A stretch of DNA of 64,000 nucleotides, taken from the NCBI GenBank assembly GCA_026417495.1, contig JAOADD010000018.1:1-64000 (forward strand). Direction: 5' to 3'. Positions 1 through 64,000 of this stretch are shown one piece after another. This DNA comes from Ignavibacteria bacterium (GTDB lineage Bacteria; Bacteroidota; Ignavibacteria; Tepidaquicellales; Tepidaquicellaceae). The notes under the pieces were generated by a model. The model searched no databases. It saw nothing but the letters and a program-made list of their open reading frames with translations, and was not told where the DNA came from. Both the position numbers and the translations under genes were made by a program. How positions within the stretch are numbered: the first letter of the stretch is position 1; each line of letters opens with the position of its first letter.

Positions 1-209
1 CTACTAACTTCCCATAACTTGATTGTTTTATCTTCACTACCTGATGCTATATACCTGCCATCAGGGGAAAACGCAATAGAATTTATACTTGAACTATGTC
101 CTACAGTTACCTTTAACTCCAGTTTCTGACCATAACTACTTACAATTAAAAATAAATTAAATCCTAAAACTACTATTAATGATAAATTCTTAAATAATGA
201 ATTTTTCAT
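1..209 (-). CDS. WD40-repeat protein, N-terminal fragment (cut by window edge)
   Basis: The reverse strand from an ATG at 209 reads through to the window edge without a stop, giving the first 69 residues. The start is a signal peptide ([10 protein letters not shown], then a hydrophobic stretch and a YGQ cleavage-like end). It is followed by a WD40 blade with the hallmarks [24 protein letters not shown]. Proteins of this type are secreted or periplasmic beta-propellers that mediate protein contacts. Further blades are expected beyond the edge. The exact role cannot be told. Confidence 0.8.
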
Positions 210-1145
210 AGTACAATTATTTTCTAAAAATAATGTTTCTCTTTTATTCCTTTTTATTATCTCAATATGCTAACAATATTTGGTACCTCTATAGTTTTCT
301 TGTATATTACAACAAATTCTTTCATTAATTAAATAAATTTCTCCACTTAATTGAATTATTAACTTTATTACTTAGTTAAACTTGTCAGTGGTTTTATCCT
401 CCAATCTTTCTTACATTAAAAGCACAACAATCTATTATTACTTTCTTTTTACTATTACAAAAATACTAAATTAAAATATATCCATAAAATATTAATAATA
501 AGTTCTATAAATCAAATACTTTTCTTAACCCATAAATAAATATATATTAAAAAAGTTTATGAAAATCGCTATAAAATCATAAAATGACCTGTAACAAATT
601 TTGATTTGTCCTCTTTTTCTCAAAAACATATAACTAAAATAGCATATTTTAAAATTGCTATCTAAAATTATATATAATGTACATTTCCAATCTTTCACGC
701 CGCAGTACTTAGAACACTCTTTTTAATATCCACTTTATATACATTTTTAATATTTATTACAAAATATTATTTCCTTTTACATAAATTACATTAAATGAAT
801 TATTTTGCAATTTTTACCAAAGAATGATAAATGATGCTTATCTTAAAGTGCTATTTTATAATAAAGTAAATAATACTAAATTCTTTAAATAAACAATATT
901 AATTAAAATAAATATACAATCTTACAAGAATTTAAAAGTTGAAGAAACAAAAATATTTAAATTATTATATAAATGAAAATAATATTTAGATTTTTTGACA
1001 TAAATTAAATACTTATAATAAATTAGAAAATCTTTACATTAAGACTTGGAATTATTGAATATCTTTTTCTGCTTCTTTTCTCTACTTGAATGTGGAACAA
1101 AAAATCGTTATGTTTAAATTCTTTTAAAAATTAAATTTATATTCT
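210..1145. other. AT-rich intergenic gap, no gene seen
   Basis: This 936-bp stretch has no open frame of useful length on either strand and no tRNA-like cloverleaf, long repeat or strong hairpin that I can see. It is even richer in A+T than its neighbours, apart from a short G+C-richer patch near 690-720. It separates the divergent WD40 and aminopeptidase genes and must carry both promoters. A possible one for the aminopeptidase is listed at 1086-1116. Confidence 0.6.
1086..1116 (+). promoter_or_regulatory. candidate promoter of the Xaa-Pro aminopeptidase gene
   Basis: TTG (1086-1088), a 20-nt spacer, then TATGTTTA (1109-1116) matches the Bacteroidota -33/-7 pattern TTG-N19-21-TAnnTTTG in all but the last base. 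It would start transcription about 20-25 nt before the ATG at 1146. A TTGACA at 995-1000 is an alternative -35 but lacks a well-spaced -10. Confidence 0.3.
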
Positions 1146-2441
1146 ATGAGGTATCAAAAAATAGATAGTCAACTTTTTATTGAAAATAGGAAAAGGTTAA
1201 GAAATCACCTTAAACCAAATTCGGTAGTGATAATACATTCTAATGATATAATGCCAACAAATTCAGATGGTACGATGAAGTTTAAGCAAAATAGTGATAT
1301 ATTTTATCTAACTGGAGTTGAGCAGGAAGAGACTATTCTACTTTTATATCCTGATTCAAAAGATCCCAAAAACAGAGAAGTACTATTCTTAAGAGAAACA
1401 AATGAAACAATAATGACCTGGGAAGGAAAGAAGCTTACAAAAGAAGAAGCAAGGGAGCTAACAGGGATAGAAAATATTTGTTGGCTATCTGATTTTGAAA
1501 AAATATTCCGAACTGTAATGTGTGAATGTGAAAATGTATATCTAGATACAAATGAACATAAAAGAGCAGTAATAGAAGTAGAAACGAGAAATGCAAGATT
1601 TATTAAAAGGTGCAAGGAAGAATATCCACTGCACAACTATATGCGCCTTGCTCCAATTATGCACAGAATCAGAGCAATAAAATCAAAATATGAAATTGAA
1701 TTAATTCAAAAAGCTTGTGATATAACTGAAATTGCATTTAGAAGGGTACTAAAATTTTTAAAACCAGGTGTTATGGAATATGAAGTAGAAGCAGAATTTG
1801 CACATGAGTTTATTCGTAATGGTGCGGGATTTGCAGATTATTCACCAATTATTGCATCAGGACCAAATGCTTGTGTTTTGCACTATATAGAAAATGATAA
1901 AATGTGTAAAGATGGGGATTTATTACTAATTGATGTAGGCGTCGGTTACGCAAATTACAATTCAGATTTAACAAGAACAGTACCTGTAAATGGTAGATTT
2001 ACAAAAAGACAAAAAGATGTATATAATGCATGCTTAAGAGTTATGAAAGCACAAATGAAAGAAATGAAACCTGGAAAAACAATTCAAGAATTACAAAAAT
2101 TTTGTGAGCAAAACATGGAAAAGGAATTGGTGGATTTAGGATTATTAACGATGGATGATATTAAAAATCAAGACCCTAATTGGCCTGCGTTTAAAAAATA
2201 TTTCATGCATAATGTCTCTCATTTTCTAGGGCTTGATGTTCATGATGTTGGTGATGTATATAGAACTCTTGAACCAGGGATGGTGTTTAGTTGTGAACCT
2301 GGTATTTACATAAGAGAAGAAGGAATTGGCGTAAGATTGGAAAACGATGTTTTGATTACTGATACAGGAATTGAAGACTTAATGAAAAATATCCCAATTG
2401 AAGTAGAAGAAATTGAAGATATAATGAACTACAGTAGATAA
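1146..2441 (+). CDS. pepP: Xaa-Pro aminopeptidase (M24B family)
   Basis: This 431-residue cytosolic metallopeptidase removes N-terminal residues that precede proline. An N-terminal creatinase-like domain (about 1-170) is followed by the pita-bread catalytic domain. All five dinuclear metal ligands are visible: D263 (in LIDVG), D274 (in SDLTRT), H359 (in VSHFLG), E384 (in CEPGIY) and E399 (in RLEND). H246 and H366 fit the usual substrate-binding histidines. Length is normal for bacterial PepP. It stands alone, converging on the pyrophosphatase gene with a shared terminator between them. Confidence 0.93.
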   Translation: MRYQKIDSQLFIENRKRLRNHLKPNSVVIIHSNDIMPTNSDGTMKFKQNSDIFYLTGVEQEETILLLYPDSKDPKNREVLFLRETNETIMTWEGKKLTKEEARELTGIENICWLSDFEKIFRTVMCECENVYLDTNEHKRAVIEVETRNARFIKRCKEEYPLHNYMRLAPIMHRIRAIKSKYEIELIQKACDITEIAFRRVLKFLKPGVMEYEVEAEFAHEFIRNGAGFADYSPIIASGPNACVLHYIENDKMCKDGDLLLIDVGVGYANYNSDLTRTVPVNGRFTKRQKDVYNACLRVMKAQMKEMKPGKTIQELQKFCEQNMEKELVDLGLLTMDDIKNQDPNWPAFKKYFMHNVSHFLGLDVHDVGDVYRTLEPGMVFSCEPGIYIREEGIGVRLENDVLITDTGIEDLMKNIPIEVEEIEDIMNYSR

Positions 2442-2470
2442 TTAGATAAATAAATATTTTTTATAATAAA

Positions 2471-2498
2471 AAACCCTTTTGCAAAGACAAAAGGGTTT
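2471..2498. terminator. bidirectional rho-independent terminator
   Basis: AAACCCTTTT and AAAAGGGTTT form a 10-bp stem around an 8-nt loop. T-rich sequence follows on both strands (TTTATTTT on plus; TTTTATTATAA on minus). It lies between the convergent aminopeptidase and pyrophosphatase genes and can end both transcripts. Confidence 0.85.
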
Positions 2499-2525
2499 TT
2501 ATTTTCTATACTAAAAAGGATATAC

Positions 2526-4721
2526 TTATATAAATAATGGGGCTAAAACCAGAGTCACAGTTGATAATAATTTTATTAAAACATGAAGTGATGGACCCGC
2601 AGTATCTTTAAATGGGTCTCCAACAGTATCACCAACGACACCAGCTTTGTGCCTATCAGAACCTTTACCCATATTTCTTGATGGATCACTTGGTTCCAGT
2701 TCAATAAATTTTTTTGCATTATCCCATGCACCACCAGCATTGTTCAAAAATAGAGCAGCAACAACTCCTACTATTGTTCCAATTAAAAGCATAGATGCAA
2801 CAACTTCAGCACCTGAAGAATCGGAAATTCTCATATCGCCAACTTTGGCATTATAAAGTAATTTGAAAATAAACCCAACTATGACGGGCATTAAAACAAC
2901 AAGCAAACCAGGTTTAACCATTTCTTTCAATGCAGCTTTTGTAACAATGTCAACACATTCACCATAATCAGGCTTTTCAGTTCCTTCTAAAATTCCTGGC
3001 TTTTCTTTAAACTGTTTTCTTACATTTTGAATTATTGCTTGTGCTGCTCTTCCTACAGCTTTAATTGCCCATGCAGAAAATAAGAACACTAACATAGCAC
3101 CCATAAGAGCACCGATAAAAACACCTGGTTTTGATACATCAACTGATTCAAGTCTAAATCCAATATTCCTACCATAGTGTTCTATTTCCACAATAAAAGC
3201 CTGGAAAAGCAGGAATGCTGCTAATGCAGCAGAACCTACGGCATATCCTTTTGTAAGTGCTTTTGTAGTATTTCCAATTGCATCAAGCCTATCGGTTTTT
3301 TTCCGTATTTCCTGTGGTAATTGAGACATTTCAACTATACCACCAGCATTATCTGTAATGGGTCCAAAAGTATCCATCGCTAGCACATAAGCTGCAGGCC
3401 CAAGCATACCCATAGTAGCAACTGCAGTTGCAAAAAATCCAGCATTTAATAACCCACTTGTGTTTCCGAGTGTATATGAAGTAAATATAGCAACCGCAAT
3501 CACTATAGATGGAATTGCAACACACTCAAAACCAACAGAAACACCAGCAATAATATTAGTAGCAGGACCTGTTTTTGATGCTTCTGCAATTGACTTTACA
3601 GGTCCGTATTTATATTCTGTATAATATTGTGTTATCCATAAAAACATAACGGAAGTAAGAACACCAATTATTCCGCACAGGAAGAAATGCCACCAGGCAG
3701 AAGGTGCTATTTGAGCAATTTGTCCAACACCAAAAGTCCAATAAGTAGCAACACCAAAACCGATCATAGCAAGTATTGAAGTAACATAATATCCCCTATT
3801 AAGAGCATTCATTGGATCTTCATCTTCTTTTGTCCTTACAACCATAACACCAACTATTGAAGAAATCAAACCAAATGCTCTAGCAACCATTGGGAACAAA
3901 ATTACAGCGAGTAAAACTTCAGGATTATCTTTAATAATATTAGCAGCAATATTAGCTTTATAAAGCATAGCAGCCAGAATCATAGCCCCTATATTTTCTG
4001 CAGCAGTAGATTCGAATAAATCCGCACCCCGTCCAGCACAATCTCCAACATTATCACCTACAAGGTCAGCAATAACAGCTGGATTCCTTGGGTCATCTTC
4101 TGGTATTCCCGCTTCTACTTTTCCAACAAGGTCAGCTCCAACATCAGCAGCTTTAGTATAAATTCCACCACCTAATTGGGCAAAAAGAGCAACAAAGCTA
4201 GCACCAAATCCATACCCAGCGATATAAATTGGAATATCACTTACTTCAATAGGACTGAAAAATTTAGCAATTGCAAATAAACCTACAACTCCAAATAAAG
4301 AGAGAGCAACAATAAATAACCCTGAAACTGCACCACCTCTAATTGCAGTTTGCAAAGCCCCATTTAAAGATTTCATCGCTTCAGCAGCTGTTCTAATATT
4401 GGAACGAATTGAAATCCACATACCAATATATCCAGAACTAACAGATGATAACGCCCCAAAAATAAAAGATAAAGATGCCCACAATGCTTGTTCTGGTCTT
4501 TGCACCCTATAAAGAAGGAAAACAAGTATAGCTACTACAATAGCAAGATAAATGATAGTTCTGTTTTGTCTTCTTAAAAATGCTTCTGCTCCTTCCTTGA
4601 TTGCATTCGAAATAGACATCATTTTTTCAGAACCAGTATCTCTATTCATAACATTTTTTATGAGATAGAGAGCAAAGAGCAAAGCAAAAATACTAACTCC
4701 GAAAATTAGTATTAATTCCAT
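2526..4721 (-). CDS. hppA: membrane-bound pyrophosphatase, K+-independent H+-pumping type
   Basis: This 731-residue integral membrane protein couples pyrophosphate hydrolysis to ion export. The substrate-binding motif DVGADLVGKVE spans about 193-203, followed by DNVGDCAGRGADL. A second acidic motif, GDTVGDPFKDTAGPS, is near the C-terminus. The family marker GNTTKALTK has K487 and T490. Lysine and threonine at these positions typify K+-independent, H+-pumping members, where K+-dependent ones have alanine. Many hydrophobic helices fit the 16-TM fold. It follows pth by 42 bp on the same strand and may be co-transcribed with rplY-pth. Confidence 0.95.
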   Translation of the reverse strand: MELILIFGVSIFALLFALYLIKNVMNRDTGSEKMMSISNAIKEGAEAFLRRQNRTIIYLAIVVAILVFLLYRVQRPEQALWASLSFIFGALSSVSSGYIGMWISIRSNIRTAAEAMKSLNGALQTAIRGGAVSGLFIVALSLFGVVGLFAIAKFFSPIEVSDIPIYIAGYGFGASFVALFAQLGGGIYTKAADVGADLVGKVEAGIPEDDPRNPAVIADLVGDNVGDCAGRGADLFESTAAENIGAMILAAMLYKANIAANIIKDNPEVLLAVILFPMVARAFGLISSIVGVMVVRTKEDEDPMNALNRGYYVTSILAMIGFGVATYWTFGVGQIAQIAPSAWWHFFLCGIIGVLTSVMFLWITQYYTEYKYGPVKSIAEASKTGPATNIIAGVSVGFECVAIPSIVIAVAIFTSYTLGNTSGLLNAGFFATAVATMGMLGPAAYVLAMDTFGPITDNAGGIVEMSQLPQEIRKKTDRLDAIGNTTKALTKGYAVGSAALAAFLLFQAFIVEIEHYGRNIGFRLESVDVSKPGVFIGALMGAMLVFLFSAWAIKAVGRAAQAIIQNVRKQFKEKPGILEGTEKPDYGECVDIVTKAALKEMVKPGLLVVLMPVIVGFIFKLLYNAKVGDMRISDSSGAEVVASMLLIGTIVGVVAALFLNNAGGAWDNAKKFIELEPSDPSRNMGKGSDRHKAGVVGDTVGDPFKDTAGPSLHVLIKLLSTVTLVLAPLFI

Positions 4722-4763
4722 ATATAGTTAATTTTTATTTTCATAAAATGTTTAAATTATGAG

Positions 4764-5375
4764 CTAAATAGTTGTATTATCGCTGTTGACTTTCTTGTTA
4801 TTGAAATAATTTTTATTAAATTTGTTCATTGTGCTGTATATTCCTTCATCAATAAAGCAAAGAATTGCATCTCTAATATTGGGCATCAATATCTTTAATT
4901 TTTGAAATTCTTCTTCCGAAAAATTTGATAAAACAAAATCTGTGTAATTATCTTTAGTTACAATTTTATCAGTTCCGATCCCAATCCTCATACGAGGAAA
5001 CTCTAATGAATTCAATGAATATATTATACTTGCCATTCCTTTGTGTCCACCATCACTACCTTTAGCCCGAACTCTAATTGTACCAAGTGGTAATTGAAAG
5101 TCATCAAAAACTATTAGTATGTTAGATAAATCGATTTTTTTCCTATTCACAAAATCAGCAATAGCTTTGCCACTGGCATTCATAAATGTAGTAGGTTTCA
5201 TTAAATAAATTTTTTCTCTCTTGTGTTTATATTCTGCTTCGTACCATTCCCCCTTTCCTGGTCTAAAATTTAAACCCATATTATCACAAAAAAAATCAAT
5301 TGCTAGAAAACCAGCATTGTGCCTTGTCTTAATATATTCAACTCCAGGATTTCCAAGCCCAACAATTAGTTTCAA
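4764..5375 (-). CDS. pth: peptidyl-tRNA hydrolase
   Basis: The enzyme frees tRNA from peptidyl-tRNAs that drop off ribosomes. The 203-residue protein opens with KLIVGLGNPG, has the catalytic histidine H19 in TRHNAGF, N66 in TTFMNASGK, the aspartate pair at about 91-92 in VFDDFQLP, and GSDGGHKGM at about 107-113. A lysine- and asparagine-rich tail extends past the usual end. It lies 44 bp downstream of rplY, the common rplY-pth arrangement, so co-transcription is likely. Confidence 0.95.
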   Translation of the reverse strand: MKLIVGLGNPGVEYIKTRHNAGFLAIDFFCDNMGLNFRPGKGEWYEAEYKHKREKIYLMKPTTFMNASGKAIADFVNRKKIDLSNILIVFDDFQLPLGTIRVRAKGSDGGHKGMASIIYSLNSLEFPRMRIGIGTDKIVTKDNYTDFVLSNFSEEEFQKLKILMPNIRDAILCFIDEGIYSTMNKFNKNYFNNKKVNSDNTTI

Positions 5376-5419
5376 TTATTTTATAATTTTATATCTGAAA
5401 TAAAATTTTTTTCCTTTTA

Positions 5420-6067
5420 TCAGGACTCTTCTTCCTTTTCTTCTTTCTTACCTTTTGCAATAACTTCTGGTTCTTTAGCTTCTTCTTCAGTTGTTTCTTC
5501 CTCAGGTGCTTTTTCTGCTGCAGGTGGTACTATAGTTACTATTGCAGCATTTTCATCATTAAGAATTTCTACACCTTCAATTTTTACATCAGAAACCTTG
5601 ATTGAATCTCCAATACCAAGATTAGTAATATCTATTTCTATATTTGGTGGTATTGATTGAGGTAAACATTGAATTTCAAGTTTGTGTAATGAATGCTGAA
5701 TAACTCCACCATCTTTCACACCAGCTGCTAAACCTTTTAAGACTACATTAATTTCGAGACTAATCTTCTCACCAGCTTGCAATTCAAATAAATCAAAATG
5801 TATAGGTTTATTCTTCAATGGTTCAAACTGCACATCTTTCAAAATACAACTATATTTCTCATTCTCTCCTTCTATTTCCAAATTAATAATATGAAACTCA
5901 GATGTAAATATTGCTGGTTTTAAGGAGAGTTCACTAATAGCAATTGGTATGTTCTCTCTATTTCGTCCATAAAATATCCCAGGAATAAATCCTTTTTTCC
6001 TTAGAGATTTGGAAATAGATTTCTTTAATTCTGTTCTCTTTTGAGCTTTTAAATTTATTTCTGACAT
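5420..6067 (-). CDS. rplY: 50S ribosomal protein bL25 (CTC/TL5 long form)
   Basis: bL25 binds 5S rRNA in the large subunit. At 215 residues this is the long CTC form: an N-terminal 5S-binding domain of about 90 residues (KAQKRTELKKS, then KGFIPGIFYGR) and a C-terminal beta domain (LHKLEIQCLPQSIPPNIEID). It ends in a charged low-complexity tail of about 35 residues rich in glutamate and lysine. It is the first gene of the probable rplY-pth-hppA transcript, and a well-matched promoter lies just upstream. Confidence 0.93.
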   Translation of the reverse strand: MSEINLKAQKRTELKKSISKSLRKKGFIPGIFYGRNRENIPIAISELSLKPAIFTSEFHIINLEIEGENEKYSCILKDVQFEPLKNKPIHFDLFELQAGEKISLEINVVLKGLAAGVKDGGVIQHSLHKLEIQCLPQSIPPNIEIDITNLGIGDSIKVSDVKIEGVEILNDENAAIVTIVPPAAEKAPEEETTEEEAKEPEVIAKGKKEEKEEES

Positions 6068-6090
6068 ATAATCTAAATATTATAAAGTTT

Positions 6091-6121
6091 CAAATATATT
6101 GTTTTTATAATATTATATCAA
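6091..6121 (-). promoter_or_regulatory. promoter of rplY (Bacteroidota-type)
   Basis: On the minus strand, TTG (6121-6119), a 20-nt spacer and TATATTTG (6098-6091) match every defined base of the TTG-N19-21-TAnnTTTG consensus. The same bases read as TTGATA-N17-TATATT for a standard sigma-70 site. It ends 23 nt before the rplY ATG, leaving a short leader. Confidence 0.55.
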
Positions 6122-6254
6122 TATAATTTCTAAAATTATATAGTCCATCAATTTTGCATAAATTATTAGAAAAAGGATAAACACCCTCTATTTCTTTATT
6201 AAGTCCCTTTAAATAACAAAAAATAACTAAATAAATATTTGAAAAAAGGTTCTA

Positions 6255-9200
6255 TTATTCTTTTCTTTTGAACGCTTTCTTAATACCATCGTCAACTAAT
6301 GAATAGATGACAGGAATTATTACAAGAGTTAAAAAGGTGGAAAATAGTAACCCAAAAATAATAGCAACACCCATAGGCCGCCAGAAAGCAGAGTTCTGAC
6401 CACCAATCACCCAACTTAAAGAACGCCAATCAAAATCAACACCTGAAGCAAGAGGTAATATTCCAAGAATAGTTGTTGCTGCTGTCAAGAATATTGGTCT
6501 CATTCTTATTAAACCTGCTTGAACCAGAGCTTCATCCCGTGATAAATTCTGCTCTCTGACTAACACTTTTTGGAAATCAAGCAGCAAAATTGCATTCCTT
6601 ACCACAATACCTCCAAGAGCAATTATACCTACTCCTGTCATTACAATTCCAAATGGTGTGCTGGTAACCATAAGACCTATCATTACCCCAATTATTGATA
6701 ATAAAACAGATACCATGATAATAATAGGCGTCCTTATAGAATTGAATTCTATTACAATAAAGAAGAAAATCATCAGTAATGATATTACCATTGCTTTAGC
6801 AAGAAAATCTGAAGTTTCTTTCTGTTTCTCCTCTTGCCCCGTATAAGTAATACTATAATTATCGGGTAACTTTAAATCAGCTAATTTTTTCTTAACATCT
6901 TTTAAAACTTCCGTCCCAAGTCTACCGACTGCATTTCCAGTTATAGTTACCACTTTTTTAAGATTTTTTCTGGATATCGCTCCTACTCCACCTGAAAATT
7001 GAACTTTAGCAACTGATGAAATTGGAATTTTGTTCCCGTTCTTATCCGTAATGTATAAATTTGAAAGATAATCAACATTATTTCGTTGGTCTTTTCTCAA
7101 CCTAACTACTATATCGTATTCTTTATCACGCAATCTATATTTAGTTGCTATATATCCATTTATTGCTGTTCTGACTGTATTCCCAATCATCGCTGTACTT
7201 AAGCCATAGTATGCAGCTTTTTCTCTATCAACAGTAACTTTTATCTCAGGAACTGCTTCATCGTAATTATCTTTCAAATCAGATAATCCAGGAATATCTT
7301 TTATAATACTTTTTATCTCTTCAGTATATTTACCTAATACTTTTAAGTCATCACCAGAAAGTTCAATATTTACAGGTTTACCAACAGGAGGTCCCATTTC
7401 TCTTTCCTCAAGTTCTACTTCTGCAGCACCCGTGATCCCTTTTATTGATTGACGTATCTGATTTGCACTAATAAAAGAATTTTGTTCCCTCTCTTCCTTA
7501 TCAAGAAAATTAACAGATATTGTACTTTTATTAGGAATACCCTCTCCTGTATAATCCAATGGATTATTAGAAGAGCCAACATTTGCTACTATGTATTCTA
7601 TATCTTTTAATCTTGGTATGTGTTGTTCTACTAATTTTGTAATTTCATCTGTGGTATAAATATTTGTACCAACAGGTGTTGCAATATTAATATTTACCTG
7701 TTGTGGCTCGATTTTAGGAAAAAACTCCACCCCAAGATTCAAAATTCCATATAGTATAAAAACAAAAAATAACAAGAGTATAGTAATAACAACAGTTGTT
7801 TTTCTATACTTTAATGCTTTTCTAACTACTTTTTCATAAATTTTCAAAGAAGTAGCGAAAAATTTCCTATTAAAGAAGTCAAGAAACTTACTGATTGGTC
7901 TTACTTTTCTTTTAGCAGCTTTCTCCCTGTCTTTTTTATAATGAATGAAAATTGAAGCTTGCACTGGACTAATAATCATTGCTACGAAAAGAGAAGAAAA
8001 TAAACATATAATAAGAGTAATTGGTATATATTTCATAAAATCACCAACAATACCAGGGAAGAATAGCAATGGAAAGAACGATGATATAATGGTTAGTGTT
8101 GCAATAATAACGGGGAAAACAACTTGATGTGGCCCCTGTATTGAAGAATTAAATGGGTCAATATTTTCCGTTTCTTGTAACCTATAAATATTCTCAATCA
8201 CAACAATTGCATCATCAACAATAATCCCAAGAACAACTATCAAAGTAAATAAAACAACCATATTCAAAGTAATTCCCATCATAGAAAGAACGCTAAAAGA
8301 AATAAGGAATGATAACGGGATTGAAGTTGCAACAAGAATTGCATTTTTTAAACCCATAAAGAAAAACAAAACTAAGATGACAAGGATCATTCCTGTAATA
8401 ATACCATTTTCCAATTCATGAACAGTATTCACTATAAATTTTGAATTGTCTCCCGTATAACTTATTTTAACTCCTTCAGGTACTAAATCTTTATTATCTT
8501 TTAAAAGAGCTTTTACATTATCGGCAATTTCTATAACATTTGCACCAGCTTTTTTCTTTACAATAATTGTTATACTTTCATCACCATTTGTACGAGAAAA
8601 AGTTTTTCGCTCCCCATAATCATAAGTTACATTCGCTAAATCTCTGATGTAAATGGCATTATTTGAAAACTTTTTAACAAGTATATTTTTGATTAATTCG
8701 GGGTCTTTGTATTCACCTGGTACCCTTACCAAATAACTTGACTTTCCAATATCAACTTTCCCACCTGGAATATTTAAATTTTCTGCTTCAATAGCATTAG
8801 ATATATCACTAAAACTTAAATTATAATGTTTAAGAAGGTTGGCATCAACATCAACTTTTATTTCCCTTTCAACTCCTCCAACTACTTCTGCAGATAGTAC
8901 ACCAGGTATCTCTTCAATTTTATCACTAATTTTCTCTGCAATTTCTTTTTCTTTCCACAAGCCAATGTTCCCCGTAACATTAACATACAACATAGGCCAC
9001 TCAGAAAGATTTATTTCTGTTATAACTGGTTCTTTCACATCTTTAGGAAGTTTTGTTTTTGCAACAGAAACTTTATCCCGAACCTTTTGCATCGCATCAT
9101 CAATATTGATATTAATATCAAACTCAACTGCAATTGAACAGAAACTTTCCCTTGAAACAGATGTTATATTTTTAACGCCACTGATACCTTTGATTTCTTT

Positions 9201-9404
9201 TTCTAATTCTTGAGTAACAAGATTTTCAATATCTTCGGGTGAAACACCAGGATACACGCAAGAAACAAAAACATAAGGAATTTTTACTGAGGGTGATGCT
9301 TCTCTTGGAAGATTTATATAAGATATAGCACCAGCAACTACAATTATTAATACTAATATGTAAACTGTAACTCTATTATTTACTATAGTTTTGAAAAAAT
9401 TCAT
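6255..9404 (-). CDS. RND efflux pump inner-membrane transporter (AcrB/HAE1-like)
   Basis: This 1049-residue proton/drug antiporter forms the inner-membrane part of a tripartite efflux pump. It shows one N-terminal TM helix, a large periplasmic loop, TM2-6, a helix near the middle, a second large loop and the last TM block. TM4 carries the paired proton-relay aspartates in VLGIIVDDAIVVIENI. The N-terminus (NNRVTVYILVL, then INLPREASPSVKIPYV) is typical of hydrophobic-compound exporters, not CzcA metal pumps. It is the last gene of a TetR-TolC-adaptor-RND operon, 46 bp behind the adaptor gene. Substrates cannot be read from sequence. Confidence 0.92.
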   Translation of the reverse strand: MNFFKTIVNNRVTVYILVLIIVVAGAISYINLPREASPSVKIPYVFVSCVYPGVSPEDIENLVTQELEKEIKGISGVKNITSVSRESFCSIAVEFDININIDDAMQKVRDKVSVAKTKLPKDVKEPVITEINLSEWPMLYVNVTGNIGLWKEKEIAEKISDKIEEIPGVLSAEVVGGVEREIKVDVDANLLKHYNLSFSDISNAIEAENLNIPGGKVDIGKSSYLVRVPGEYKDPELIKNILVKKFSNNAIYIRDLANVTYDYGERKTFSRTNGDESITIIVKKKAGANVIEIADNVKALLKDNKDLVPEGVKISYTGDNSKFIVNTVHELENGIITGMILVILVLFFFMGLKNAILVATSIPLSFLISFSVLSMMGITLNMVVLFTLIVVLGIIVDDAIVVIENIYRLQETENIDPFNSSIQGPHQVVFPVIIATLTIISSFFPLLFFPGIVGDFMKYIPITLIICLFSSLFVAMIISPVQASIFIHYKKDREKAAKRKVRPISKFLDFFNRKFFATSLKIYEKVVRKALKYRKTTVVITILLLFFVFILYGILNLGVEFFPKIEPQQVNINIATPVGTNIYTTDEITKLVEQHIPRLKDIEYIVANVGSSNNPLDYTGEGIPNKSTISVNFLDKEEREQNSFISANQIRQSIKGITGAAEVELEEREMGPPVGKPVNIELSGDDLKVLGKYTEEIKSIIKDIPGLSDLKDNYDEAVPEIKVTVDREKAAYYGLSTAMIGNTVRTAINGYIATKYRLRDKEYDIVVRLRKDQRNNVDYLSNLYITDKNGNKIPISSVAKVQFSGGVGAISRKNLKKVVTITGNAVGRLGTEVLKDVKKKLADLKLPDNYSITYTGQEEKQKETSDFLAKAMVISLLMIFFFIVIEFNSIRTPIIIMVSVLLSIIGVMIGLMVTSTPFGIVMTGVGIIALGGIVVRNAILLLDFQKVLVREQNLSRDEALVQAGLIRMRPIFLTAATTILGILPLASGVDFDWRSLSWVIGGQNSAFWRPMGVAIIFGLLFSTFLTLVIIPVIYSLVDDGIKKAFKRKE

Positions 9405-9450
9405 AATACAAACTTTATTTTTCCTTTTTCATAAAATATTTCAAATATTT

Positions 9451-10488
9451 TTATTGAATTACCTGTACTTCATCACCATCTTTTAAATATTGAAATCCTT
9501 CATAAATTATTTTATCTCCACGAGTTAGCCCATCAAGTATTATAACTTTATTATCAGTTCTACCACCCAGTTTAAGAATCTTTTTCCTCGCAATATTATT
9601 ATCGAGAACAAATACATATTTTTCTTCAACATTATCCACGATTAAATCCTGACTTAAAACTATTGCATTAGATATTGTAGATGTAGTAATTTCTAAATTT
9701 GCTGACATCTCAGGTTTCAATTTACCAGAAGGATTATTGATAACAATTTCTATTTCAAAAGTTCTTGACTGTGGGTTTATAGTTGGTGAGATGAAAGTAA
9801 TTTTTCCACTAAATTCTTCACCGGGAAAATCATCAAAAGTAATTTTAACTGATTTTCCTTTCTTTATATCCTGTACATATCTTTCAGGAATTCCTGCATT
9901 AATTTTTACCTTTGATATATCTACTATACTAATTACAGGTACACCTGGAGCAGCCATTTCACCTTTATTCATTATTTTAGCATCAACAATACCACTAATT
10001 GGGGATCTAATAAAACCTTTATTTAATCTTTTTAGATATACATTAACAGATTTCTCAGCAACATCAAGCTGCAGACCAGCATTAGTGAATTGTTGTTCAG
10101 TAGCAGCACCTTCAAGATATAGCTTTTGAACTCTCTCAAAGTTATCCTTTGCAAGATTATACTGAGCTACTGCTTGTTCATACATTGCAATATCAGTTTC
10201 TTTAGAAAGCCTTACAACCACTTCTCCTTTCCTTACTCTACTACCCTTTTCTTTTATATAAGTGATAATACCACCTTCTTCTGCTGAAAGTTTTCCATAA
10301 TTATACGCTTTTACAACTCCTACTACTTTGTATATTTCTTCAAATGGTTCTTCTTGAACATCCATTACTTTTACAGGTGGAATTTTTTTCTCAACAACAG
10401 GTTGTTCTTTTTTCTTCCCACAGGAAACTAATATAAAAAGTGGAATCAAAAGCGAAATTAATAAATATATTTTTTTCATATCTTTCAT
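9451..10488 (-). CDS. RND efflux periplasmic adaptor (membrane fusion protein), lipoprotein
   Basis: The 345-residue adaptor links the RND pump to the TolC channel. It begins with a lipoprotein signal (hydrophobic stretch then LVSCGKKK, acylated cysteine about residue 23). A biotinyl-lipoyl half-motif, an alpha-helical hairpin (about 105-150) and the second half-motif (IRSPISGIVDAKIMNKGEM) follow. The beta-barrel and membrane-proximal domains lie after residue 190 (FPGEEFSGKITFISP). It sits 17 bp after the TolC gene. Together with its neighbours it makes a complete pump. Confidence 0.9.
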   Translation of the reverse strand: MKDMKKIYLLISLLIPLFILVSCGKKKEQPVVEKKIPPVKVMDVQEEPFEEIYKVVGVVKAYNYGKLSAEEGGIITYIKEKGSRVRKGEVVVRLSKETDIAMYEQAVAQYNLAKDNFERVQKLYLEGAATEQQFTNAGLQLDVAEKSVNVYLKRLNKGFIRSPISGIVDAKIMNKGEMAAPGVPVISIVDISKVKINAGIPERYVQDIKKGKSVKITFDDFPGEEFSGKITFISPTINPQSRTFEIEIVINNPSGKLKPEMSANLEITTSTISNAIVLSQDLIVDNVEEKYVFVLDNNIARKKILKLGGRTDNKVIILDGLTRGDKIIYEGFQYLKDGDEVQVIQ

Positions 10489-10505
10489 ATAAGTATAAGT
10501 TTACT

Positions 10506-11813
10506 TCATTTAATTTCTAATAACCCTTCAAGTTCTGCTTTAGCTACTAAATATTCATACACAGCTTGAAGGTATGCAAGTTTACTCTGAGTTAATGTAA
10601 GTTCCGCATCTAATACATCTATTTGATTAATCACTCCATTCTTGAAACTTATTTTTGCAAGTTCATAACCTCTCTCCGCTAGGTTTACTGTTTCTTTTTG
10701 TGCGTTAATTCTTTTTTTCGCATCTTCCATCCTTAAAATAATGCTTTGTGCTTGAATTTTTAACTTTTCTTTTATGTCAACAATTTTTTCATCAGTTTTC
10801 TTAATCTCAAGTATTGTTTGACTTTTTTTAAATGGATTTGTAAATAAGTTAAAACTCCATTGCATGCCTATCCCTGCATTAACAACATTATAATATCTAT
10901 ACCTGAAAAATTTTCTGGTGTCATTCTCTCCAGCGTAAAGCGTATATTGACCAAATACATAAAACTTTGGTAAATAACTTGCTTCATCTATAGATAGTAG
11001 TTCCTCATTGATTTGTCTGTTAATACGAAGTAATCTGAGAGATACATTATTATCAAGCATCTTATTAATTATATCGTCTATGCTCATTGTAAACTCTGTG
11101 CTATCATAAATAAGACTACCAACTACATCAATATCTTCATCTGTCTTCAAGCCAATAGTATTTTTCAAATTCTTTTTACTTAATGTTAAGTTGCTTTCAG
11201 CTTTTGATAATTCAGGTTTTATGCTTTCAACTTTCACTTTTGCTCTAAGGTAATCAAACTCTGTTACGGTACCATTCCTATATCTTATCTCCACAACATT
11301 TAAATTATCTTGAGCATTTTGAAGTGATTTTTTATTTACTTCAACAACTTCTTTAAGTAGCAGGACACTTAAAAAAGATTTTTTAACTTCAGTTGCGACT
11401 TTAGCTTCTAATGCATTAACATTTTCAGTTGATAACTTTGAATAATATTTTGCAATATTAATGCCCTGAAAAATTGGAGTACCAAGTATTGGGATTGGTT
11501 GTGATAATTCCAATGTTGTGTTAATAGTATTATCCGTACCAACTTCAAACTTTTGTCCAAAAATATCGAATACTTGTTTTTTAAAAGCCCTTGAATAAAC
11601 TGACCTCACATTAAGTGATGGAATTAAGCTTTCATTATATGTCTGAGTAACTTTATAGTCTGCAATTAACTTATCATACCTTGCATTAACTAATTCAGTA
11701 TTGTTTCTGAATGCTTCATTAATTGCTTCTCTTAATGTAAATACTTTTACTTCCTGAGTATAAGCGGAAGCTATTATTAGAAATGAAAATATTATTAAAA
11801 ATTTTCTAAACAT
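10506..11813 (-). CDS. TolC-family outer-membrane efflux protein
   Basis: This 435-residue protein has a cleavable signal peptide (IIFSFLIIASAYTQ) and two outer-membrane-efflux repeats rich in long amphipathic helices: FTLREAINEAFRNNTEL near the start and, in the second half, MLDNNVSLRLLRINRQI. Trimers form the exit duct through the outer membrane and periplasm. Its start overlaps the end of the TetR gene by 8 bp, so translation is probably coupled and the regulator controls its own operon. Confidence 0.9.
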   Translation of the reverse strand: MFRKFLIIFSFLIIASAYTQEVKVFTLREAINEAFRNNTELVNARYDKLIADYKVTQTYNESLIPSLNVRSVYSRAFKKQVFDIFGQKFEVGTDNTINTTLELSQPIPILGTPIFQGINIAKYYSKLSTENVNALEAKVATEVKKSFLSVLLLKEVVEVNKKSLQNAQDNLNVVEIRYRNGTVTEFDYLRAKVKVESIKPELSKAESNLTLSKKNLKNTIGLKTDEDIDVVGSLIYDSTEFTMSIDDIINKMLDNNVSLRLLRINRQINEELLSIDEASYLPKFYVFGQYTLYAGENDTRKFFRYRYYNVVNAGIGMQWSFNLFTNPFKKSQTILEIKKTDEKIVDIKEKLKIQAQSIILRMEDAKKRINAQKETVNLAERGYELAKISFKNGVINQIDVLDAELTLTQSKLAYLQAVYEYLVAKAELEGLLEIK

Positions 11814-12477
11814 TCTTTTTTATTTTATTTCTGCTTTGAGATTTCTTTCTTTTATTAATTTTTTTTGAGTAGCGCAATTTTAAAATTTTATTGTATAGCA
11901 TTCTACCCTTTTCATTTAATATACCACTCAATTGAAAATTAAAAATAAATTCTACCAGTTCCTTCAAAGAATACTCTTTCGACACCGCCATAGTTGGGAC
12001 TAACAAAGAATGGGTTATTGCATTACTTGCGTGTATTATCAAATCAGAAGGAAGTTCTTTATTTATTAAGTTTTCCTTTTTTCCCTGTTCAATCAAATTT
12101 TTCAATCTGGAATAAATATTACATATTTCAAAATCATGTACTTTCTGCCATAATTTAGGAGTATGCATTCTTAAGTCTCTAAACCATAAATTACTATATT
12201 TAGAAATCTCTTGCATATAATATTCATATATACTTATTATTTTTTCTACAACATTTCCTTTAGAATTAATAATTGAATTTAATTTATTCTTGCCTTCCTC
12301 AAGTTCCTTACATACTATTACCTCAAGCAGGACCTCCTTTGATGGAAAATATTTATAAAGAGTCTTTTTGCTTATCTGTAGACCTGAAGAAATCGATTCC
12401 ATAGAAGTTTTATGGAATCCATTACTAAAAAAAACTTCCCTTGCATAAAGTATTATATTCTCTTTTATATCTATCAC
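11806..12477 (-). CDS. TetR/AcrR-family repressor of the efflux operon
   Basis: The 223-residue regulator has an N-terminal helix-turn-helix at about 10-50 (AREVFFSNGFHKTSMESIS, then GLQISKKTLYKYFPSKEVLL), the standard TetR signature. The C-terminal ligand-binding part is variable, with a very basic tail (KKINKRKKSQSRNKIKK). As first gene of the efflux operon it likely represses itself and the pump until a substrate binds. A matching inverted repeat lies over the predicted transcription start just upstream. Confidence 0.88.
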   Translation of the reverse strand: MIDIKENIILYAREVFFSNGFHKTSMESISSGLQISKKTLYKYFPSKEVLLEVIVCKELEEGKNKLNSIINSKGNVVEKIISIYEYYMQEISKYSNLWFRDLRMHTPKLWQKVHDFEICNIYSRLKNLIEQGKKENLINKELPSDLIIHASNAITHSLLVPTMAVSKEYSLKELVEFIFNFQLSGILNEKGRMLYNKILKLRYSKKINKRKKSQSRNKIKKNV

Positions 12478-12497
12478 TTTTAAAGAAAAGTTATAAA

Positions 12498-12525
12498 GGA
12501 AACTAAAAAAGTATAAATCGTTTCC
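12498..12525. promoter_or_regulatory. candidate TetR operator (inverted repeat)
   Basis: GGAAAC (12498-12503) and GTTTCC (12520-12525) form a perfect 6-bp inverted repeat with 16 nt between the arms. One arm abuts the -10 of the promoter upstream of the TetR gene, so a bound dimer would cover the start site. Position and symmetry suit autorepression. Only one copy is seen. Confidence 0.4.
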
Positions 12526-12554
12526 AAAATATAAACATAAAAATTAAAAGTCAA
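12526..12554 (-). promoter_or_regulatory. promoter of the TetR-RND efflux operon
   Basis: On the minus strand TTGACT (12554-12549), a 17-nt spacer and TATTTT (12531-12526) make a sigma-70-like promoter. The same bases read as TTG-N18-TATATTTT or TTG-N20-TATTTTGG in the Bacteroidota style. Start of transcription is expected near 12519, about 40 nt before the TetR ATG. Confidence 0.45.
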
Positions 12555-12559
12555 GATAA

Positions 12560-13198
12560 TTAGACAGTGGATTTTTTTCTTTGTTTTATTTTATAAGAAA
12601 TATATTTATAGATTGCAGGAGAAATTGATAAAAATACTACAATAACAATAACTTTTTCGATGTGTTTTTCTATATTCGGTATTACACTACCAAGAAAATA
12701 CCCTGTTAAAGTCATTGATAATACCCAGAGTATCCCACCGAAAACATTATACTTAAAAAAGTCTATATACCTCATCTGTGCAATCCCTGCAACTGTAGGG
12801 GCAAAAGTTCTTATTATTGGCATAAACCTTGCTAAAACAATTGTTATTCCACCGTATTTGTCATAGAAATTCTTTGTCTTTATAAGATAATCTTTTCTAA
12901 AAAAAAATGATTGCTCTTTTTTAAAAAGCAATGGACCAGATTTATACCCAATCCAATACCCAACTGCATCACCAATAACAGCAGCAGGTATTAATAATAA
13001 ATTCAAAAAATAAATATTCAAATCACCTTTCGCAGCAAAAAGACCAGCAGTCACAAGCAAAGAATCTCCTGGCAAAAAGAACCCTGCAAGCAATCCTGTT
13101 TCTGCAAAAATAATCCCAAATAGACCAATATATCCAACTGTTCTAATTAAATTCTGAACATCATAAATATAATCAAAGAATTCCTTTATCCATTCCAA
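12560..13198 (-). CDS. DedA-family membrane protein, TTG start
   Basis: This 212-residue polytopic protein carries DedA marks: [27 protein letters not shown] near residues 22-52 and the arginine motif [20 protein letters not shown] near 123-142. DedA/VTT proteins act as lipid (undecaprenyl-phosphate or phospholipid) flippases that need the proton gradient. The start is TTG at 13198. No in-frame ATG is close, and a good AGGAG lies 7 nt upstream in the 15-bp gap behind the helicase gene, which suggests co-transcription with it. Confidence 0.9.
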   Translation of the reverse strand: [212 protein letters not shown]

Positions 13199-13205
13199 TG
13201 TAATT

Positions 13206-13210
13206 CTCCT
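13206..13210 (-). promoter_or_regulatory. Shine-Dalgarno site fixing the TTG start of the DedA gene
   Basis: AGGAG on the minus strand lies 7 nt before the TTG at 13198. Most genes in this window lack a clear purine-rich site, so this one supports the unusual start. Confidence 0.65.
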
Positions 13211-13213
13211 TTT

Positions 13214-15439
13214 TTAATTATCCATTACACGTAATTTTGCGTATTTTAAAACAATTTTCTTTAATCCAAAATCATTGAATAATATTACCGCTCTTTTTTC
13301 TAAACCATTCCCTGATACTGATTGAACAACACCACTTCCAAATGTGTTATGAAAAACCTTTACGCCCGCTCTTATATCAGAGAAACAGTCATCAGATAAA
13401 TTATAATCATAAACAATTGTTTGATCTCTATTATTAGTAATATTTTTATTCTTAAAAATAGAAATATTAACAGCAGGTGCTTCTTGGTCTAAGAATAGTT
13501 TGTTTTTTGAAAATTTTTCATACACGATACATTTATCAAGTACATCTTGAGAAATTTCTGATAAGAATCTCGACTTCAATTGAAATTTTAGCTCTCCATA
13601 TCTATATCTTTGATTGGAATATGTTATGTATAGCTTTTCTTTTGCTCTTGTAACAGCAACGTAAAATAATCTCCTCTCCTCCTCTAACTCTTCAGCAATA
13701 TCAAAGGAACTACTTAAAGGGAAGAGGCCATCTTCTAAACCTGTAATAAAAACAACTGAAAACTCAAGTCCTTTTGCTGAATGAGCAGTCATCAAAGTAA
13801 CTGCATTTTTTTTATCATCAAGTTCGTCAATATCGGTAATCAAAGAAACCTGTTCTAAAAATCCTTCCAAAGTTGGGTTCTCATTAGTATCATAATATTC
13901 TCTTACAGCAGATTTAAATTCCTGAATATTGTTAATCCTCTCGTCTGCTTCAGATGTGTTCTCCAGCTTTAGTTTAGGAATGATACCAATCTCATCTATT
14001 ATTCCGCTGACAAATTCATGAACTTTCAATTCATCTTTCAGAGTTATGTATTTTTTAATGAAATCACTAAAGTGTATTAAAGTGTTTTTAATACCATTTT
14101 TAACTTCAATATAATTTTGTATATCTTCTAAAACCTTGTAAAGTGAAATATTCTTTTCTTTTGCTATTGATTGAATTTTCTCTATAGTTGCTTTTCCAAT
14201 CCCCTCTCTTAAGTTTAATGCTCTAAGTAATGCTTCATTATCATTTGAATTAGCAATAACTTTTAAATATGATAATATATCTTTTATCTCTTTTCTTTGG
14301 TAGAATTTTATACCCCCAACAATATTATAAGGTATAGAATTATTTCTAAATGTCTCTTCAAAAGAACGAGATTGAGCATTTGTTCTATAAAGAATTGCTA
14401 TATCTTTAAAGTTGATTTTCTTTGAATGCATCTCTTCCTTTATTAACTTCGCAATTCTAAAAGCTTCATCACGATCTGAAATCATCTCAATAATATGTAC
14501 TTTTTCTCCTTCCTTATTTGCCGTCCATAGGTTTTTCTCTATTCTTTTTTTATTCTTTTTTATAATATCATCTGCAACCGCAAGTATCATTTTTGTTGAG
14601 CGGTAATTTTGCTCTAACTTGAAAAGTTTCACATTTTTAAATTCTCTTTGAAAATCAAATATATTGTCAATTTTTGCTCCACGCCATCTATAAATTGACT
14701 GTGCATCATCCCCAACAATTGATATATTGAAATACTTACTGCTTAACAATTTCAACGCAATATATTGAGCATGATTAGTATCCTGATACTCATCTACAAG
14801 AATAAATTTGAATCTTTCCTGATATTTTTCAAGAACATCTGGATATCTTTCAAATAATTCGATTGGTTTTATTAACAAGTCATCAAAATCCATTGCATTA
14901 TTTTGCTTAAGTAATGATTGGTAATCAGTATAAATTTCTAAGAAAGTTTTTTCAAAAGAATTTTCAGGTTCAAGATGTTCAGGCAAAATAATTTGTGTTT
15001 TATATGCACTAATAACACTTTGAATTCCATATGGGTTGAATTTTTCTACTGATATACCTTTTCCCAGCATGATTTTTTTTATCAACGAAATAGAATCATC
15101 ATCATCATAAATAGAAAAACTTCTACTATAACCAAGTTTGTCAGCTTCGAACCTCAGAATACGAGCAAATATAGAATGAAAAGTTCCAATCCACATTTTT
15201 TGAGCAGCATCACCCGTTAGGTTAATAACTCTTTGCTTCATTTCCCCGGCTGCTTTATTTGTAAAGGTAAGTGCTAAAATCTCATATGGACTCACACCAG
15301 AATCAATAAGATAAGCAATTTTATAAGTTAAAACACGAGTTTTACCACTCCCTGCACCTGCAACAATCATACAGGGTCCCTCAATATTAACAACAGCTTT
15401 CCTCTGCTCAGGATTTAAAACAGAAAGGTCTAAACTCAT
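13214..15439 (-). CDS. UvrD/PcrA-type superfamily 1A DNA helicase
   Basis: This 741-residue 3'-5' helicase acts in excision repair and removal of stalled polymerases and recombinases. Motifs appear in order: Q motif region LNPEQRKAV (8-16), Walker A GAGSGKT (28-34), TFTNKAAGEM (motif Ia), LVDEYQDTN (motif II), GDDAQSIYRWRGA (III), EQNYRS (IV) and LMTAHSAKGLEF (V). VAVTRAKEKLYI (VI) follows. The C-terminal GVKVFHNTFGSGVV, with the beta strands after it, resembles the PcrA Tudor-like domain that binds RNA polymerase. It is divergent from rlmN. Confidence 0.93.
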   Translation of the reverse strand: MSLDLSVLNPEQRKAVVNIEGPCMIVAGAGSGKTRVLTYKIAYLIDSGVSPYEILALTFTNKAAGEMKQRVINLTGDAAQKMWIGTFHSIFARILRFEADKLGYSRSFSIYDDDDSISLIKKIMLGKGISVEKFNPYGIQSVISAYKTQIILPEHLEPENSFEKTFLEIYTDYQSLLKQNNAMDFDDLLIKPIELFERYPDVLEKYQERFKFILVDEYQDTNHAQYIALKLLSSKYFNISIVGDDAQSIYRWRGAKIDNIFDFQREFKNVKLFKLEQNYRSTKMILAVADDIIKKNKKRIEKNLWTANKEGEKVHIIEMISDRDEAFRIAKLIKEEMHSKKINFKDIAILYRTNAQSRSFEETFRNNSIPYNIVGGIKFYQRKEIKDILSYLKVIANSNDNEALLRALNLREGIGKATIEKIQSIAKEKNISLYKVLEDIQNYIEVKNGIKNTLIHFSDFIKKYITLKDELKVHEFVSGIIDEIGIIPKLKLENTSEADERINNIQEFKSAVREYYDTNENPTLEGFLEQVSLITDIDELDDKKNAVTLMTAHSAKGLEFSVVFITGLEDGLFPLSSSFDIAEELEEERRLFYVAVTRAKEKLYITYSNQRYRYGELKFQLKSRFLSEISQDVLDKCIVYEKFSKNKLFLDQEAPAVNISIFKNKNITNNRDQTIVYDYNLSDDCFSDIRAGVKVFHNTFGSGVVQSVSGNGLEKRAVILFNDFGLKKIVLKYAKLRVMDN

Positions 15440-15551
15440 TTATGCAGAATTTTGAAAATATTATTATACAAAATAAATAAATTAATAAATATAAAAAACT
15501 AAAAATCCGATTTTAGTTGCTAAAAATAAAATAATTAAACATTTTATATAA

Positions 15552-16646
15552 ATGTTATTGGATATTTATAATTATACTTTGGGTGAACTAGAAAAATTTT
15601 TACAAGAAGACAATATAGAAAATTATAGAGCAACTCAAATTTATCAAGCACTTCATAAAAGAATTATTTTTAATTTTAATGATATAAAAAATATTCCTGA
15701 ATCTTTAAGGCATTACTTATCGAATAAATTTAAAATCCCGAGACTTAAATTAATAGATCTACAAATTTCAAGAACAACAAAAACTAAAAAATATTTATTT
15801 GAATTACCTGATTCGGACCTTCCCGTCGAGACTGTCTTTATGCAAGAAAAAGGAAGGACAACTTTATGCATATCAGTACAATCAGGATGTAACCTTGGTT
15901 GTGTATTCTGTTCTACAGGATATTTCGGATTTAAAAAAAATTTATCGGTCAGTGAAATTTTATTACAGATTTATGAAATAATAGGATTGGAAAAAATTTA
16001 TCCTACAAACATCGTTTATATGGGTATGGGAGAACCATTCCTAAATTATGATAATTTTTTAAAATCATTAAAAATATTGTGTTCGGGTAATGGTTTGAAT
16101 ATTAATTCCTCAAAAATAACTGTATCAACAATCGGTCTGAAAAGTAAAATAAAAAAATTTGCAGATGACATAACTTCGGAAGAAAACAAAGATATTAAAA
16201 AGGTGAAATTAGCTCTTTCATTACATTCCACAGATAACGGAATTAGAGATATGCTTATTCCAATTTCCAAAAAGAATAAATTATCAGAAATTTATAACGA
16301 GTTAATATACTATTATAGAAAAACGGGTACAAAAATAACTTATGAATATATATTTTTAAAAAACATAAATAATAAAAGTGACGATGTAAAAAGACTTATA
16401 AAACTGTCAAAAATGGTGCCGTCAAATGTAAACATTATTAGATACCATCCTACAGAACAGAAAAACTTTTTAGAATTATGCAATAATTATTCAGAAGATG
16501 ATATTAATGAATTTATTGAGAAATTACGAAAAGGAAAAGTTGTCGTAAATTTAAGGAAAAGCAATGGAATAGACATCAAGGCTGCTTGTGGCCAACTAGC
16601 CGCAGAAAATTATAATAAAATTAAAAATAATAATTTTTATGTATAA
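15552..16646 (+). CDS. rlmN: dual-specificity 23S rRNA/tRNA adenine-C2 methyltransferase RlmN
   Basis: This 364-residue radical-SAM enzyme methylates A2503 of 23S rRNA and A37 of some tRNAs. The cluster cysteines are C113, C117 and C120 (SGCNLGCVFCSTG). The mechanistic pair is C106 (TTLCISVQ) and C346 (IKAACGQLA). MGMGEPFLNYDN is the usual SAM-binding glycine stretch. Only an ATG at 15552 gives the full N-terminus. Its end overlaps adk by 8 bp, so the two genes form an operon. Confidence 0.95.
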   Translation: MLLDIYNYTLGELEKFLQEDNIENYRATQIYQALHKRIIFNFNDIKNIPESLRHYLSNKFKIPRLKLIDLQISRTTKTKKYLFELPDSDLPVETVFMQEKGRTTLCISVQSGCNLGCVFCSTGYFGFKKNLSVSEILLQIYEIIGLEKIYPTNIVYMGMGEPFLNYDNFLKSLKILCSGNGLNINSSKITVSTIGLKSKIKKFADDITSEENKDIKKVKLALSLHSTDNGIRDMLIPISKKNKLSEIYNELIYYYRKTGTKITYEYIFLKNINNKSDDVKRLIKLSKMVPSNVNIIRYHPTEQKNFLELCNNYSEDDINEFIEKLRKGKVVVNLRKSNGIDIKAACGQLAAENYNKIKNNNFYV

Positions 16647-17208
16647 ATTAATAATATTTGGTGCTCCAGGAGCTGGAAAAGGAACACAAGCTGATTTACT
16701 AGCAAAAAAATTGGATTTATTCCATTTCTCTACAGGAAACTATCTGAGAGAATTAGCAACAAAAGAAACCCAAATAGGGAAAAAAGTTAAACAAATCCTT
16801 GATAAAGGGGAACTTGTACCTGACGATATAATGATTGAAATAATAAAAGAAGCATTAGAAAATAACAATAAACAAAATGGTTTTATATTAGACGGGTTCC
16901 CAAGAACAATAAGGCAAGCAGAAGAACTTGATAAAATATTTAAAAGCATGAATTTACATGATATTATAGTAATATATTTAAATGTACCTGATGAAGAAAT
17001 TATTAAAAGATTACTACTACGAGGTAGAAGTGATGACAATGAGGAAATAGTAAGAAAACGTTTATCAGTATATAAAGAAACAACTTCAAAAGTATTGGAA
17101 TATTATAAAACAAACAATAAAAAAATTGTTGAAGTAAATGGAATAGGAGATATTGAAGAAATTAATAATATTATAATATCAAAAATTACAAAAAATTATT
17201 ATATTTGA
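16639..17208 (+). CDS. adk: adenylate kinase, short-LID form
   Basis: This enzyme interconverts ATP + AMP and 2 ADP. The 189-residue protein has the P-loop GAPGAGKGTQ at about 8-17, the AMP-binding FSTGNYLRE and FILDGFPRT, and the arginine stretch RLLLRGRSDDNEEIVRKRL. The LID between those last arginines is short and has no zinc-binding cysteines, which explains the length below the usual 215. Its start lies inside the end of rlmN (8-bp overlap), implying coupled translation. Confidence 0.94.
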   Translation: MYKLIIFGAPGAGKGTQADLLAKKLDLFHFSTGNYLRELATKETQIGKKVKQILDKGELVPDDIMIEIIKEALENNNKQNGFILDGFPRTIRQAEELDKIFKSMNLHDIIVIYLNVPDEEIIKRLLLRGRSDDNEEIVRKRLSVYKETTSKVLEYYKTNNKKIVEVNGIGDIEEINNIIISKITKNYYI

Positions 17209-17234
17209 AAGAAGATTTTTTTTAGAATTTTAAA

Positions 17235-17263
17235 TTGCAATTTAAAAATATTAAGTATATTTT
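17235..17263 (+). promoter_or_regulatory. candidate promoter of the STAS gene
   Basis: TTG (17235-17237), an 18-nt spacer and TATATTTT (17256-17263) resemble the TTG-N18-TATATTTT sites upstream of the TetR gene and of the gene at 26447-27550. It would start transcription shortly before the ATG at 17287. Confidence 0.3.
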
Positions 17264-17286
17264 TACAAAATTAATTATCAAAATTT

Positions 17287-17649
17287 ATGCCTTCAAAAAT
17301 AAAAACAACAGAGTTAAAAGAGTTAGGGATTGTTATATTAGAGCCAAAAGGTAATTTCGTAGGCGGTGATGAGACTGATGAGCTAAGAGAAACAATAAAA
17401 AAATATGCTGAGGAAGGAAATAATAAAATGATAATTGATCTTGGTGATGTTATATACCTAAATAGCACAGCACTTGGGGTATTAATATCCGCACATGCGA
17501 ATTATGCAAAAAGAGATGGTAAAATAGTTTTATGTCAATTGAGTAAGAATCTGGAAAACTTGTTTATAATTACAAAATTATCATTAATTTTTGACGCTTA
17601 TTCAAATCAAGATGAAGCAGTCAGAAGTTTTACGCAAAATAAAAATTAA
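17287..17649 (+). CDS. STAS-domain protein, anti-sigma-factor antagonist family
   Basis: The whole 120-residue protein is one STAS domain of the SpoIIAA/RsbV kind. The phosphorylatable serine would be S60 in VIYLNSTALGVLISAH, inside the conserved D-x-x-x-hydrophobic-N-S-x-G-hydrophobic pattern. Such proteins switch partners with a serine kinase/anti-sigma factor. No kinase, phosphatase or sigma factor gene is nearby, so the partner is elsewhere. It lies 37 bp upstream of the ExbB-like gene and could be co-transcribed with it. Confidence 0.88.
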   Translation: MPSKIKTTELKELGIVILEPKGNFVGGDETDELRETIKKYAEEGNNKMIIDLGDVIYLNSTALGVLISAHANYAKRDGKIVLCQLSKNLENLFIITKLSLIFDAYSNQDEAVRSFTQNKN

Positions 17650-17672
17650 CTTATTTAATAATTAAAGCTATC

Positions 17673-17678
17673 GGAGGT
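17673..17678 (+). promoter_or_regulatory. Shine-Dalgarno site of the ExbB-like gene
   Basis: GGAGGT, 8 nt before the ATG at 17687, is one of the strongest ribosome-binding sites in the window and suggests high translation. Confidence 0.6.
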
Positions 17679-17686
17679 TAAACCAA

Positions 17687-18466
17687 ATGAAAAAATCCGG
17701 TTTATTTTCAGCTATTTTAATTATCATTGCACTTATTGTATCTGCATTGATTTACTATTTATGGTTCGGGAATCCTGCATATTTTAAAGACCCAGAAACC
17801 AAAAACACACCTGCAAATTTGCTAGGTGCTGCATACAAAGGTGGTCCTGTGCTTATTTTCTTGATGACTGTAAGTTTTATGGTAATTACCTATGCTGTAG
17901 AAAGAGGATTATCATTAGCTAAAGCAAAAGGTAGAGGAAACATTGAACCATTCTTAAAGAATATACAACTTGCTTTAAGAGATGGTAACATTGAAGAAGC
18001 AATTGCACTCTGCGATAGACAAAAAGGCTCAATTGCAAACATTATAAAACAAGGTTTAGAAAGATATCAATTACTTGCTGCTGAAAAAGATATGAGTGCG
18101 GAAGATAAATTAATGGATGTTAGAAATGCCATAGAAGAAGCAATGGGACTTGAATTACCATTGCTTAATACCAATTTATCTGCACTTGCCACATTAGCAT
18201 CAGTATCAGTACTCATCGGTCTATTAGGAACAGTAGTGGGTATGATTAGGTCATTCCAAGCATTAGCAACTGCTGGAACTCCTAATGCAGCAGAGCTTTC
18301 AGCTGGTATATCAGAAGCACTATTTAACACTGCATTTGGACTTTTTGGAGCAATAATGGGAACAATTTTTTATAATTTCTATTTAACTAAGGTAGGAAAA
18401 ATCACCTATATGATTGACGAAGCTACTTACAACATTCTGGCTTTGATTGCTTTGAAAGATAAATAA
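17687..18466 (+). CDS. exbB: MotA/TolQ/ExbB-family proton channel protein
   Basis: This 259-residue inner-membrane protein has an N-terminal TM helix (about 7-27), a second TM near 50-70 and the paired helices of the MotA/TolQ/ExbB domain at about 160-240 (LATLASVSVLIGLLGTVVGMIRSFQ, which includes the conserved GLLGTV). With ExbD partners it uses the proton gradient to drive an outer-membrane process. Two ExbD-like genes follow directly. The absence of flagellar genes and the ExbD neighbours favour ExbB/TolQ over MotA. Confidence 0.87.
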   Translation: MKKSGLFSAILIIIALIVSALIYYLWFGNPAYFKDPETKNTPANLLGAAYKGGPVLIFLMTVSFMVITYAVERGLSLAKAKGRGNIEPFLKNIQLALRDGNIEEAIALCDRQKGSIANIIKQGLERYQLLAAEKDMSAEDKLMDVRNAIEEAMGLELPLLNTNLSALATLASVSVLIGLLGTVVGMIRSFQALATAGTPNAAELSAGISEALFNTAFGLFGAIMGTIFYNFYLTKVGKITYMIDEATYNILALIALKDK

Positions 18467-18501
18467 TTAAAATTTTGAAAATTTAACTTTTACTAACTGA
18501 T

Positions 18502-19119
18502 ATGAAAAAAACGAGAGACATTAAAAAGTCGAAAATTACTATTGATATGACACCAATGGTCGATGTAATCATGTTGCTTTTAACATTCTTTATGTTAACT
18601 GCTACTTTCAAAGCAGCAGAATCAGAAGTAATAGAAGTAGCGTTACCTCAAACACTTTATACGGACACAAACAAAGTACCTGATAGAGATGTCATGACCT
18701 TTTCTATAACAGATAAAGGGGATGTATTTTTAGATGTGGATAATTATGTAATAAGAAAAAATGTTTTTGGAAAAGATGTACCTGATCCAGAAAGAGCACC
18801 TTTTGCAATAGGCTTATATCACCCTGATAGTACGAATAAAACAGAAGCGTATGAAACAACAGGTAAGGTAGGAGACAAAGAGGTAACCAGACCAATTAAA
18901 TATTACGATAAAGCAGGTTTTGAAGAAGCAATCAGGCAACTGAAGAGAGAACTTCGAAATTTCTATAACAATGACAAAGCACAATATAAAGTAATAGTTA
19001 AAGCCGATAAAGATACAGACTATGGTGTCATAGAAGATTTGATGGTATCATTTAATGAAACGAATACAAAGGTGTTTTCTCTTGTTACATTGATAAAACA
19101 CGAAAAGAAAGAAGAATAG
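18502..19119 (+). CDS. exbD: ExbD/TolR-family protein, long variant
   Basis: The protein has one TM helix near the N-terminus with the proton-binding aspartate D21 in IDMTPMVDVIMLLLTFFML, then a periplasmic domain. At 205 residues it is about 60 longer than ordinary ExbD. The extra part is a charged segment around 70-130 (DPERAPFAIGLYHP through RPIKYYDK) placed before the usual C-terminal fold (YKVIVKADKDTDYGVIEDLM). It lies between the ExbB-like gene and a second ExbD. Confidence 0.87.
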   Translation: MKKTRDIKKSKITIDMTPMVDVIMLLLTFFMLTATFKAAESEVIEVALPQTLYTDTNKVPDRDVMTFSITDKGDVFLDVDNYVIRKNVFGKDVPDPERAPFAIGLYHPDSTNKTEAYETTGKVGDKEVTRPIKYYDKAGFEEAIRQLKRELRNFYNNDKAQYKVIVKADKDTDYGVIEDLMVSFNETNTKVFSLVTLIKHEKKEE

Positions 19120-19137
19120 TAAAAAAACCTAAAAACT

Positions 19138-19143
19138 AAGGAG
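19138..19143 (+). promoter_or_regulatory. Shine-Dalgarno site of the second ExbD gene
   Basis: AAGGAG lies 8 nt before the ATG at 19152 and supports that start. Confidence 0.55.
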
Positions 19144-19151
19144 AACAAAAA

Positions 19152-19682
19152 ATGGCAGGAACAGATGTAGGCGCCCCGGATACCGGACAGGAACGGGGTG
19201 GTAAAAAATATAAAAAACCAAAAGCAACAGGTGTACATATCGATATGACCCCTATGGTTGATGTAATTATGTTGCTGCTAACTTTCTTTATGTTGACTAC
19301 AACACTATCTGCTCCGCAATTAATGAACATTAACCTTCCAAAAGGAGATATAAATAAAGACCGTGTAAAACTAGCTGCTGACGTTATTATGTTCTTAAGA
19401 GTCTCAGAAAAAGGGAATATTTATATATCATATGGAAATGCTGATGGGTCAGAAACTGCACCTGAAAAAGTCGATGTAAAACAGGTCGCAGCTAAAATTG
19501 AAAATAGATATGCTCAAAATGAAAATACAGTATTACTTTTAAGGTTTGACAGAAAAATGAAATATAATGTAATGGTAGATGTTTTTGATGAAATTAACCG
19601 AGCAAAAATAACTGAGAGGCGGTACGCAATACAAAAACTTGAAGATAAAGATAAGGAAATAATTACAGCAGCTGGTGGATGA
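19152..19682 (+). CDS. exbD: ExbD/TolR-family protein, second copy
   Basis: This 176-residue protein has a glycine- and lysine-rich cytoplasmic head (about 1-28) and the TM helix with D37 in IDMTPMVDVIMLLLTFFML. The helix is nearly identical to the one in the preceding ExbD. A periplasmic domain (VLLLRFDRKMKYNVMVDVFDE) follows. The two unequal ExbD copies presumably assemble as a heterodimer in the ExbB pentamer. The operon ends at the terminator 26 bp downstream. No TonB, Pal or TolB gene is present. Confidence 0.88.
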   Translation: MAGTDVGAPDTGQERGGKKYKKPKATGVHIDMTPMVDVIMLLLTFFMLTTTLSAPQLMNINLPKGDINKDRVKLAADVIMFLRVSEKGNIYISYGNADGSETAPEKVDVKQVAAKIENRYAQNENTVLLLRFDRKMKYNVMVDVFDEINRAKITERRYAIQKLEDKDKEIITAAGG

Positions 19683-19707
19683 TCTGAAAATTTAAGTGAA
19701 AGTTTTT

Positions 19708-19746
19708 AAAAGCGACCTGTAAATAAATAAAAGAGGTCGCTTTTTT
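19708..19746 (+). terminator. rho-independent terminator of the ExbB-ExbD-ExbD operon
   Basis: AAAAGCGACCT and AGGTCGCTTTT pair in an 11-bp stem around a 15-nt A-rich loop, followed by further Ts. It lies just after the stop at 19682. Confidence 0.85.
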
Positions 19747-19767
19747 ATTTTATGAAGTAATTAATTT

Positions 19768-20568
19768 ATGATAAGAGAAAACAAAATAAGTAAACAAAAA
19801 CTAATATACATTTTTTTACTAGTTGCACTTACCAATATTCTTACTTCCAAAATACTATACTCGCAAAATTCAATTGATTCAATTGAAACTCAAGCGCAAG
19901 CACAAGTTAAAAAATTAACTGAGTATGTAGTTGATGAAACAAATACTCTATCTTATTCCCAAAGAAGAATACTTATTGACAAATTAAAATCATTTGAAGA
20001 TTCAACAAGCAATCAAGTCGTTGTATATATAATAAACTCTCTTGGGGGAAAAGCAATTGAAGATTTTGCTCATGAAATAGCTACTAAAAATCAAATTGGT
20101 CAAAAAGGAAAAAATAACGGAGTACTTTTTCTTATAGCAATGAACGATAGAAAAATGAGAATTGAAGTAGGTTATGGTCTCGAAGGTGCACTACCTGATG
20201 CACTTTGTAAAAGAATAATTGAAAACGAAGTTAAGCCTGAATTTCAGAAATCAAATTACTATGAAGGTATTTTAAAAGGAGTAATCGCAATTATAAGTGC
20301 AACAAAAGGTGAATATAAACCAGAAAGTAAAACTAAGAGTATTTTCAGAAGCATCGGTTCTGTTTTATTAAATATATTAATTTTCATAGGAGCATTAGTT
20401 TTGCTATTTGTATATGCAGTAATAAAATCAATAATCGGAACTGTTGTTTTTGGGAGTAGCTCAAAAGGTTCAGGATATTATAGATCAGGTGGATGGAGTA
20501 GTAGAAGTGGTGGTTTCTCAGGTGGAGGTGGTTCTTTTGGTGGTGGGGGGGCTAGTGGTAGTTGGTAA
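19768..20568 (+). CDS. TPM-domain protein (YgcG-like), secreted and membrane-anchored
   Basis: This 266-residue protein has an N-terminal signal or anchor (about 11-32, ending KILYSQ). A TPM domain follows at about 48-180 (YVVDETNTLS, then VVYIINSLGGKAIEDFAHEI and GVLFLIAMNDRKMRIEVGYGLEGALPD). There is one TM helix at about 200-225 and a glycine/serine tail ending GGGGASGSW. TPM domains are linked to phosphatase activity and photosystem repair in plants. In bacteria the YgcG group is uncharacterised. A second TPM gene follows after 21 bp. Confidence 0.88.
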   Translation: MIRENKISKQKLIYIFLLVALTNILTSKILYSQNSIDSIETQAQAQVKKLTEYVVDETNTLSYSQRRILIDKLKSFEDSTSNQVVVYIINSLGGKAIEDFAHEIATKNQIGQKGKNNGVLFLIAMNDRKMRIEVGYGLEGALPDALCKRIIENEVKPEFQKSNYYEGILKGVIAIISATKGEYKPESKTKSIFRSIGSVLLNILIFIGALVLLFVYAVIKSIIGTVVFGSSSKGSGYYRSGGWSSRSGGFSGGGGSFGGGGASGSW

Positions 20569-20589
20569 TAAAATAAAAAATTTAGTAAA

Positions 20590-21051
20590 ATGAAATTTAG
20601 ATTTGTTAATAAAATTTTAAGTAAAGAAGATATACTAGAAATAGAAAATAAAATTAAAGAAATAGAGAAGAACACATCGGGTGAAATTCGCTTATGTATT
20701 AAAAACAAAAGAAATTATCTCCAAAGAAACATGACATCAAGAGCAATTGCATTAGATGAATTTTATAAATTAGGTATGGATAAAACAAAAGAAGGAACAG
20801 GAGTTCTCATTTTCATTCTTTTAGCAGAAAGAATATTTGAAATAGTTGGAGATTATGGAATAAATTCAAAAGTTAGTCAAGAATTCTGGGATTCAATAGC
20901 AGAACAGATGTCTATAGAATTCAAAAATAAAAATTTTAAAAAAGGGATTATTTATTGTTTAGAAGAGATTGGGAAAAAACTTCAGGTAGAGTTTCCCCGA
21001 AAAGAAAATGATATCAATGAACTATCCGACTCTGTTTCAATAGAAAACTAA
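20590..21051 (+). CDS. TPM-domain protein, short cytosolic-looking copy
   Basis: This 153-residue protein resembles the TPM core of the preceding gene (IKEIEKNTSGEIRLCIKNK, then GVLIFILLAERIFEIVGDYGIN). It lacks a signal peptide and a C-terminal membrane helix. The tandem of a long anchored and a short TPM protein is common in Bacteroidota, often with a LemA gene, which is absent here. Function is unknown. The LptD-like gene starts 5 bp after its stop. Confidence 0.82.
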   Translation: MKFRFVNKILSKEDILEIENKIKEIEKNTSGEIRLCIKNKRNYLQRNMTSRAIALDEFYKLGMDKTKEGTGVLIFILLAERIFEIVGDYGINSKVSQEFWDSIAEQMSIEFKNKNFKKGIIYCLEEIGKKLQVEFPRKENDINELSDSVSIEN

Positions 21052-21056
21052 AAATC

Positions 21057-23588
21057 TTGAAACAAGTTATTATTTCATATACTTTAGAAAAAGAAAATAC
21101 TTCTAAAAAATTTTTTATATACATTTTTTTGTATTATTTAGTGTTTTTATTCTTAAATAATTCCTTCTCACAAACAGATACAGTAAATACAAAAGATACT
21201 CTTTTAAATAAAATAGATACATCAAAACAAGTTATCTCAGATATCGAAGATATTATATACTATTCAGCTGAAGATTCCGCAATATTTGATATAGATAGTC
21301 AGATAGTATATCTCTACAATAAAGCAATACTCGAATATAAGGATTTAAAACTGCAAGCAGGAGTAATTATTTATAATAGAAACACAAACATTCTTTACTC
21401 TCATGGCATCCAAGATTCTGTAAATAAAACAAAATATGTTCAAACTCCTTTAATGTTTCAAGGGAATGAAAAATATGAGGGCTTAAAATTATCGTACAAT
21501 TTCAGAACACAGCAAGGAGTAATTACAAAAGGTTATAAAGAAGCAGAGGTAGGATACTATATAGGAGAAAAAATAAAAAGAGTCACACCAGAAGTATATT
21601 TTATTAAGGATGGGCTTTACACAACAGCAGTTGATAAAGAAGATCCCGAATATTATTTCTTTTCACCTTATATAAAAGTTATTCCTTCAGATAAAGTGAT
21701 AGCTCAATCAGTATTCTTATATATCGAAGGAGTTCCAGTTTTTTGGGTACCATTCGCTATTTTCCCTGATAGAAAAGGAAGAAGTTCTGGTATAATTACT
21801 CCTACTTACGGAAACGACTCAAGATATGGTGTGTATTTAGCAAAATTGGGATATTATTGGGCGATAAATGACTACTTTGATTTTGCAATTACAGGTAGCG
21901 CATTTACAAAGGGGCGGTTTGACCTTAATTCAAGATTTAGATATGCATTGAAATATAATTTTTCAGGAAGTATTGAAGCGGGATTTTCAAAAATAAATCT
22001 CGGTGAAAAAAAAGATCTTGATAAATACTCTTCTACAGAATGGTCAATTAGCTTAGTTCACAACCAAATTATCAATCCGACAACATCTTTAAATGGAAAC
22101 TTGAATTTTGTAAGTGGAAAAAGTTATTATGACAATTCAACAAATAATTATGATATTTTATTAAGACAGAATGCAATATCAAACTTAACTTTTTCTAAAT
22201 TTTGGGAAGAGACACCATATTCTCTCTCTTTAAATTATTATAGAGACCAAAATCTCATTAATGGCGATAGATATGAAAGTTTCCCATCGATATTATTTAA
22301 TGTGTCTGAATTTTATCCATTCAGACGAGCAAACCTTCCAGTATTAAGTGTTGGTAAATTTTATGAGGATATTTCATTCTCATACAACTTCAACGCAAGA
22401 TATGATAAATCAAAAAGAACAATAACGAACGCGCTTGGACAGGATTCTGTCTTATCTGACTCAAGACCTGGTGCAAAACATTATATAACCGTTAACTACG
22501 CACCACGATTTTCAGATTTCAATATAAGAACATTTATTAACTACACTGAACTCTGGTATATAAAATCCATTGAAAAAGAATTTAATCCTGTAGATAGTTC
22601 AGTCATAACAAAAGAGATCGATGGATTTAAACCAGTAAGATATTTTAATATGGGTGTTTCATTAAATACAAAATTAATCGGGATATTTTCTCCTAATCTG
22701 TTCGGTATTACAGGAATCAGACATACAATAACTCCATCAATTACATATAATTTTACACCAGATTTTTCTTCCAATTTCTTTGGATATTATGGATCATATA
22801 CAGATGCACAAGGTAGAATTATAAAATATTCAAAATTTGAAAAAGAAATTTTTGGAGGAGCACCATTTGGTGAGAATCAATCTATAGGATTCAACATTGG
22901 TAATCTTTTTGAAATGAAGGTTAAGGAAAACGACACAACAGAGAATAAATTTCAGTTATTTAATTTTAATGCTTCTATTAATTATAATTTTGCGGCTGAT
23001 TCATTAAAATGGTCTGATTTACGGACTGATTTTAGAACACAAATTGGTGGGTTACTTAATATTGCAGGTGGAGCAACGTTTAATCTTTATAAATTTGACC
23101 CAACGGTTAATGCACGTGTAAATAAATTTTTAATAAGCACCGATGGTAAACTTGCAGATGTAACTAATGTAAATTTTAATATATCCACTTCTTTCAATTT
23201 TGAGATTACAAGTAAAAAAGACACAATACAAAAAGAAATTGATGAAATTAATTACAAGATCCCTATCTCTGGTACTTTAAATTACAATTACTCACAATCA
23301 AAGCCAAACCCAAACTATACATTTAAATCCTCTAACATAAGCGGAGGTATTAATTTTAGCATTTCAGAAAACTGGCGATTTACATTTTCTACTAGCTACG
23401 ATATCTTAAGTAAGAAAATTTCAGCTCCGTATTTTTCAGCGTATAGAGATTTAAAGTCTTGGGAATTATTATTTGATTGGTATCCGACAGGACAATATAG
23501 TGGATTCAGATTAGAAATAAGAATTAAAGCTCCACAATTAAGAGACATAAGAGTAACAAAACAAACAAATACACGAGGAGTTTACTAA
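21057..23588 (+). CDS. lptD: LptD-like LPS-assembly outer-membrane protein
   Basis: This 843-residue protein fits LptD, which inserts LPS into the outer leaflet. An OstA/LptA-like jelly-roll section lies at about 75-230 (IVYLYNKAILEYKDLKLQAG, then VPVFWVPFAIFPDRKGRSSGI). A long beta-barrel rich in alternating aromatic strands follows to the end. A hydrophobic export segment lies at about 21-38, ending SFSQ. The only usable start is TTG at 21057, since no ATG occurs before the mature domain. The barrel cysteines of enterobacterial LptD are not evident. Confidence 0.8.
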   Translation: MKQVIISYTLEKENTSKKFFIYIFLYYLVFLFLNNSFSQTDTVNTKDTLLNKIDTSKQVISDIEDIIYYSAEDSAIFDIDSQIVYLYNKAILEYKDLKLQAGVIIYNRNTNILYSHGIQDSVNKTKYVQTPLMFQGNEKYEGLKLSYNFRTQQGVITKGYKEAEVGYYIGEKIKRVTPEVYFIKDGLYTTAVDKEDPEYYFFSPYIKVIPSDKVIAQSVFLYIEGVPVFWVPFAIFPDRKGRSSGIITPTYGNDSRYGVYLAKLGYYWAINDYFDFAITGSAFTKGRFDLNSRFRYALKYNFSGSIEAGFSKINLGEKKDLDKYSSTEWSISLVHNQIINPTTSLNGNLNFVSGKSYYDNSTNNYDILLRQNAISNLTFSKFWEETPYSLSLNYYRDQNLINGDRYESFPSILFNVSEFYPFRRANLPVLSVGKFYEDISFSYNFNARYDKSKRTITNALGQDSVLSDSRPGAKHYITVNYAPRFSDFNIRTFINYTELWYIKSIEKEFNPVDSSVITKEIDGFKPVRYFNMGVSLNTKLIGIFSPNLFGITGIRHTITPSITYNFTPDFSSNFFGYYGSYTDAQGRIIKYSKFEKEIFGGAPFGENQSIGFNIGNLFEMKVKENDTTENKFQLFNFNASINYNFAADSLKWSDLRTDFRTQIGGLLNIAGGATFNLYKFDPTVNARVNKFLISTDGKLADVTNVNFNISTSFNFEITSKKDTIQKEIDEINYKIPISGTLNYNYSQSKPNPNYTFKSSNISGGINFSISENWRFTFSTSYDILSKKISAPYFSAYRDLKSWELLFDWYPTGQYSGFRLEIRIKAPQLRDIRVTKQTNTRGVY

Positions 23589-23600
23589 AAAAAATTTTTT

Positions 23601-24428
23601 ATGGAGTATCAAAAATATTCAGGTGCAGGAAATGACTTCATTATTATTAATAATCTTGAAGATAATATAAAAAATCACTCTGAACTAACAGTAGAATTAT
23701 GCTCAAAAGAAAAACACAGATTTGATGGAGTAATATTCTTAGAGCATTCTAATTTTGCTGATTTTAAAATGAATTATTTCAACAGAGATGGTACAGGTAA
23801 TGCACTTTGTGGAAATGGGTTAAGATGTACTGTGCAGTATATAGCAGATAATAATTTGACAAATAAAAAAATATTATTAATTGAAGCGGTATCAAAAATT
23901 TTCAAAGCAGAAATTATAGATAATAATCTTATAGCTGTACAGTTTCCACCCCCAAAACAAATAAAACTTAATTTTAAATTAAGAGTACAATTTAAAGAGT
24001 GGTGGCAAATGATAAATGCTTCTTATGTAGATGTTGGTTCTCCACACGGTATAGTTTTTATTGACGATATAGAGAAACCAATAGTAAAAAACATAAGTGA
24101 AGTCGATATTGAAAACTGGGGCAGAAATATCAGAATGCATCAAGAGTTTATGCCTGAAGGAGTTAATGCTCAATTTGTTCAAATATTATCAAAAGAAAAA
24201 AATGAAATAGCCCTCAGGTCATTTGAAAGAGGTGTAGAAGCAGAAACTCTTGCCTGTGGAACTGGAGCTTTATCTTCTGCAATAGTGTGCTATCTTACAA
24301 GAGGATTATTTCCACCAATAAAAATTCATACAGCGTCCCAAAATATTCTTACAGTCAACTTCGAAGTTGTTAATTCTAATATCAAAAACTTAACATTAAC
24401 AGGTCCTGCGATAAGAATAGAGGATTAG
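23601..24428 (+). CDS. dapF: diaminopimelate epimerase
   Basis: This enzyme interconverts LL- and meso-diaminopimelate for lysine and peptidoglycan synthesis. The 275-residue protein has both catalytic cysteines: C70 in NALCGNGLRC and C219 in LACGTGALSS. GAGNDF near the start and RSFERGVEAET before the second cysteine are also typical. It follows the LptD-like gene by 12 bp. Its end overlaps the convergent aminotransferase gene by 4 bp with no room for a terminator between them. Confidence 0.95.
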   Translation: MEYQKYSGAGNDFIIINNLEDNIKNHSELTVELCSKEKHRFDGVIFLEHSNFADFKMNYFNRDGTGNALCGNGLRCTVQYIADNNLTNKKILLIEAVSKIFKAEIIDNNLIAVQFPPPKQIKLNFKLRVQFKEWWQMINASYVDVGSPHGIVFIDDIEKPIVKNISEVDIENWGRNIRMHQEFMPEGVNAQFVQILSKEKNEIALRSFERGVEAETLACGTGALSSAIVCYLTRGLFPPIKIHTASQNILTVNFEVVNSNIKNLTLTGPAIRIED

Positions 24429-25681
24429 TCCATTTTTAAAACTTCTTCTATTTTTGGGAAAGCCCAATCTATATCATCTTTTGTAATTACAAGTGGTGGT
24501 GCAAATCTAATAACATTTTCATGTGTTTCTTTACATAATATACCTTTATCTTTTAATGCTTCGCAGAATCTCCTTGCACCTTTTGCTTCTGGTTTTAATT
24601 CCACCCCAATAAATAAGCCTTTCCCTCTAACTTCTTTAATATGTTTACTTTGTATAGATTTTAATTTCTCTAAAAAATACTTTCCTAAATTATAAGAGTT
24701 TTCAATTAAATTTTCTTCAATTAATACCTTTATTGCTTCCCTCGCAACTGCAGCTCCAAGTGGATTACCTCCAAAAGTAGAACCGTGGTCTCCAGGTTTA
24801 AAAACACCCAATACTTCTTTACTTGAAAGAACAGCTGATACTGGATAGCAGCCTCCTGAAAGAGCTTTACCAATAGTTACTACATCAGGTTTTATCCCTT
24901 CATATTCATAAGCAAAAAGTTTCCCCGCTCTACCTAAACCAGATTGAATTTCATCTGCTATCATTAGCACATTGTTAGTTCTACAAATATCATATGCTTC
25001 TTTAAGATATCCATCAGGAGGAATAATAACTCCCCCTTCACCTTGAATAGGTTCTACTAAAAATCCTACAGTATTTGAAGTAATTGCATCTTGTAAAGCT
25101 TTTGTATTTCCAAATTCAACAATCTTAAAACCTTCAGTGAAAGGACCAAATCCATCTTTATATTGTGCTTCAGTAGAAAAGCTTATGATAGAAATAGTTC
25201 TTCCTGCAAAGTTATTTGTGCAAGCAATAATTTCTGCTTTGTATTCAGGCACCCCTTTAACTTTATAACCCCATTTTCTAACTGCTTTTAATGCTGTTTC
25301 GACAGCTTCAGCACCTGAATTCATAGGAAGCACCATTTCGTATCCCGTAAGTTCACATAATTCTTTACATAAAAATGGTAACTGTGCATTGCGAAAAGCT
25401 CTAGAGGTAAGAGTAACTTTTTCTGCTTGTTCCTTTAAAGCATTTACTATTCTTGGATGGCAATGCCCCTGATTAACTGCTGAATAAGCAGCAAGACAAT
25501 CCATATACTTCCTACCATCTACATCCCAGACCCATATTCCTTTTGCCCTTTCAATCACTACATCGAGTGGATGATAATTATGAGCACCGTATTGCTCTTC
25601 AATATTTATAATTTCTTGTGTGTTCATAGACATATTTTTAAACATTTTTAAAAGTTTAAAAATACAAAATCTTATAAGCAT
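24425..25681 (-). CDS. rocD: ornithine aminotransferase (ornithine-oxo-acid transaminase)
   Basis: This PLP enzyme moves the delta-amino group of ornithine to 2-oxoglutarate, giving glutamate semialdehyde. Class-III aminotransferase marks are clear: YGAHNYHPLDVVIERAKG, NSGAEAVETALK, MIADEIQSGLGR and the PLP-lysine motif TIGKALSGG. The true start is probably the ATG at 25627 (MNTQEIINIEEQYG), giving about 400 residues. The 18 residues before it (from 25681) are not conserved in character. Confidence 0.92.
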   Translation of the reverse strand: MLIRFCIFKLLKMFKNMSMNTQEIINIEEQYGAHNYHPLDVVIERAKGIWVWDVDGRKYMDCLAAYSAVNQGHCHPRIVNALKEQAEKVTLTSRAFRNAQLPFLCKELCELTGYEMVLPMNSGAEAVETALKAVRKWGYKVKGVPEYKAEIIACTNNFAGRTISIISFSTEAQYKDGFGPFTEGFKIVEFGNTKALQDAITSNTVGFLVEPIQGEGGVIIPPDGYLKEAYDICRTNNVLMIADEIQSGLGRAGKLFAYEYEGIKPDVVTIGKALSGGCYPVSAVLSSKEVLGVFKPGDHGSTFGGNPLGAAVAREAIKVLIEENLIENSYNLGKYFLEKLKSIQSKHIKEVRGKGLFIGVELKPEAKGARRFCEALKDKGILCKETHENVIRFAPPLVITKDDIDWAFPKIEEVLKMD

Positions 25682-25878
25682 TTACGATATAAAAAAGTAT
25701 TCAATTTAATTATAAGTTTATTCAAAGAATAAAAATTTTGTATATAACTTATCTAAGGTATGAATTAAAAAAGACTTACAATAAATTATTTTTTTTTATA
25801 TTATTTATATGCATACTGAATTGGCTGTTATTTTTATAAATTCAATTGTAGTTCTTTTATTAACATAAATAAAAAACT

Positions 25879-26295
25879 ATGAAAAAATTAATTATTTCTA
25901 CAATTGTTACAGCCGTTGTTTTGTTCCTAATAAGTTGGTTGGGTTATGGGGTAATTTTTAAGGATTATTTTATGAGATTAAGACTATTTATGAGAGATGA
26001 AAAATCAATTATATGGTGGGCTCTCATTGTAGGTTATATTATTCAAGCGTTAGTCCTTGCATACCTTTATATGAAAACATATAAAGGTGAATCCCCATTT
26101 AAGGAAGGATTACTTTATGGTATTGCAATTTCTCTACTTGTTGCATTACCATATATATTCTTTATGTGGTCTACTTATCAAGTTACTTACCGTTCAGCAA
26201 TTGCTGATGGTATTTTTATGGGTATAAGATTTTTAATTGCTGGAATAGTTATTGGATTAATTTTTGGTAAAAAAGAATTACCAAAGACACAGTAA
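25879..26295 (+). CDS. small four-helix membrane protein, unrecognised
   Basis: The 138-residue product has four predicted TM helices (about 5-26, 45-66, 80-100 and 113-131) with short loops. The first loop carries FKDYFMRLRLFMRDEK and the C-terminus is cytosolic and lysine-rich. The layout recalls DUF1761-like membrane proteins, but I cannot assign a family with certainty. It stands alone, divergent from the aminotransferase gene and followed by a hairpin. Confidence 0.75.
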   Translation: MKKLIISTIVTAVVLFLISWLGYGVIFKDYFMRLRLFMRDEKSIIWWALIVGYIIQALVLAYLYMKTYKGESPFKEGLLYGIAISLLVALPYIFFMWSTYQVTYRSAIADGIFMGIRFLIAGIVIGLIFGKKELPKTQ

Positions 26296-26334
26296 ATAAT
26301 TTTAAATATTTATCATTTACCACCACTTAAATAG

Positions 26335-26355
26335 GTGAGGAAAAAATTTCCTCAC
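26335..26355 (+). terminator. hairpin after the small membrane-protein gene
   Basis: GTGAGGAAA and TTTCCTCAC form a perfect 9-bp stem with a 3-nt loop 39 bp after the stop at 26295. No T-run follows at once, so it may be a weak terminator or an mRNA-stabilising 3' hairpin. Confidence 0.4.
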
Positions 26356-26384
26356 TCGAGTTTAGGATATTGCTAAAAAAATAA

Positions 26385-26422
26385 AAAACTCTATATACAT
26401 TTTAATATGTACATAGAGTTTT
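26385..26422 (-). terminator. terminator of the T9SS cargo gene at 26447
   Basis: A 16-bp stem with one mismatch (arms starting AAAACTCTATATACAT) and a 6-nt loop lies 25 bp after the stop codon. On the minus strand it is followed by a long T-rich run. Confidence 0.75.
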
Positions 26423-26446
26423 AGTTTCTTATAAAACGTATAAAAA

Positions 26447-27550
26447 TTATTTAACTAATATCATTTTCTTTGTCTCAACGAAATTATCAGTCCTTAACTG
26501 ATAGTAATAAATTCCACTTGCAAGTTTAGTACCATCAAATTCTACATTGTATGAACCTGCTTTTAAAAATCCATTATAACAAGTTGCGACTTCGTTTCCA
26601 ATCACATCAAATACTTTTAATATAACTTTTTCATCTTTGGGAATAGTAAAATGTATATTGGTGGTTGGGTTGAAGGGGTTTGGGAAATTCTGTTTCAACT
26701 CATAACCATTTACAGGTATTTCTTGCTTTTTTATTCCAATTGTTGTAAAGCTCGAAACCGCAACATCTAATGCATTTTGGACAGGTGCGTTAGAAGAATA
26801 TGGTGTACCCTGTTTATACACAAAAAATACAATGTCACAATTCATATCAACCACACTAGTGGGTAAAGTATAAGATAGTTGAGTTGAGAAAGATGTTCCC
26901 TGATTCCAGGCAGATGAAGTTAATAAAGTACCATAAGTACCATTAATAATACCTTTATTTACATGATGATGTACATAATCATTATGATAACCAACTGGTG
27001 TGCCACACACTTCATAGAAATATTGTGGATATACAATATTGCTTTCAATTAGTATCTGATTAATATAATAAGAACCAGCAGGTAAATCTGAAAGTGCAGT
27101 AACTACAACATTAGCAGAAATTTGACGTGTGGTTTGATTATATAATTTATTAGTTACATCAATTCTCACCCCAGGTTGATTTGATGATTGATAAACTACA
27201 TAGGAAAACCAGGATGAACGACTAATTATACCTGAAGTTCTACCAACAACACCAGTTGGATATGCAGAAAATCCCAATAATGAAATCATACCGGTACTAT
27301 AAGAAATCCAGGGGTCTCCACTACCTCCATGATAACCAACAACGACAGTATTAGGAAGTGCAGTCAATATGTTTCTTATAATAGCATGCCCACAAGGACA
27401 ATACCCACACCAAGTACCTGTGCAATATTCAAGAAGTACATTATTAGTATCAGCAGTTGTTGAAATATCAGAAGCATTTATTGTAGGTGGGAAAAGAAAA
27501 ACTACACTTGTGATTACGAAAATCACAATTAATAAAATAAAATTTTTCAT
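26447..27550 (-). CDS. T9SS-sorted Omp28-like thioredoxin-fold protein
   Basis: This 367-residue secreted protein has a signal peptide (about 1-27), then a thioredoxin-like part with C43, C48, C51 and C53 (EYCTGTWCGYCPCG), where CGYC is a redox-type CxxC. A beta-rich middle (Omp28-related) follows. The type-A sorting domain spans about 285-367: LKQNFPNPFNPTTNIHF, a GxYxVxFDGTxLASGIYYY pattern and the final KKMILVK. The protein should cross the outer membrane by T9SS and stay on the surface or be released. A redox or disulfide role is inferred only. Confidence 0.85.
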   Translation of the reverse strand: MKNFILLIVIFVITSVVFLFPPTINASDISTTADTNNVLLEYCTGTWCGYCPCGHAIIRNILTALPNTVVVGYHGGSGDPWISYSTGMISLLGFSAYPTGVVGRTSGIISRSSWFSYVVYQSSNQPGVRIDVTNKLYNQTTRQISANVVVTALSDLPAGSYYINQILIESNIVYPQYFYEVCGTPVGYHNDYVHHHVNKGIINGTYGTLLTSSAWNQGTSFSTQLSYTLPTSVVDMNCDIVFFVYKQGTPYSSNAPVQNALDVAVSSFTTIGIKKQEIPVNGYELKQNFPNPFNPTTNIHFTIPKDEKVILKVFDVIGNEVATCYNGFLKAGSYNVEFDGTKLASGIYYYQLRTDNFVETKKMILVK

Positions 27551-27592
27551 GTTGATTATTTTTATTTAAAAGAACATTTAAAATATATTATA

Positions 27593-27621
27593 AAATATAC
27601 ATTAATTTTTTAAAAAACAAT
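27593..27621 (-). promoter_or_regulatory. candidate promoter of the 26447-27550 gene
   Basis: On the minus strand TTG (27621-27619), an 18-nt spacer and TATATTTT (27600-27593) repeat the pattern seen upstream of the TetR and STAS genes. It ends 42 nt before the ATG. Confidence 0.3.
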
Positions 27622-27676
27622 AAAGACCTAAAAAGAAAAATTACATCATGATAAAATAACAAAATTTCATTAAAAG

Positions 27677-27709
27677 AATAAGCATAATGAAATTCTCATT
27701 ATGCTTATT
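27677..27709 (-). terminator. terminator of the beta-propeller gene at 27737
   Basis: AATAAGCATAATGA and its exact reverse complement form a 14-bp stem with a 5-nt loop, 27 bp after the stop. CTTTTAATG follows on the minus strand. Confidence 0.7.
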
Positions 27710-27736
27710 TAATAACAACCAAAGTAAAACAAAAAT

Positions 27737-29035
27737 TTACTTTATCAATATCATCTTTTTAGTGTCAGAAAAATATTCAGTATTAATTCTATAAAAATAT
27801 ACACCACCACTATAACGTGATGCATCCCACACTATTTGATGTTTTCCTTCAGAGTAAAAACCATTTGCTAATGTTTCTACTTCTTTTCCAAGAACATCAA
27901 ATATTATTAATTTCACAAACGACAACTTTGGGATTTCAAAACATATATTGGTTACAGGATTAAATGGGTTTGGATAATTTTGTAATAGTTTGAAATTATC
28001 AACATTAACATTATTACTTATACCAGTAAGAAAATACTGCACGCTATCAACCAATTTTACGACATAACCATACTTTGAAACTGCATAACCATAAATAATG
28101 CTATTTATATTTACAAAACTTAAATGTGTTAAACCATTAACACCTGTATTCTCAAGTCCAACCCAGTTTAAACCTCCATTAGTACTTCTTTTAATCGCAC
28201 CATTTTCACCTAATATGTAAACAATATTAGTACCTGAAATCCACTTAATATATGATTTCCCAACTAATCCTTCTCCAATGTTAAGGGGAACCCAAGTTGA
28301 GCCACCGTTAGTAGTTCTTGCAATATTTGGTAGTGAAGTTGATGTAGATGCAACCCCAGTAAGTTTATCATCTTTATAAGCAAATCCACATACAAGACTA
28401 CCAGATAAATTTAAATTTTGATTTACCCAATTTATTCCACCATTAGTTGTGACTCTTACTCTTGAAGCTCCATTGCTTAACCCAAACCCATAAAATAGTT
28501 GATCAATTAACATTAAAGAATTTTTCGCTGACCCACTATTTGCAACATTCGCTTGTTCAATCCAATTTAATCCGCCGTTTGTGGTTAAATATAATTTGTC
28601 AGCAAGAGCTGCTCCCACCAAAGGGTTCGTTGGAGAAAAAACTAAACTTGTAAAATATCCACCATTATTTCCTGTTTGTAATACAACTGTCCAATTTAAG
28701 CCAGCGTTTGTTGTTCTCAACAATTTTGCATTACTATTTAGTACTCCTTCAGCAACAAAAACTAGTTGAGGAGAAAGTGCATATATACAATTTATTTGTT
28801 TAGATATGCCTGATGTATTAACTTGAAACCACTCTTGCCCCCCATTTGTTGTCCTATATACTCTTGGTGTATCAGGACTGCCTCCAGCAATCCAAACATT
28901 GTAACTATCTACTACAGAAATAGACGGATCTTCACCAGGATTTGTAACCACACCTGCCATTATCCACCTTTGAGCATAGGACAGGCTTGTAATTCCTGTT
29001 AAAACCACAAGAATTAATAAAAGAACTTTTTTCAT
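27737..29035 (-). CDS. T9SS-sorted beta-propeller (BNR/Ycf48-like) protein
   Basis: The 432-residue secreted protein has a signal peptide (about 1-21, ending SYAQ). At least five repeats of the form RTTNGGxxWxxxN occur at spacings of about 45-50 residues, as in Ycf48/BNR propellers. A T9SS sorting domain (LLQNYPNPFNPVTNICF to KKMILIK) closes it. No catalytic residues are evident. Such propellers usually bind glycans or proteins outside the cell. AAGGAG at 29041-29046 supports the ATG at 29035. Confidence 0.85.
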   Translation of the reverse strand: MKKVLLLILVVLTGITSLSYAQRWIMAGVVTNPGEDPSISVVDSYNVWIAGGSPDTPRVYRTTNGGQEWFQVNTSGISKQINCIYALSPQLVFVAEGVLNSNAKLLRTTNAGLNWTVVLQTGNNGGYFTSLVFSPTNPLVGAALADKLYLTTNGGLNWIEQANVANSGSAKNSLMLIDQLFYGFGLSNGASRVRVTTNGGINWVNQNLNLSGSLVCGFAYKDDKLTGVASTSTSLPNIARTTNGGSTWVPLNIGEGLVGKSYIKWISGTNIVYILGENGAIKRSTNGGLNWVGLENTGVNGLTHLSFVNINSIIYGYAVSKYGYVVKLVDSVQYFLTGISNNVNVDNFKLLQNYPNPFNPVTNICFEIPKLSFVKLIIFDVLGKEVETLANGFYSEGKHQIVWDASRYSGGVYFYRINTEYFSDTKKMILIK

Positions 29036-29040
29036 TTTTA

Positions 29041-29046
29041 CTCCTT
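29041..29046 (-). promoter_or_regulatory. Shine-Dalgarno site of the beta-propeller gene
   Basis: AAGGAG on the minus strand, 5 nt before the ATG at 29035. Confidence 0.55.
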
Positions 29047-29201
29047 TTTATTTTAGGGCAAAGAAATTAAGGCAAATATTATTCCAAAATTCTTTATAAA
29101 AAAATTAGTAAAATAATAATTTTTCTTAATATTGTAGAATTTAATTGAGAAAAAAGTATCAAATTGAAACAAATGACTCTAAATTTTTTTAGAAATTTAC
29201 A

Positions 29202-29234
29202 TAAAAAAAGACTGCCATATAATCATGGCAGTCT
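29202..29234 (-). terminator. terminator of the T9SS cargo gene at 29265
   Basis: AGACTGCCAT and ATGGCAGTCT form a perfect 10-bp stem with a 6-nt loop. On the minus strand it is followed directly by seven Ts. It lies 30 bp after the stop at 29265. Confidence 0.88.
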
Positions 29235-29264
29235 ATAAATTTAAATTTACCTGATTCAGAATCT

Positions 29265-31289
29265 CTACTTTACAATAACCATTTTCTTTGTATCAGTATA
29301 AAATTCTGTTTGCAGTTTATAGAAGTATATTCCAGATGAATAATTTTGTGCATTAAGAATATATTCATAGCTACCAGGTTCAAGATGCTGATTAATTAGA
29401 GTCTCTATTTCTCTCCCTGTTAAGTCATAAATGATTAAGGTAACCTTCCCTTGTTTTGCAATAGAAAATTTAATATTAGTAGTTGGATTAAATGGATTAG
29501 GATAATTTTGTGCAAGCTCAAACTTATCAGGTACTTCAACGGAAATAGGTCTGATGCTTATTAATGCATTGTTTATACTAACAGCAAAAGTTCCCCATTG
29601 ACCTGATGTTGGAACAAAACTCGAGGAATTATCTGGTGCAGTCGCAAGATTTGAGCCTTGTCTGTTAAAAATAATATATGGAAATGTACTTCCACCATCT
29701 GTAGAAACTTTAACTACAAGTTTATCATTATCATAACCAGGTCTCCTTGCATAAGCCCAGTCAAATTTTATTGTATCGTTTAAATTAACATTGTTATACA
29801 CTTTTGATCTTAAAATATCTACTGTACCAACATTCTCAACATAAGAATACCAATTAATCCTAACGCTTCTTGATCCACCGAAAGAAGGACCATTTACAGC
29901 AGAATAAATATATCTCCAGAATGTATAATTTGAATCCATATTAATTAAAGTCCATTCTGCTGGTGGAACAGCATTTTCCATTGTTTCTACTTGAATGCCC
30001 CCTGTTACATTAAATGGTGAACTATTATTAAATGGTGTTGTACATGGGTTGATGTCTGATTCAGTAATTTTAGGAAGTTTTATATTATCCAAATAATAAT
30101 TCCTTGCTTTAGCACAATTAATTACTTCATGTGTGTACTCATCCTGCACAAATACTGCAGTATACATCATTGAGTCAACCCAGTAAGGTGCTCTTTTATA
30201 TTTAACTTCAATAGTATAATTACCAGGAGTGTAATTAATACTCATACCATCAACAGAAGGATACATTCTTCTAAATACATCATAGAAAATAGTTTCACCA
30301 TTTGAACCTGGAGGAGAAGCATAAGTAACTTTTCTTTCAATAGCAGCAACTCTCAATCTATAGTTAGAATAGGTTGAAAGAGGTGCGACAACTTGTAAAT
30401 TTATAGTGGCTTTAATTGTATCTCCTGGTAGTCTTGTATCAGTAACAGAAATTGAAATTGGTGATGGAATTGCCCTCCTATTGTTATAAGGAGTTAATAA
30501 ATTTGAAAGTGTTGAATAACCGCTAACTTGATTATGAACTCCATCAATTGTTAGAGTTGGTACTGCACTTATTGAATTGTAATGTGTTCTGACCCTTTGT
30601 TGTGCTCTGTTTGAATCATACATTGGATCTCCAGGTGAAGGCCACCATACATGATATTTAATAGCGACTACAGAATCAAATCTTTGTTGAATAAAAGCAT
30701 CAAGATAAGGATTCTGAGATGCGCAAGGACCACATGTAGTGCTTGTATGTGCTTCGAAAAGAACTCTACGATTGACCCCCGTATGATAAGTTGTTGGTTG
30801 AGTTAAAGTGTCATTATTTTTATTTTGATCAGATGCCCAATTTAGATAAACTTTGATATTTTTTGTTGTATTTAAATTAAATGTTATCGGATCAAATGTA
30901 ACTTGAACAGTTTGGCCAGAGCTAATAGAACTTACACTCTTTGTTGATGTATAAGATGTTTGATCTGTCATTGTTATGGTAGTCGCTGTAGAGGTACTAT
31001 ATCCCACATTTAAAATAGTAACCACAGGTGAAACGACGGTAGAAGTAACACCTGGTAGAAGATAATTCTTATCTTTTAAACTAAATCCATATATTGCTAA
31101 ATCGTTGCTTACACGAGTACCTATTGAGAAATTATCAAGCCATAGGTTATTACCATTACCATTAGTACCTTCGAATTGAACAACAATATTGTTAATCATT
31201 TGTGTATTTGACTTTTCATCACTCTTGAAAGTAAATGAAAAAACTACCCCCACCACAAATAAAAATGTGTAAAGAATTCTTTTTGCCAT
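29265..31289 (-). CDS. T9SS-sorted multidomain Omp28-like protein with CGPC thioredoxin motif
   Basis: This 674-residue secreted protein has a signal peptide (about 1-20). The last strands of an anchor-J/MAM-like beta sandwich (GTNGNGNNLWLDNFSI, 41-56) come next, then a CARDB-like domain (about 63-165). A thioredoxin-like domain holds C186/C189 (TTCGPCASQNP). An Omp28-type beta region, an anchor-J-like domain (about 425-585) and the sorting domain (AQNYPNPFNPTTNIKF to KKMVIVK) follow. The anchor-like domain near the C-terminus seems to lack its own final strands, while just such strands sit at the N-terminus. Redox function is inferred from CGPC alone. Confidence 0.83.
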   Translation of the reverse strand: MAKRILYTFLFVVGVVFSFTFKSDEKSNTQMINNIVVQFEGTNGNGNNLWLDNFSIGTRVSNDLAIYGFSLKDKNYLLPGVTSTVVSPVVTILNVGYSTSTATTITMTDQTSYTSTKSVSSISSGQTVQVTFDPITFNLNTTKNIKVYLNWASDQNKNNDTLTQPTTYHTGVNRRVLFEAHTSTTCGPCASQNPYLDAFIQQRFDSVVAIKYHVWWPSPGDPMYDSNRAQQRVRTHYNSISAVPTLTIDGVHNQVSGYSTLSNLLTPYNNRRAIPSPISISVTDTRLPGDTIKATINLQVVAPLSTYSNYRLRVAAIERKVTYASPPGSNGETIFYDVFRRMYPSVDGMSINYTPGNYTIEVKYKRAPYWVDSMMYTAVFVQDEYTHEVINCAKARNYYLDNIKLPKITESDINPCTTPFNNSSPFNVTGGIQVETMENAVPPAEWTLINMDSNYTFWRYIYSAVNGPSFGGSRSVRINWYSYVENVGTVDILRSKVYNNVNLNDTIKFDWAYARRPGYDNDKLVVKVSTDGGSTFPYIIFNRQGSNLATAPDNSSSFVPTSGQWGTFAVSINNALISIRPISVEVPDKFELAQNYPNPFNPTTNIKFSIAKQGKVTLIIYDLTGREIETLINQHLEPGSYEYILNAQNYSSGIYFYKLQTEFYTDTKKMVIVK

Positions 31290-31342
31290 TCTTGATTTAT
31301 TAATTTATTAAAAGATATTTTAAGTATTAAGAAAACAACTAA

Positions 31343-33073
31343 TCACTTGATAAATATCATTTTCCTGATAGCAGAATAATTCTTTGTCTCCAATTTATAG
31401 AAATAAATTCCAGAAGACAAATTGTAATTTGATGGGATAAAAATAATTCGGTAAGCACCTGCTTTCCTGAATTCATTAACTAATACAACAATTTCTTTTC
31501 CTGTCAAATCATAAACACTCAACTTAATATTTTCATCTTTTGCAATTGAAAAATCAATTGTTGTGGAAGGATTAAAAGGATTGGGGTAATTCTGTTGTAA
31601 TAAATATGTATTCAGTAATTGTTCTTCACCTGAAACATTTGTAGGTGTTGTAACTGTAAACCTAAAATTACCTGATGGTGCTGTCAATGGTTTTGTTACT
31701 GTTCTGTTATTTAGACTAGCTGTTGCTGATATGTAATAATATACTTTCGTTCCTAAAGGTTGCGCAGGAATATATGCTCTGAATGTATCTCCTACAGCTG
31801 ACATATTTAAAACATTAAAGCCTAAGTTGGTATCAATAGTCCAAAAAACCTTAGCATTTGATATTCCACCTTTTGTTTTTATATATGCTTTTACTTCATA
31901 ATTTGGCATTGTAGTAGTTGCTAACCTAATAGAAGGGTGAGAAATAAAAATTGGATTATATACTCCAACTTCCTTACTGATACAATGAATTGCACCACTT
32001 GCAGGAATAATAGAGTTAGAATTAATACCTACTACTCTATATCCTGGCATTGCTTCACGGTATATTCTCAAAGCGGTTGTATCCTGCGGGAAATTATAAA
32101 TTGGAACAATAACTGTTTTGTTTACAATAAGTGAATTTGTATAAGTAAAATAATAAGAATTTGGTGGATATTGCCCATTTGAATTAGGAGGCATTGGAAT
32201 TCTAACGACTTTCCACGGTCTATTAAAGCAAGTTTGGAAATTCGTAGTAACATATCTTAAATTAGAATCGATTTGTGGACCATCAGCAACACCAACGGGA
32301 TATTGTCCTACAAGTAAAGTCTCTTCATCTAACAATTTCATATGCATATCAATATGGTGAATTCCATCATAAGGAAGAGTATTCATTTTAATATAAGTCT
32401 TAATTCCCATATATTTTCTAAACATTGTGTCAATCTCAGCTTCAGTTTTATTTGGATTCTCATTCAAAATCAATTTAGAAGAAAATGCTATACCATGTCC
32501 ATCTACCATAAAATTACCACCCGTTGCTACTATCCTATTTGGTTCTTGGGTCATTTGATGTAAAAGTACATTAAAATAATTAGCAACATAAACAGGTATT
32601 AAATCATCCTGTGGTCTTGGCCTATTATATACCCAATCAATCATACGCATACTATCAATATTATTTGTATATATAGTCCATGCACCATAGTCTCTACACC
32701 AAACGGAATTAAATGATGCATATAAGAATCTAAGATTTACCAGTGGAACCCCATTTGAGGTTAAATAAGATTTAACAGAATTAGAATCAGAACATACAAT
32801 TAATACGAGACACTCATCCTGTATATAATCAACCATTTGAGCAAGTATTGGTAGATAAGAAGTCCAAGTAATTTGCACAGCTTGAAATTCTTCCCATTCA
32901 GCCATTGTCCTAACAGGAGAGTAAGGAGGATTATAATCATCAGTTTGGTAGACTGGAGGGGAATAATTTCTCCACAATTCTTTTTCCTTTTCAGTCATAT
33001 ATTTTGGCAAGTCCTGAGAATTGAGATTCGTGCAAATAAATAATACAAAAATTAGAGAGATTAATTTCTTCAT
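31343..33073 (-). CDS. T9SS-sorted agmatine/peptidylarginine-deiminase family enzyme
   Basis: This 576-residue secreted protein has a signal peptide (about 1-19), a deiminase domain (about 55-370), an Ig-like domain and a T9SS sorting domain (LQQNYPNPFNPSTTIDF to RKMIFIK). The catalytic set of the bacterial (Porphyromonas-type) enzyme is in place: D128 in WCRDYG, the paired arginines R151/R153 in NRPRPQDD, H240 and D242 in HHIDMH, N313 in YTNSL, and C364 in GAIHC. Such enzymes hydrolyse a guanidine to give a ureido group and ammonia, from C-terminal peptidyl arginine or agmatine. Which of these is the substrate cannot be decided from sequence. It lies next to three other T9SS cargo genes. Confidence 0.87.
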   Translation of the reverse strand: MKKLISLIFVLFICTNLNSQDLPKYMTEKEKELWRNYSPPVYQTDDYNPPYSPVRTMAEWEEFQAVQITWTSYLPILAQMVDYIQDECLVLIVCSDSNSVKSYLTSNGVPLVNLRFLYASFNSVWCRDYGAWTIYTNNIDSMRMIDWVYNRPRPQDDLIPVYVANYFNVLLHQMTQEPNRIVATGGNFMVDGHGIAFSSKLILNENPNKTEAEIDTMFRKYMGIKTYIKMNTLPYDGIHHIDMHMKLLDEETLLVGQYPVGVADGPQIDSNLRYVTTNFQTCFNRPWKVVRIPMPPNSNGQYPPNSYYFTYTNSLIVNKTVIVPIYNFPQDTTALRIYREAMPGYRVVGINSNSIIPASGAIHCISKEVGVYNPIFISHPSIRLATTTMPNYEVKAYIKTKGGISNAKVFWTIDTNLGFNVLNMSAVGDTFRAYIPAQPLGTKVYYYISATASLNNRTVTKPLTAPSGNFRFTVTTPTNVSGEEQLLNTYLLQQNYPNPFNPSTTIDFSIAKDENIKLSVYDLTGKEIVVLVNEFRKAGAYRIIFIPSNYNLSSGIYFYKLETKNYSAIRKMIFIK

Positions 33074-33165
33074 AGAATAGAATATTTATAATAATATAAA
33101 AAAATTTAAAATTAAATTATGCATATTTTGAATAGTAGTTTAGAGGGTTCTTAGATAAAAAAATA

Positions 33166-34134
33166 TTACTTAAAAATCTCACAATTTTTCATGAGGTACA
33201 TATAGTTCTCATCAATTAGATTCAGAATGGTACTAATTTCCAGGAAAGTATTTCCTTTTTGATTATACAAATGTTTGAGATAATCAAGCAATGGTTTCGG
33301 TGATAAATTGGAGTTAGAAATACGGTTTACAAGAAATTTTTGTGTGTAACTAATAACAACATCTAAATCATGATACTCTCCAAGTTTCTCCACTATATTT
33401 TTGATATTAATTCTTAATTTATCGAATTCATCTGTAAATAAACCAGAAGACATATCAAGTAAATATCTAAATGTCTTCGTCTCAATTCTAAATTTATGTA
33501 ATTTCTCTGATGAAATAGTATCTACACTCTGCGAATCAAGTAAATTAAATTTCTTAACTTTATTTAAGAAAACATAAAAATATTTTGCAATAATTTCAGA
33601 ATAAATATTTTTATAGGGTGTAAGTAATCTATCAATAGGTACGTTATTTAATAAATACTCTTTGATATAACTATTTATAACTCTTAAATTATTTTGATAT
33701 TTCAGAAAATACTTATCTTTATATAAATCTTTTAGTACCTGATTTTTATTACTACGCAAAAAACTTAGAAATAATATCAAACTTTCATCTCTATCTGTTT
33801 TACTCAACTTTACATATTTTGAAGTTATATCATAAGTTACTTCATATTCTCGCGAAGAACCAAGTATTTTTATGATTCGTTTAATTGAATCCAGTGTATT
33901 ATCATAACCATATTTGCACTTTTTTCTATTAATGACGTTCCGAAAGCCAATTAATATTGCTTGCATCCTTCTTCCAGCTACTCTGGAATTATGTAAACGG
34001 GTAGGAGTATATTTTTGCTGTAGCAGCGTAATTTTTTCTCTTAAGTCATCATAAAAAAGATGAAATATTTTCGGTAATAAGAATCCTGTTTGCTTATTTA
34101 CATTAAACCCTTCTATTTTTGATATAGAAAGCAT
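33166..34134 (-). CDS. CHAD-domain protein
   Basis: This 322-residue helical protein shows the two CHAD half-motifs with their histidines and basic residues: TRLHNSRVAGRRMQAIL near 42-58 and SEKLHKFRIETKTFRYLLD near 209-227. LGEYHDLDVVISY follows. CHAD domains bind polyphosphate and related anions through this basic channel. No CYTH triphosphatase domain is fused. It ends a sugar-nucleotide operon, 7 bp after ugd. Its link to that pathway is unknown. Confidence 0.85.
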   Translation of the reverse strand: MLSISKIEGFNVNKQTGFLLPKIFHLFYDDLREKITLLQQKYTPTRLHNSRVAGRRMQAILIGFRNVINRKKCKYGYDNTLDSIKRIIKILGSSREYEVTYDITSKYVKLSKTDRDESLILFLSFLRSNKNQVLKDLYKDKYFLKYQNNLRVINSYIKEYLLNNVPIDRLLTPYKNIYSEIIAKYFYVFLNKVKKFNLLDSQSVDTISSEKLHKFRIETKTFRYLLDMSSGLFTDEFDKLRINIKNIVEKLGEYHDLDVVISYTQKFLVNRISNSNLSPKPLLDYLKHLYNQKGNTFLEISTILNLIDENYMYLMKNCEIFK

Positions 34135-34141
34135 TATAATA

Positions 34142-35467
34142 TTAGTTTACTTTTGTCCTACCAATGCTATAATATGTAAATCCAAATTCTTTCATCTTTT
34201 CAGGAGAATAAACATTACGACCATCAAAAATCAAAGGTGTTTTAAGTAACTTTTTAATCTCATCAAAATCAGGATTTCTAAATTCGTTCCATTCTGTAAG
34301 TAAAAGTAAAGCATCAGCATCCTTGAGTGCATCTAGTTCATTTTCAGCATACTTAATACTTTCTCCAAGGTAAAATTTTGCTGTTTCCATTGCGGCAGGG
34401 TCATAAGCAGAAACAGTTGCACCGTGTTTTAGCAATTCGTTAATTATAACTATAGAAGGCGCTTCCCTCATATCATCTGTATTTGGTTTAAATGCAAGTC
34501 CCCAGACTGCAAAGTGTTTTCCCTTTATATCATAATCAAAGTGCATAAACAATTTATTGAACAATACTAGCTTTTGAGCAGAGTTTACCTTATCGACAAC
34601 TGAAAGCAAAGATATTTCAGAACCTTTTTCAATTGAAGTTTTAATTAATGCTTTTACATCTTTAGGGAAACAAGAACCACCGTAACCAATTCCAGCAAAT
34701 AAAAATCGCTTACCAATTCTATTATCTGTACCCATTCCCTTTCTGACCAAATCAATATTTGCTCCTACTTTTTCACAAAAATTTGCGAGTTCATTCATAA
34801 AAGTGATTCTCATTGCAAGGTAAGAGTTAGCAGCATATTTTGTAACTTCAGCACTAGCTGTATCCATTTCTAAAATAGGATTCCCCTGCCTGACAAAAGG
34901 TTCATATAATTCTCTCATAATAGAGAGAGCTTTTTTACTTTCCGAACCAATCACAATTCTATCAGGTTTCATAAAATCAGAAACTGCAAAACCCTCTCGT
35001 AAAAATTCAGGATTGGAAACAACATCAAAATTTTCATAATTATATTTTTTTATTTCGTTCTCAACTAGTTTTGCAGTCCCTACTGGTACAGTACTTTTAT
35101 TCACAATTATTTTATAATCCTTAATATTTTCTTCTTTGGCAATTTTTCCAATTTTACCTGCTGCTTCAATTACATAAGATAAATCCGCAGAACCATCTTC
35201 TCCTTGTGGAGTAGGTAGACAGAAGAAAATTATCTCAGATGCAAGAAATGCTTCTTTTAAATCAGTTGTAAATGATAATCTTTTCTTGGAAATATTCCTG
35301 TGAAAAATTATTTCTAAACCAGGTTCATAAAAAGGAATAATTCCTGATTTCATTTTTTCCACCTTTTGTGCATCACTATCCACACAAATAACCTGATTTC
35401 CCATTTCAGCAAAACAAGTACCAGAAGCAAGTCCAACATATCCCGTTCCAATTATAGCAATATTCAT
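34142..35467 (-). CDS. ugd: UDP-glucose 6-dehydrogenase
   Basis: This enzyme oxidises UDP-glucose twice with NAD+ to UDP-glucuronate for capsule or LPS. The 441-residue protein has the Rossmann motif GTGYVGLASG (7-16), the proton-relay and substrate lysine region EVTKYAANSYLAMRITFMNE, and the catalytic cysteine C266 in GYGGSCFPKD. It lies in a minus-strand operon galE-rmlA-rmlC-ugd-CHAD with gaps under 20 bp. Confidence 0.95.
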   Translation of the reverse strand: MNIAIIGTGYVGLASGTCFAEMGNQVICVDSDAQKVEKMKSGIIPFYEPGLEIIFHRNISKKRLSFTTDLKEAFLASEIIFFCLPTPQGEDGSADLSYVIEAAGKIGKIAKEENIKDYKIIVNKSTVPVGTAKLVENEIKKYNYENFDVVSNPEFLREGFAVSDFMKPDRIVIGSESKKALSIMRELYEPFVRQGNPILEMDTASAEVTKYAANSYLAMRITFMNELANFCEKVGANIDLVRKGMGTDNRIGKRFLFAGIGYGGSCFPKDVKALIKTSIEKGSEISLLSVVDKVNSAQKLVLFNKLFMHFDYDIKGKHFAVWGLAFKPNTDDMREAPSIVIINELLKHGATVSAYDPAAMETAKFYLGESIKYAENELDALKDADALLLLTEWNEFRNPDFDEIKKLLKTPLIFDGRNVYSPEKMKEFGFTYYSIGRTKVN

Positions 35468-35482
35468 AATTTGATATTTATT

Positions 35483-36037
35483 TTATTTATTATAAAAAAA
35501 ATCTTTATCTATATCTTTAAATCTTTTTGCAAGTAAATCCTTTTCGGATATTTTTGGGGTTGAAACTTTCCAATCGATGTTTAAATCAGGGTCGTTGTAA
35601 ATTATTGTTCTTTCATCTTTCTTACTATAATATGCAGTACATTTGTACATAAAAATTGTATTATCTTCCAAAACTGAAAACCCGTGAGCAAATCCTGGTG
35701 GAATCCATATTTGTAAATGATTCTCTTCACTTAATTCTACTTGAACATACTTACCGAAAGTTGGTGACCCAAACCTTATATCAACAGCAACATCCAGAGC
35801 TCTACCTCTGATAACCTGACATAATTTCCCTTGGGCGAAATCACCTACTTGATAATGAAGACCGCGTATGGTACCATAACACGACTTGGAAATATTATCC
35901 TGCACAAAAACTATATTGTCTCCAAGTTCACTATATTTCTTCATACTATAAGATTCAAAAAAGAACCCTCTTTCATCAGGGAAAACATCAGGTTCAATTA
36001 AAATTACACCATTAATATTGGTCTTAATAAATTTCAT
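35483..36037 (-). CDS. rfbC: dTDP-4-dehydrorhamnose 3,5-epimerase
   Basis: RmlC epimerises dTDP-4-keto-6-deoxyglucose on the way to dTDP-L-rhamnose. The 184-residue cupin-fold protein has the catalytic H61 in GTIRGLHYQ, D17/R23 in EPDVFPDERGFFFES, and the conserved IWIPPGFAHGF. Its start overlaps the stop of rmlA by 4 bp (ATGA type). RmlB is missing from this window. An RmlD-like gene occurs at 49071. Confidence 0.95.
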   Translation of the reverse strand: MKFIKTNINGVILIEPDVFPDERGFFFESYSMKKYSELGDNIVFVQDNISKSCYGTIRGLHYQVGDFAQGKLCQVIRGRALDVAVDIRFGSPTFGKYVQVELSEENHLQIWIPPGFAHGFSVLEDNTIFMYKCTAYYSKKDERTIIYNDPDLNIDWKVSTPKISEKDLLAKRFKDIDKDFFYNK

Positions 36038-36903
36038 TTTTCTTTTAATAATCTTTCAAGGTAAGATCTATAAAGAGAATTTGGCATTTGTGATATTACT
36101 TTTTCGAATTGCTCTTCATCAATAAAATTCATATTGTATGCAATTTCTTCAATACAAGCAACTTTCAAACCCTGCCTTGCTTCAATAACACCAAAGAAAT
36201 TTGAAGCTTGAAGAAGTGATTCTGGAGTACCTGTATCAAGCCAGGCTACACCTCTCCCAATTTTTATCACTCTAAGTTTTTTTCTGTTTAAATATTCTAT
36301 ATTTACATCGGTAATTTCAAGTTCACCTCTTGCTGAGGGTTTTAAATTTTTGGATATATCAACTACATCGTTATCATAAATGTATAAGCCTGGAACAGCA
36401 TAATTCGATTTTGGCTTTTTAGGTTTTTCTTCTATAGAAATCGCATTTCCATCATTATCAAACTCCACTATACCATACCTTTCAGGATCTGTTACTCGAT
36501 AACCGAAAATAGTTGCACCATCGGTGTGTTGAACAGCTGAATAAATAAAATCAAGCTTACCATAAAAAATATTATCACCAAGTATTAATGTAACATTATC
36601 CTTTCCAATAAAACTATCACCAATAATGAAAGATTCAGCAATTCCTTTTGGCTCAGGTTGTACTGCATAACTGATATTCATTCCAAGATGAGAACCATCT
36701 TCAAAAAGCTTTTGATATAAAGGAATTGTTTCCGAATTGGAAATTATTAAAATCTCTCTTATACCTGCGAGCATTAAAATGGATAGAGGGTAATAGATTA
36801 GTGGTTTATCATATATCAAAGTTAACTGCTTGCTATATATTTTGGATACAGGATACATTCTTGTTCCTGAACCACCAGCAAGTATTATACCTTTCATTTT
36901 CAT
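36034..36903 (-). CDS. rfbA: glucose-1-phosphate thymidylyltransferase
   Basis: RmlA makes dTDP-glucose from dTTP and glucose-1-phosphate. The 289-residue protein has the nucleotidyltransferase signature GGSGTRMYPVSKIYSKQL near 10-27, LILGDNIFYG, and VAWLDTGTPESL. It also carries the C-terminal helices typical of the long RmlA. It lies 2 bp after galE and overlaps rmlC by 4 bp, so the products are probably made together. Confidence 0.95.
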   Translation of the reverse strand: MKMKGIILAGGSGTRMYPVSKIYSKQLTLIYDKPLIYYPLSILMLAGIREILIISNSETIPLYQKLFEDGSHLGMNISYAVQPEPKGIAESFIIGDSFIGKDNVTLILGDNIFYGKLDFIYSAVQHTDGATIFGYRVTDPERYGIVEFDNDGNAISIEEKPKKPKSNYAVPGLYIYDNDVVDISKNLKPSARGELEITDVNIEYLNRKKLRVIKIGRGVAWLDTGTPESLLQASNFFGVIEARQGLKVACIEEIAYNMNFIDEEQFEKVISQMPNSLYRSYLERLLKEK

Positions 36904-36905
36904 AG

Positions 36906-37880
36906 TTAATATTTTTGATTTTTATGCCAATTCCATGCTGTTTGGATGATATCTTCCAAACCAAATTTAGGATTCCACTTCAAAATTTGCTTTGCTTTTT
37001 TATTATCCGCAACAAGAGTTGCAGGGTCACCTGGTCGGCGAGCTGTTACTTCTGCTTTAATATTAATACCAGTTACTTTTCGAGCTTTATCTATTATTTC
37101 CTTTACTGAATATCCATCACCAGTTCCCAAATTAATTACAGTAGATTCTCCTTTATCATCAAGATATTCCAATGCTTTGAGATGTGCTACTGCTAAATCA
37201 GTCACATGAATATAATCCCTTATACATGTACCATCTTTTGTAGGATAATCATCACCATAAATTTTTAAATTATCTAATTTTCCTAAAGCTGAATACATTA
37301 TTCTTGGTATTAAATGTGGTTCAGGAGTGTGACTTTCTCCTATATCTCCATCAGGAGAATCACCCGCCGCATTAAAATACCTGAGTAGAACATATTTCAT
37401 ACCTGTTACTTTGCTAACTTCTATTAATTTGTTTTCTACCAATAATTTTGTTTTTGCATAAGGGTTTATTGGATTCACTTGTGCATTTTCATCTATTGGA
37501 ATCTTTTCAGGATTACCATATACTGAACAGGTGGAAGAAAAAATGAATTTAGATACTCCAGCAGTAATAGCAGCTTGAATTAAAGAGAAACTACCATTGA
37601 CATTATTTCTATAATACAATAAAGGATTTTTCACAGATTCTTCAACATAAGCAAAAGCTGCAAAATGTATTATTGAATCAACTCTATATTTTATAATTTG
37701 CCTAAGTAATAAATCAGAGTCTAAAATATTTAACTTTTCAAACTTAACATTATCAGGTATTGCTTCTATATGCCCTCTAGATAAGTTATCAAAAACTACC
37801 ACTTCCTTATCATCCCGAAGTAGTTCTTTAACAGTATGCGAGCCAATGTAACCTGCTCCACCAGTAATTAAAATAGACAT
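36906..37880 (-). CDS. galE: UDP-glucose 4-epimerase
   Basis: GalE interconverts UDP-glucose and UDP-galactose with bound NAD+. The 324-residue short-chain dehydrogenase has GGAGYIGSH (7-15), the SSTCSVYG stretch and the Y141-x3-K145 pair in NPYAKTK. LRYFNAAGDSPDGDIGE and EPHLIPR are GalE-specific and rule out RmlB. It is the first gene of the sugar-nucleotide operon and is divergent from polA across a 196-bp gap. Confidence 0.95.
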   Translation of the reverse strand: MSILITGGAGYIGSHTVKELLRDDKEVVVFDNLSRGHIEAIPDNVKFEKLNILDSDLLLRQIIKYRVDSIIHFAAFAYVEESVKNPLLYYRNNVNGSFSLIQAAITAGVSKFIFSSTCSVYGNPEKIPIDENAQVNPINPYAKTKLLVENKLIEVSKVTGMKYVLLRYFNAAGDSPDGDIGESHTPEPHLIPRIMYSALGKLDNLKIYGDDYPTKDGTCIRDYIHVTDLAVAHLKALEYLDDKGESTVINLGTGDGYSVKEIIDKARKVTGINIKAEVTARRPGDPATLVADNKKAKQILKWNPKFGLEDIIQTAWNWHKNQKY

Positions 37881-38030
37881 TCTACACTAAAAATTAAAAC
37901 ATAAAGATAACTTTTTTATATTATAAATTCAGTGAAAAGTATAGAGGGAATCATAAATTCTTAAATATTAAATTATTTAAACTGTTATAATTTTATGTAA
38001 CATTCTGTAAAAACACCGTAAATTATAGTA

Positions 38031-38060
38031 TTGTAATAAAAATTTAAATTTTTAACTTTT
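38031..38060 (+). promoter_or_regulatory. candidate polA promoter
   Basis: TTG (38031-38033), a 19-nt spacer and TAACTTTT (38053-38060) match the Bacteroidota -33/-7 pattern except for the last base. It would give a leader of about 10 nt before the ATG at 38077. The 37881-38076 gap also has to hold the divergent galE promoter, which I could not place. Confidence 0.35.
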
Positions 38061-38076
38061 TACAAAAATAGACGAT

Positions 38077-40968
38077 ATGGCTGAAAGAGTGTTTTTAATT
38101 GATGCAATGGCAATGATATATAGGGCATATTTTGCTTTGATATCGAGACCGCTTATGACTCGAGGGGGAAAAAATACAAGTGCTATTTATGGATTCGTAG
38201 CGATGCTTCTTAAAATAATAGAGGAGGAAAAGCCAGACCACATAGCAGTATGCTTTGATACAGAAAAACCAACTTTTCGGCATAATATGTTTCCTTCCTA
38301 TAAAGCTCAAAGGCAAGAAATACCCTCTGATATGCCATGGCAAATAGAAAAAATTAAGGAAATAGTAAAAGCTTTTAATATTAGCCTGCTTGAGGTAGAT
38401 GGATATGAGGCAGATGATATCATTGGAACTCTTTGCAAAAAAGCAGAAGTAGAAAACTCTCTCAGCTTTATGGTTACACCAGATAAAGACTTTATGCAAT
38501 TGGTTTCAGATAAAACATTTCAATATAAACCTGTTAAAGGTTCAACAAGCTATAAAGAGATGGAAGCAGAAATAATTGATAAAAATGCTGTAATAACAAA
38601 ATTTGGTGTACCACCTGAAAAAGTTGTAGATGTACTCGGATTAATGGGAGATTCGTCTGATAATATACCAGGAGTAAGAGGGGTAGGTGAAAAAACAGCA
38701 GTTGCATTGATACAGGAATTTGGTTCTATAGAAAACCTATATGCAAATATAGATAAAATTTCAAAAGAAAAATTAAAAGAAACATTACTTAAATATAAAG
38801 ATGATGCACTTCTTTCAAAAAAACTTGTCACAATAAACACTGATGTACCACTTGAGATAAGTTATCATGATTTGAAAATAGGAAAATTTGATATGCAAAA
38901 AATAGTGAAAATATTTGATGAATTAGAATTCAAGGACTTATTCAAAAGAATAGAAACATCAAAGCAAATAGAAAAGACAGGAGAAATAAGTAAACCTAAG
39001 AAAAAAGATGAACAGGAAGAAATAAAAATTACTATAAAAGCAACAAAAATAGAACCTGAAAAGGTTGATATAAAACCAGTAACATTACCCACAAAAAAAA
39101 TAAAGGATATACCACACAAATATTATACAATTAAAAATCACAAAGATTACGAAAAATTTATTGGATTACTAAAGCAACAAGAATTATTTGCTTTCGATAC
39201 TGAAACTGATTCCCTTGATGTTATGTCTGCAAAGCTAATTGGGTTTTCAGTTTCTTTTGAAGAACATAAAGCATTTTATATTCCAATTCATGGTGAGTTT
39301 GGGAAAAAGAAAATTGAAAGTGAAAGTCTTTTTGAAATCTCTGAAAAACCAGAGAAGGAAACAATTCCAGGAGTTGAAATTAATTACGCAATACAATTAA
39401 TTAAACCACTACTGGAATCTGACAGTATCAAAAAGGTAGGACACAATATAAAGTTTGATTATTTGATCATGAGGAATTATGGTATTGAGATGAAAAATAT
39501 ATTCTTTGACACAATGGTGGGGGCTTATATCTTAAAACCAGAAGATAATTATGATATGAATTCTTTAGCCTATAGATATTTAAACTATGAACCAATTCAT
39601 ATAGAGGAACTAATTGGAAAAGGCAAGACACAAATTTCAATGAGCGAAGTACCCCTTGATAAGGTATCTGAATATGCAGCTGAGGATGCAGATGTAACTT
39701 TACAGTTATATAATAAAATTAAGTATGAATTAAAGAAAATCAATCTATACAAACTTTGCACAGATATTGAGTTCCCACTTATTAAAGTTCTTGCAGAAAT
39801 GGAGTTTGAGGGGGTTAGAATTGACCCTAATGTTTTAACATTACTAGATGGAGAAATAACCAAACTAATAAAAGAATACGAAGAGAAAATATATAAATCC
39901 GCAGGGCAGGAATTCAATATAAATTCAACACAACAACTATCAAAAGTATTATTTGAAGATCTGAAATTAATCCCAACGAAGAAAACAAAAACGGGTTATT
40001 CCACAGATATAAGCGTCTTGGAGGAATTACGATATCAACATGAAATATGTGGGTTGATAATAGAATATAGAGGCTTAACAAAATTGAAATCTACATATAT
40101 TGACGGTTTAAAAAAATCAATAAATTCCAAAACAAATAGAGTCCATACATCATTTAATCAAACAGGAACTTCAACAGGAAGACTCTCCAGTCAGAATCCT
40201 AATCTCCAAAATATTCCAATAAGAACAGAAATAGGTAAAAATATACGAAAAGCATTTATTAGTAGAGAAGATTATTTAATAATGGCAGCAGATTATTCTC
40301 AAATAGAATTAAGAATAATGGCTCATTTCTCAAATGATGAAAATATGATAAGAGCATTCAAGAGAAAGACGGATATACATACTGACACAGCAAGAAGAAT
40401 TTTTGCAACTGAAGAGAAAAAGGAAATAACTCCTGGTATGAGAAGAAAAGCAAAAGAGGTAAATTTTGGTATAATGTATGGAATAGGAGTATTCGGATTA
40501 GCTAATAGACTCGAAATAAAAAATTCAGAAGCTAAGGAAATAATAGATAGATATTTTAGAGAATATCCAAAAGTACGAGAGTATGTTGAAAATACAAAAC
40601 AATTTGCTCGTGAAAATGGTTATGTTCAAACTCTAACAGGTAGAAGAAGATATTTGCCACAAATAAATAACCAAAATGCAACAGTTAGAGCTGAAGATGA
40701 AAGAGCAGCGATAAATATGCCAATACAAGGGACAGCTGCTGATATGATAAAAATTGCAATGATTAGAATATTCAATTCATTAAGAGAGAAAAACTTAAAA
40801 TCAAAATTGATTTTACAAGTTCATGATGAACTTGTTTTAGAAGTGCATAAAGACGAGATAGAACAGGTAAAAGAGATTGTAGAAAACAATATGAAAAACG
40901 CTTTAAAATTAAATGTCCCAATCGAAGTTGATATTGGAATTGGAAAAAGTTGGTATGAAGCTCATTAA
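38077..40968 (+). CDS. polA: DNA polymerase I with 5'-3' and 3'-5' exonuclease domains
   Basis: This 963-residue repair and Okazaki-fragment polymerase has a 5' nuclease domain (about 1-290: FLIDAMAMIYRAYFA, YEADDIIGTL, DSSDNIPGVRGVGEKTA). A lysine-rich linker precedes a proofreading domain with its catalytic residues present (FDTETDSLD; NIKFDYLIM; YAAEDADVT). The polymerase domain has motif A ADYSQIELRI, the O-helix RRKAKEVNFGIMYGIG and motif C QVHDELVLEV. Many family members have lost proofreading, but here the acidic residues are intact. Confidence 0.96.
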   Translation: MAERVFLIDAMAMIYRAYFALISRPLMTRGGKNTSAIYGFVAMLLKIIEEEKPDHIAVCFDTEKPTFRHNMFPSYKAQRQEIPSDMPWQIEKIKEIVKAFNISLLEVDGYEADDIIGTLCKKAEVENSLSFMVTPDKDFMQLVSDKTFQYKPVKGSTSYKEMEAEIIDKNAVITKFGVPPEKVVDVLGLMGDSSDNIPGVRGVGEKTAVALIQEFGSIENLYANIDKISKEKLKETLLKYKDDALLSKKLVTINTDVPLEISYHDLKIGKFDMQKIVKIFDELEFKDLFKRIETSKQIEKTGEISKPKKKDEQEEIKITIKATKIEPEKVDIKPVTLPTKKIKDIPHKYYTIKNHKDYEKFIGLLKQQELFAFDTETDSLDVMSAKLIGFSVSFEEHKAFYIPIHGEFGKKKIESESLFEISEKPEKETIPGVEINYAIQLIKPLLESDSIKKVGHNIKFDYLIMRNYGIEMKNIFFDTMVGAYILKPEDNYDMNSLAYRYLNYEPIHIEELIGKGKTQISMSEVPLDKVSEYAAEDADVTLQLYNKIKYELKKINLYKLCTDIEFPLIKVLAEMEFEGVRIDPNVLTLLDGEITKLIKEYEEKIYKSAGQEFNINSTQQLSKVLFEDLKLIPTKKTKTGYSTDISVLEELRYQHEICGLIIEYRGLTKLKSTYIDGLKKSINSKTNRVHTSFNQTGTSTGRLSSQNPNLQNIPIRTEIGKNIRKAFISREDYLIMAADYSQIELRIMAHFSNDENMIRAFKRKTDIHTDTARRIFATEEKKEITPGMRRKAKEVNFGIMYGIGVFGLANRLEIKNSEAKEIIDRYFREYPKVREYVENTKQFARENGYVQTLTGRRRYLPQINNQNATVRAEDERAAINMPIQGTAADMIKIAMIRIFNSLREKNLKSKLILQVHDELVLEVHKDEIEQVKEIVENNMKNALKLNVPIEVDIGIGKSWYEAH

Positions 40969-40984
40969 ATAAAATTTTCTTACT

Positions 40985-41449
40985 ATGACTAAAATCGTTA
41001 CTAAATATGTTGAGTGCATTATCTATCGAAAAACACACGAAGGGATAAAATATTTACTCTTGAAAAGGAGTAATTATACAAATATATATCCAGGTATATG
41101 GCAAATAGTAACTGGGACATTGAAAGGAAAAGAATCCGCTGCTAGTTGTGCAATTCGAGAAATTAAGGAAGAAACAGGTATAGAAATAAAAAGATTTTTT
41201 GCATTTCCAAAAGTAAGTCAATTTTATACTTTAAAGAATGATTTAGTTAATATCATTCCAATGTTTATAGCAGAAACCAATAATGAGAATATTCGTATAT
41301 CCAACGAGCATACAAAATTTCTATGGTTGAATTATGAAGATGCTTATAAGAAGCTTTTTCTTGTAACTCAAAAGGAAATGCTACAACAAGTAAATAATTT
41401 TTTAAAAAATAAAGAATATTTTAAAACCTTAACGGAAATAATATTATGA
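40985..41449 (+). CDS. Nudix hydrolase
   Basis: The 154-residue protein holds a complete Nudix box, G-x5-E-x7-REIKEETGI, beginning in GTLKGKES. The front part (KYLLLKRS, then IWQIVTG) is also typical. Nudix enzymes split nucleoside diphosphates linked to another group. The arrangement resembles the dihydroneopterin-triphosphate pyrophosphatase (NudB) type, but the substrate is not certain. It follows polA by 16 bp and overlaps hldD by 4 bp (ATGA type). Confidence 0.9.
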   Translation: MTKIVTKYVECIIYRKTHEGIKYLLLKRSNYTNIYPGIWQIVTGTLKGKESAASCAIREIKEETGIEIKRFFAFPKVSQFYTLKNDLVNIIPMFIAETNNENIRISNEHTKFLWLNYEDAYKKLFLVTQKEMLQQVNNFLKNKEYFKTLTEIIL

Positions 41450-42420
41450 TAATAGTAACTGGTGGAGCTGGTTTTATTGGTAGTGCTTTAATTTGGAAAT
41501 TAAACAAACTCGGAAATGAAGATATCATTGTTGTTGATCATTTTGGTGAAGATAAAAAATATAAGAATTTAGTATACCTGAAATTCAGAGATGTGTTCGA
41601 TAAAACAGACTTTGCAAATATGATTGAAAATGGGTTTTTGAAAAAAAATAAGATCGATATAATCTATCATCTTGGTGCATGTAGTGCAACGACAGAAAAA
41701 AATATGGGGTATTTGCTCAAAAATAATTATGAATATTCAAAGCTTTTGTGTAAAAATGCTTGTGAGAATGGAATAAGATTTATCTATGCATCTTCTGCTG
41801 CTACTTATGGTAATGGTTCTTGTGGTTACAAAGATGACGAAAATACCATAGAAAACTTAATACCAATGAATGCTTATGGGTTTTCAAAACATTTATTCGA
41901 CTTGTGGATAAAAAGAGAAGGGTATTTGCAGGAAGTGGTAGGGCTAAAATATTTTAATGTATTCGGACCTAACGAGTATCATAAAGGAGAAATGAGAAGT
42001 GTGGCTCTTAAAGCTTTTGAACAAATAAAAAACACAGGAAAGGTGAAGCTTTTCAAATCATATCTGGAAGAATTTGCCGATGGAGAACAAAAACGAGATT
42101 TTATCTATGTAAAAGATGCAGTTGATATGACATTGCATTTTGGAAATAATCCTAAACTATGCGGAATATATAATATAGGCACAGGCAGTCCGAATACATT
42201 CAACCATTTAGTAAACAAAATATTCCAAGTACTGCAACAATCAGTAAATATTGAATATATTGATATGCCAGAAGATATAAGAAAAAATTACCAGTATTAC
42301 ACTTGTGCCGATATGACCAAATTTTACTCAACGGGATTTAATCAAAAATTATTCGGTTTCGATAAGGGAATTGAGGACTATATTCTATATCTAAAATCAG
42401 ATAATTGGTATTTAAATTGA
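41446..42420 (+). CDS. hldD: ADP-L-glycero-D-manno-heptose 6-epimerase
   Basis: HldD makes the ADP-L,D-heptose used in the LPS inner core. The 324-residue NADP-dependent epimerase has TGGAGFIGS (5-13), the family stretch YHLGACSATTEKN (74-86), Y144/K148 in MNAYGFSKH, and LKYFNVFGPNEYHKGEMRSVA. With the LptD-like protein it points to a heptose-containing LPS. Translation is probably coupled to the Nudix gene before it. Confidence 0.95.
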   Translation: MIIVTGGAGFIGSALIWKLNKLGNEDIIVVDHFGEDKKYKNLVYLKFRDVFDKTDFANMIENGFLKKNKIDIIYHLGACSATTEKNMGYLLKNNYEYSKLLCKNACENGIRFIYASSAATYGNGSCGYKDDENTIENLIPMNAYGFSKHLFDLWIKREGYLQEVVGLKYFNVFGPNEYHKGEMRSVALKAFEQIKNTGKVKLFKSYLEEFADGEQKRDFIYVKDAVDMTLHFGNNPKLCGIYNIGTGSPNTFNHLVNKIFQVLQQSVNIEYIDMPEDIRKNYQYYTCADMTKFYSTGFNQKLFGFDKGIEDYILYLKSDNWYLN

Positions 42421-42515
42421 TTATAGAAATAAATTACAATTAAGGGTGTAATAATTTAAAACTATTAATATTTCTTAATTCTAAGCAATTTTAAAATAAT
42501 ATTGGGATTCTTGCA

Positions 42516-43502
42516 ATGAGAGTTATAATCATTCAAAAAACCACACATAATGATTATTATAACAAATTAGTAACTGAATTAATTGAATTGATGAAGAGTG
42601 GTAAAATTATATGGCAAGAGCCCTGGTTTTCACAAGTGCCAAGAAATTATGCAACAAAGAGGAAATATAACGGAATTAATATAGTAAATCTAAATTACAA
42701 TGCATACAAAAGAGGATTCAGCTCAAATTATTGGCTTACTGAAAAACAAGCAAAATCAATCAATGGAAGTATAAAAGCAGAAGAGCTAAAAAAACCTGCG
42801 AAAGTAATCATGGCAAGATGGTACCCAAAAAACTGGATAGATGAAAAATCGGTAAAACATACTATTTATTGGTTAATGATTAGATTATATCCTGTTTATA
42901 ATTTAGAACAAACTAATGGATTACAAGGTACAAAGAAATATCAACTTAGTTTTGATTATATTGATCAAGACTCAAGATTTAGCAAGGCAGACTTAATTAT
43001 AAAAACCTACAAAGAATGCCCTGAAATTAAAACCGATAATTATGGAGCGTATTACAACCCTAAAGATGATGTCATTGCTATCCCACACAAAAAAAATTTT
43101 TACAAAGAAGAAGAATATTACAGCACATTATTTCATGAGTTAGTTCATTCAACAGGACATCCAACAAGATTAAAACGACAAAGTTTTTTGGAGAAAGTAA
43201 GATTTGGAGACGAAAAATATGCTAAAGAAGAAATCATTGCAGAACTGGGTTCTGTTTTATTATGTTCATTATGTGGATTTTTTTCTAAGACGAAGAAGAA
43301 CTCAGCAGCATATTTACAATCATGGTTAAATGGTTTAGAAAGGGATTATACCTTATTATACCGTTCCTTTTCGAATGCTCAAAATGCTGTTAATTATATT
43401 ATAGGAGAAAAAGTATTAAACGAAAATAAACAACTAAGCTTATTTGATGAAGTAAATGATAAGGTAATTTGGAAAAAGAGTACAATCACAAAGTGGATAT
43501 AA
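42516..43502 (+). CDS. ArdC-like antirestriction/ssDNA-binding protein with zincin domain
   Basis: The 328-residue protein has the ArdC N-terminal domain (IIWQEPWFSQVPRNYATKRKYNGIN, with the later NYWLTEKQAK). A zincin-like metallopeptidase part carries HELVH at 207-211 and a downstream glutamate (E239 or E243 in KEEIIAELGSVLL) as the likely third ligand. ArdC proteins of plasmids bind single-stranded DNA and protect against restriction. No plasmid, integrase or transfer gene is next to it. The start at 42516 gives a few extra residues before the conserved YYNKLVTELIELM. Confidence 0.87.
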   Translation: MRVIIIQKTTHNDYYNKLVTELIELMKSGKIIWQEPWFSQVPRNYATKRKYNGINIVNLNYNAYKRGFSSNYWLTEKQAKSINGSIKAEELKKPAKVIMARWYPKNWIDEKSVKHTIYWLMIRLYPVYNLEQTNGLQGTKKYQLSFDYIDQDSRFSKADLIIKTYKECPEIKTDNYGAYYNPKDDVIAIPHKKNFYKEEEYYSTLFHELVHSTGHPTRLKRQSFLEKVRFGDEKYAKEEIIAELGSVLLCSLCGFFSKTKKNSAAYLQSWLNGLERDYTLLYRSFSNAQNAVNYIIGEKVLNENKQLSLFDEVNDKVIWKKSTITKWI

Positions 43503-43607
43503 TTTGGATTCTAATAAAATTTATCGTATTCTTATCAAGATTTAACGTTACTTTATCCTTTAAGTTTCATAAATTTATAATTACATTAAAAAAATTAAAA
43601 AATAAAA

Positions 43608-46061
43608 ATGAAAAAATTTATATTTTCATTAATACTTTTAACTTTTGTTGGTGGAATATATTCTCAAGATTTATATATACCGAATAATCCTTATGATAAA
43701 GCTGATGAAATTACAAAGTCTCGTAACGCTTTCAAACGTGAAAGGTGGTTCTATGAACAAAGGATGTATCCATTTAATTTCATCCCCACAGATGCTTATG
43801 AAAAAGCTTATAGGCAGAGAGAACAGTTAAGACAAAAGAATGGATTTTATTTTGATAATTCTGTTTATTGGTTTAACATAGGACCAACTCCAGGAACCTA
43901 TCCAGGATATGGAAACATATCATCAAGAATCACATCAATAAAAATCGATCCTATTAATCCGAACATAATATATCTTGGTGGTGCTTTCGGTGGTGTCTGG
44001 AAATCAACTGATGGCGGTTTTAATTGGGTTTCAAAAACTCATGATGAAGTTTCTTTATCAACAGGTTCAATTGCAATAGACCCAACTAATACAAATATTA
44101 TATATTACGGAACAGGTGAGGCAACCTATAGCGGAGCATCATATTATGGTAGAGGACTCCTAAAATCTACAAACGGTGGTGATACATGGACAAACTATAC
44201 AACTGGATTACCAAGTCTAACATATTTTTCAAGAATAGTTATCAGACCAAATCACAACAATGAACTTCTTGCAGCATTAGGGAATAATGGATTGTACAGA
44301 AGTACCAATTATGGAGTATCGTGGACTCAACTTGTTTCAACAAGAACAGATGATGTTGTTTTTTCACCAACTGGTGATACAGCATATTCTATAGGTTCAG
44401 GTGGATTTAGAATTTCACTTGATGGTGGTGCAACTTTTTCTTTATATAATGTAGGAATTGGAAGTTTTGGAACGAGAAGTCATGTTGCTATCTGCAAAGC
44501 ACAACCAAATGTTCTTTATATATCAATTTACGCAAGCTCTGCAATTACAGTTTGGAAATCGACTGATGCTGGTTTTAATTTTTCTCAAATCGCAGCAGGC
44601 ACAGACTTTAACGGAAGTCAAGCATGGTATGATTTCTATATGCATGTTAATCCATTCGACCCAAATATTGCTTATGTTGGTTCCATCGATATATGGCGAA
44701 CAACAAATGGAGGACAATCATTTCAAAATATAACAAATGGTTACAGTGGTGGTTATGTTCATGTTGATCAACATAATATGGACTTTCATCCAACCGATCC
44801 TAATAAATTATATGCTGTAAATGATGGTGGCGTTTGGGTATCCACGGATAAAGGAAATAGCTTTACAAATTTAAATTCAACATTAACATTAACTCAGTTT
44901 TATCGAATCGCAGCCGAACCAAATAATGCTGCACATATACTTGGCGGTACTCAGGATAATGGCACTCAACAAACTTTTGGTACAATAAATTGGTCTGCTG
45001 CTTTTGGTGGAGATGGTGGAGATGTGTGCTTCCAATCACAGAATAACCAATATATACTTGGAGAAACTCAAAACAATGGTGTTAGAAGATCAACAAATGG
45101 AGGATTAAGTTTCGTGAGTGCAACAAATGGATTAAGTGGAACTGGTGCGTGGGTCGGACCACTGTTATCACACCCTGATTCTGCGGGAATATTCTATACA
45201 GCAAGACAAGTAGTTTTCAAAACAACTAATTATGCTGCAAACTGGTTCTCCATTTCCACTGGAACAAGTGGAACAATTAGAGAAATGGCAATTAGCAAAT
45301 CTGACCCGAAAGTTATGTATGCAACTTCTGGTAGCACTATATATAGATCCACAGATAGAGGGTATACATTTACAAATGTAACAAGTGGGACTCCAAATAG
45401 AACAATAACAAGTATAAACATACATCCAGATTCTTCAAATGTTGCAATTGTAACATTTTCTGGATTTGGAGCTGGTAAAATCTATAAGACAACGAACACT
45501 GGAAATAGTTGGTTTAATGTTAGTGGTGACTTACCTGATTCCCCTACTAATGATGGAATGTTTTACTATCCTGGTTTTGCCACAAGTATTATGTTAGTTG
45601 GAATGGATATTGGAGTATTTATGAGTTCAAATTATGGTACAAACTGGATAGAATTAGCTCAGGGATTACCAAATACGGTTGCGATACATTTAGATTATAA
45701 TCAGCTCTCAGGAAAATTAAGAATTGGTACTCACGGTAGAGGTGTTTATGAATTATCCGGAGCATTAAATATCTTATCAAATAAATCAGGAATTCCTGAA
45801 AATTATTCATTATCTCAAAACTATCCTAATCCATTTAATCCCAATACCAAAATACAATTTAGCATTCCAAAAAGCGAATATGTAACTTTAAGTGTATATG
45901 ATATTTTAGGAAGAGAAATAAAAAATCTTGTTAATAAAAAATTAGATGCTGGAAATTATGAAATTAATTTCACAGCAGAAAATTTGAATAGCGGAGTTTA
46001 TTTCTATAAAATTGTCGCTGGTAATTATACTGAATCGAAAAAAATGTTGCTCGTAAAATAA
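43608..46061 (+). CDS. T9SS-sorted large beta-propeller (sortilin/BNR-like) protein
   Basis: This 817-residue secreted protein has a signal peptide (about 1-20, ending GIYSQ). A long run of BNR/Vps10-type propeller blades spans roughly 85-725, with repeats such as GGVWKSTDGGFNW, GLLKSTNGGDTW, GVWVSTDKGNSF and KIYKTTNTGNSW. The sorting domain (LSQNYPNPFNPNTKIQF to KKMLLVK) ends it. No catalytic triad is recognisable. Similar proteins are annotated as sialidase-like or xyloglucanase-like propellers. It starts 105 bp after the ArdC-like gene. Confidence 0.85.
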   Translation: MKKFIFSLILLTFVGGIYSQDLYIPNNPYDKADEITKSRNAFKRERWFYEQRMYPFNFIPTDAYEKAYRQREQLRQKNGFYFDNSVYWFNIGPTPGTYPGYGNISSRITSIKIDPINPNIIYLGGAFGGVWKSTDGGFNWVSKTHDEVSLSTGSIAIDPTNTNIIYYGTGEATYSGASYYGRGLLKSTNGGDTWTNYTTGLPSLTYFSRIVIRPNHNNELLAALGNNGLYRSTNYGVSWTQLVSTRTDDVVFSPTGDTAYSIGSGGFRISLDGGATFSLYNVGIGSFGTRSHVAICKAQPNVLYISIYASSAITVWKSTDAGFNFSQIAAGTDFNGSQAWYDFYMHVNPFDPNIAYVGSIDIWRTTNGGQSFQNITNGYSGGYVHVDQHNMDFHPTDPNKLYAVNDGGVWVSTDKGNSFTNLNSTLTLTQFYRIAAEPNNAAHILGGTQDNGTQQTFGTINWSAAFGGDGGDVCFQSQNNQYILGETQNNGVRRSTNGGLSFVSATNGLSGTGAWVGPLLSHPDSAGIFYTARQVVFKTTNYAANWFSISTGTSGTIREMAISKSDPKVMYATSGSTIYRSTDRGYTFTNVTSGTPNRTITSINIHPDSSNVAIVTFSGFGAGKIYKTTNTGNSWFNVSGDLPDSPTNDGMFYYPGFATSIMLVGMDIGVFMSSNYGTNWIELAQGLPNTVAIHLDYNQLSGKLRIGTHGRGVYELSGALNILSNKSGIPENYSLSQNYPNPFNPNTKIQFSIPKSEYVTLSVYDILGREIKNLVNKKLDAGNYEINFTAENLNSGVYFYKIVAGNYTESKKMLLVK

Positions 46062-46097
46062 TAATCTGTATCTCAGATATATATTAGTTACTCGTAG

Positions 46098-48440
46098 ATG
46101 AAAGTACGGATTTGTTTTATATTGTTATTTATTTGTTCAGTAAAATTATTTTCACAAGCATTACAAACTCAATATATAATCATAGCTAATATAGATGGTC
46201 TTAGAAATAATGAAGGGTTCGAATCCCAAAATAAAAACCTACGATATATTTGGGATAGTTTAAGACCTCAAGGAAGTATTTATACAAATTTTTATAATAC
46301 CGAAATCACAGTTACAAATGCAGGTCATTCCACAATTGTAACAGGGTCAAGACAATTATTATTAAACAATGATGAAATACCAACTTTACTAAGACCAAAA
46401 GAACCCACGATTGGGGAATACATCAGGAAATACAAAGGTTTAGATAAAAACAAGGTATATTTTATAAGCGGAAAGAATCAAATTTGGAAATATCCTGTTA
46501 GTTTATATCCAGGATTTGGATCTGATTATGAACCCACTATTACATTATCTTCTAGATTTGACACAAACACATATAGAACTACCATAGAAATACTTAAAAA
46601 TTATCATCCTGTATTAACTTACATAGTTTTTGCAGAAGTTGATGAAGCAGGACATACAGGCGATTCTAACTATTATTGGGGTAGCATTAGACAAGTTGAT
46701 TCTCTGATCTATAAATTATGGAAATACATTCAGAGTGACTCAATTTATAAAGATAAAACAACTTTAATTGTAACTTCAGATCATGGTAGACATTCAAATT
46801 TATGGCAACATCATTCTGACCACTGTCATGGGTGTAGACACATACTGTTTCTGGCAATAGGACCAGATATTAAAGTAAACACTGTAATACAAAACACGAG
46901 AATTCAAGTAGATATTGCACCTACAATTGGATATTTACTTAATTTCCCTACACCTTTTGCTGAAGGAAGTATAATGAATGAAATGCTCGTAAATCCTGCA
47001 ATTTTCAATTCTAAAACCATAAAACCTGAGCAAACTTCGAATGAGATAAATGTAAGTAATTCTGCAGGTATGTCTAGATGTGCTTCAATTACAAAAAATA
47101 ATTTTGGACTTCATATAGTTTACTCAGATAATTCTTATGGTAAATTTAAGGTAATATATAAAAAGAGTTCTGATGACGGATTAACTTGGAGTACACCTGT
47201 AATTTTATTTCAAGAAGAGTTAGGAGAATTTATTTATCCTTTAATTGTTTCAAAAGGTTCAGATTCACTTTTTGTTTGTGCTGAGGGATATATTCCCAAT
47301 CAAGACTCAAGTTTTATCTGGATCTTAAAAGCAAGGAGAAGTTTTGACAATGGGAACTATTGGGAAAATGCAGTAAATATTGATACAGAATTTGTTGTAA
47401 GTAGTAAACCTTCAATATCTATAAATGGTAACAAAATAAATGTAATTTCCCAAAAGTTCACTTCTTTAGTGAATAATACGAGTTATGATTTTGGAAAAAC
47501 ATTTATGAGTGAAAATAATTTAACATTCGGGACAGGTTATCCTAATTCACCTTCAAGTACAATAATAGATACTACTTGTTTTGCCGTTTGGCAAAATCTT
47601 ATAAATATGGTTTTTTTCAATTATATGAATATATGGTTTAATCGCGAACCATGGAATTACTATCCGAAGATTATAACTTATAATACCATTTCAAGTTACT
47701 CTTATGACCCTTCTTTAACATCAGATTATACAAAAAAAATTCATTGTTCTTATTCACAATTGATAAATCCCGTTTCGGGAAACAATTGGTCAATAAATTA
47801 TAAATATAGTACTAATAAAGGTAATGACTGGTCAAATTCACTAAATTTAAGCGGTAGTCACATTGGGTTCTACCCTGAAATTAAATTTATTTCAACAGGG
47901 AAAATCCTTTGCCTATGGGCTGATTATTATAATAATCAATATAGCATTTGGGGTACTTGCTCAATGAATGCTGGTAAAAATTGGATACCACCATTTCAAA
48001 TTACTACTGTTGGTAACTTATCTACCCAACCTGATTTTACTTCCTCAGCAGATACTATATATTTAGTTTGGCAGGATTATAAATCAGGCAATTGGGAAAT
48101 ATATTTTAAGAAGTTTATCTTATCACAAATAGCAAGCGTTCCAAACTCACAAAATGAAATACAATATTATAAACTGTATCAAAATTATCCAAATCCCTTT
48201 AATAATTCTACAAAAATTAAATTTGATATACCAAATAAAATAAACAAACAAGTATATAAAACTCAATTAAAACTATATGATATAACAGGAAAGGAAATTT
48301 ATACACTAATTGATAGTTGGTTATCATCAGGTTCTTATGAAATAATTTTGGATGCTCGAAATCTCACAAGTGGAATATACTTTTATCACCTCATTAGTGA
48401 AGATTACCATGATGTAAAAAAATTGATATTGATAAAATAA
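46098..48440 (+). CDS. T9SS-sorted alkaline-phosphatase/nucleotide-pyrophosphatase superfamily protein
   Basis: This 780-residue secreted enzyme candidate has a signal peptide (about 1-20) and an alkaline-phosphatase superfamily domain (about 25-300). D33 (ANIDG), the probable nucleophile T73 (TVTNAGHSTIVTG, aligning with the NPP threonine), D182 and H186 (EVDEAGH), and D228/H229 (TSDHGRH) are in place. A histidine/cysteine-rich stretch, QHHSDHCHGCRH, follows. A sialidase-like repeat region (about 330-690) and the sorting domain (LYQNYPNPFNNSTKIKF to KKLILIK) complete it. It likely cleaves phosphate esters or diesters outside the cell. The substrate is unknown. Confidence 0.8.
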   Translation: MKVRICFILLFICSVKLFSQALQTQYIIIANIDGLRNNEGFESQNKNLRYIWDSLRPQGSIYTNFYNTEITVTNAGHSTIVTGSRQLLLNNDEIPTLLRPKEPTIGEYIRKYKGLDKNKVYFISGKNQIWKYPVSLYPGFGSDYEPTITLSSRFDTNTYRTTIEILKNYHPVLTYIVFAEVDEAGHTGDSNYYWGSIRQVDSLIYKLWKYIQSDSIYKDKTTLIVTSDHGRHSNLWQHHSDHCHGCRHILFLAIGPDIKVNTVIQNTRIQVDIAPTIGYLLNFPTPFAEGSIMNEMLVNPAIFNSKTIKPEQTSNEINVSNSAGMSRCASITKNNFGLHIVYSDNSYGKFKVIYKKSSDDGLTWSTPVILFQEELGEFIYPLIVSKGSDSLFVCAEGYIPNQDSSFIWILKARRSFDNGNYWENAVNIDTEFVVSSKPSISINGNKINVISQKFTSLVNNTSYDFGKTFMSENNLTFGTGYPNSPSSTIIDTTCFAVWQNLINMVFFNYMNIWFNREPWNYYPKIITYNTISSYSYDPSLTSDYTKKIHCSYSQLINPVSGNNWSINYKYSTNKGNDWSNSLNLSGSHIGFYPEIKFISTGKILCLWADYYNNQYSIWGTCSMNAGKNWIPPFQITTVGNLSTQPDFTSSADTIYLVWQDYKSGNWEIYFKKFILSQIASVPNSQNEIQYYKLYQNYPNPFNNSTKIKFDIPNKINKQVYKTQLKLYDITGKEIYTLIDSWLSSGSYEIILDARNLTSGIYFYHLISEDYHDVKKLILIK

Positions 48441-48458
48441 ATTAATTCATAAAATAAA

Positions 48459-48872
48459 ATGAGATTCACCTTATTATTATTGTTAATATTCACAACTGTA
48501 ATTTCTCAAACTACCTTCGGGGAATCAAAAAAATTTTCATTCAGTGAAGACACAATTAAATTCAGAATCATTGACATCCCATTAAATGATACAAGCTATT
48601 TTAGAATAATAGAACGAGGAAAATCTCATAATTTTCATTCGGGAAGAGTTTATTTGAATGTTGGATGTAATGTTGGAGAACATTCTACTGAAAACTATGA
48701 GGAATTAGTAATAATATTAAAAGGAAGTGGTGAGGTTGAAAATCAATTTAAAGAAAGATACCAAATAAAAGAAGGACAGGTAATCTATATACCACCTAAT
48801 TCAAGCCACAATGTATACAATACTGGTAGTGAGCCATTAATATACATCTATATTGTAACTAAAGCATATTAA
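48459..48872 (+). CDS. secreted small cupin-domain protein
   Basis: This 137-residue protein starts with a signal peptide (about 1-21, ending QTTFG) and then forms a single cupin. Motif 1 is GEHSTENYEELVIILKGSG, with one histidine and two glutamates, and motif 2 is YIPPNSSHNVYNTG with a histidine. These residues could bind one metal. It follows the phosphodiesterase-like gene by 18 bp and may share its transcript. It converges with the small gene at 48875, with only 2 bp between stops. Confidence 0.8.
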   Translation: MRFTLLLLLIFTTVISQTTFGESKKFSFSEDTIKFRIIDIPLNDTSYFRIIERGKSHNFHSGRVYLNVGCNVGEHSTENYEELVIILKGSGEVENQFKERYQIKEGQVIYIPPNSSHNVYNTGSEPLIYIYIVTKAY

Positions 48873-48874
48873 AA

Positions 48875-49078
48875 CTAATACGGTTCCCTCTCAACTAAAT
48901 CATCAGGGATAGATTCCCATCTTTTACATTCTGCTGTAACAGCATCAAAGAAATCTTTGTAAATTGCTTTCTCATCAAATTCTTTATCTGGAAAATACTT
49001 CCGAACAGTTTTAATAAATGCTTTTTTAATTTCGTAATCAAGGTGCTTGAATACACCTTCAATTTTAATTTTAGCCAT
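48875..49078 (-). CDS. small acidic/basic protein, 67 residues, unrecognised
   Basis: The product (MAKIKIEGVFKHLDYEIKKA, then a mixed-charge helix and the end LVEREPY) has no signal or TM segment and no family I recognise. It looks real because its ATG overlaps the end of the RmlD-like gene by 8 bp and codon use matches the neighbours. It also fills the space up to 2 bp from the cupin stop. It is probably translated together with the reductase. Confidence 0.6.
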   Translation of the reverse strand: MAKIKIEGVFKHLDYEIKKAFIKTVRKYFPDKEFDEKAIYKDFFDAVTAECKRWESIPDDLVEREPY

Positions 49079-49952
49079 ACTTGATTATTTCTTTTATTGA
49101 TTCTAAAATTGTTTTTTGTAAAGATGTATAAGACTGAAGTTTTTTCGTGTTGAGTGATACATCTGGTACTTTTACTAATTCTGGAAAATCATCCATAGAT
49201 ATTTTCTCTATTAAGGATTTATCAAAGCCAACTACATCACAAAGCATTTGACCAAGTTCTAATCTTGATACCCTTTCCAAACCACCAAAATTAAGTACCT
49301 CCGTGTTGACATCCTTTATCAAAAGGTCTTCAATGATCTCAACAGCGTTTATCAGGGATAATGGTGTACGATATTGGTCATAAAACAATTTCACTTTCTT
49401 TCCTTCTTTGAGATCATTAAAAACTTTTGTGAAATGATTGAATGTATTATTCAATGCAAGACCATATAGAAGAGAAGTCCTAAGTATTATATAGTTTTCA
49501 CTTAATTCTTTAATCTTTTCTTCTGCTAATAATTTTGTTCTTGCATAAATTGAAAGTGGGTTAATTTTTGAGTCTTCTGAAAGCATTTGTCCCTGAAAAC
49601 CATCATAAACTAAATCGGTTGAAGTAAAAATTATTTTTGCATGGAATTTATTACATAATTCTACAAGGAATTTTGTTGCTACAACATTTGTTTTGTAAAC
49701 TAAGTCATAATTTAATTTCTCAGCTACTTCTGGTTTGGAATATGCAGCAGTATGAATCACAATATTTGGTTTAAAAAAGGTAAAAATTTCTGAAAGTTGT
49801 TGATAATTAGTTATATCAACCTTTTTCGAATTGTAACCAATGCAATTTTCAGGATTATTAAAATATAAACTTAAGATATTATGTTTTTTTGATAAAAATC
49901 TATTTAGGTATTGCCCTAATAATCCACTACCACCTGTTATTAATACTTTCAA
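49071..49952 (-). CDS. RmlD-like sugar-nucleotide reductase (dTDP-4-dehydrorhamnose reductase family)
   Basis: This 293-residue short-chain dehydrogenase has the NAD(P) motif TGGSGLLGQYL (6-16), VIHTAAYSKPEVAE, the STDLVYDG stretch and the Y-x3-K pair in LSIYARTK. RmlD reduces dTDP-4-keto-L-rhamnose. MatB-like family members instead regulate methionine adenosyltransferase. The gene is far from rmlA/rmlC, and rmlB is not seen, so the exact substrate is open. It overlaps the small gene at 48875 by 8 bp. Confidence 0.83.
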   Translation of the reverse strand: MKVLITGGSGLLGQYLNRFLSKKHNILSLYFNNPENCIGYNSKKVDITNYQQLSEIFTFFKPNIVIHTAAYSKPEVAEKLNYDLVYKTNVVATKFLVELCNKFHAKIIFTSTDLVYDGFQGQMLSEDSKINPLSIYARTKLLAEEKIKELSENYIILRTSLLYGLALNNTFNHFTKVFNDLKEGKKVKLFYDQYRTPLSLINAVEIIEDLLIKDVNTEVLNFGGLERVSRLELGQMLCDVVGFDKSLIEKISMDDFPELVKVPDVSLNTKKLQSYTSLQKTILESIKEIIKYG

Positions 49953-50015
49953 AACTTACTTCGTAATATTTCTTTTAATATTAAATTATTAAATTAAAAT
50001 CTAAAAAAAAACATA

Positions 50016-50864
50016 ATGAAAAGGAATATAATATTCTGGATTATTGCTTTCGTACTTACAGTTTTAATTTCATATTTCCAAAGAATTACTGGACCTACCT
50101 ATCCTGTAAAAGGAAGTACAATTTTTCAAGGTAAACAAATATCTTATGAATTCATAAGAAGTTATTCAACAAATTTAGACTGCCCCGTAATAATACAAGT
50201 ACCAGATTCAACATACAAAGCAACTTTGCTTTGGAAAAGACACAAAACAAGAGATGAGCGAGAGAAAATACAAATGAAACTCTTTAAAGATACAATTGTA
50301 GATAGCGATTTACCCAAGACCAAGCAAATGAATGGTTATTTCTATTATACAAAATTACCAAAACAACCTCCCGCAGGAAAGCTTGAATACTTTTTAAGAT
50401 TGGAAACAAATAATTCAGAAAAAAATATTCCTGAAGAAGGACCTGTAATCATAAGATACAAAGGTGATGTTCCAACATTCTATTTATTTTTACATATTGT
50501 TATAATATTTGCATCTTTTACTGTTGGTATCAGAACAGGATTAGAATATTTTAATAAAGAACCAAAATTTAAAAAATTTGTATTTTGGACTATTGGTTTA
50601 TTGTTTTTGGGTGGTTTTATCCTTGGACCAATAATTCAAAAATTCGCTTTTGGAGAATATTGGACTGGTTTTCCATTTGGGTTTGACTTAACTGATAATA
50701 AAATATTAATATCTTTTATAGGGTGGATTGCCTCAGCAATTGCACTATATCGTTCCAAAAAACCTGAAAGATGGATTTTAGGTGCTGTTATCTTAATGAT
50801 AATAGTTTTCTTAATCCCCCACAGTCTTTTAGGGTCGGAACTTGATTGGAGTAAAAATAGTTGA
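50016..50864 (+). CDS. membrane protein with periplasmic beta domain, unrecognised
   Basis: The 282-residue product has an N-terminal TM helix (about 5-20), then a soluble domain of about 125 residues with beta-strand character (YEFIRSYSTNLDCPVIIQV; RRHKTRDE-type charged loop). Four more TM helices follow (about 152-170, 187-208, 232-246 and 253-270). A well-ordered loop, FGEYWTGFPFGFDLTDNK, sits between two of them and looks conserved in character. I do not recognise a named family. It stands 20 bp upstream of the M28 peptidase gene, so the two may be co-transcribed. Confidence 0.75.
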   Translation: MKRNIIFWIIAFVLTVLISYFQRITGPTYPVKGSTIFQGKQISYEFIRSYSTNLDCPVIIQVPDSTYKATLLWKRHKTRDEREKIQMKLFKDTIVDSDLPKTKQMNGYFYYTKLPKQPPAGKLEYFLRLETNNSEKNIPEEGPVIIRYKGDVPTFYLFLHIVIIFASFTVGIRTGLEYFNKEPKFKKFVFWTIGLLFLGGFILGPIIQKFAFGEYWTGFPFGFDLTDNKILISFIGWIASAIALYRSKKPERWILGAVILMIIVFLIPHSLLGSELDWSKNS

Positions 50865-50884
50865 AACTCTTAAATAATTAAAAA

Positions 50885-52765
50885 ATGAAAAAACATTATT
50901 CATTAAAAGGTCTCTTATTTATTCCTTTATTATTTTTAGTATTTTATGGCTTTTCCTCATGGAATAATATAAAGCTAAATTCTCTTAATCCTATTGATTC
51001 TTTAGAATTATATAGAAATACCGAAATAACAAAAGAGGAAATTTATTTTCATATAAAATATCTTGCGTCTGATGAACTCGAAGGTAGGAAAGCAGGTACA
51101 AATGGAGACAAATTAGCCAGAGATTATATTTCTTCTGAGTTCTCTAAATATGGCTTAGAACCTGCTGGTGATAGTTCCTATATTCAAACTTTTTCTATTA
51201 AGAGTTCTTTAAAAGAAGGAAATAATAATAAATTAATCTTCTATATAAACAACTCAAGTAAAAACCTTTCTATAAATTCTGATTTTTATCCATATTCTCA
51301 ATCAAACAATGCAAAAGCAGAAGGAGAAGCAGTATTTGTTGGTTATGGAATAAAATCATCAAAATATAACGACTATATAGACTCAAAAGGTAACGAAATC
51401 GATGTAAAAAATAAAATAATAATATTTTTTGATGATGTTCCCGAGACTAAAACAGTTAAATTTAAAGGAGATTATAAACTTGCAAGTCTAAAGAGAAAAA
51501 TCAACTATGCTGTGAATGCAGGTGCAATTGGTATTATTATTATTTATAGCAAAACAAATAAAGAAGGTAAAATAAATTTCCCTAAAATATCTGACACTGA
51601 TACTGAAAATAAAGAGTATAATATTCCTGTTGTATTTGCAAACATAAAGAAAATAAATGAAGTATTTAATGAGTATGGAATCGACATATACAAAATTCAA
51701 AACAAAATTATTGAATCACAAACTCCGAATCCCTTATACTTAAACAATATGAAGATAACTCTTCAAACAGAAATAATTAATTATCCAATATTAACATCTA
51801 ACATAATTGGTTATTTAAAGGGAAGTGATCCTATTTTGAATAAAGAAGTTGTAGTTATTGGTGCACATTACGACCACGAAGGATACGGTTTTAATTTTTG
51901 GAACTATGAAGATAGTGGAAATGAAATACACAATGGTGCAGATGATAATGCATCTGGTACAACAGGTGTACTTGAACTTGCACAAAAAGTTTCTGCAAAC
52001 AAAGAAAAATTCAAAAGAAGTTTTTTGTTTATTTGCTTTGGTGCTGAAGAAATGGGTCTATTAGGTTCATCATATTTTACAAATTCCAATTTATTTAAAA
52101 AATATAATATTGTTGCAATGATAAATCTTGATATGATTGGGCGATTGGAAAATAACAGCTTAACAATAAACGGAACAAAAACATCAGATTTATGGGAAAA
52201 CTTATTGGATTCAATAAATAAAAGTTATAATTTCAAAACTATATACATTCCTGATGGTATCGGTGGTTCAGACCATACTTCTTTTACACTCAAAAGGGTC
52301 CCAACATTATTTTTCTTCACAGGTATACATTCTGACTATCACAAACCTACCGATGACTATTGGAAAATAAATACAAAGGGCGAAGAAAAAATCCTTAATT
52401 TTGTATATGATGTAATAACATATATTGCAAATACAGATAAATTAATAAATTTTAATGATGTTTCTTTTAAGAAAGCAGAAGAAAATGAAAAAAAAGTTAA
52501 AGTGGAAGTGTATTTAGGTACTATTCCAGATTTTTCATTTGATGGAAAGGGAGTTAGACTTGCCGGTGTTAAAAAAGATAGCCCCGCTGATAAAGCCACC
52601 TTAACAGAAGGTGATATAATTATAAAATTTGGCAATATGGAAATCAAGGATATATATGATTACACAAAAGCATTATCAAGTTTCAAACCTAATGATGAAG
52701 TAGAAATTGTAATTATTAGAAATGAAACGGAAATGACTATAAAAGCAACTTTAGGGAGTAAATAA
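50885..52765 (+). CDS. secreted M28 aminopeptidase with PA and PDZ domains
   Basis: This 626-residue exported zinc peptidase has an N-terminal hydrophobic signal (about 8-25), a protease-associated domain (about 145-265) and the M28 catalytic domain. Metal ligands H328 (GAHYDH), D353 (GADDNASG), E388/E389 (GAEEMG), D416 (INLDMIG) and H486 (DYHKPTDD) are visible. A C-terminal PDZ domain starts near 540 (GVRLAGVKKDSPADKATL, then GDIIIKFG). It likely trims peptides in the periplasm or outside. Its stop lies 3 bp from that of convergent acpS. Confidence 0.92.
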   Translation: MKKHYSLKGLLFIPLLFLVFYGFSSWNNIKLNSLNPIDSLELYRNTEITKEEIYFHIKYLASDELEGRKAGTNGDKLARDYISSEFSKYGLEPAGDSSYIQTFSIKSSLKEGNNNKLIFYINNSSKNLSINSDFYPYSQSNNAKAEGEAVFVGYGIKSSKYNDYIDSKGNEIDVKNKIIIFFDDVPETKTVKFKGDYKLASLKRKINYAVNAGAIGIIIIYSKTNKEGKINFPKISDTDTENKEYNIPVVFANIKKINEVFNEYGIDIYKIQNKIIESQTPNPLYLNNMKITLQTEIINYPILTSNIIGYLKGSDPILNKEVVVIGAHYDHEGYGFNFWNYEDSGNEIHNGADDNASGTTGVLELAQKVSANKEKFKRSFLFICFGAEEMGLLGSSYFTNSNLFKKYNIVAMINLDMIGRLENNSLTINGTKTSDLWENLLDSINKSYNFKTIYIPDGIGGSDHTSFTLKRVPTLFFFTGIHSDYHKPTDDYWKINTKGEEKILNFVYDVITYIANTDKLINFNDVSFKKAEENEKKVKVEVYLGTIPDFSFDGKGVRLAGVKKDSPADKATLTEGDIIIKFGNMEIKDIYDYTKALSSFKPNDEVEIVIIRNETEMTIKATLGSK

Positions 52766-52768
52766 AAT

Positions 52769-53134
52769 TTAAATTTCTTCCCACACTACGACAGCACAAG
52801 CATACTTATCTGTATGTGAAATACTTACAAAAAAAGAACAGTTTGAAAATTTTGTCTCGCGTGTATGTTTGATATAAGGCTTTCCCCTATTATCATTTAA
52901 AATTTCTATATCCTTCCAGCTAAAATCCTTTGAAATTCCAGTTCCAATAGCTTTTGAATATGCTTCTTTTGCACAGAACCTCCCAGCAAAATGCAAGTCA
53001 GGTTTTGAAAAAGATTTACAATATTTGATTTCATTCTCTGTAAGTATTCTCTGAAAAAACTTATCACCAAATTTTTCAATAGTCTTTTTAACTCTCTCTA
53101 TTTCTATAATATCAATTCCTATACCTTTAATCAT
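52769..53134 (-). CDS. acpS: holo-[acyl-carrier-protein] synthase
   Basis: AcpS moves the phosphopantetheine group of CoA onto acyl carrier protein for fatty-acid synthesis. The 121-residue protein has the Mg-binding D8 in GIGIDIIEIERV, the second motif FAGRFCAKEAYSKAIGTGI and the C-terminal VSISHTDKYACAVVV. The length is normal. It is divergent from radA across a 71-bp gap. Confidence 0.94.
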   Translation of the reverse strand: MIKGIGIDIIEIERVKKTIEKFGDKFFQRILTENEIKYCKSFSKPDLHFAGRFCAKEAYSKAIGTGISKDFSWKDIEILNDNRGKPYIKHTRETKFSNCSFFVSISHTDKYACAVVVWEEI

Positions 53135-53205
53135 TATTATATTGAAAATTTAATGTTAAATGTTAATTTAATGTTATTAAGAATAATTATAAATGAAATT
53201 ATATA

Positions 53206-54573
53206 ATGTCATCTAAAACGAAATCACAATATATATGTCAAAACTGTGGTTATATATCTCCGAGATGGATTGGAAAATGCCCCGAATGTGAAAATTGGAA
53301 CACTTTTATAGAGGAAATTATACATACAGATGAAAAGAAAAAAGATAAAAGGATTGATTTAAAGGCATCATCCACTGAAATTCATACAATCAGGAGTATT
53401 GAATCAAAGAGAGAATTAAGAATTGAAACAAAACTTGAAGAATTTGATAGAGTACTCGGTGGAGGGCTTGTTAGCGGTTCAGTAGTCCTTATTGGTGGTG
53501 ATCCAGGAATTGGGAAATCTACTTTAATGTTACAAATAGCAGAAAACCTATCAGATAAAAAATTTTTATATGTTACAGGAGAGGAATCTCCTGTACAAAT
53601 TAAGATGAGAGCAGATAGACTAAATTTTAATAGAGACAACTTTTTCATTTTACCCGAAACAGACCTTGATATAGTCCAAGCAATTATATATAAAAATAAT
53701 CCAGATATTGTTGTAATTGATTCAATTCAAACAACATACATTTCACAGCTTGAATCTACACCAGGAACTATATCTCAACTTAGGGAATCAACTGCTCTTC
53801 TGATAAATATAGCAAAATCTACAGGAACTCCAATACTAATTGTTGGACACATAACAAAAGATGGAACAATTGCAGGACCAAAAGTACTTGAACATATGGT
53901 AGATGTAGTTTTACATTTTGAAGGAGAGAGAACACATAACTACAGAATTTTAAGAAGTATAAAAAATAGGTTTGGTTCTACAAATGAAATTGGAATTTTT
54001 GAAATGACGGAAAACGGATTACGAGAAGTAAAAAATCCAAGTGAAGTTTTTCTCTCTCAAAGAAATTATGGTGCATCAGGATGCGTAATTTCTTCTGCAA
54101 TTGAAGGGACAAGACCAATATTGATTGAAGTACAGGCATTAGTGACAGAAACAAGTTATGGGTTTCCTCAAAGGACTACAATGGGAATAGACGCGAAAAA
54201 ACTCAATATTATTATTGCAGTATTAGAAAAAAAACTTGGATTATATCTCAATAAGCATGATATCTTTTTAAATATTGCTGGTGGTGTAAAAATTTCAGAA
54301 CCCTCAATAGACCTTGCAATAGCAGTAAGCATTTTTTCTTCTTTCAGGGATATTCCAATAGATTCAGAAACTGTAATACTTGGAGAGTTAGGTTTAGCAG
54401 GAGAAGTACGGACCATCTCAAACATAGAACGAAGAATAAATGAAGCAGAAAAACTTGGATTTAAAAGAATAATAATTCCGAGAAACAATTTAAAAAACTT
54501 ACAAAGTAAAAAAAGAAAAATAGAAATCATAGGAGTTGAAAAACTTAAAGAAACAGTGTCACTATTAATTTAA
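53206..54573 (+). CDS. radA: DNA repair protein RadA
   Basis: This branch-migration ATPase helps RecA in recombination repair. The 455-residue protein has an N-terminal zinc finger (C11, C14, C25, C28), Walker A GGDPGIGKST at 97-106 and the RadA-specific KNRFG motif in SIKNRFGSTNEIG. A Lon-like C-terminal domain (about 280-455: GGVKISEPSIDLAIAVSIFSS) completes it. It starts a plus-strand run radA-fbp-MFS with gaps of 12-20 bp. Confidence 0.95.
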   Translation: MSSKTKSQYICQNCGYISPRWIGKCPECENWNTFIEEIIHTDEKKKDKRIDLKASSTEIHTIRSIESKRELRIETKLEEFDRVLGGGLVSGSVVLIGGDPGIGKSTLMLQIAENLSDKKFLYVTGEESPVQIKMRADRLNFNRDNFFILPETDLDIVQAIIYKNNPDIVVIDSIQTTYISQLESTPGTISQLRESTALLINIAKSTGTPILIVGHITKDGTIAGPKVLEHMVDVVLHFEGERTHNYRILRSIKNRFGSTNEIGIFEMTENGLREVKNPSEVFLSQRNYGASGCVISSAIEGTRPILIEVQALVTETSYGFPQRTTMGIDAKKLNIIIAVLEKKLGLYLNKHDIFLNIAGGVKISEPSIDLAIAVSIFSSFRDIPIDSETVILGELGLAGEVRTISNIERRINEAEKLGFKRIIIPRNNLKNLQSKKRKIEIIGVEKLKETVSLLI

Positions 54574-54585
54574 ATATAAATAAAA

Positions 54586-55602
54586 ATGGTAAATAAATTT
54601 AAAACCCTATACAGACATATTATTGAAGAAGAACGAAAAATCCCAGAAGCTACAGGTCAACTATCTGATTTACTTTCCGATATAGCTCTTGCTTGTAAAG
54701 TAATTTCTCTAGAAGTAAACAGAGCAGGTTTGATTGACATTCTCGGATTTACAGGGCAAACAAACATACAAGGAGAGGAGGTGAAAAAACTTGATAAGTA
54801 TGCAAATGAAATTTTGACCCATGTTATGAAAACAAGTGGTCATACATGTGCTGTATGTTCAGAGGAAGAAGAATTTTTTATACCTGTTGAACCACTTTAT
54901 GAAGCAAAAGTCCTGGAGAATAAGTATATCTGTCATTTCGATCCTCTTGATGGATCTTCAAACATCGATGCTAATATTGCAATAGGTACAATATTTTCCA
55001 TTTATAAAAGAAAATCATTAAAAGGACCTGGAACACTTGAAGATTGTATACAACCAGGCATTAACCAAGTTGCAGCAGGATACGTAGTCTATGGTTCAAG
55101 TACTGTTTTAGTTTATACTGCTGGTAAAGGTGTACATGGTTTTACTTTAGACCCCTCCGCAGGAGAATTCTTACTTTCATACGAAAATATGCAAATACCA
55201 AGGAAATCAAAAACATACTCTGTTAATGAAGGAAATTATAATAAATGGTCAAAAGGAATGCAAAAATTTATTGATTATTTAAAAGAAAAGGATGATACAA
55301 CAGGTCGACCTTATACATCAAGATATGTTGGCTCTTTAGTAGCAGATTTTCATAGAAATCTTTTGTATGGTGGTATTTTTATGTATCCTGCTGATGCCAA
55401 AAACCCGAAAGGAAAACTAAGATTGTTATATGAAGCAAATCCTTTAAGTTTTATCATTGAACAAGCAGGGGGAAAAGCTTCCGATGGAAAAAATCGCATT
55501 CTTGATATAGTCCCTGACACTCTACATCAACGAACACCATTATTTATTGGTAGTTATGATGATGTATCTTTAGCAGAAAAATTTTTATCTGAATATGATT
55601 AG
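54586..55602 (+). CDS. fbp: class I fructose-1,6-bisphosphatase
   Basis: This gluconeogenic enzyme hydrolyses fructose-1,6-bisphosphate. The 338-residue protein has the metal-binding DPLDGSSNIDANIAIGTIFSIY, the upstream EEEEFF acidic stretch, and the substrate-binding segment PYTSRYVGSLVADFHRNLLYGGIFMYP. LLYEANPLSFIIEQAGGKA lies near the end. The length is normal. It lies 12 bp after radA. Confidence 0.95.
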   Translation: MVNKFKTLYRHIIEEERKIPEATGQLSDLLSDIALACKVISLEVNRAGLIDILGFTGQTNIQGEEVKKLDKYANEILTHVMKTSGHTCAVCSEEEEFFIPVEPLYEAKVLENKYICHFDPLDGSSNIDANIAIGTIFSIYKRKSLKGPGTLEDCIQPGINQVAAGYVVYGSSTVLVYTAGKGVHGFTLDPSAGEFLLSYENMQIPRKSKTYSVNEGNYNKWSKGMQKFIDYLKEKDDTTGRPYTSRYVGSLVADFHRNLLYGGIFMYPADAKNPKGKLRLLYEANPLSFIIEQAGGKASDGKNRILDIVPDTLHQRTPLFIGSYDDVSLAEKFLSEYD

Positions 55603-55621
55603 AAATAAACTTATCAAGTAA

Positions 55622-57001
55622 ATGAATAAAAAAAATTTTGGACTCCTTATTGTTGTATGTATAGTTCATTTCATTCTTGGCTTTGATATTAACATTGTTA
55701 GCATTTCACTTCCTTCAATCTCAAAATATTTTAATCTGACTCCCGTTATCACTTCAAGAATAGTTTGGTTATATTTTATAACTCTTACTCCATTATTATT
55801 GATTTTTGGAAAACTCGGGGATATAAGAGGTTTTAAAAATTTGTACTTAATTGGTATTATAATTTTTTCTGTTTCTTCTTTAATGTGCGGCTTATCTTAT
55901 AATTTTTTGCAGTTAACATTATTCAGAGCACTACAAGCAATTGGGAGTGCAATTCTTTTTGGCCTTACTCCAGCAATTATATCATTATACTTTTACGACG
56001 GTATAAAAGGAAAAATTTTCGGTATAAATTACTCTTTCGTTGCATTTGGAGGAGTAGTTGGAAGATTCTTAAGTGGCATTCTTATTGAAAAATTTTCATG
56101 GCATGCTATTTTTCTTGTGAATCTACCCATTTGCATACTCGCTTTTGTTCTAGCAATATTTACTTTACCAAATGGAAAACTCAGTCTATCAGAAAGAAAA
56201 TTTGATTTAATTGGTGCAATGCTATTATTTTCTTCTTTACTTGGGTTATTGTATTTTCTAAATATATTTTATAGGATAGAGCTCTACTCTTATAAAGTCA
56301 TTATTTCAATTATTTCATTTTTGGTTTTATTCCCACTATTTATTTACCGTGAATTAAAAATTAAATACCCTCTTTTAGACTTAAGAATACTTAGAAATTA
56401 TAATTTAACAAAACATTTAACTATTTTCCTACTAGTGTACATTATTACCAATGGAATGATTTTCATTACTCCTCTTTTCCTTCAAAATGTGTTTAGTTAT
56501 TCAGAGGTTTTAACTGGTTTTTTATTAACCATAACATCAATTGCACAGGTTTTTGCGGGGTATGTATCAGGTTATTTCTCAGATAAAATATATTCGAAAT
56601 ATATTCTTTTGTCAGGCTTACTATTATCTTTCATTTCTTTTATTTTATTTTCGCTTTCAAACATTGGGAGTAATGCTTCATTTATAATTTTAGTTCTTGC
56701 CTTATATGGTGTATCAGTAGGACTATCTGTCCCCGTAAACACAAAATCTGTTATGGAATATGCACAAGAATTTCAAAAGGGTAGTGTTTCAGGTTTTATG
56801 ATAACCATCATTAGAATTGGTTCAGCACTTGGTATCGCAATATTTGCTCTTTTATATTCAATATTTATTGAAGGACAATTACAATATCAAGACATTAATT
56901 TTTCAGGTTATAAATATATATTCTGGATAGGAGCTTTTATATCTTTCATAGGTTTAGTTATTACATCGTCTTTAAAAAAATCTCTTGATAAAACTTATTA
57001 A
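55622..57001 (+). CDS. MFS transporter, DHA2 (EmrB/QacA-like) exporter
   Basis: This 459-residue membrane protein has about 12-14 TM helices. Helix 1 has FDINIVSISLPSISKYF, matching the D-x-TIVNVALP pattern of DHA2 exporters. LGDIRGFKNLYLIG follows as the MFS loop 2-3 motif, and FLSGILIEKFSWHAIFLVNLPI as motif C with the family tail. Proton-driven drug or metabolite export is likely, but the substrate is unknown. It ends the radA-fbp run, 19 bp after fbp. Confidence 0.88.
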   Translation: MNKKNFGLLIVVCIVHFILGFDINIVSISLPSISKYFNLTPVITSRIVWLYFITLTPLLLIFGKLGDIRGFKNLYLIGIIIFSVSSLMCGLSYNFLQLTLFRALQAIGSAILFGLTPAIISLYFYDGIKGKIFGINYSFVAFGGVVGRFLSGILIEKFSWHAIFLVNLPICILAFVLAIFTLPNGKLSLSERKFDLIGAMLLFSSLLGLLYFLNIFYRIELYSYKVIISIISFLVLFPLFIYRELKIKYPLLDLRILRNYNLTKHLTIFLLVYIITNGMIFITPLFLQNVFSYSEVLTGFLLTITSIAQVFAGYVSGYFSDKIYSKYILLSGLLLSFISFILFSLSNIGSNASFIILVLALYGVSVGLSVPVNTKSVMEYAQEFQKGSVSGFMITIIRIGSALGIAIFALLYSIFIEGQLQYQDINFSGYKYIFWIGAFISFIGLVITSSLKKSLDKTY

Positions 57002-57210
57002 TTAATTGTTATTTCCACTTCTAAAGAGCCCTAATAATTGAAAATTAAAATTTAAACATATATATCATCTATAAATTGTTCCCCCTCTAAATGCTACCTA
57101 CCTTTTAAGCACTCTTTTTGTTGAAATATTAAATTGAAGTGTTTTTATTGTAATGAGAAGATAATAAATTTTTTAGAATTTTTGTTTACTTTGATAAGTG
57201 GATTTAACAT

Positions 57211-58266
57211 TTACTCTGGTTTATTCATTAGTTGTATTTTCCTGAATTCTTCAATATTATCTTTTGTAATGAGAATGTTAATTATACATTGGTTTTTATC
57301 TTGTAAAATTTCAATGCTATTCAAAATAGCATCAAGTTGTTTTGAGTCAGGTTGCGATGCAGATTGTGCTTTAGAAATTGAAATTATTCCATTCACTACT
57401 TTTGAAAATGTTTCTGCGTTATAATCATTATCGAATTCAAATTGAATAATAACTTTCAATTCTGACCCCATTTTAGATGAAAAAGCAAATGAATTTATGT
57501 TTTCATGTAACTTATCAAAGAAGTTTTCTTCTTTCTTAACAGTTGAATCTACACTATAATTTCCTGTGGAATCTTTTTTTAATTCTTGCAATCCACTGGT
57601 GAGTTTCGGTTTAAATAAATTCAGAAATATACCTCTGATGAAAGTTTTCTGATTAGTAATCATCATCAATTGGCTTTTATACATAGTTTTCTCAATAGTA
57701 TGCATAAAATCAGGGTTTTCAATCAGAGTATTTTTGGAAGTATCAGTAAGTACCATAATTGATTCCAGCCTTTTCATATAGTTACTTGCACAAATTGTGG
57801 AGTTATCTCTAAGATAGAAGTACAAATTATTATTCTTGTTAACATAGATAGGTGTATTGTTCGAAGAATATATTGTGGTATAAGATGTATCATTTTTGAT
57901 GAAATTAATTATTTTCTCTTTATTAAACGCACCAATAATTACAATTGTATTTTCACCGTCCCATGAATTTGCAAGATAAAACTCATTTAAACCATCAGAA
58001 ATTGAAGTACCAGTCACATCCTTAAAAGTTTTTAGTGCACTTTGAAAATCGCTTTCTGCTTTGAGAATAGAATCTCCAATAAAACTTTTCCAAAAATCAG
58101 TACCCCTCATATTATTAAAATTCAAATAAATAAGAAATTGTGGATCCTTTTGCAGCAATCTTAAATTCTCTTTCATAGTAATTGGGATTCTTTCAGGAGA
58201 AGGTATCTTACTGCAAGATATAAAAACTATTAAGGAAAAGTAAAAAAAGATTTTTAATAATTTCAT
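57211..58266 (-). CDS. uncharacterised lipoprotein linked to an ABC transporter
   Basis: The 351-residue product starts with a lipoprotein signal (hydrophobic stretch then VFISCSK, cysteine at about 18). It continues as a soluble alpha/beta protein with no family I can name. The segments FLIYLNFNNMRGTDFWKSF and AFSSKMGSELKVIIQFEF, and a central basic hairpin, recall DUF3352-type surface proteins only loosely. Its gene is 1 bp from the permease gene, the tightest kind of operon link. A role as periplasmic partner of that transporter is inferred. Confidence 0.75.
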   Translation of the reverse strand: MKLLKIFFYFSLIVFISCSKIPSPERIPITMKENLRLLQKDPQFLIYLNFNNMRGTDFWKSFIGDSILKAESDFQSALKTFKDVTGTSISDGLNEFYLANSWDGENTIVIIGAFNKEKIINFIKNDTSYTTIYSSNNTPIYVNKNNNLYFYLRDNSTICASNYMKRLESIMVLTDTSKNTLIENPDFMHTIEKTMYKSQLMMITNQKTFIRGIFLNLFKPKLTSGLQELKKDSTGNYSVDSTVKKEENFFDKLHENINSFAFSSKMGSELKVIIQFEFDNDYNAETFSKVVNGIISISKAQSASQPDSKQLDAILNSIEILQDKNQCIINILITKDNIEEFRKIQLMNKPE

Positions 58267-58267
58267 T

Positions 58268-59104
58268 TTAATAATCCTTATTACTGAAATAATAAATTGA
58301 AACTGATAAAATTGTAATTATGAAGATTATTGAAGTAATAATAGGTTGAAAGGAATAGAAAAATCCACTTTCTAAATTAAAGGAGCCATTTATAGTTGAT
58401 TCACACATAGACCTCAAATCCCAAGGCTTAGGTAATAGATAATAAAAAAAATCAAAAATGAAAACTATTACCTTATTTGAAATAAACTTATAAATGGTAT
58501 CTCTTATTGAAAATACTGCACTTATTGGAAAAAATATTATTAAATTAAAAATTAATGTTAAAATGCTACTTCGGGTAATAAGTCCCGTTAAAATAATTAA
58601 AGAATAAAGCGAAGCAAAAATGAAAGTAAACCAAAAAATAGAATATAGAAATTTAAAATGCCACACACCTGTCTTAATGGAAATAATCAACCATACAGGA
58701 AAAATAATATAAATCATAGCAAGGAAAACAATAGCAATACCTGCAATATACTTGCTTAAAATAATAGTGGTTCTTGAAATAGGACGAGAAAGGATGAATT
58801 CAACATATCCTTTTTGCAACATTGATGGAACAAAAGAAGAAGCCATAATAATAAAAATCATCATAAGTACAAGGAATGGCACTTGAGAAATAAAAGCTAA
58901 TTCTACTGTCAATACAAATTTATCATAACTAAAATTTGGGTCTGATTGTAACATATAGGGAATGACCTCAACTGCATCAAGATTAATAATAAGTGGTATC
59001 AAAATTATAATTACAGAAAAAAGAATAAAAATGAATAATAATACTTTTCTTGCAAATGCTTCCTTGAAAGTATTAATCATCAATGCAAAAAAAGGATTAG
59101 CCAT
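58268..59104 (-). CDS. ABC-2 type transporter permease
   Basis: The 278-residue protein has about six TM helices: one near 17-43, an extended first periplasmic loop, two near 72-96 and 112-140, and three more to the end. The coupling segment MLQKGYVEFILSRPISRTTIILSKY is typical of the NosY/ABC-2 group, as is a short N-terminal cytosolic helix (LMINTFKEAFARKVLL). It pairs with the ATPase gene 1 bp upstream. The substrate is unknown. Confidence 0.87.
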   Translation of the reverse strand: MANPFFALMINTFKEAFARKVLLFIFILFSVIIILIPLIINLDAVEVIPYMLQSDPNFSYDKFVLTVELAFISQVPFLVLMMIFIIMASSFVPSMLQKGYVEFILSRPISRTTIILSKYIAGIAIVFLAMIYIIFPVWLIISIKTGVWHFKFLYSIFWFTFIFASLYSLIILTGLITRSSILTLIFNLIIFFPISAVFSIRDTIYKFISNKVIVFIFDFFYYLLPKPWDLRSMCESTINGSFNLESGFFYSFQPIITSIIFIITILSVSIYYFSNKDY

Positions 59105-59105
59105 A

Positions 59106-60041
59106 TCAATTATTAACTTGGTGATGCTCTAATAAATTTATAAAAATATTTTCAAGACTACTTTTATCTTTTACCAATGAATAAATAAGAATATTCTTTT
59201 CTCGTAGAAAATCTATTACGCTATTTAATTCTAAATAATCCTTAACTTTAATAGAAAACTCTCCCTTACTTTTTATTGTTGCTTTTTTCTGTAATAAGAG
59301 AAAATTAATTATATCATCGCTCATATCAGAACATTGAATAATATATGTATCAGCAGATGTCAATAAGTCCTCAATGTTACCTTCTTTAATTAATTCACCC
59401 TTATTTAAAATAGCTACTCTATCACAGACAAGTTCAATTTCACTTAATAAATGAGAATTCAAAAGTATAGTAGCACCTTTTTTCTTCAAATCTAAAATAA
59501 TATCTCTGATTGCTTTTCTTCCAATTGGGTCAACCCCTTCAGTCGGTTCATCTAAAATAATTAATTCAGGATTGTTCAAAAAAGATTGTGCAAATGCTAA
59601 TCTTTGTAACATTCCTTTAGAGTATTTTTTAACTTTTAATTTACGCCAGTTGTATATATCAACAAGCTTTAAATTAACTTCAGAAACCTTTTTAATTTCT
59701 TCCCCTTTTAAACCACTTAATACTCCAAGAAAATTTAATATTTCAATAGCATTCATATAATCAGGGAATCTATGGTCTTCCGGTAAATATCCTATTTTTT
59801 TCCGCACTTTATAATTATTAACGTCTTCACCAAAAATTTTTACACCGCCTGAAGTTGGATGAATCATCCCCAAAAGAATTTTGACCAAAGTAGTTTTTCC
59901 TGCTCCGTTAGGTCCTAAAAGACCGAAAATTATACCTTCTTCAATTTTTAAAGATAAATTTTTTAAAGCAGTAATTCCAGTTTTAGAAAAAGTAGTAGAT
60001 TTAAATACCTTACTTAAATTTTCTATCTCAATTAACGGCAT
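59106..60041 (-). CDS. ABC transporter ATP-binding protein
   Basis: The 311-residue ATPase has Walker A GPNGAGKTT (about 43-51), Q-loop region GYLPEDHRFPDY, signature KYSKGMLQRLAFAQ, Walker B LIILDEPTEGVDP and the H-loop NSHLLSE. A C-terminal regulatory domain of about 90 residues is as in CcmA/NatA-type exporters. It powers the ABC-2 permease encoded directly downstream and starts 9 bp after asnS. Confidence 0.93.
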   Translation of the reverse strand: MPLIEIENLSKVFKSTTFSKTGITALKNLSLKIEEGIIFGLLGPNGAGKTTLVKILLGMIHPTSGGVKIFGEDVNNYKVRKKIGYLPEDHRFPDYMNAIEILNFLGVLSGLKGEEIKKVSEVNLKLVDIYNWRKLKVKKYSKGMLQRLAFAQSFLNNPELIILDEPTEGVDPIGRKAIRDIILDLKKKGATILLNSHLLSEIELVCDRVAILNKGELIKEGNIEDLLTSADTYIIQCSDMSDDIINFLLLQKKATIKSKGEFSIKVKDYLELNSVIDFLREKNILIYSLVKDKSSLENIFINLLEHHQVNN

Positions 60042-60050
60042 AGTAATTTC

Positions 60051-61385
60051 TTATGGTCTGATTCTATTTGGTCTTCTTGGGAAAGGAATTGCTTCCCTTA
60101 TATGTTCAAGATTGCATATCCAGGATACCATTCTCTCGATTCCTAATCCAAACCCTGAATGAGGAACACTACCATACCTTCTCAAGTCTATATACCATTG
60201 AAATTCTTCCATTGGAAGATTATGCTCTTTTATTCTTTCAATCAAAAGGTTAATATCATCTTCACGTTGCGATCCACCAATAATTTCACCAAATCCCTCT
60301 GGAGCTAAAACATCAACTCCTAAAACCAAATTTGGATTTTCAGGATCACGTTTCATGTAAAATGCTTTTGCAGCTGAAGGCCAGCGATGAATAAAAACTG
60401 GTTTATCAAAATCTTCCACAAGTGCTTCTTCGTGTGGTGCTCCAAAATCCTCTCCCCATGGGAAAGGTCTGATTTGTTCTTCACCGTTTGGAGTTTTTCT
60501 GTATAGTGGAATGTCTTTTTTCCTTAAAATCTCCACTGCTTCTGTATAAGTAATCCTAGGAAATGGTTTACGGACTTTTTCAAGTTTTGATGTATCTCTT
60601 TTAAGTATTTCCAGTTCTTTTTCCTTTGTTTTTATTACTCTTTGAACAACATATTCAAGAAAGTCTTCAATTAAATTCATATTGTCATCTAAATCAAAAT
60701 ACGCCATTTCTGGTTCCATCATCCAAAATTCAGTCATATGCCTCCTTGTCATAGAATACTCTGCCCTGAAAGTAGGCCCTAAAGTGTAAACTTTACCAAG
60801 AGCCATTGCTCCTGCTTCAGCATATAATTGCCCTGATTGTGATAAATAAGCTTTCCCTAAATCAAAATAATCTGTTGAGAATAAGGTGGAAGTTCCCTCA
60901 CATGCATTAGGAGTGAATATAGGTGCATCAAACAAAATAAAATCATTTTGATACATATAATCCCTAATTGCTTGAATTATTTCGTGTCTGATACGCATAA
61001 TTGCAACCTGACGGGGTGTCCGAAGCCAGAGATGTCTTCTATCAGATAAGAACTCAACCCCATGTTCCTTTAATGTAATTGGATATGGTTCAGCAATACT
61101 TACAATTGTAATATCATTAATATGTAATTCATAAACATCTGGTTTTTTAGGGTGTTTTTTAACAACTCCTTTTACAATCAGAGAAGATTCCTGAGTCAAT
61201 TTAAGGAAATCTTCCCAAACTCTTTCCGAAACATCATTTTTCGAAACAATACCTTGAATTATCCCATATCCATCTCTAATCTCAGGGAAAAGTAATTTCC
61301 CTGAGGTTCGCATATTGTATAACCATCCTTTAATCGTGACTTCTTGATTTTCGTAATTCTGTATTTTATTAATATAAATCCACAT
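60051..61385 (-). CDS. asnS: asparaginyl-tRNA synthetase
   Basis: AsnRS charges tRNA-Asn. The 444-residue class IIb enzyme has an N-terminal OB-fold ([24 protein letters not shown]), motif 2 [29 protein letters not shown], whose wording is of the AsnRS type, not AspRS, and motif 3 [13 protein letters not shown]. The length fits AsnRS and is far short of bacterial AspRS. It is the first gene before the ABC-lipoprotein genes and may share their transcript. Confidence 0.93.
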
Positions 61386-61484
61386 AGAGAATAAATTTTT
61401 TATAATTTAAAAATTATATCAATTAATTAAAACAGATTTATCTTACTCTAAATTATTTAATGATAAATAAAAAATTATTACTGC

Positions 61485-62102
61485 TCAAAATGAAATTGAT
61501 ATTCTAAAAAATTTTTTAGGTGGTGATATTGTAAACTTAATACTTTCACTCACATCAAAATCATAGAGATGAGCATCAACATAAGCATCGACAAGAGTAA
61601 TCAAATAATAAAATGCAAAATATAAAAGAAATTGGTCTCTCTGATCGCGGTAAAATTCCCTATAACTTCTTAATCGTAAATCACCTTCAGGATTTTCAGG
61701 GGTTTGCGAATTAGCATATTGATCTCGATAATCTAAAAATTTATTATGATTTTTCACCACAACATATCCCAAATACCCACCAATCGTTAAAATTATAGGT
61801 ACTTTCCAATATGATTCATTATAGAATTGACCTAAACCTGGCAATATAGCAGAATATAGGACTGATTTCCAAGGGGACTTTTTCATTTGAAAACTCACAA
61901 CAGTATCTTTCTTGGAAATTACTAATGAATCTAGCAAAATAGATGATACTTTATGAGTATTATTTTTGAAATCAAACTCTCTTTCAGAATCTCTAATTAA
62001 ATATTGAGAATAAATATTTTGTGCAAATAGAATTAAAGATATTAAAAAAAAAGCACTCTTTATTAAAAGAGCGCCTAATTTATTTGATAACTTTTTGTAC
62101 AA
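61485..62102 (-). CDS. DUF5683-family membrane protein
   Basis: The 205-residue product has a signal peptide (about 12-32, ending NIYSQ). The DUF5683 core follows: KSPWKSVLYSAILPGLGQFYNESYWKVPII, TM helices near 80-110 and 150-175, and YLITLVDAYVDAHLYDFDVSE. The family is widespread in Bacteroidota and its function is unknown. It lies 37 bp downstream of secG on the same strand. Confidence 0.83.
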   Translation of the reverse strand: MYKKLSNKLGALLIKSAFFLISLILFAQNIYSQYLIRDSEREFDFKNNTHKVSSILLDSLVISKKDTVVSFQMKKSPWKSVLYSAILPGLGQFYNESYWKVPIILTIGGYLGYVVVKNHNKFLDYRDQYANSQTPENPEGDLRLRSYREFYRDQRDQFLLYFAFYYLITLVDAYVDAHLYDFDVSESIKFTISPPKKFFRISISF

Positions 62103-62139
62103 TTTTTATCTTACAAAGTATTACCTTTATAAATTATCA

Positions 62140-62526
62140 CTATTGATTTTGTTGTTGCTGTTCTTGCTGTTGCTGTTCCTGACCAGGTTGATTTTCTTGA
62201 TTACCTGGAAGTTCTTGCGATGGAATTTGTTGTGGCACTTGCTGCTGTTGAATTGGTTGTTCAGTTTCCTGTAAAACACTTCTTACAGTCTCTGTCCTCT
62301 TACTTATATATAAATTCACAAGTAAAGAAAACAGCATAAAAATGACAGCAAGTACTATTGTAGATTTAGATAGAAAATCAGATGCTCTTCTTGCACCAAA
62401 CATAGTAGTAACCTGTGAACCACCAAAAGTAGCAGACAATCCACCACCTTTTGAAGACTGCAATAGCACAACAGCCATCAGCAAAATACAAACTATCGTT
62501 AAAAATATTAATATTACTGTTAGCAT
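62140..62526 (-). CDS. secG: preprotein translocase subunit SecG with glutamine-rich tail
   Basis: SecG is the small subunit of the SecYEG export channel. The 128-residue protein has two TM helices (about 3-23 and 55-75) joined by the conserved QSSKGGGLSATFGGSQVTTMFGARRA loop. Residues about 88-128 form a Gln/Glu/Pro-rich tail that is almost pure glutamine at the end. Core SecG is about 75-110 residues, so the tail is an extension. No other sec gene lies nearby. Confidence 0.93.
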   Translation of the reverse strand: MLTVILIFLTIVCILLMAVVLLQSSKGGGLSATFGGSQVTTMFGARRASDFLSKSTIVLAVIFMLFSLLVNLYISKRTETVRSVLQETEQPIQQQQVPQQIPSQELPGNQENQPGQEQQQQEQQQQNQ

Positions 62527-62567
62527 AATTATAAAAATATCAATAAATTAATACAATTTCAATCCAA

Positions 62568-64000
62568 TTACTTTAAAATTACTAACTTTTGAATTGGGGT
62601 TTCTTTCTTTCCATCCCCTTCAACAACTAATTTATAGAAATAAACCCCATTTGCTACTTCATCTCCATCATCATCTCTCCCATCCCAAAATATTTGATTA
62701 TATCCAATGTTTACTGGTGCATATATTGTTTTTATTAATCTACCTGAGACTGTATATATTTTAATTTTACAATCGAATACCATATTACCAGCTAAGGTAA
62801 ACATAAATGCAGTTTCATTTTTCATTGGATTCGGATAATTATACAAATCCTTAACAATAAGCTCATTTGAAACAAGTACAGTATATTTTATTGTATCAAA
62901 TGAACTTTCTATTGTTCTACGCGTCAACAACTTAATTGCATTCTCTCCTTCAGATAAATCAGGATAAAAACAAAGAGTATTTATTTGTTCAAATCCTGAT
63001 TTTTCCTTATCTGTTTCAGAATCATATAGTTTACCCGAAATTCTCTCAGATTCATTAATATCTTTTCGAACAACTCTTTTATCACCAAAAGTATATAACT
63101 TATTATTTACATATATCTTAAATATAGAAGTATCTGTTAAGGTATAAGGTATATTGTCTTTCTTAATATACTTAACAGTAAACTCAGAATTTTTCCTTAC
63201 ATATTCACCCCCCTGCAACTTTATACCATCTGCATAAAGCTCCATCACTCCTGATGTTATATTACTCCTGATCAGTACATCCGTATTGACAATATTATTG
63301 TATGTGTAAATTTCATTTTGATTCCCAAGAGGAGATACTTCAAAATAAAGTACAATTTTTTCATTACCCTTTCTGAATGGGGGAAGAAGCCCTGAGAATT
63401 TAACATATTTCTTATAACTATCAGAACTGTCTATATTAATAGTTTTATAACTCGTATCCACAGCAAGAAATATTTTCTCATTACCTCTATAAAAATAAAT
63501 TTGCCTGACAGAACCATAACAATTTTTATAACCAACATTAAAATATTTGACACTGATACCTATACTATCATTCTCATTAATAATGGAATCCGACCTAACT
63601 AGTGAAGTATAATCAATTGAAAGTTCTGTTGGTGGTACATAATTTAAAGATATTGATTTGAACACGGGGGAGAGAATACCTTGATAAATACCTCTATCAC
63701 CAAATGAGCCAGTTGTATCAATAGACAACTTGGAAATCAGTTTCAATTGAGGATAGATATAAGCGTTAATAGTATCAATTGAAACAAAATTATTACTTGT
63801 TAAATTTTGATATAGAAGGACTTGTTGATTAGTTTTTGTAATTCCATAAACATCGAACTTAATACTATTTTTAGGGTATAACACTTGTGACCAATTAAAG
63901 CTTCTCCAATTTGCAGCTGGCCCGAAAATGAAAGATAGGTTACCATTGATGTAAACAAAATCTGGTTTCATAACAGATTTTGCTGCAAACCAACCAGCTG
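62568..64000 (-). CDS. C-terminal part of a large secreted protein, probably PorU-like T9SS peptidase (cut by window edge)
   Basis: The frame is open to the window edge. Reading upstream of an internal ATG at 63971 gives AGWFAAKSV without a stop, so this is a C-terminal fragment of at least 477 residues. It contains a beta sandwich with PQLKLISKLSID and PPTELSIDYTSL, a CARDB-like domain, and a FlgD-like closing domain (DLYNYPNPMKNETAFMFTL, then IFWDGRDDDGDEVANGVYFYKLVV and a KLVILK end). This order resembles the C-terminal part of PorU/PorU2-type family C25 peptidases, which cut sorting domains from T9SS cargo. The catalytic part is outside the window, so this is an inference. Confidence 0.6.
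   Translation of the reverse strand, partial: AGWFAAKSVMKPDFVYINGNLSFIFGPAANWRSFNWSQVLYPKNSIKFDVYGITKTNQQVLLYQNLTSNNFVSIDTINAYIYPQLKLISKLSIDTTGSFGDRGIYQGILSPVFKSISLNYVPPTELSIDYTSLVRSDSIINENDSIGISVKYFNVGYKNCYGSVRQIYFYRGNEKIFLAVDTSYKTINIDSSDSYKKYVKFSGLLPPFRKGNEKIVLYFEVSPLGNQNEIYTYNNIVNTDVLIRSNITSGVMELYADGIKLQGGEYVRKNSEFTVKYIKKDNIPYTLTDTSIFKIYVNNKLYTFGDKRVVRKDINESERISGKLYDSETDKEKSGFEQINTLCFYPDLSEGENAIKLLTRRTIESSFDTIKYTVLVSNELIVKDLYNYPNPMKNETAFMFTLAGNMVFDCKIKIYTVSGRLIKTIYAPVNIGYNQIFWDGRDDDGDEVANGVYFYKLVVEGDGKKETPIQKLVILK

What the first reader, a model, noticed from the sequence alone, without database searches (positions are those of the whole stretch)
31343..33073. Exported deiminase with a full Porphyromonas-type catalytic set in a non-pathogen-like genome
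The protein has a signal peptide, a T9SS sorting domain and every key position of the bacterial peptidylarginine/agmatine deiminase fold: D128, R151/R153, H240, D242, N313 and C364. Agmatine deiminases are normally cytosolic. Export with the paired arginines that contact a peptide C-terminus in the Porphyromonas gingivalis enzyme points to citrullination of extracellular peptides, or to scavenging of guanidine nitrogen.
Basis: partly seen in the sequence, partly recalled or inferred. Interest (0 to 1): 0.7.

Follow-up and report, generated by a model that had tools for sequence, protein, structure and literature searches.

The report
Exported sister of Porphyromonas citrullinating enzyme
This free-living bacterium, like hundreds of its relatives, makes an exported enzyme that is the closest sister group to the citrullinating enzyme thought to be unique to a gum-disease germ; it keeps the whole catalytic core but lacks the one residue said to restrict that enzyme to protein ends.

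Summary
ORF 31343-33073 (-) encodes 576 aa: apparent signal peptide, Porphyromonas-type deiminase domain, Ig-like domain, T9SS tail. All named catalytic positions are right. The closest solved relative by sequence and predicted fold is P. gingivalis PPAD over both domains (E 1e-49; Z 44.7, 411 residues), not agmatine deiminase. Trees place it in a group sister to the PPAD clade; grouping it with agmatine deiminases is rejected (AU p = 0.003). 'Full Porphyromonas-type set' overstates it: PPAD Tyr233, which caps the substrate carboxylate and was proposed to block internal arginines, is Gly237 here and is Tyr in none of 94 family members. Nor is it a one-off: at least 492 loci in GTDB species genomes encode relatives, with T9SS tails in 45 of 46 scanned, across Ignavibacteria, Calditrichota, Chlorobi-like and Bacteroidia MAGs. 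Most likely it deiminates arginines with a free carboxylate outside the cell; activity and substrate are inferred, not shown. Loss of Tyr233 leaves endodeimination open. This genome has ornithine carbamoyltransferase and carbamate kinase without arginine deiminase or argininosuccinate synthase, but co-occurrence elsewhere is weak. New variant of a known kind; moderate interest.

The parts
31343..33073 (-). gene for the exported PPAD-like deiminase (576 aa)
33014..33073 (-). signal peptide, residues 1-20 (approximate)
   Evidence: read by eye from the translation; no signal-peptide program was run
31970..32908 (-). guanidino-group modifying catalytic domain (PF04371), residues about 56-368
31637..31957 (-). 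Ig-like domain as in PPAD, residues about 373-479
   Evidence: PPAD match extends to residue 480; confident beta-rich stretch in the model; structural alignment to PPAD through model residues 457-459
31355..31588 (-). T9SS type A sorting domain, residues 496-573
32690..32692 (-). codon of D128 (guanidinium-binding Asp; PPAD D130)
32615..32623 (-). codons of R151-P-R153 (carboxylate-binding pair; PPAD R152/R154)
32363..32365 (-). codon of G237 at the PPAD Tyr233 position
32348..32356 (-). codons of H240-I-D242 (catalytic His and Asp; PPAD H236/D238)
32135..32137 (-). codon of N313 (PPAD N297)
31982..31984 (-). codon of C364 (nucleophile; PPAD C351)

Best explanation
An extracellular or surface-attached arginine deiminase of the PPAD type. 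It would cross the inner membrane by its signal peptide and the outer membrane by the type IX system, which reads the C-terminal sorting domain. Outside, C364 attacks the guanidinium carbon of an arginine held by D128 and D242, with H240 as acid/base and N313 completing the triad, giving citrulline and ammonia. R151 and R153 hold the substrate's alpha-carboxylate or main chain, so the likely substrates are C-terminal arginines of peptides left by proteolysis, and possibly free arginine. Shown: domains, residues, tree position, predicted fold. Inferred: export, activity, substrate and benefit.
For: The best PDB sequences are all PPAD, E 1e-49 over residues 47-480; agmatine deiminases and similar score 1e-21 or weaker. 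The predicted model (pLDDT mostly above 90 between model residues 30 and 460; the model begins at residue 19) best matches PPAD over catalytic plus Ig-like domain (Z 44.7, 411 residues, rmsd 2.9), then agmatine deiminases (Z up to 39.0, about 315 residues, catalytic domain). Catalytic residues and R151/R153 are invariant in 94 family members; agmatine deiminases lack the R-x-R pair. Family plus PPAD clade plus one odd protein has 99.2/100 support; grouping with agmatine deiminases is rejected, AU p 0.003. T9SS tail in 45 of 46 members; SprA translocon gene in the same genome. Mechanism and residue roles: PMC4487231, PMC4893104.
Against: No activity data for any member. PPAD Tyr233 is absent, and the channel residues C239, R252, H258 of PPAD are M243, G256, V262 here, so kinetics and specificity may differ. 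No conserved neighbour gene points to a substrate.
Confidence: 0.6

Rival explanations
1. A bacterial endo-peptidylarginine deiminase: with Gly, Gln, Glu or Val instead of Tyr233 the pocket mouth is open and internal arginines of proteins can enter, as in vertebrate PADs where this position is Ser or Thr.
For: PPAD Y233 is replaced by G, Q, E, V, N, D, A, H or P across the family in a loop of unchanged length. PMC4487231 attributes the exclusion of C-terminally extended substrates to clashes with Y233 and R152, and notes S468/T468 in PAD4/PAD2.
Against: R151, the other part of the proposed clash, is kept. A Tyr two residues upstream (Y235) is present in 88 of 94 members and could take over the capping role. 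The PPAD-clade proteins outside Porphyromonas also lack Tyr233 and their specificity is unknown.
Confidence: 0.2
2. An exported free-arginine (or small arginine derivative) deiminase feeding a split arginine deiminase route: citrulline made outside is imported and split by cytosolic ornithine carbamoyltransferase and carbamate kinase for ATP, ammonia and ornithine.
For: The genome has adjacent carbamate kinase and ornithine carbamoyltransferase genes but no arginine deiminase family hit and no argininosuccinate synthase hit. PPAD can use free arginine (PMC4893104).
Against: The four family-positive genomes of the sister family in the sample lack carbamate kinase, and only 13 of 22 family-positive genomes have it, in a class where that enzyme is common anyway (counted by hand). 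No citrulline transporter was sought.
Confidence: 0.12
3. An exported agmatine deiminase, as weak matches to agmatine deiminase models would suggest.
For: Weak matches to agmatine deiminase models in all members; same superfamily fold.
Against: 69.5 bits against a cut-off of 381.8; the carboxylate-binding arginines, absent from the agmatine deiminases compared, are invariant here; that tree placement is rejected.
Confidence: 0.04

Closest known systems
Porphyromonas gingivalis peptidylarginine deiminase (PPAD; PDB 4YT9, 5AK7)
   Same: Catalytic propeller followed by Ig-like domain, with T9SS tail (PPAD's tail per PMC4487231); Cys-His-Asn triad, two guanidinium-binding Asp, Trp and the R-x-R carboxylate pair
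   Different: About 33% identity; Tyr233 is Gly; Cys239, Arg252, His258 differ; Thr346 has no counterpart; separate clade
Agmatine deiminase (AguA; PDB 2JER, 3HVM, 6NIB)
   Same: Propeller fold and catalytic residues
   Different: Single-domain proteins without the Ig-like domain or T9SS tail; no R-x-R pair; separate in trees
Vertebrate PADs (PAD4 and others)
   Same: Fold of the catalytic domain (Z about 24), two main-chain-binding arginines, and no Tyr at the 233 position
   Different: About 13% identity, calcium-dependent, different extra domains

Membership tests
PPAD (Porphyromonas-type exported peptidylarginine deiminase) | Cys-His-Asn triad plus two Asp and Trp of the active site | tested here: met
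PPAD (Porphyromonas-type exported peptidylarginine deiminase) | R152 and R154 carboxylate-binding pair | tested here: met
   R151, R153, invariant in 94 members
PPAD (Porphyromonas-type exported peptidylarginine deiminase) | Tyr233 on the Michaelis loop, third carboxylate ligand | tested here: not met
   G237; Tyr in 0 of 94 family members
PPAD (Porphyromonas-type exported peptidylarginine deiminase) | Catalytic domain followed by Ig-like domain | tested here: met
PPAD (Porphyromonas-type exported peptidylarginine deiminase) | T9SS C-terminal sorting domain | tested here: met
PPAD (Porphyromonas-type exported peptidylarginine deiminase) | Groups within the PPAD clade in a tree | tested here: not met
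   Sister to the PPAD clade, not inside it
PPAD (Porphyromonas-type exported peptidylarginine deiminase) | Deiminates C-terminal arginine of peptides | not testable with these tools
   needs an enzyme assay
Agmatine deiminase (TIGR03380) | Score above the equivalog cut-off | tested here: not met
   69.5 bits against 381.8
Agmatine deiminase (TIGR03380) | Placement among agmatine deiminases in a tree | tested here: not met
   AU p 0.003

The most novel reading that the evidence does not exclude
A widespread family of bacterial exported endo-peptidylarginine deiminases: enzymes that citrullinate internal arginines of extracellular proteins in free-living Bacteroidota-type bacteria.
Probability: 0.18. 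Interest if true: 0.75.

Novelty: new variant of a known kind. Interest (0 to 1): 0.45.

Why it matters
The literature read here calls PPAD unique among microbes (PMC4487231) or unique to pathogenic Porphyromonas (PMC6147916). A sister family with the same architecture and active site in hundreds of mostly environmental species means exported citrullination chemistry is probably far more common than oral disease, and it offers natural variants at the position proposed to set exo versus endo specificity.

Tried and rejected
Gene neighbourhood: 80 loci clustered; recurrent neighbours are housekeeping genes (polA, a UDP-glucose 4-epimerase-like gene) or other T9SS cargo, restricted to close relatives, so no partner was found. 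Gingipain-like partner: five C25 hits in the genome, but the three classified look most like PorU sortases (catalytic pieces only, below that model's cut-off), so an Arg-specific protease partner is not shown; the other two were not classified (one search failed on strand). Carbamate kinase co-occurrence: weak. Promoter and terminator scan: no promoter excess. Literature searches found no description of the family, but the library is open-access only. A first AU run failed on its input file and was repeated.

Full report
What is there. The ORF at 31343-33073 on the minus strand is intact, 576 aa. Pfam finds the Porphyromonas-type deiminase domain at 56-368 and a T9SS sorting tail at 496-573. 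NCBIfam gives only weak agmatine deiminase scores, 69.5 bits against a cut-off of 381.8. The first 20 residues look like a signal peptide by eye; no predictor was available. It is the only PF04371 protein in this genome.

Closest solved proteins. The five best PDB sequences are P. gingivalis PPAD or its mutants, E about 1e-48 to 1e-49, aligned over residues 46/47-480, that is, catalytic plus Ig-like domain; agmatine deiminases and putative PADs follow at 1e-21 or weaker and end near residue 368. A predicted model from 52 sequences (mean pLDDT 85; mostly above 90 between model residues 30 and 460; the model begins at residue 19) gives PPAD first in Foldseek (E 1e-39 to 1e-41) and in VIA-align (Z 43.8-44.7, 408-412 residues, rmsd about 2.9), then agmatine deiminases and relatives (Z up to 39.0, about 315 residues), then vertebrate PADs (Z about 24).

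Active site. In 94 family members W125, D128, R151, R153, G186, H240, D242, N313 and C364 never vary. Roles of these residues are taken from PMC4487231 and PMC4893104. The first paper's 'W217' appears to be W127, since its stated equivalents lie three residues before the Asp, and the second paper names Trp127; this is my reading.

The exception. PPAD Y233 binds the substrate carboxylate and, with R152, is held to exclude substrates extended past the arginine; PAD4 and PAD2 have Ser and Thr there (PMC4487231). Here it is G237, and in the family G 47, Q 17, E 9, V 9, N 4, D 3, A 3, H 1, P 1, never Tyr. The loop has the same length. Y235, two residues upstream, is Tyr in 88 of 94 and Phe in 5; it aligns with PPAD G231. 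Whether it replaces Y233 is unknown. PPAD-clade proteins found outside Porphyromonas have Ala at this position.

Phylogeny. With 64 sequences the family is one clade next to the PPAD clade, and agmatine deiminases lie on the other side of a supported split. A second set of 31, with the E. faecalis and A. thaliana agmatine deiminases added, gives 96.7/99 for that split and 99.2/100 for family plus PPAD clade plus one odd protein (L200). Monophyly of the family itself is weak in that smaller set (87.7/43), though 95.5/95 in the larger. Forcing the family together with agmatine deiminases is rejected (AU p 0.0033), as is separating it from PPAD (p 0.00014).

Distribution. Matches well beyond the tail occur in 41 of 44 genomes of the organism's own and sister families, counting complete, split and contig-cut copies (counted by hand). 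In an even sample of the phylum, 22 of 392 genomes have a close family member (E below 1e-150). Of 46 full-length members scanned, 45 have the T9SS tail. The nearest named genome is Ignavibacteria bacterium isolate Ch128a (CP054675.1).

Function. Export by T9SS is likely: tail present, SprA gene in the genome, and three further tailed genes directly downstream. The chemistry, arginine to citrulline plus ammonia, follows from the conserved set. The carboxylate pair favours C-terminal-arginine peptides or free arginine. The benefit is speculative. This genome has carbamate kinase next to ornithine carbamoyltransferase, no arginine deiminase hit and no argininosuccinate synthase hit, so citrulline could be catabolised but not turned back to arginine by that route. 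But the four family-positive genomes of the sister family in the sample lack carbamate kinase and overall 13 of 22 have it (counted by hand), so this is not a general link. No conserved neighbour gene was found.

Novelty. Architecture and predicted chemistry are those of PPAD, so this is a variant of a known kind. What is new against the papers read is the breadth and the Tyr233 difference: PPAD is described as unique (abstracts of PMC4487231 and PMC6147916). Absence of a description in an open-access library is not proof that the family is undescribed; databases may already label its members 'agmatine deiminase family protein' (my recollection, not tested).

Noticed in passing
L181-L184 (genomes G191, G183, G202, G116): Proteins 39-44% identical to P. 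gingivalis PPAD and in its clade, from another family of the phylum; three are 880-933 aa, and they have Ala at the Tyr233 position.
   Followed up: partly
L143, L146, L149, L150: A divergent clade of deiminase-like proteins (688-724 aa) with Gly or Pro in place of the first carboxylate Arg and a DGGTGHID-type motif; the substrate may differ.
   Followed up: partly
L208:27-3013 (G000:C2): Carbamate kinase, ornithine carbamoyltransferase and an aspartate carbamoyltransferase-like gene in a row, in a genome with no hit to arginine deiminase or argininosuccinate synthase.
   Followed up: partly
26447-33073: Four consecutive minus-strand genes each end in a T9SS sorting tail (Omp28-like, YCF48-like, a protein with a CGPC motif, and the deiminase).
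   Followed up: partly
L074:6001-7392 and G456:C7:90135-91508: Family member with one in-frame stop (TAG) inside the conserved region; pseudogene, sequencing error or recoding not resolved.
   Followed up: no
L034 (G012:C9): A second copy of the deiminase in one genome of the same family, 62% identical, whose C-terminus ends differently from the usual T9SS tail.
   Followed up: no
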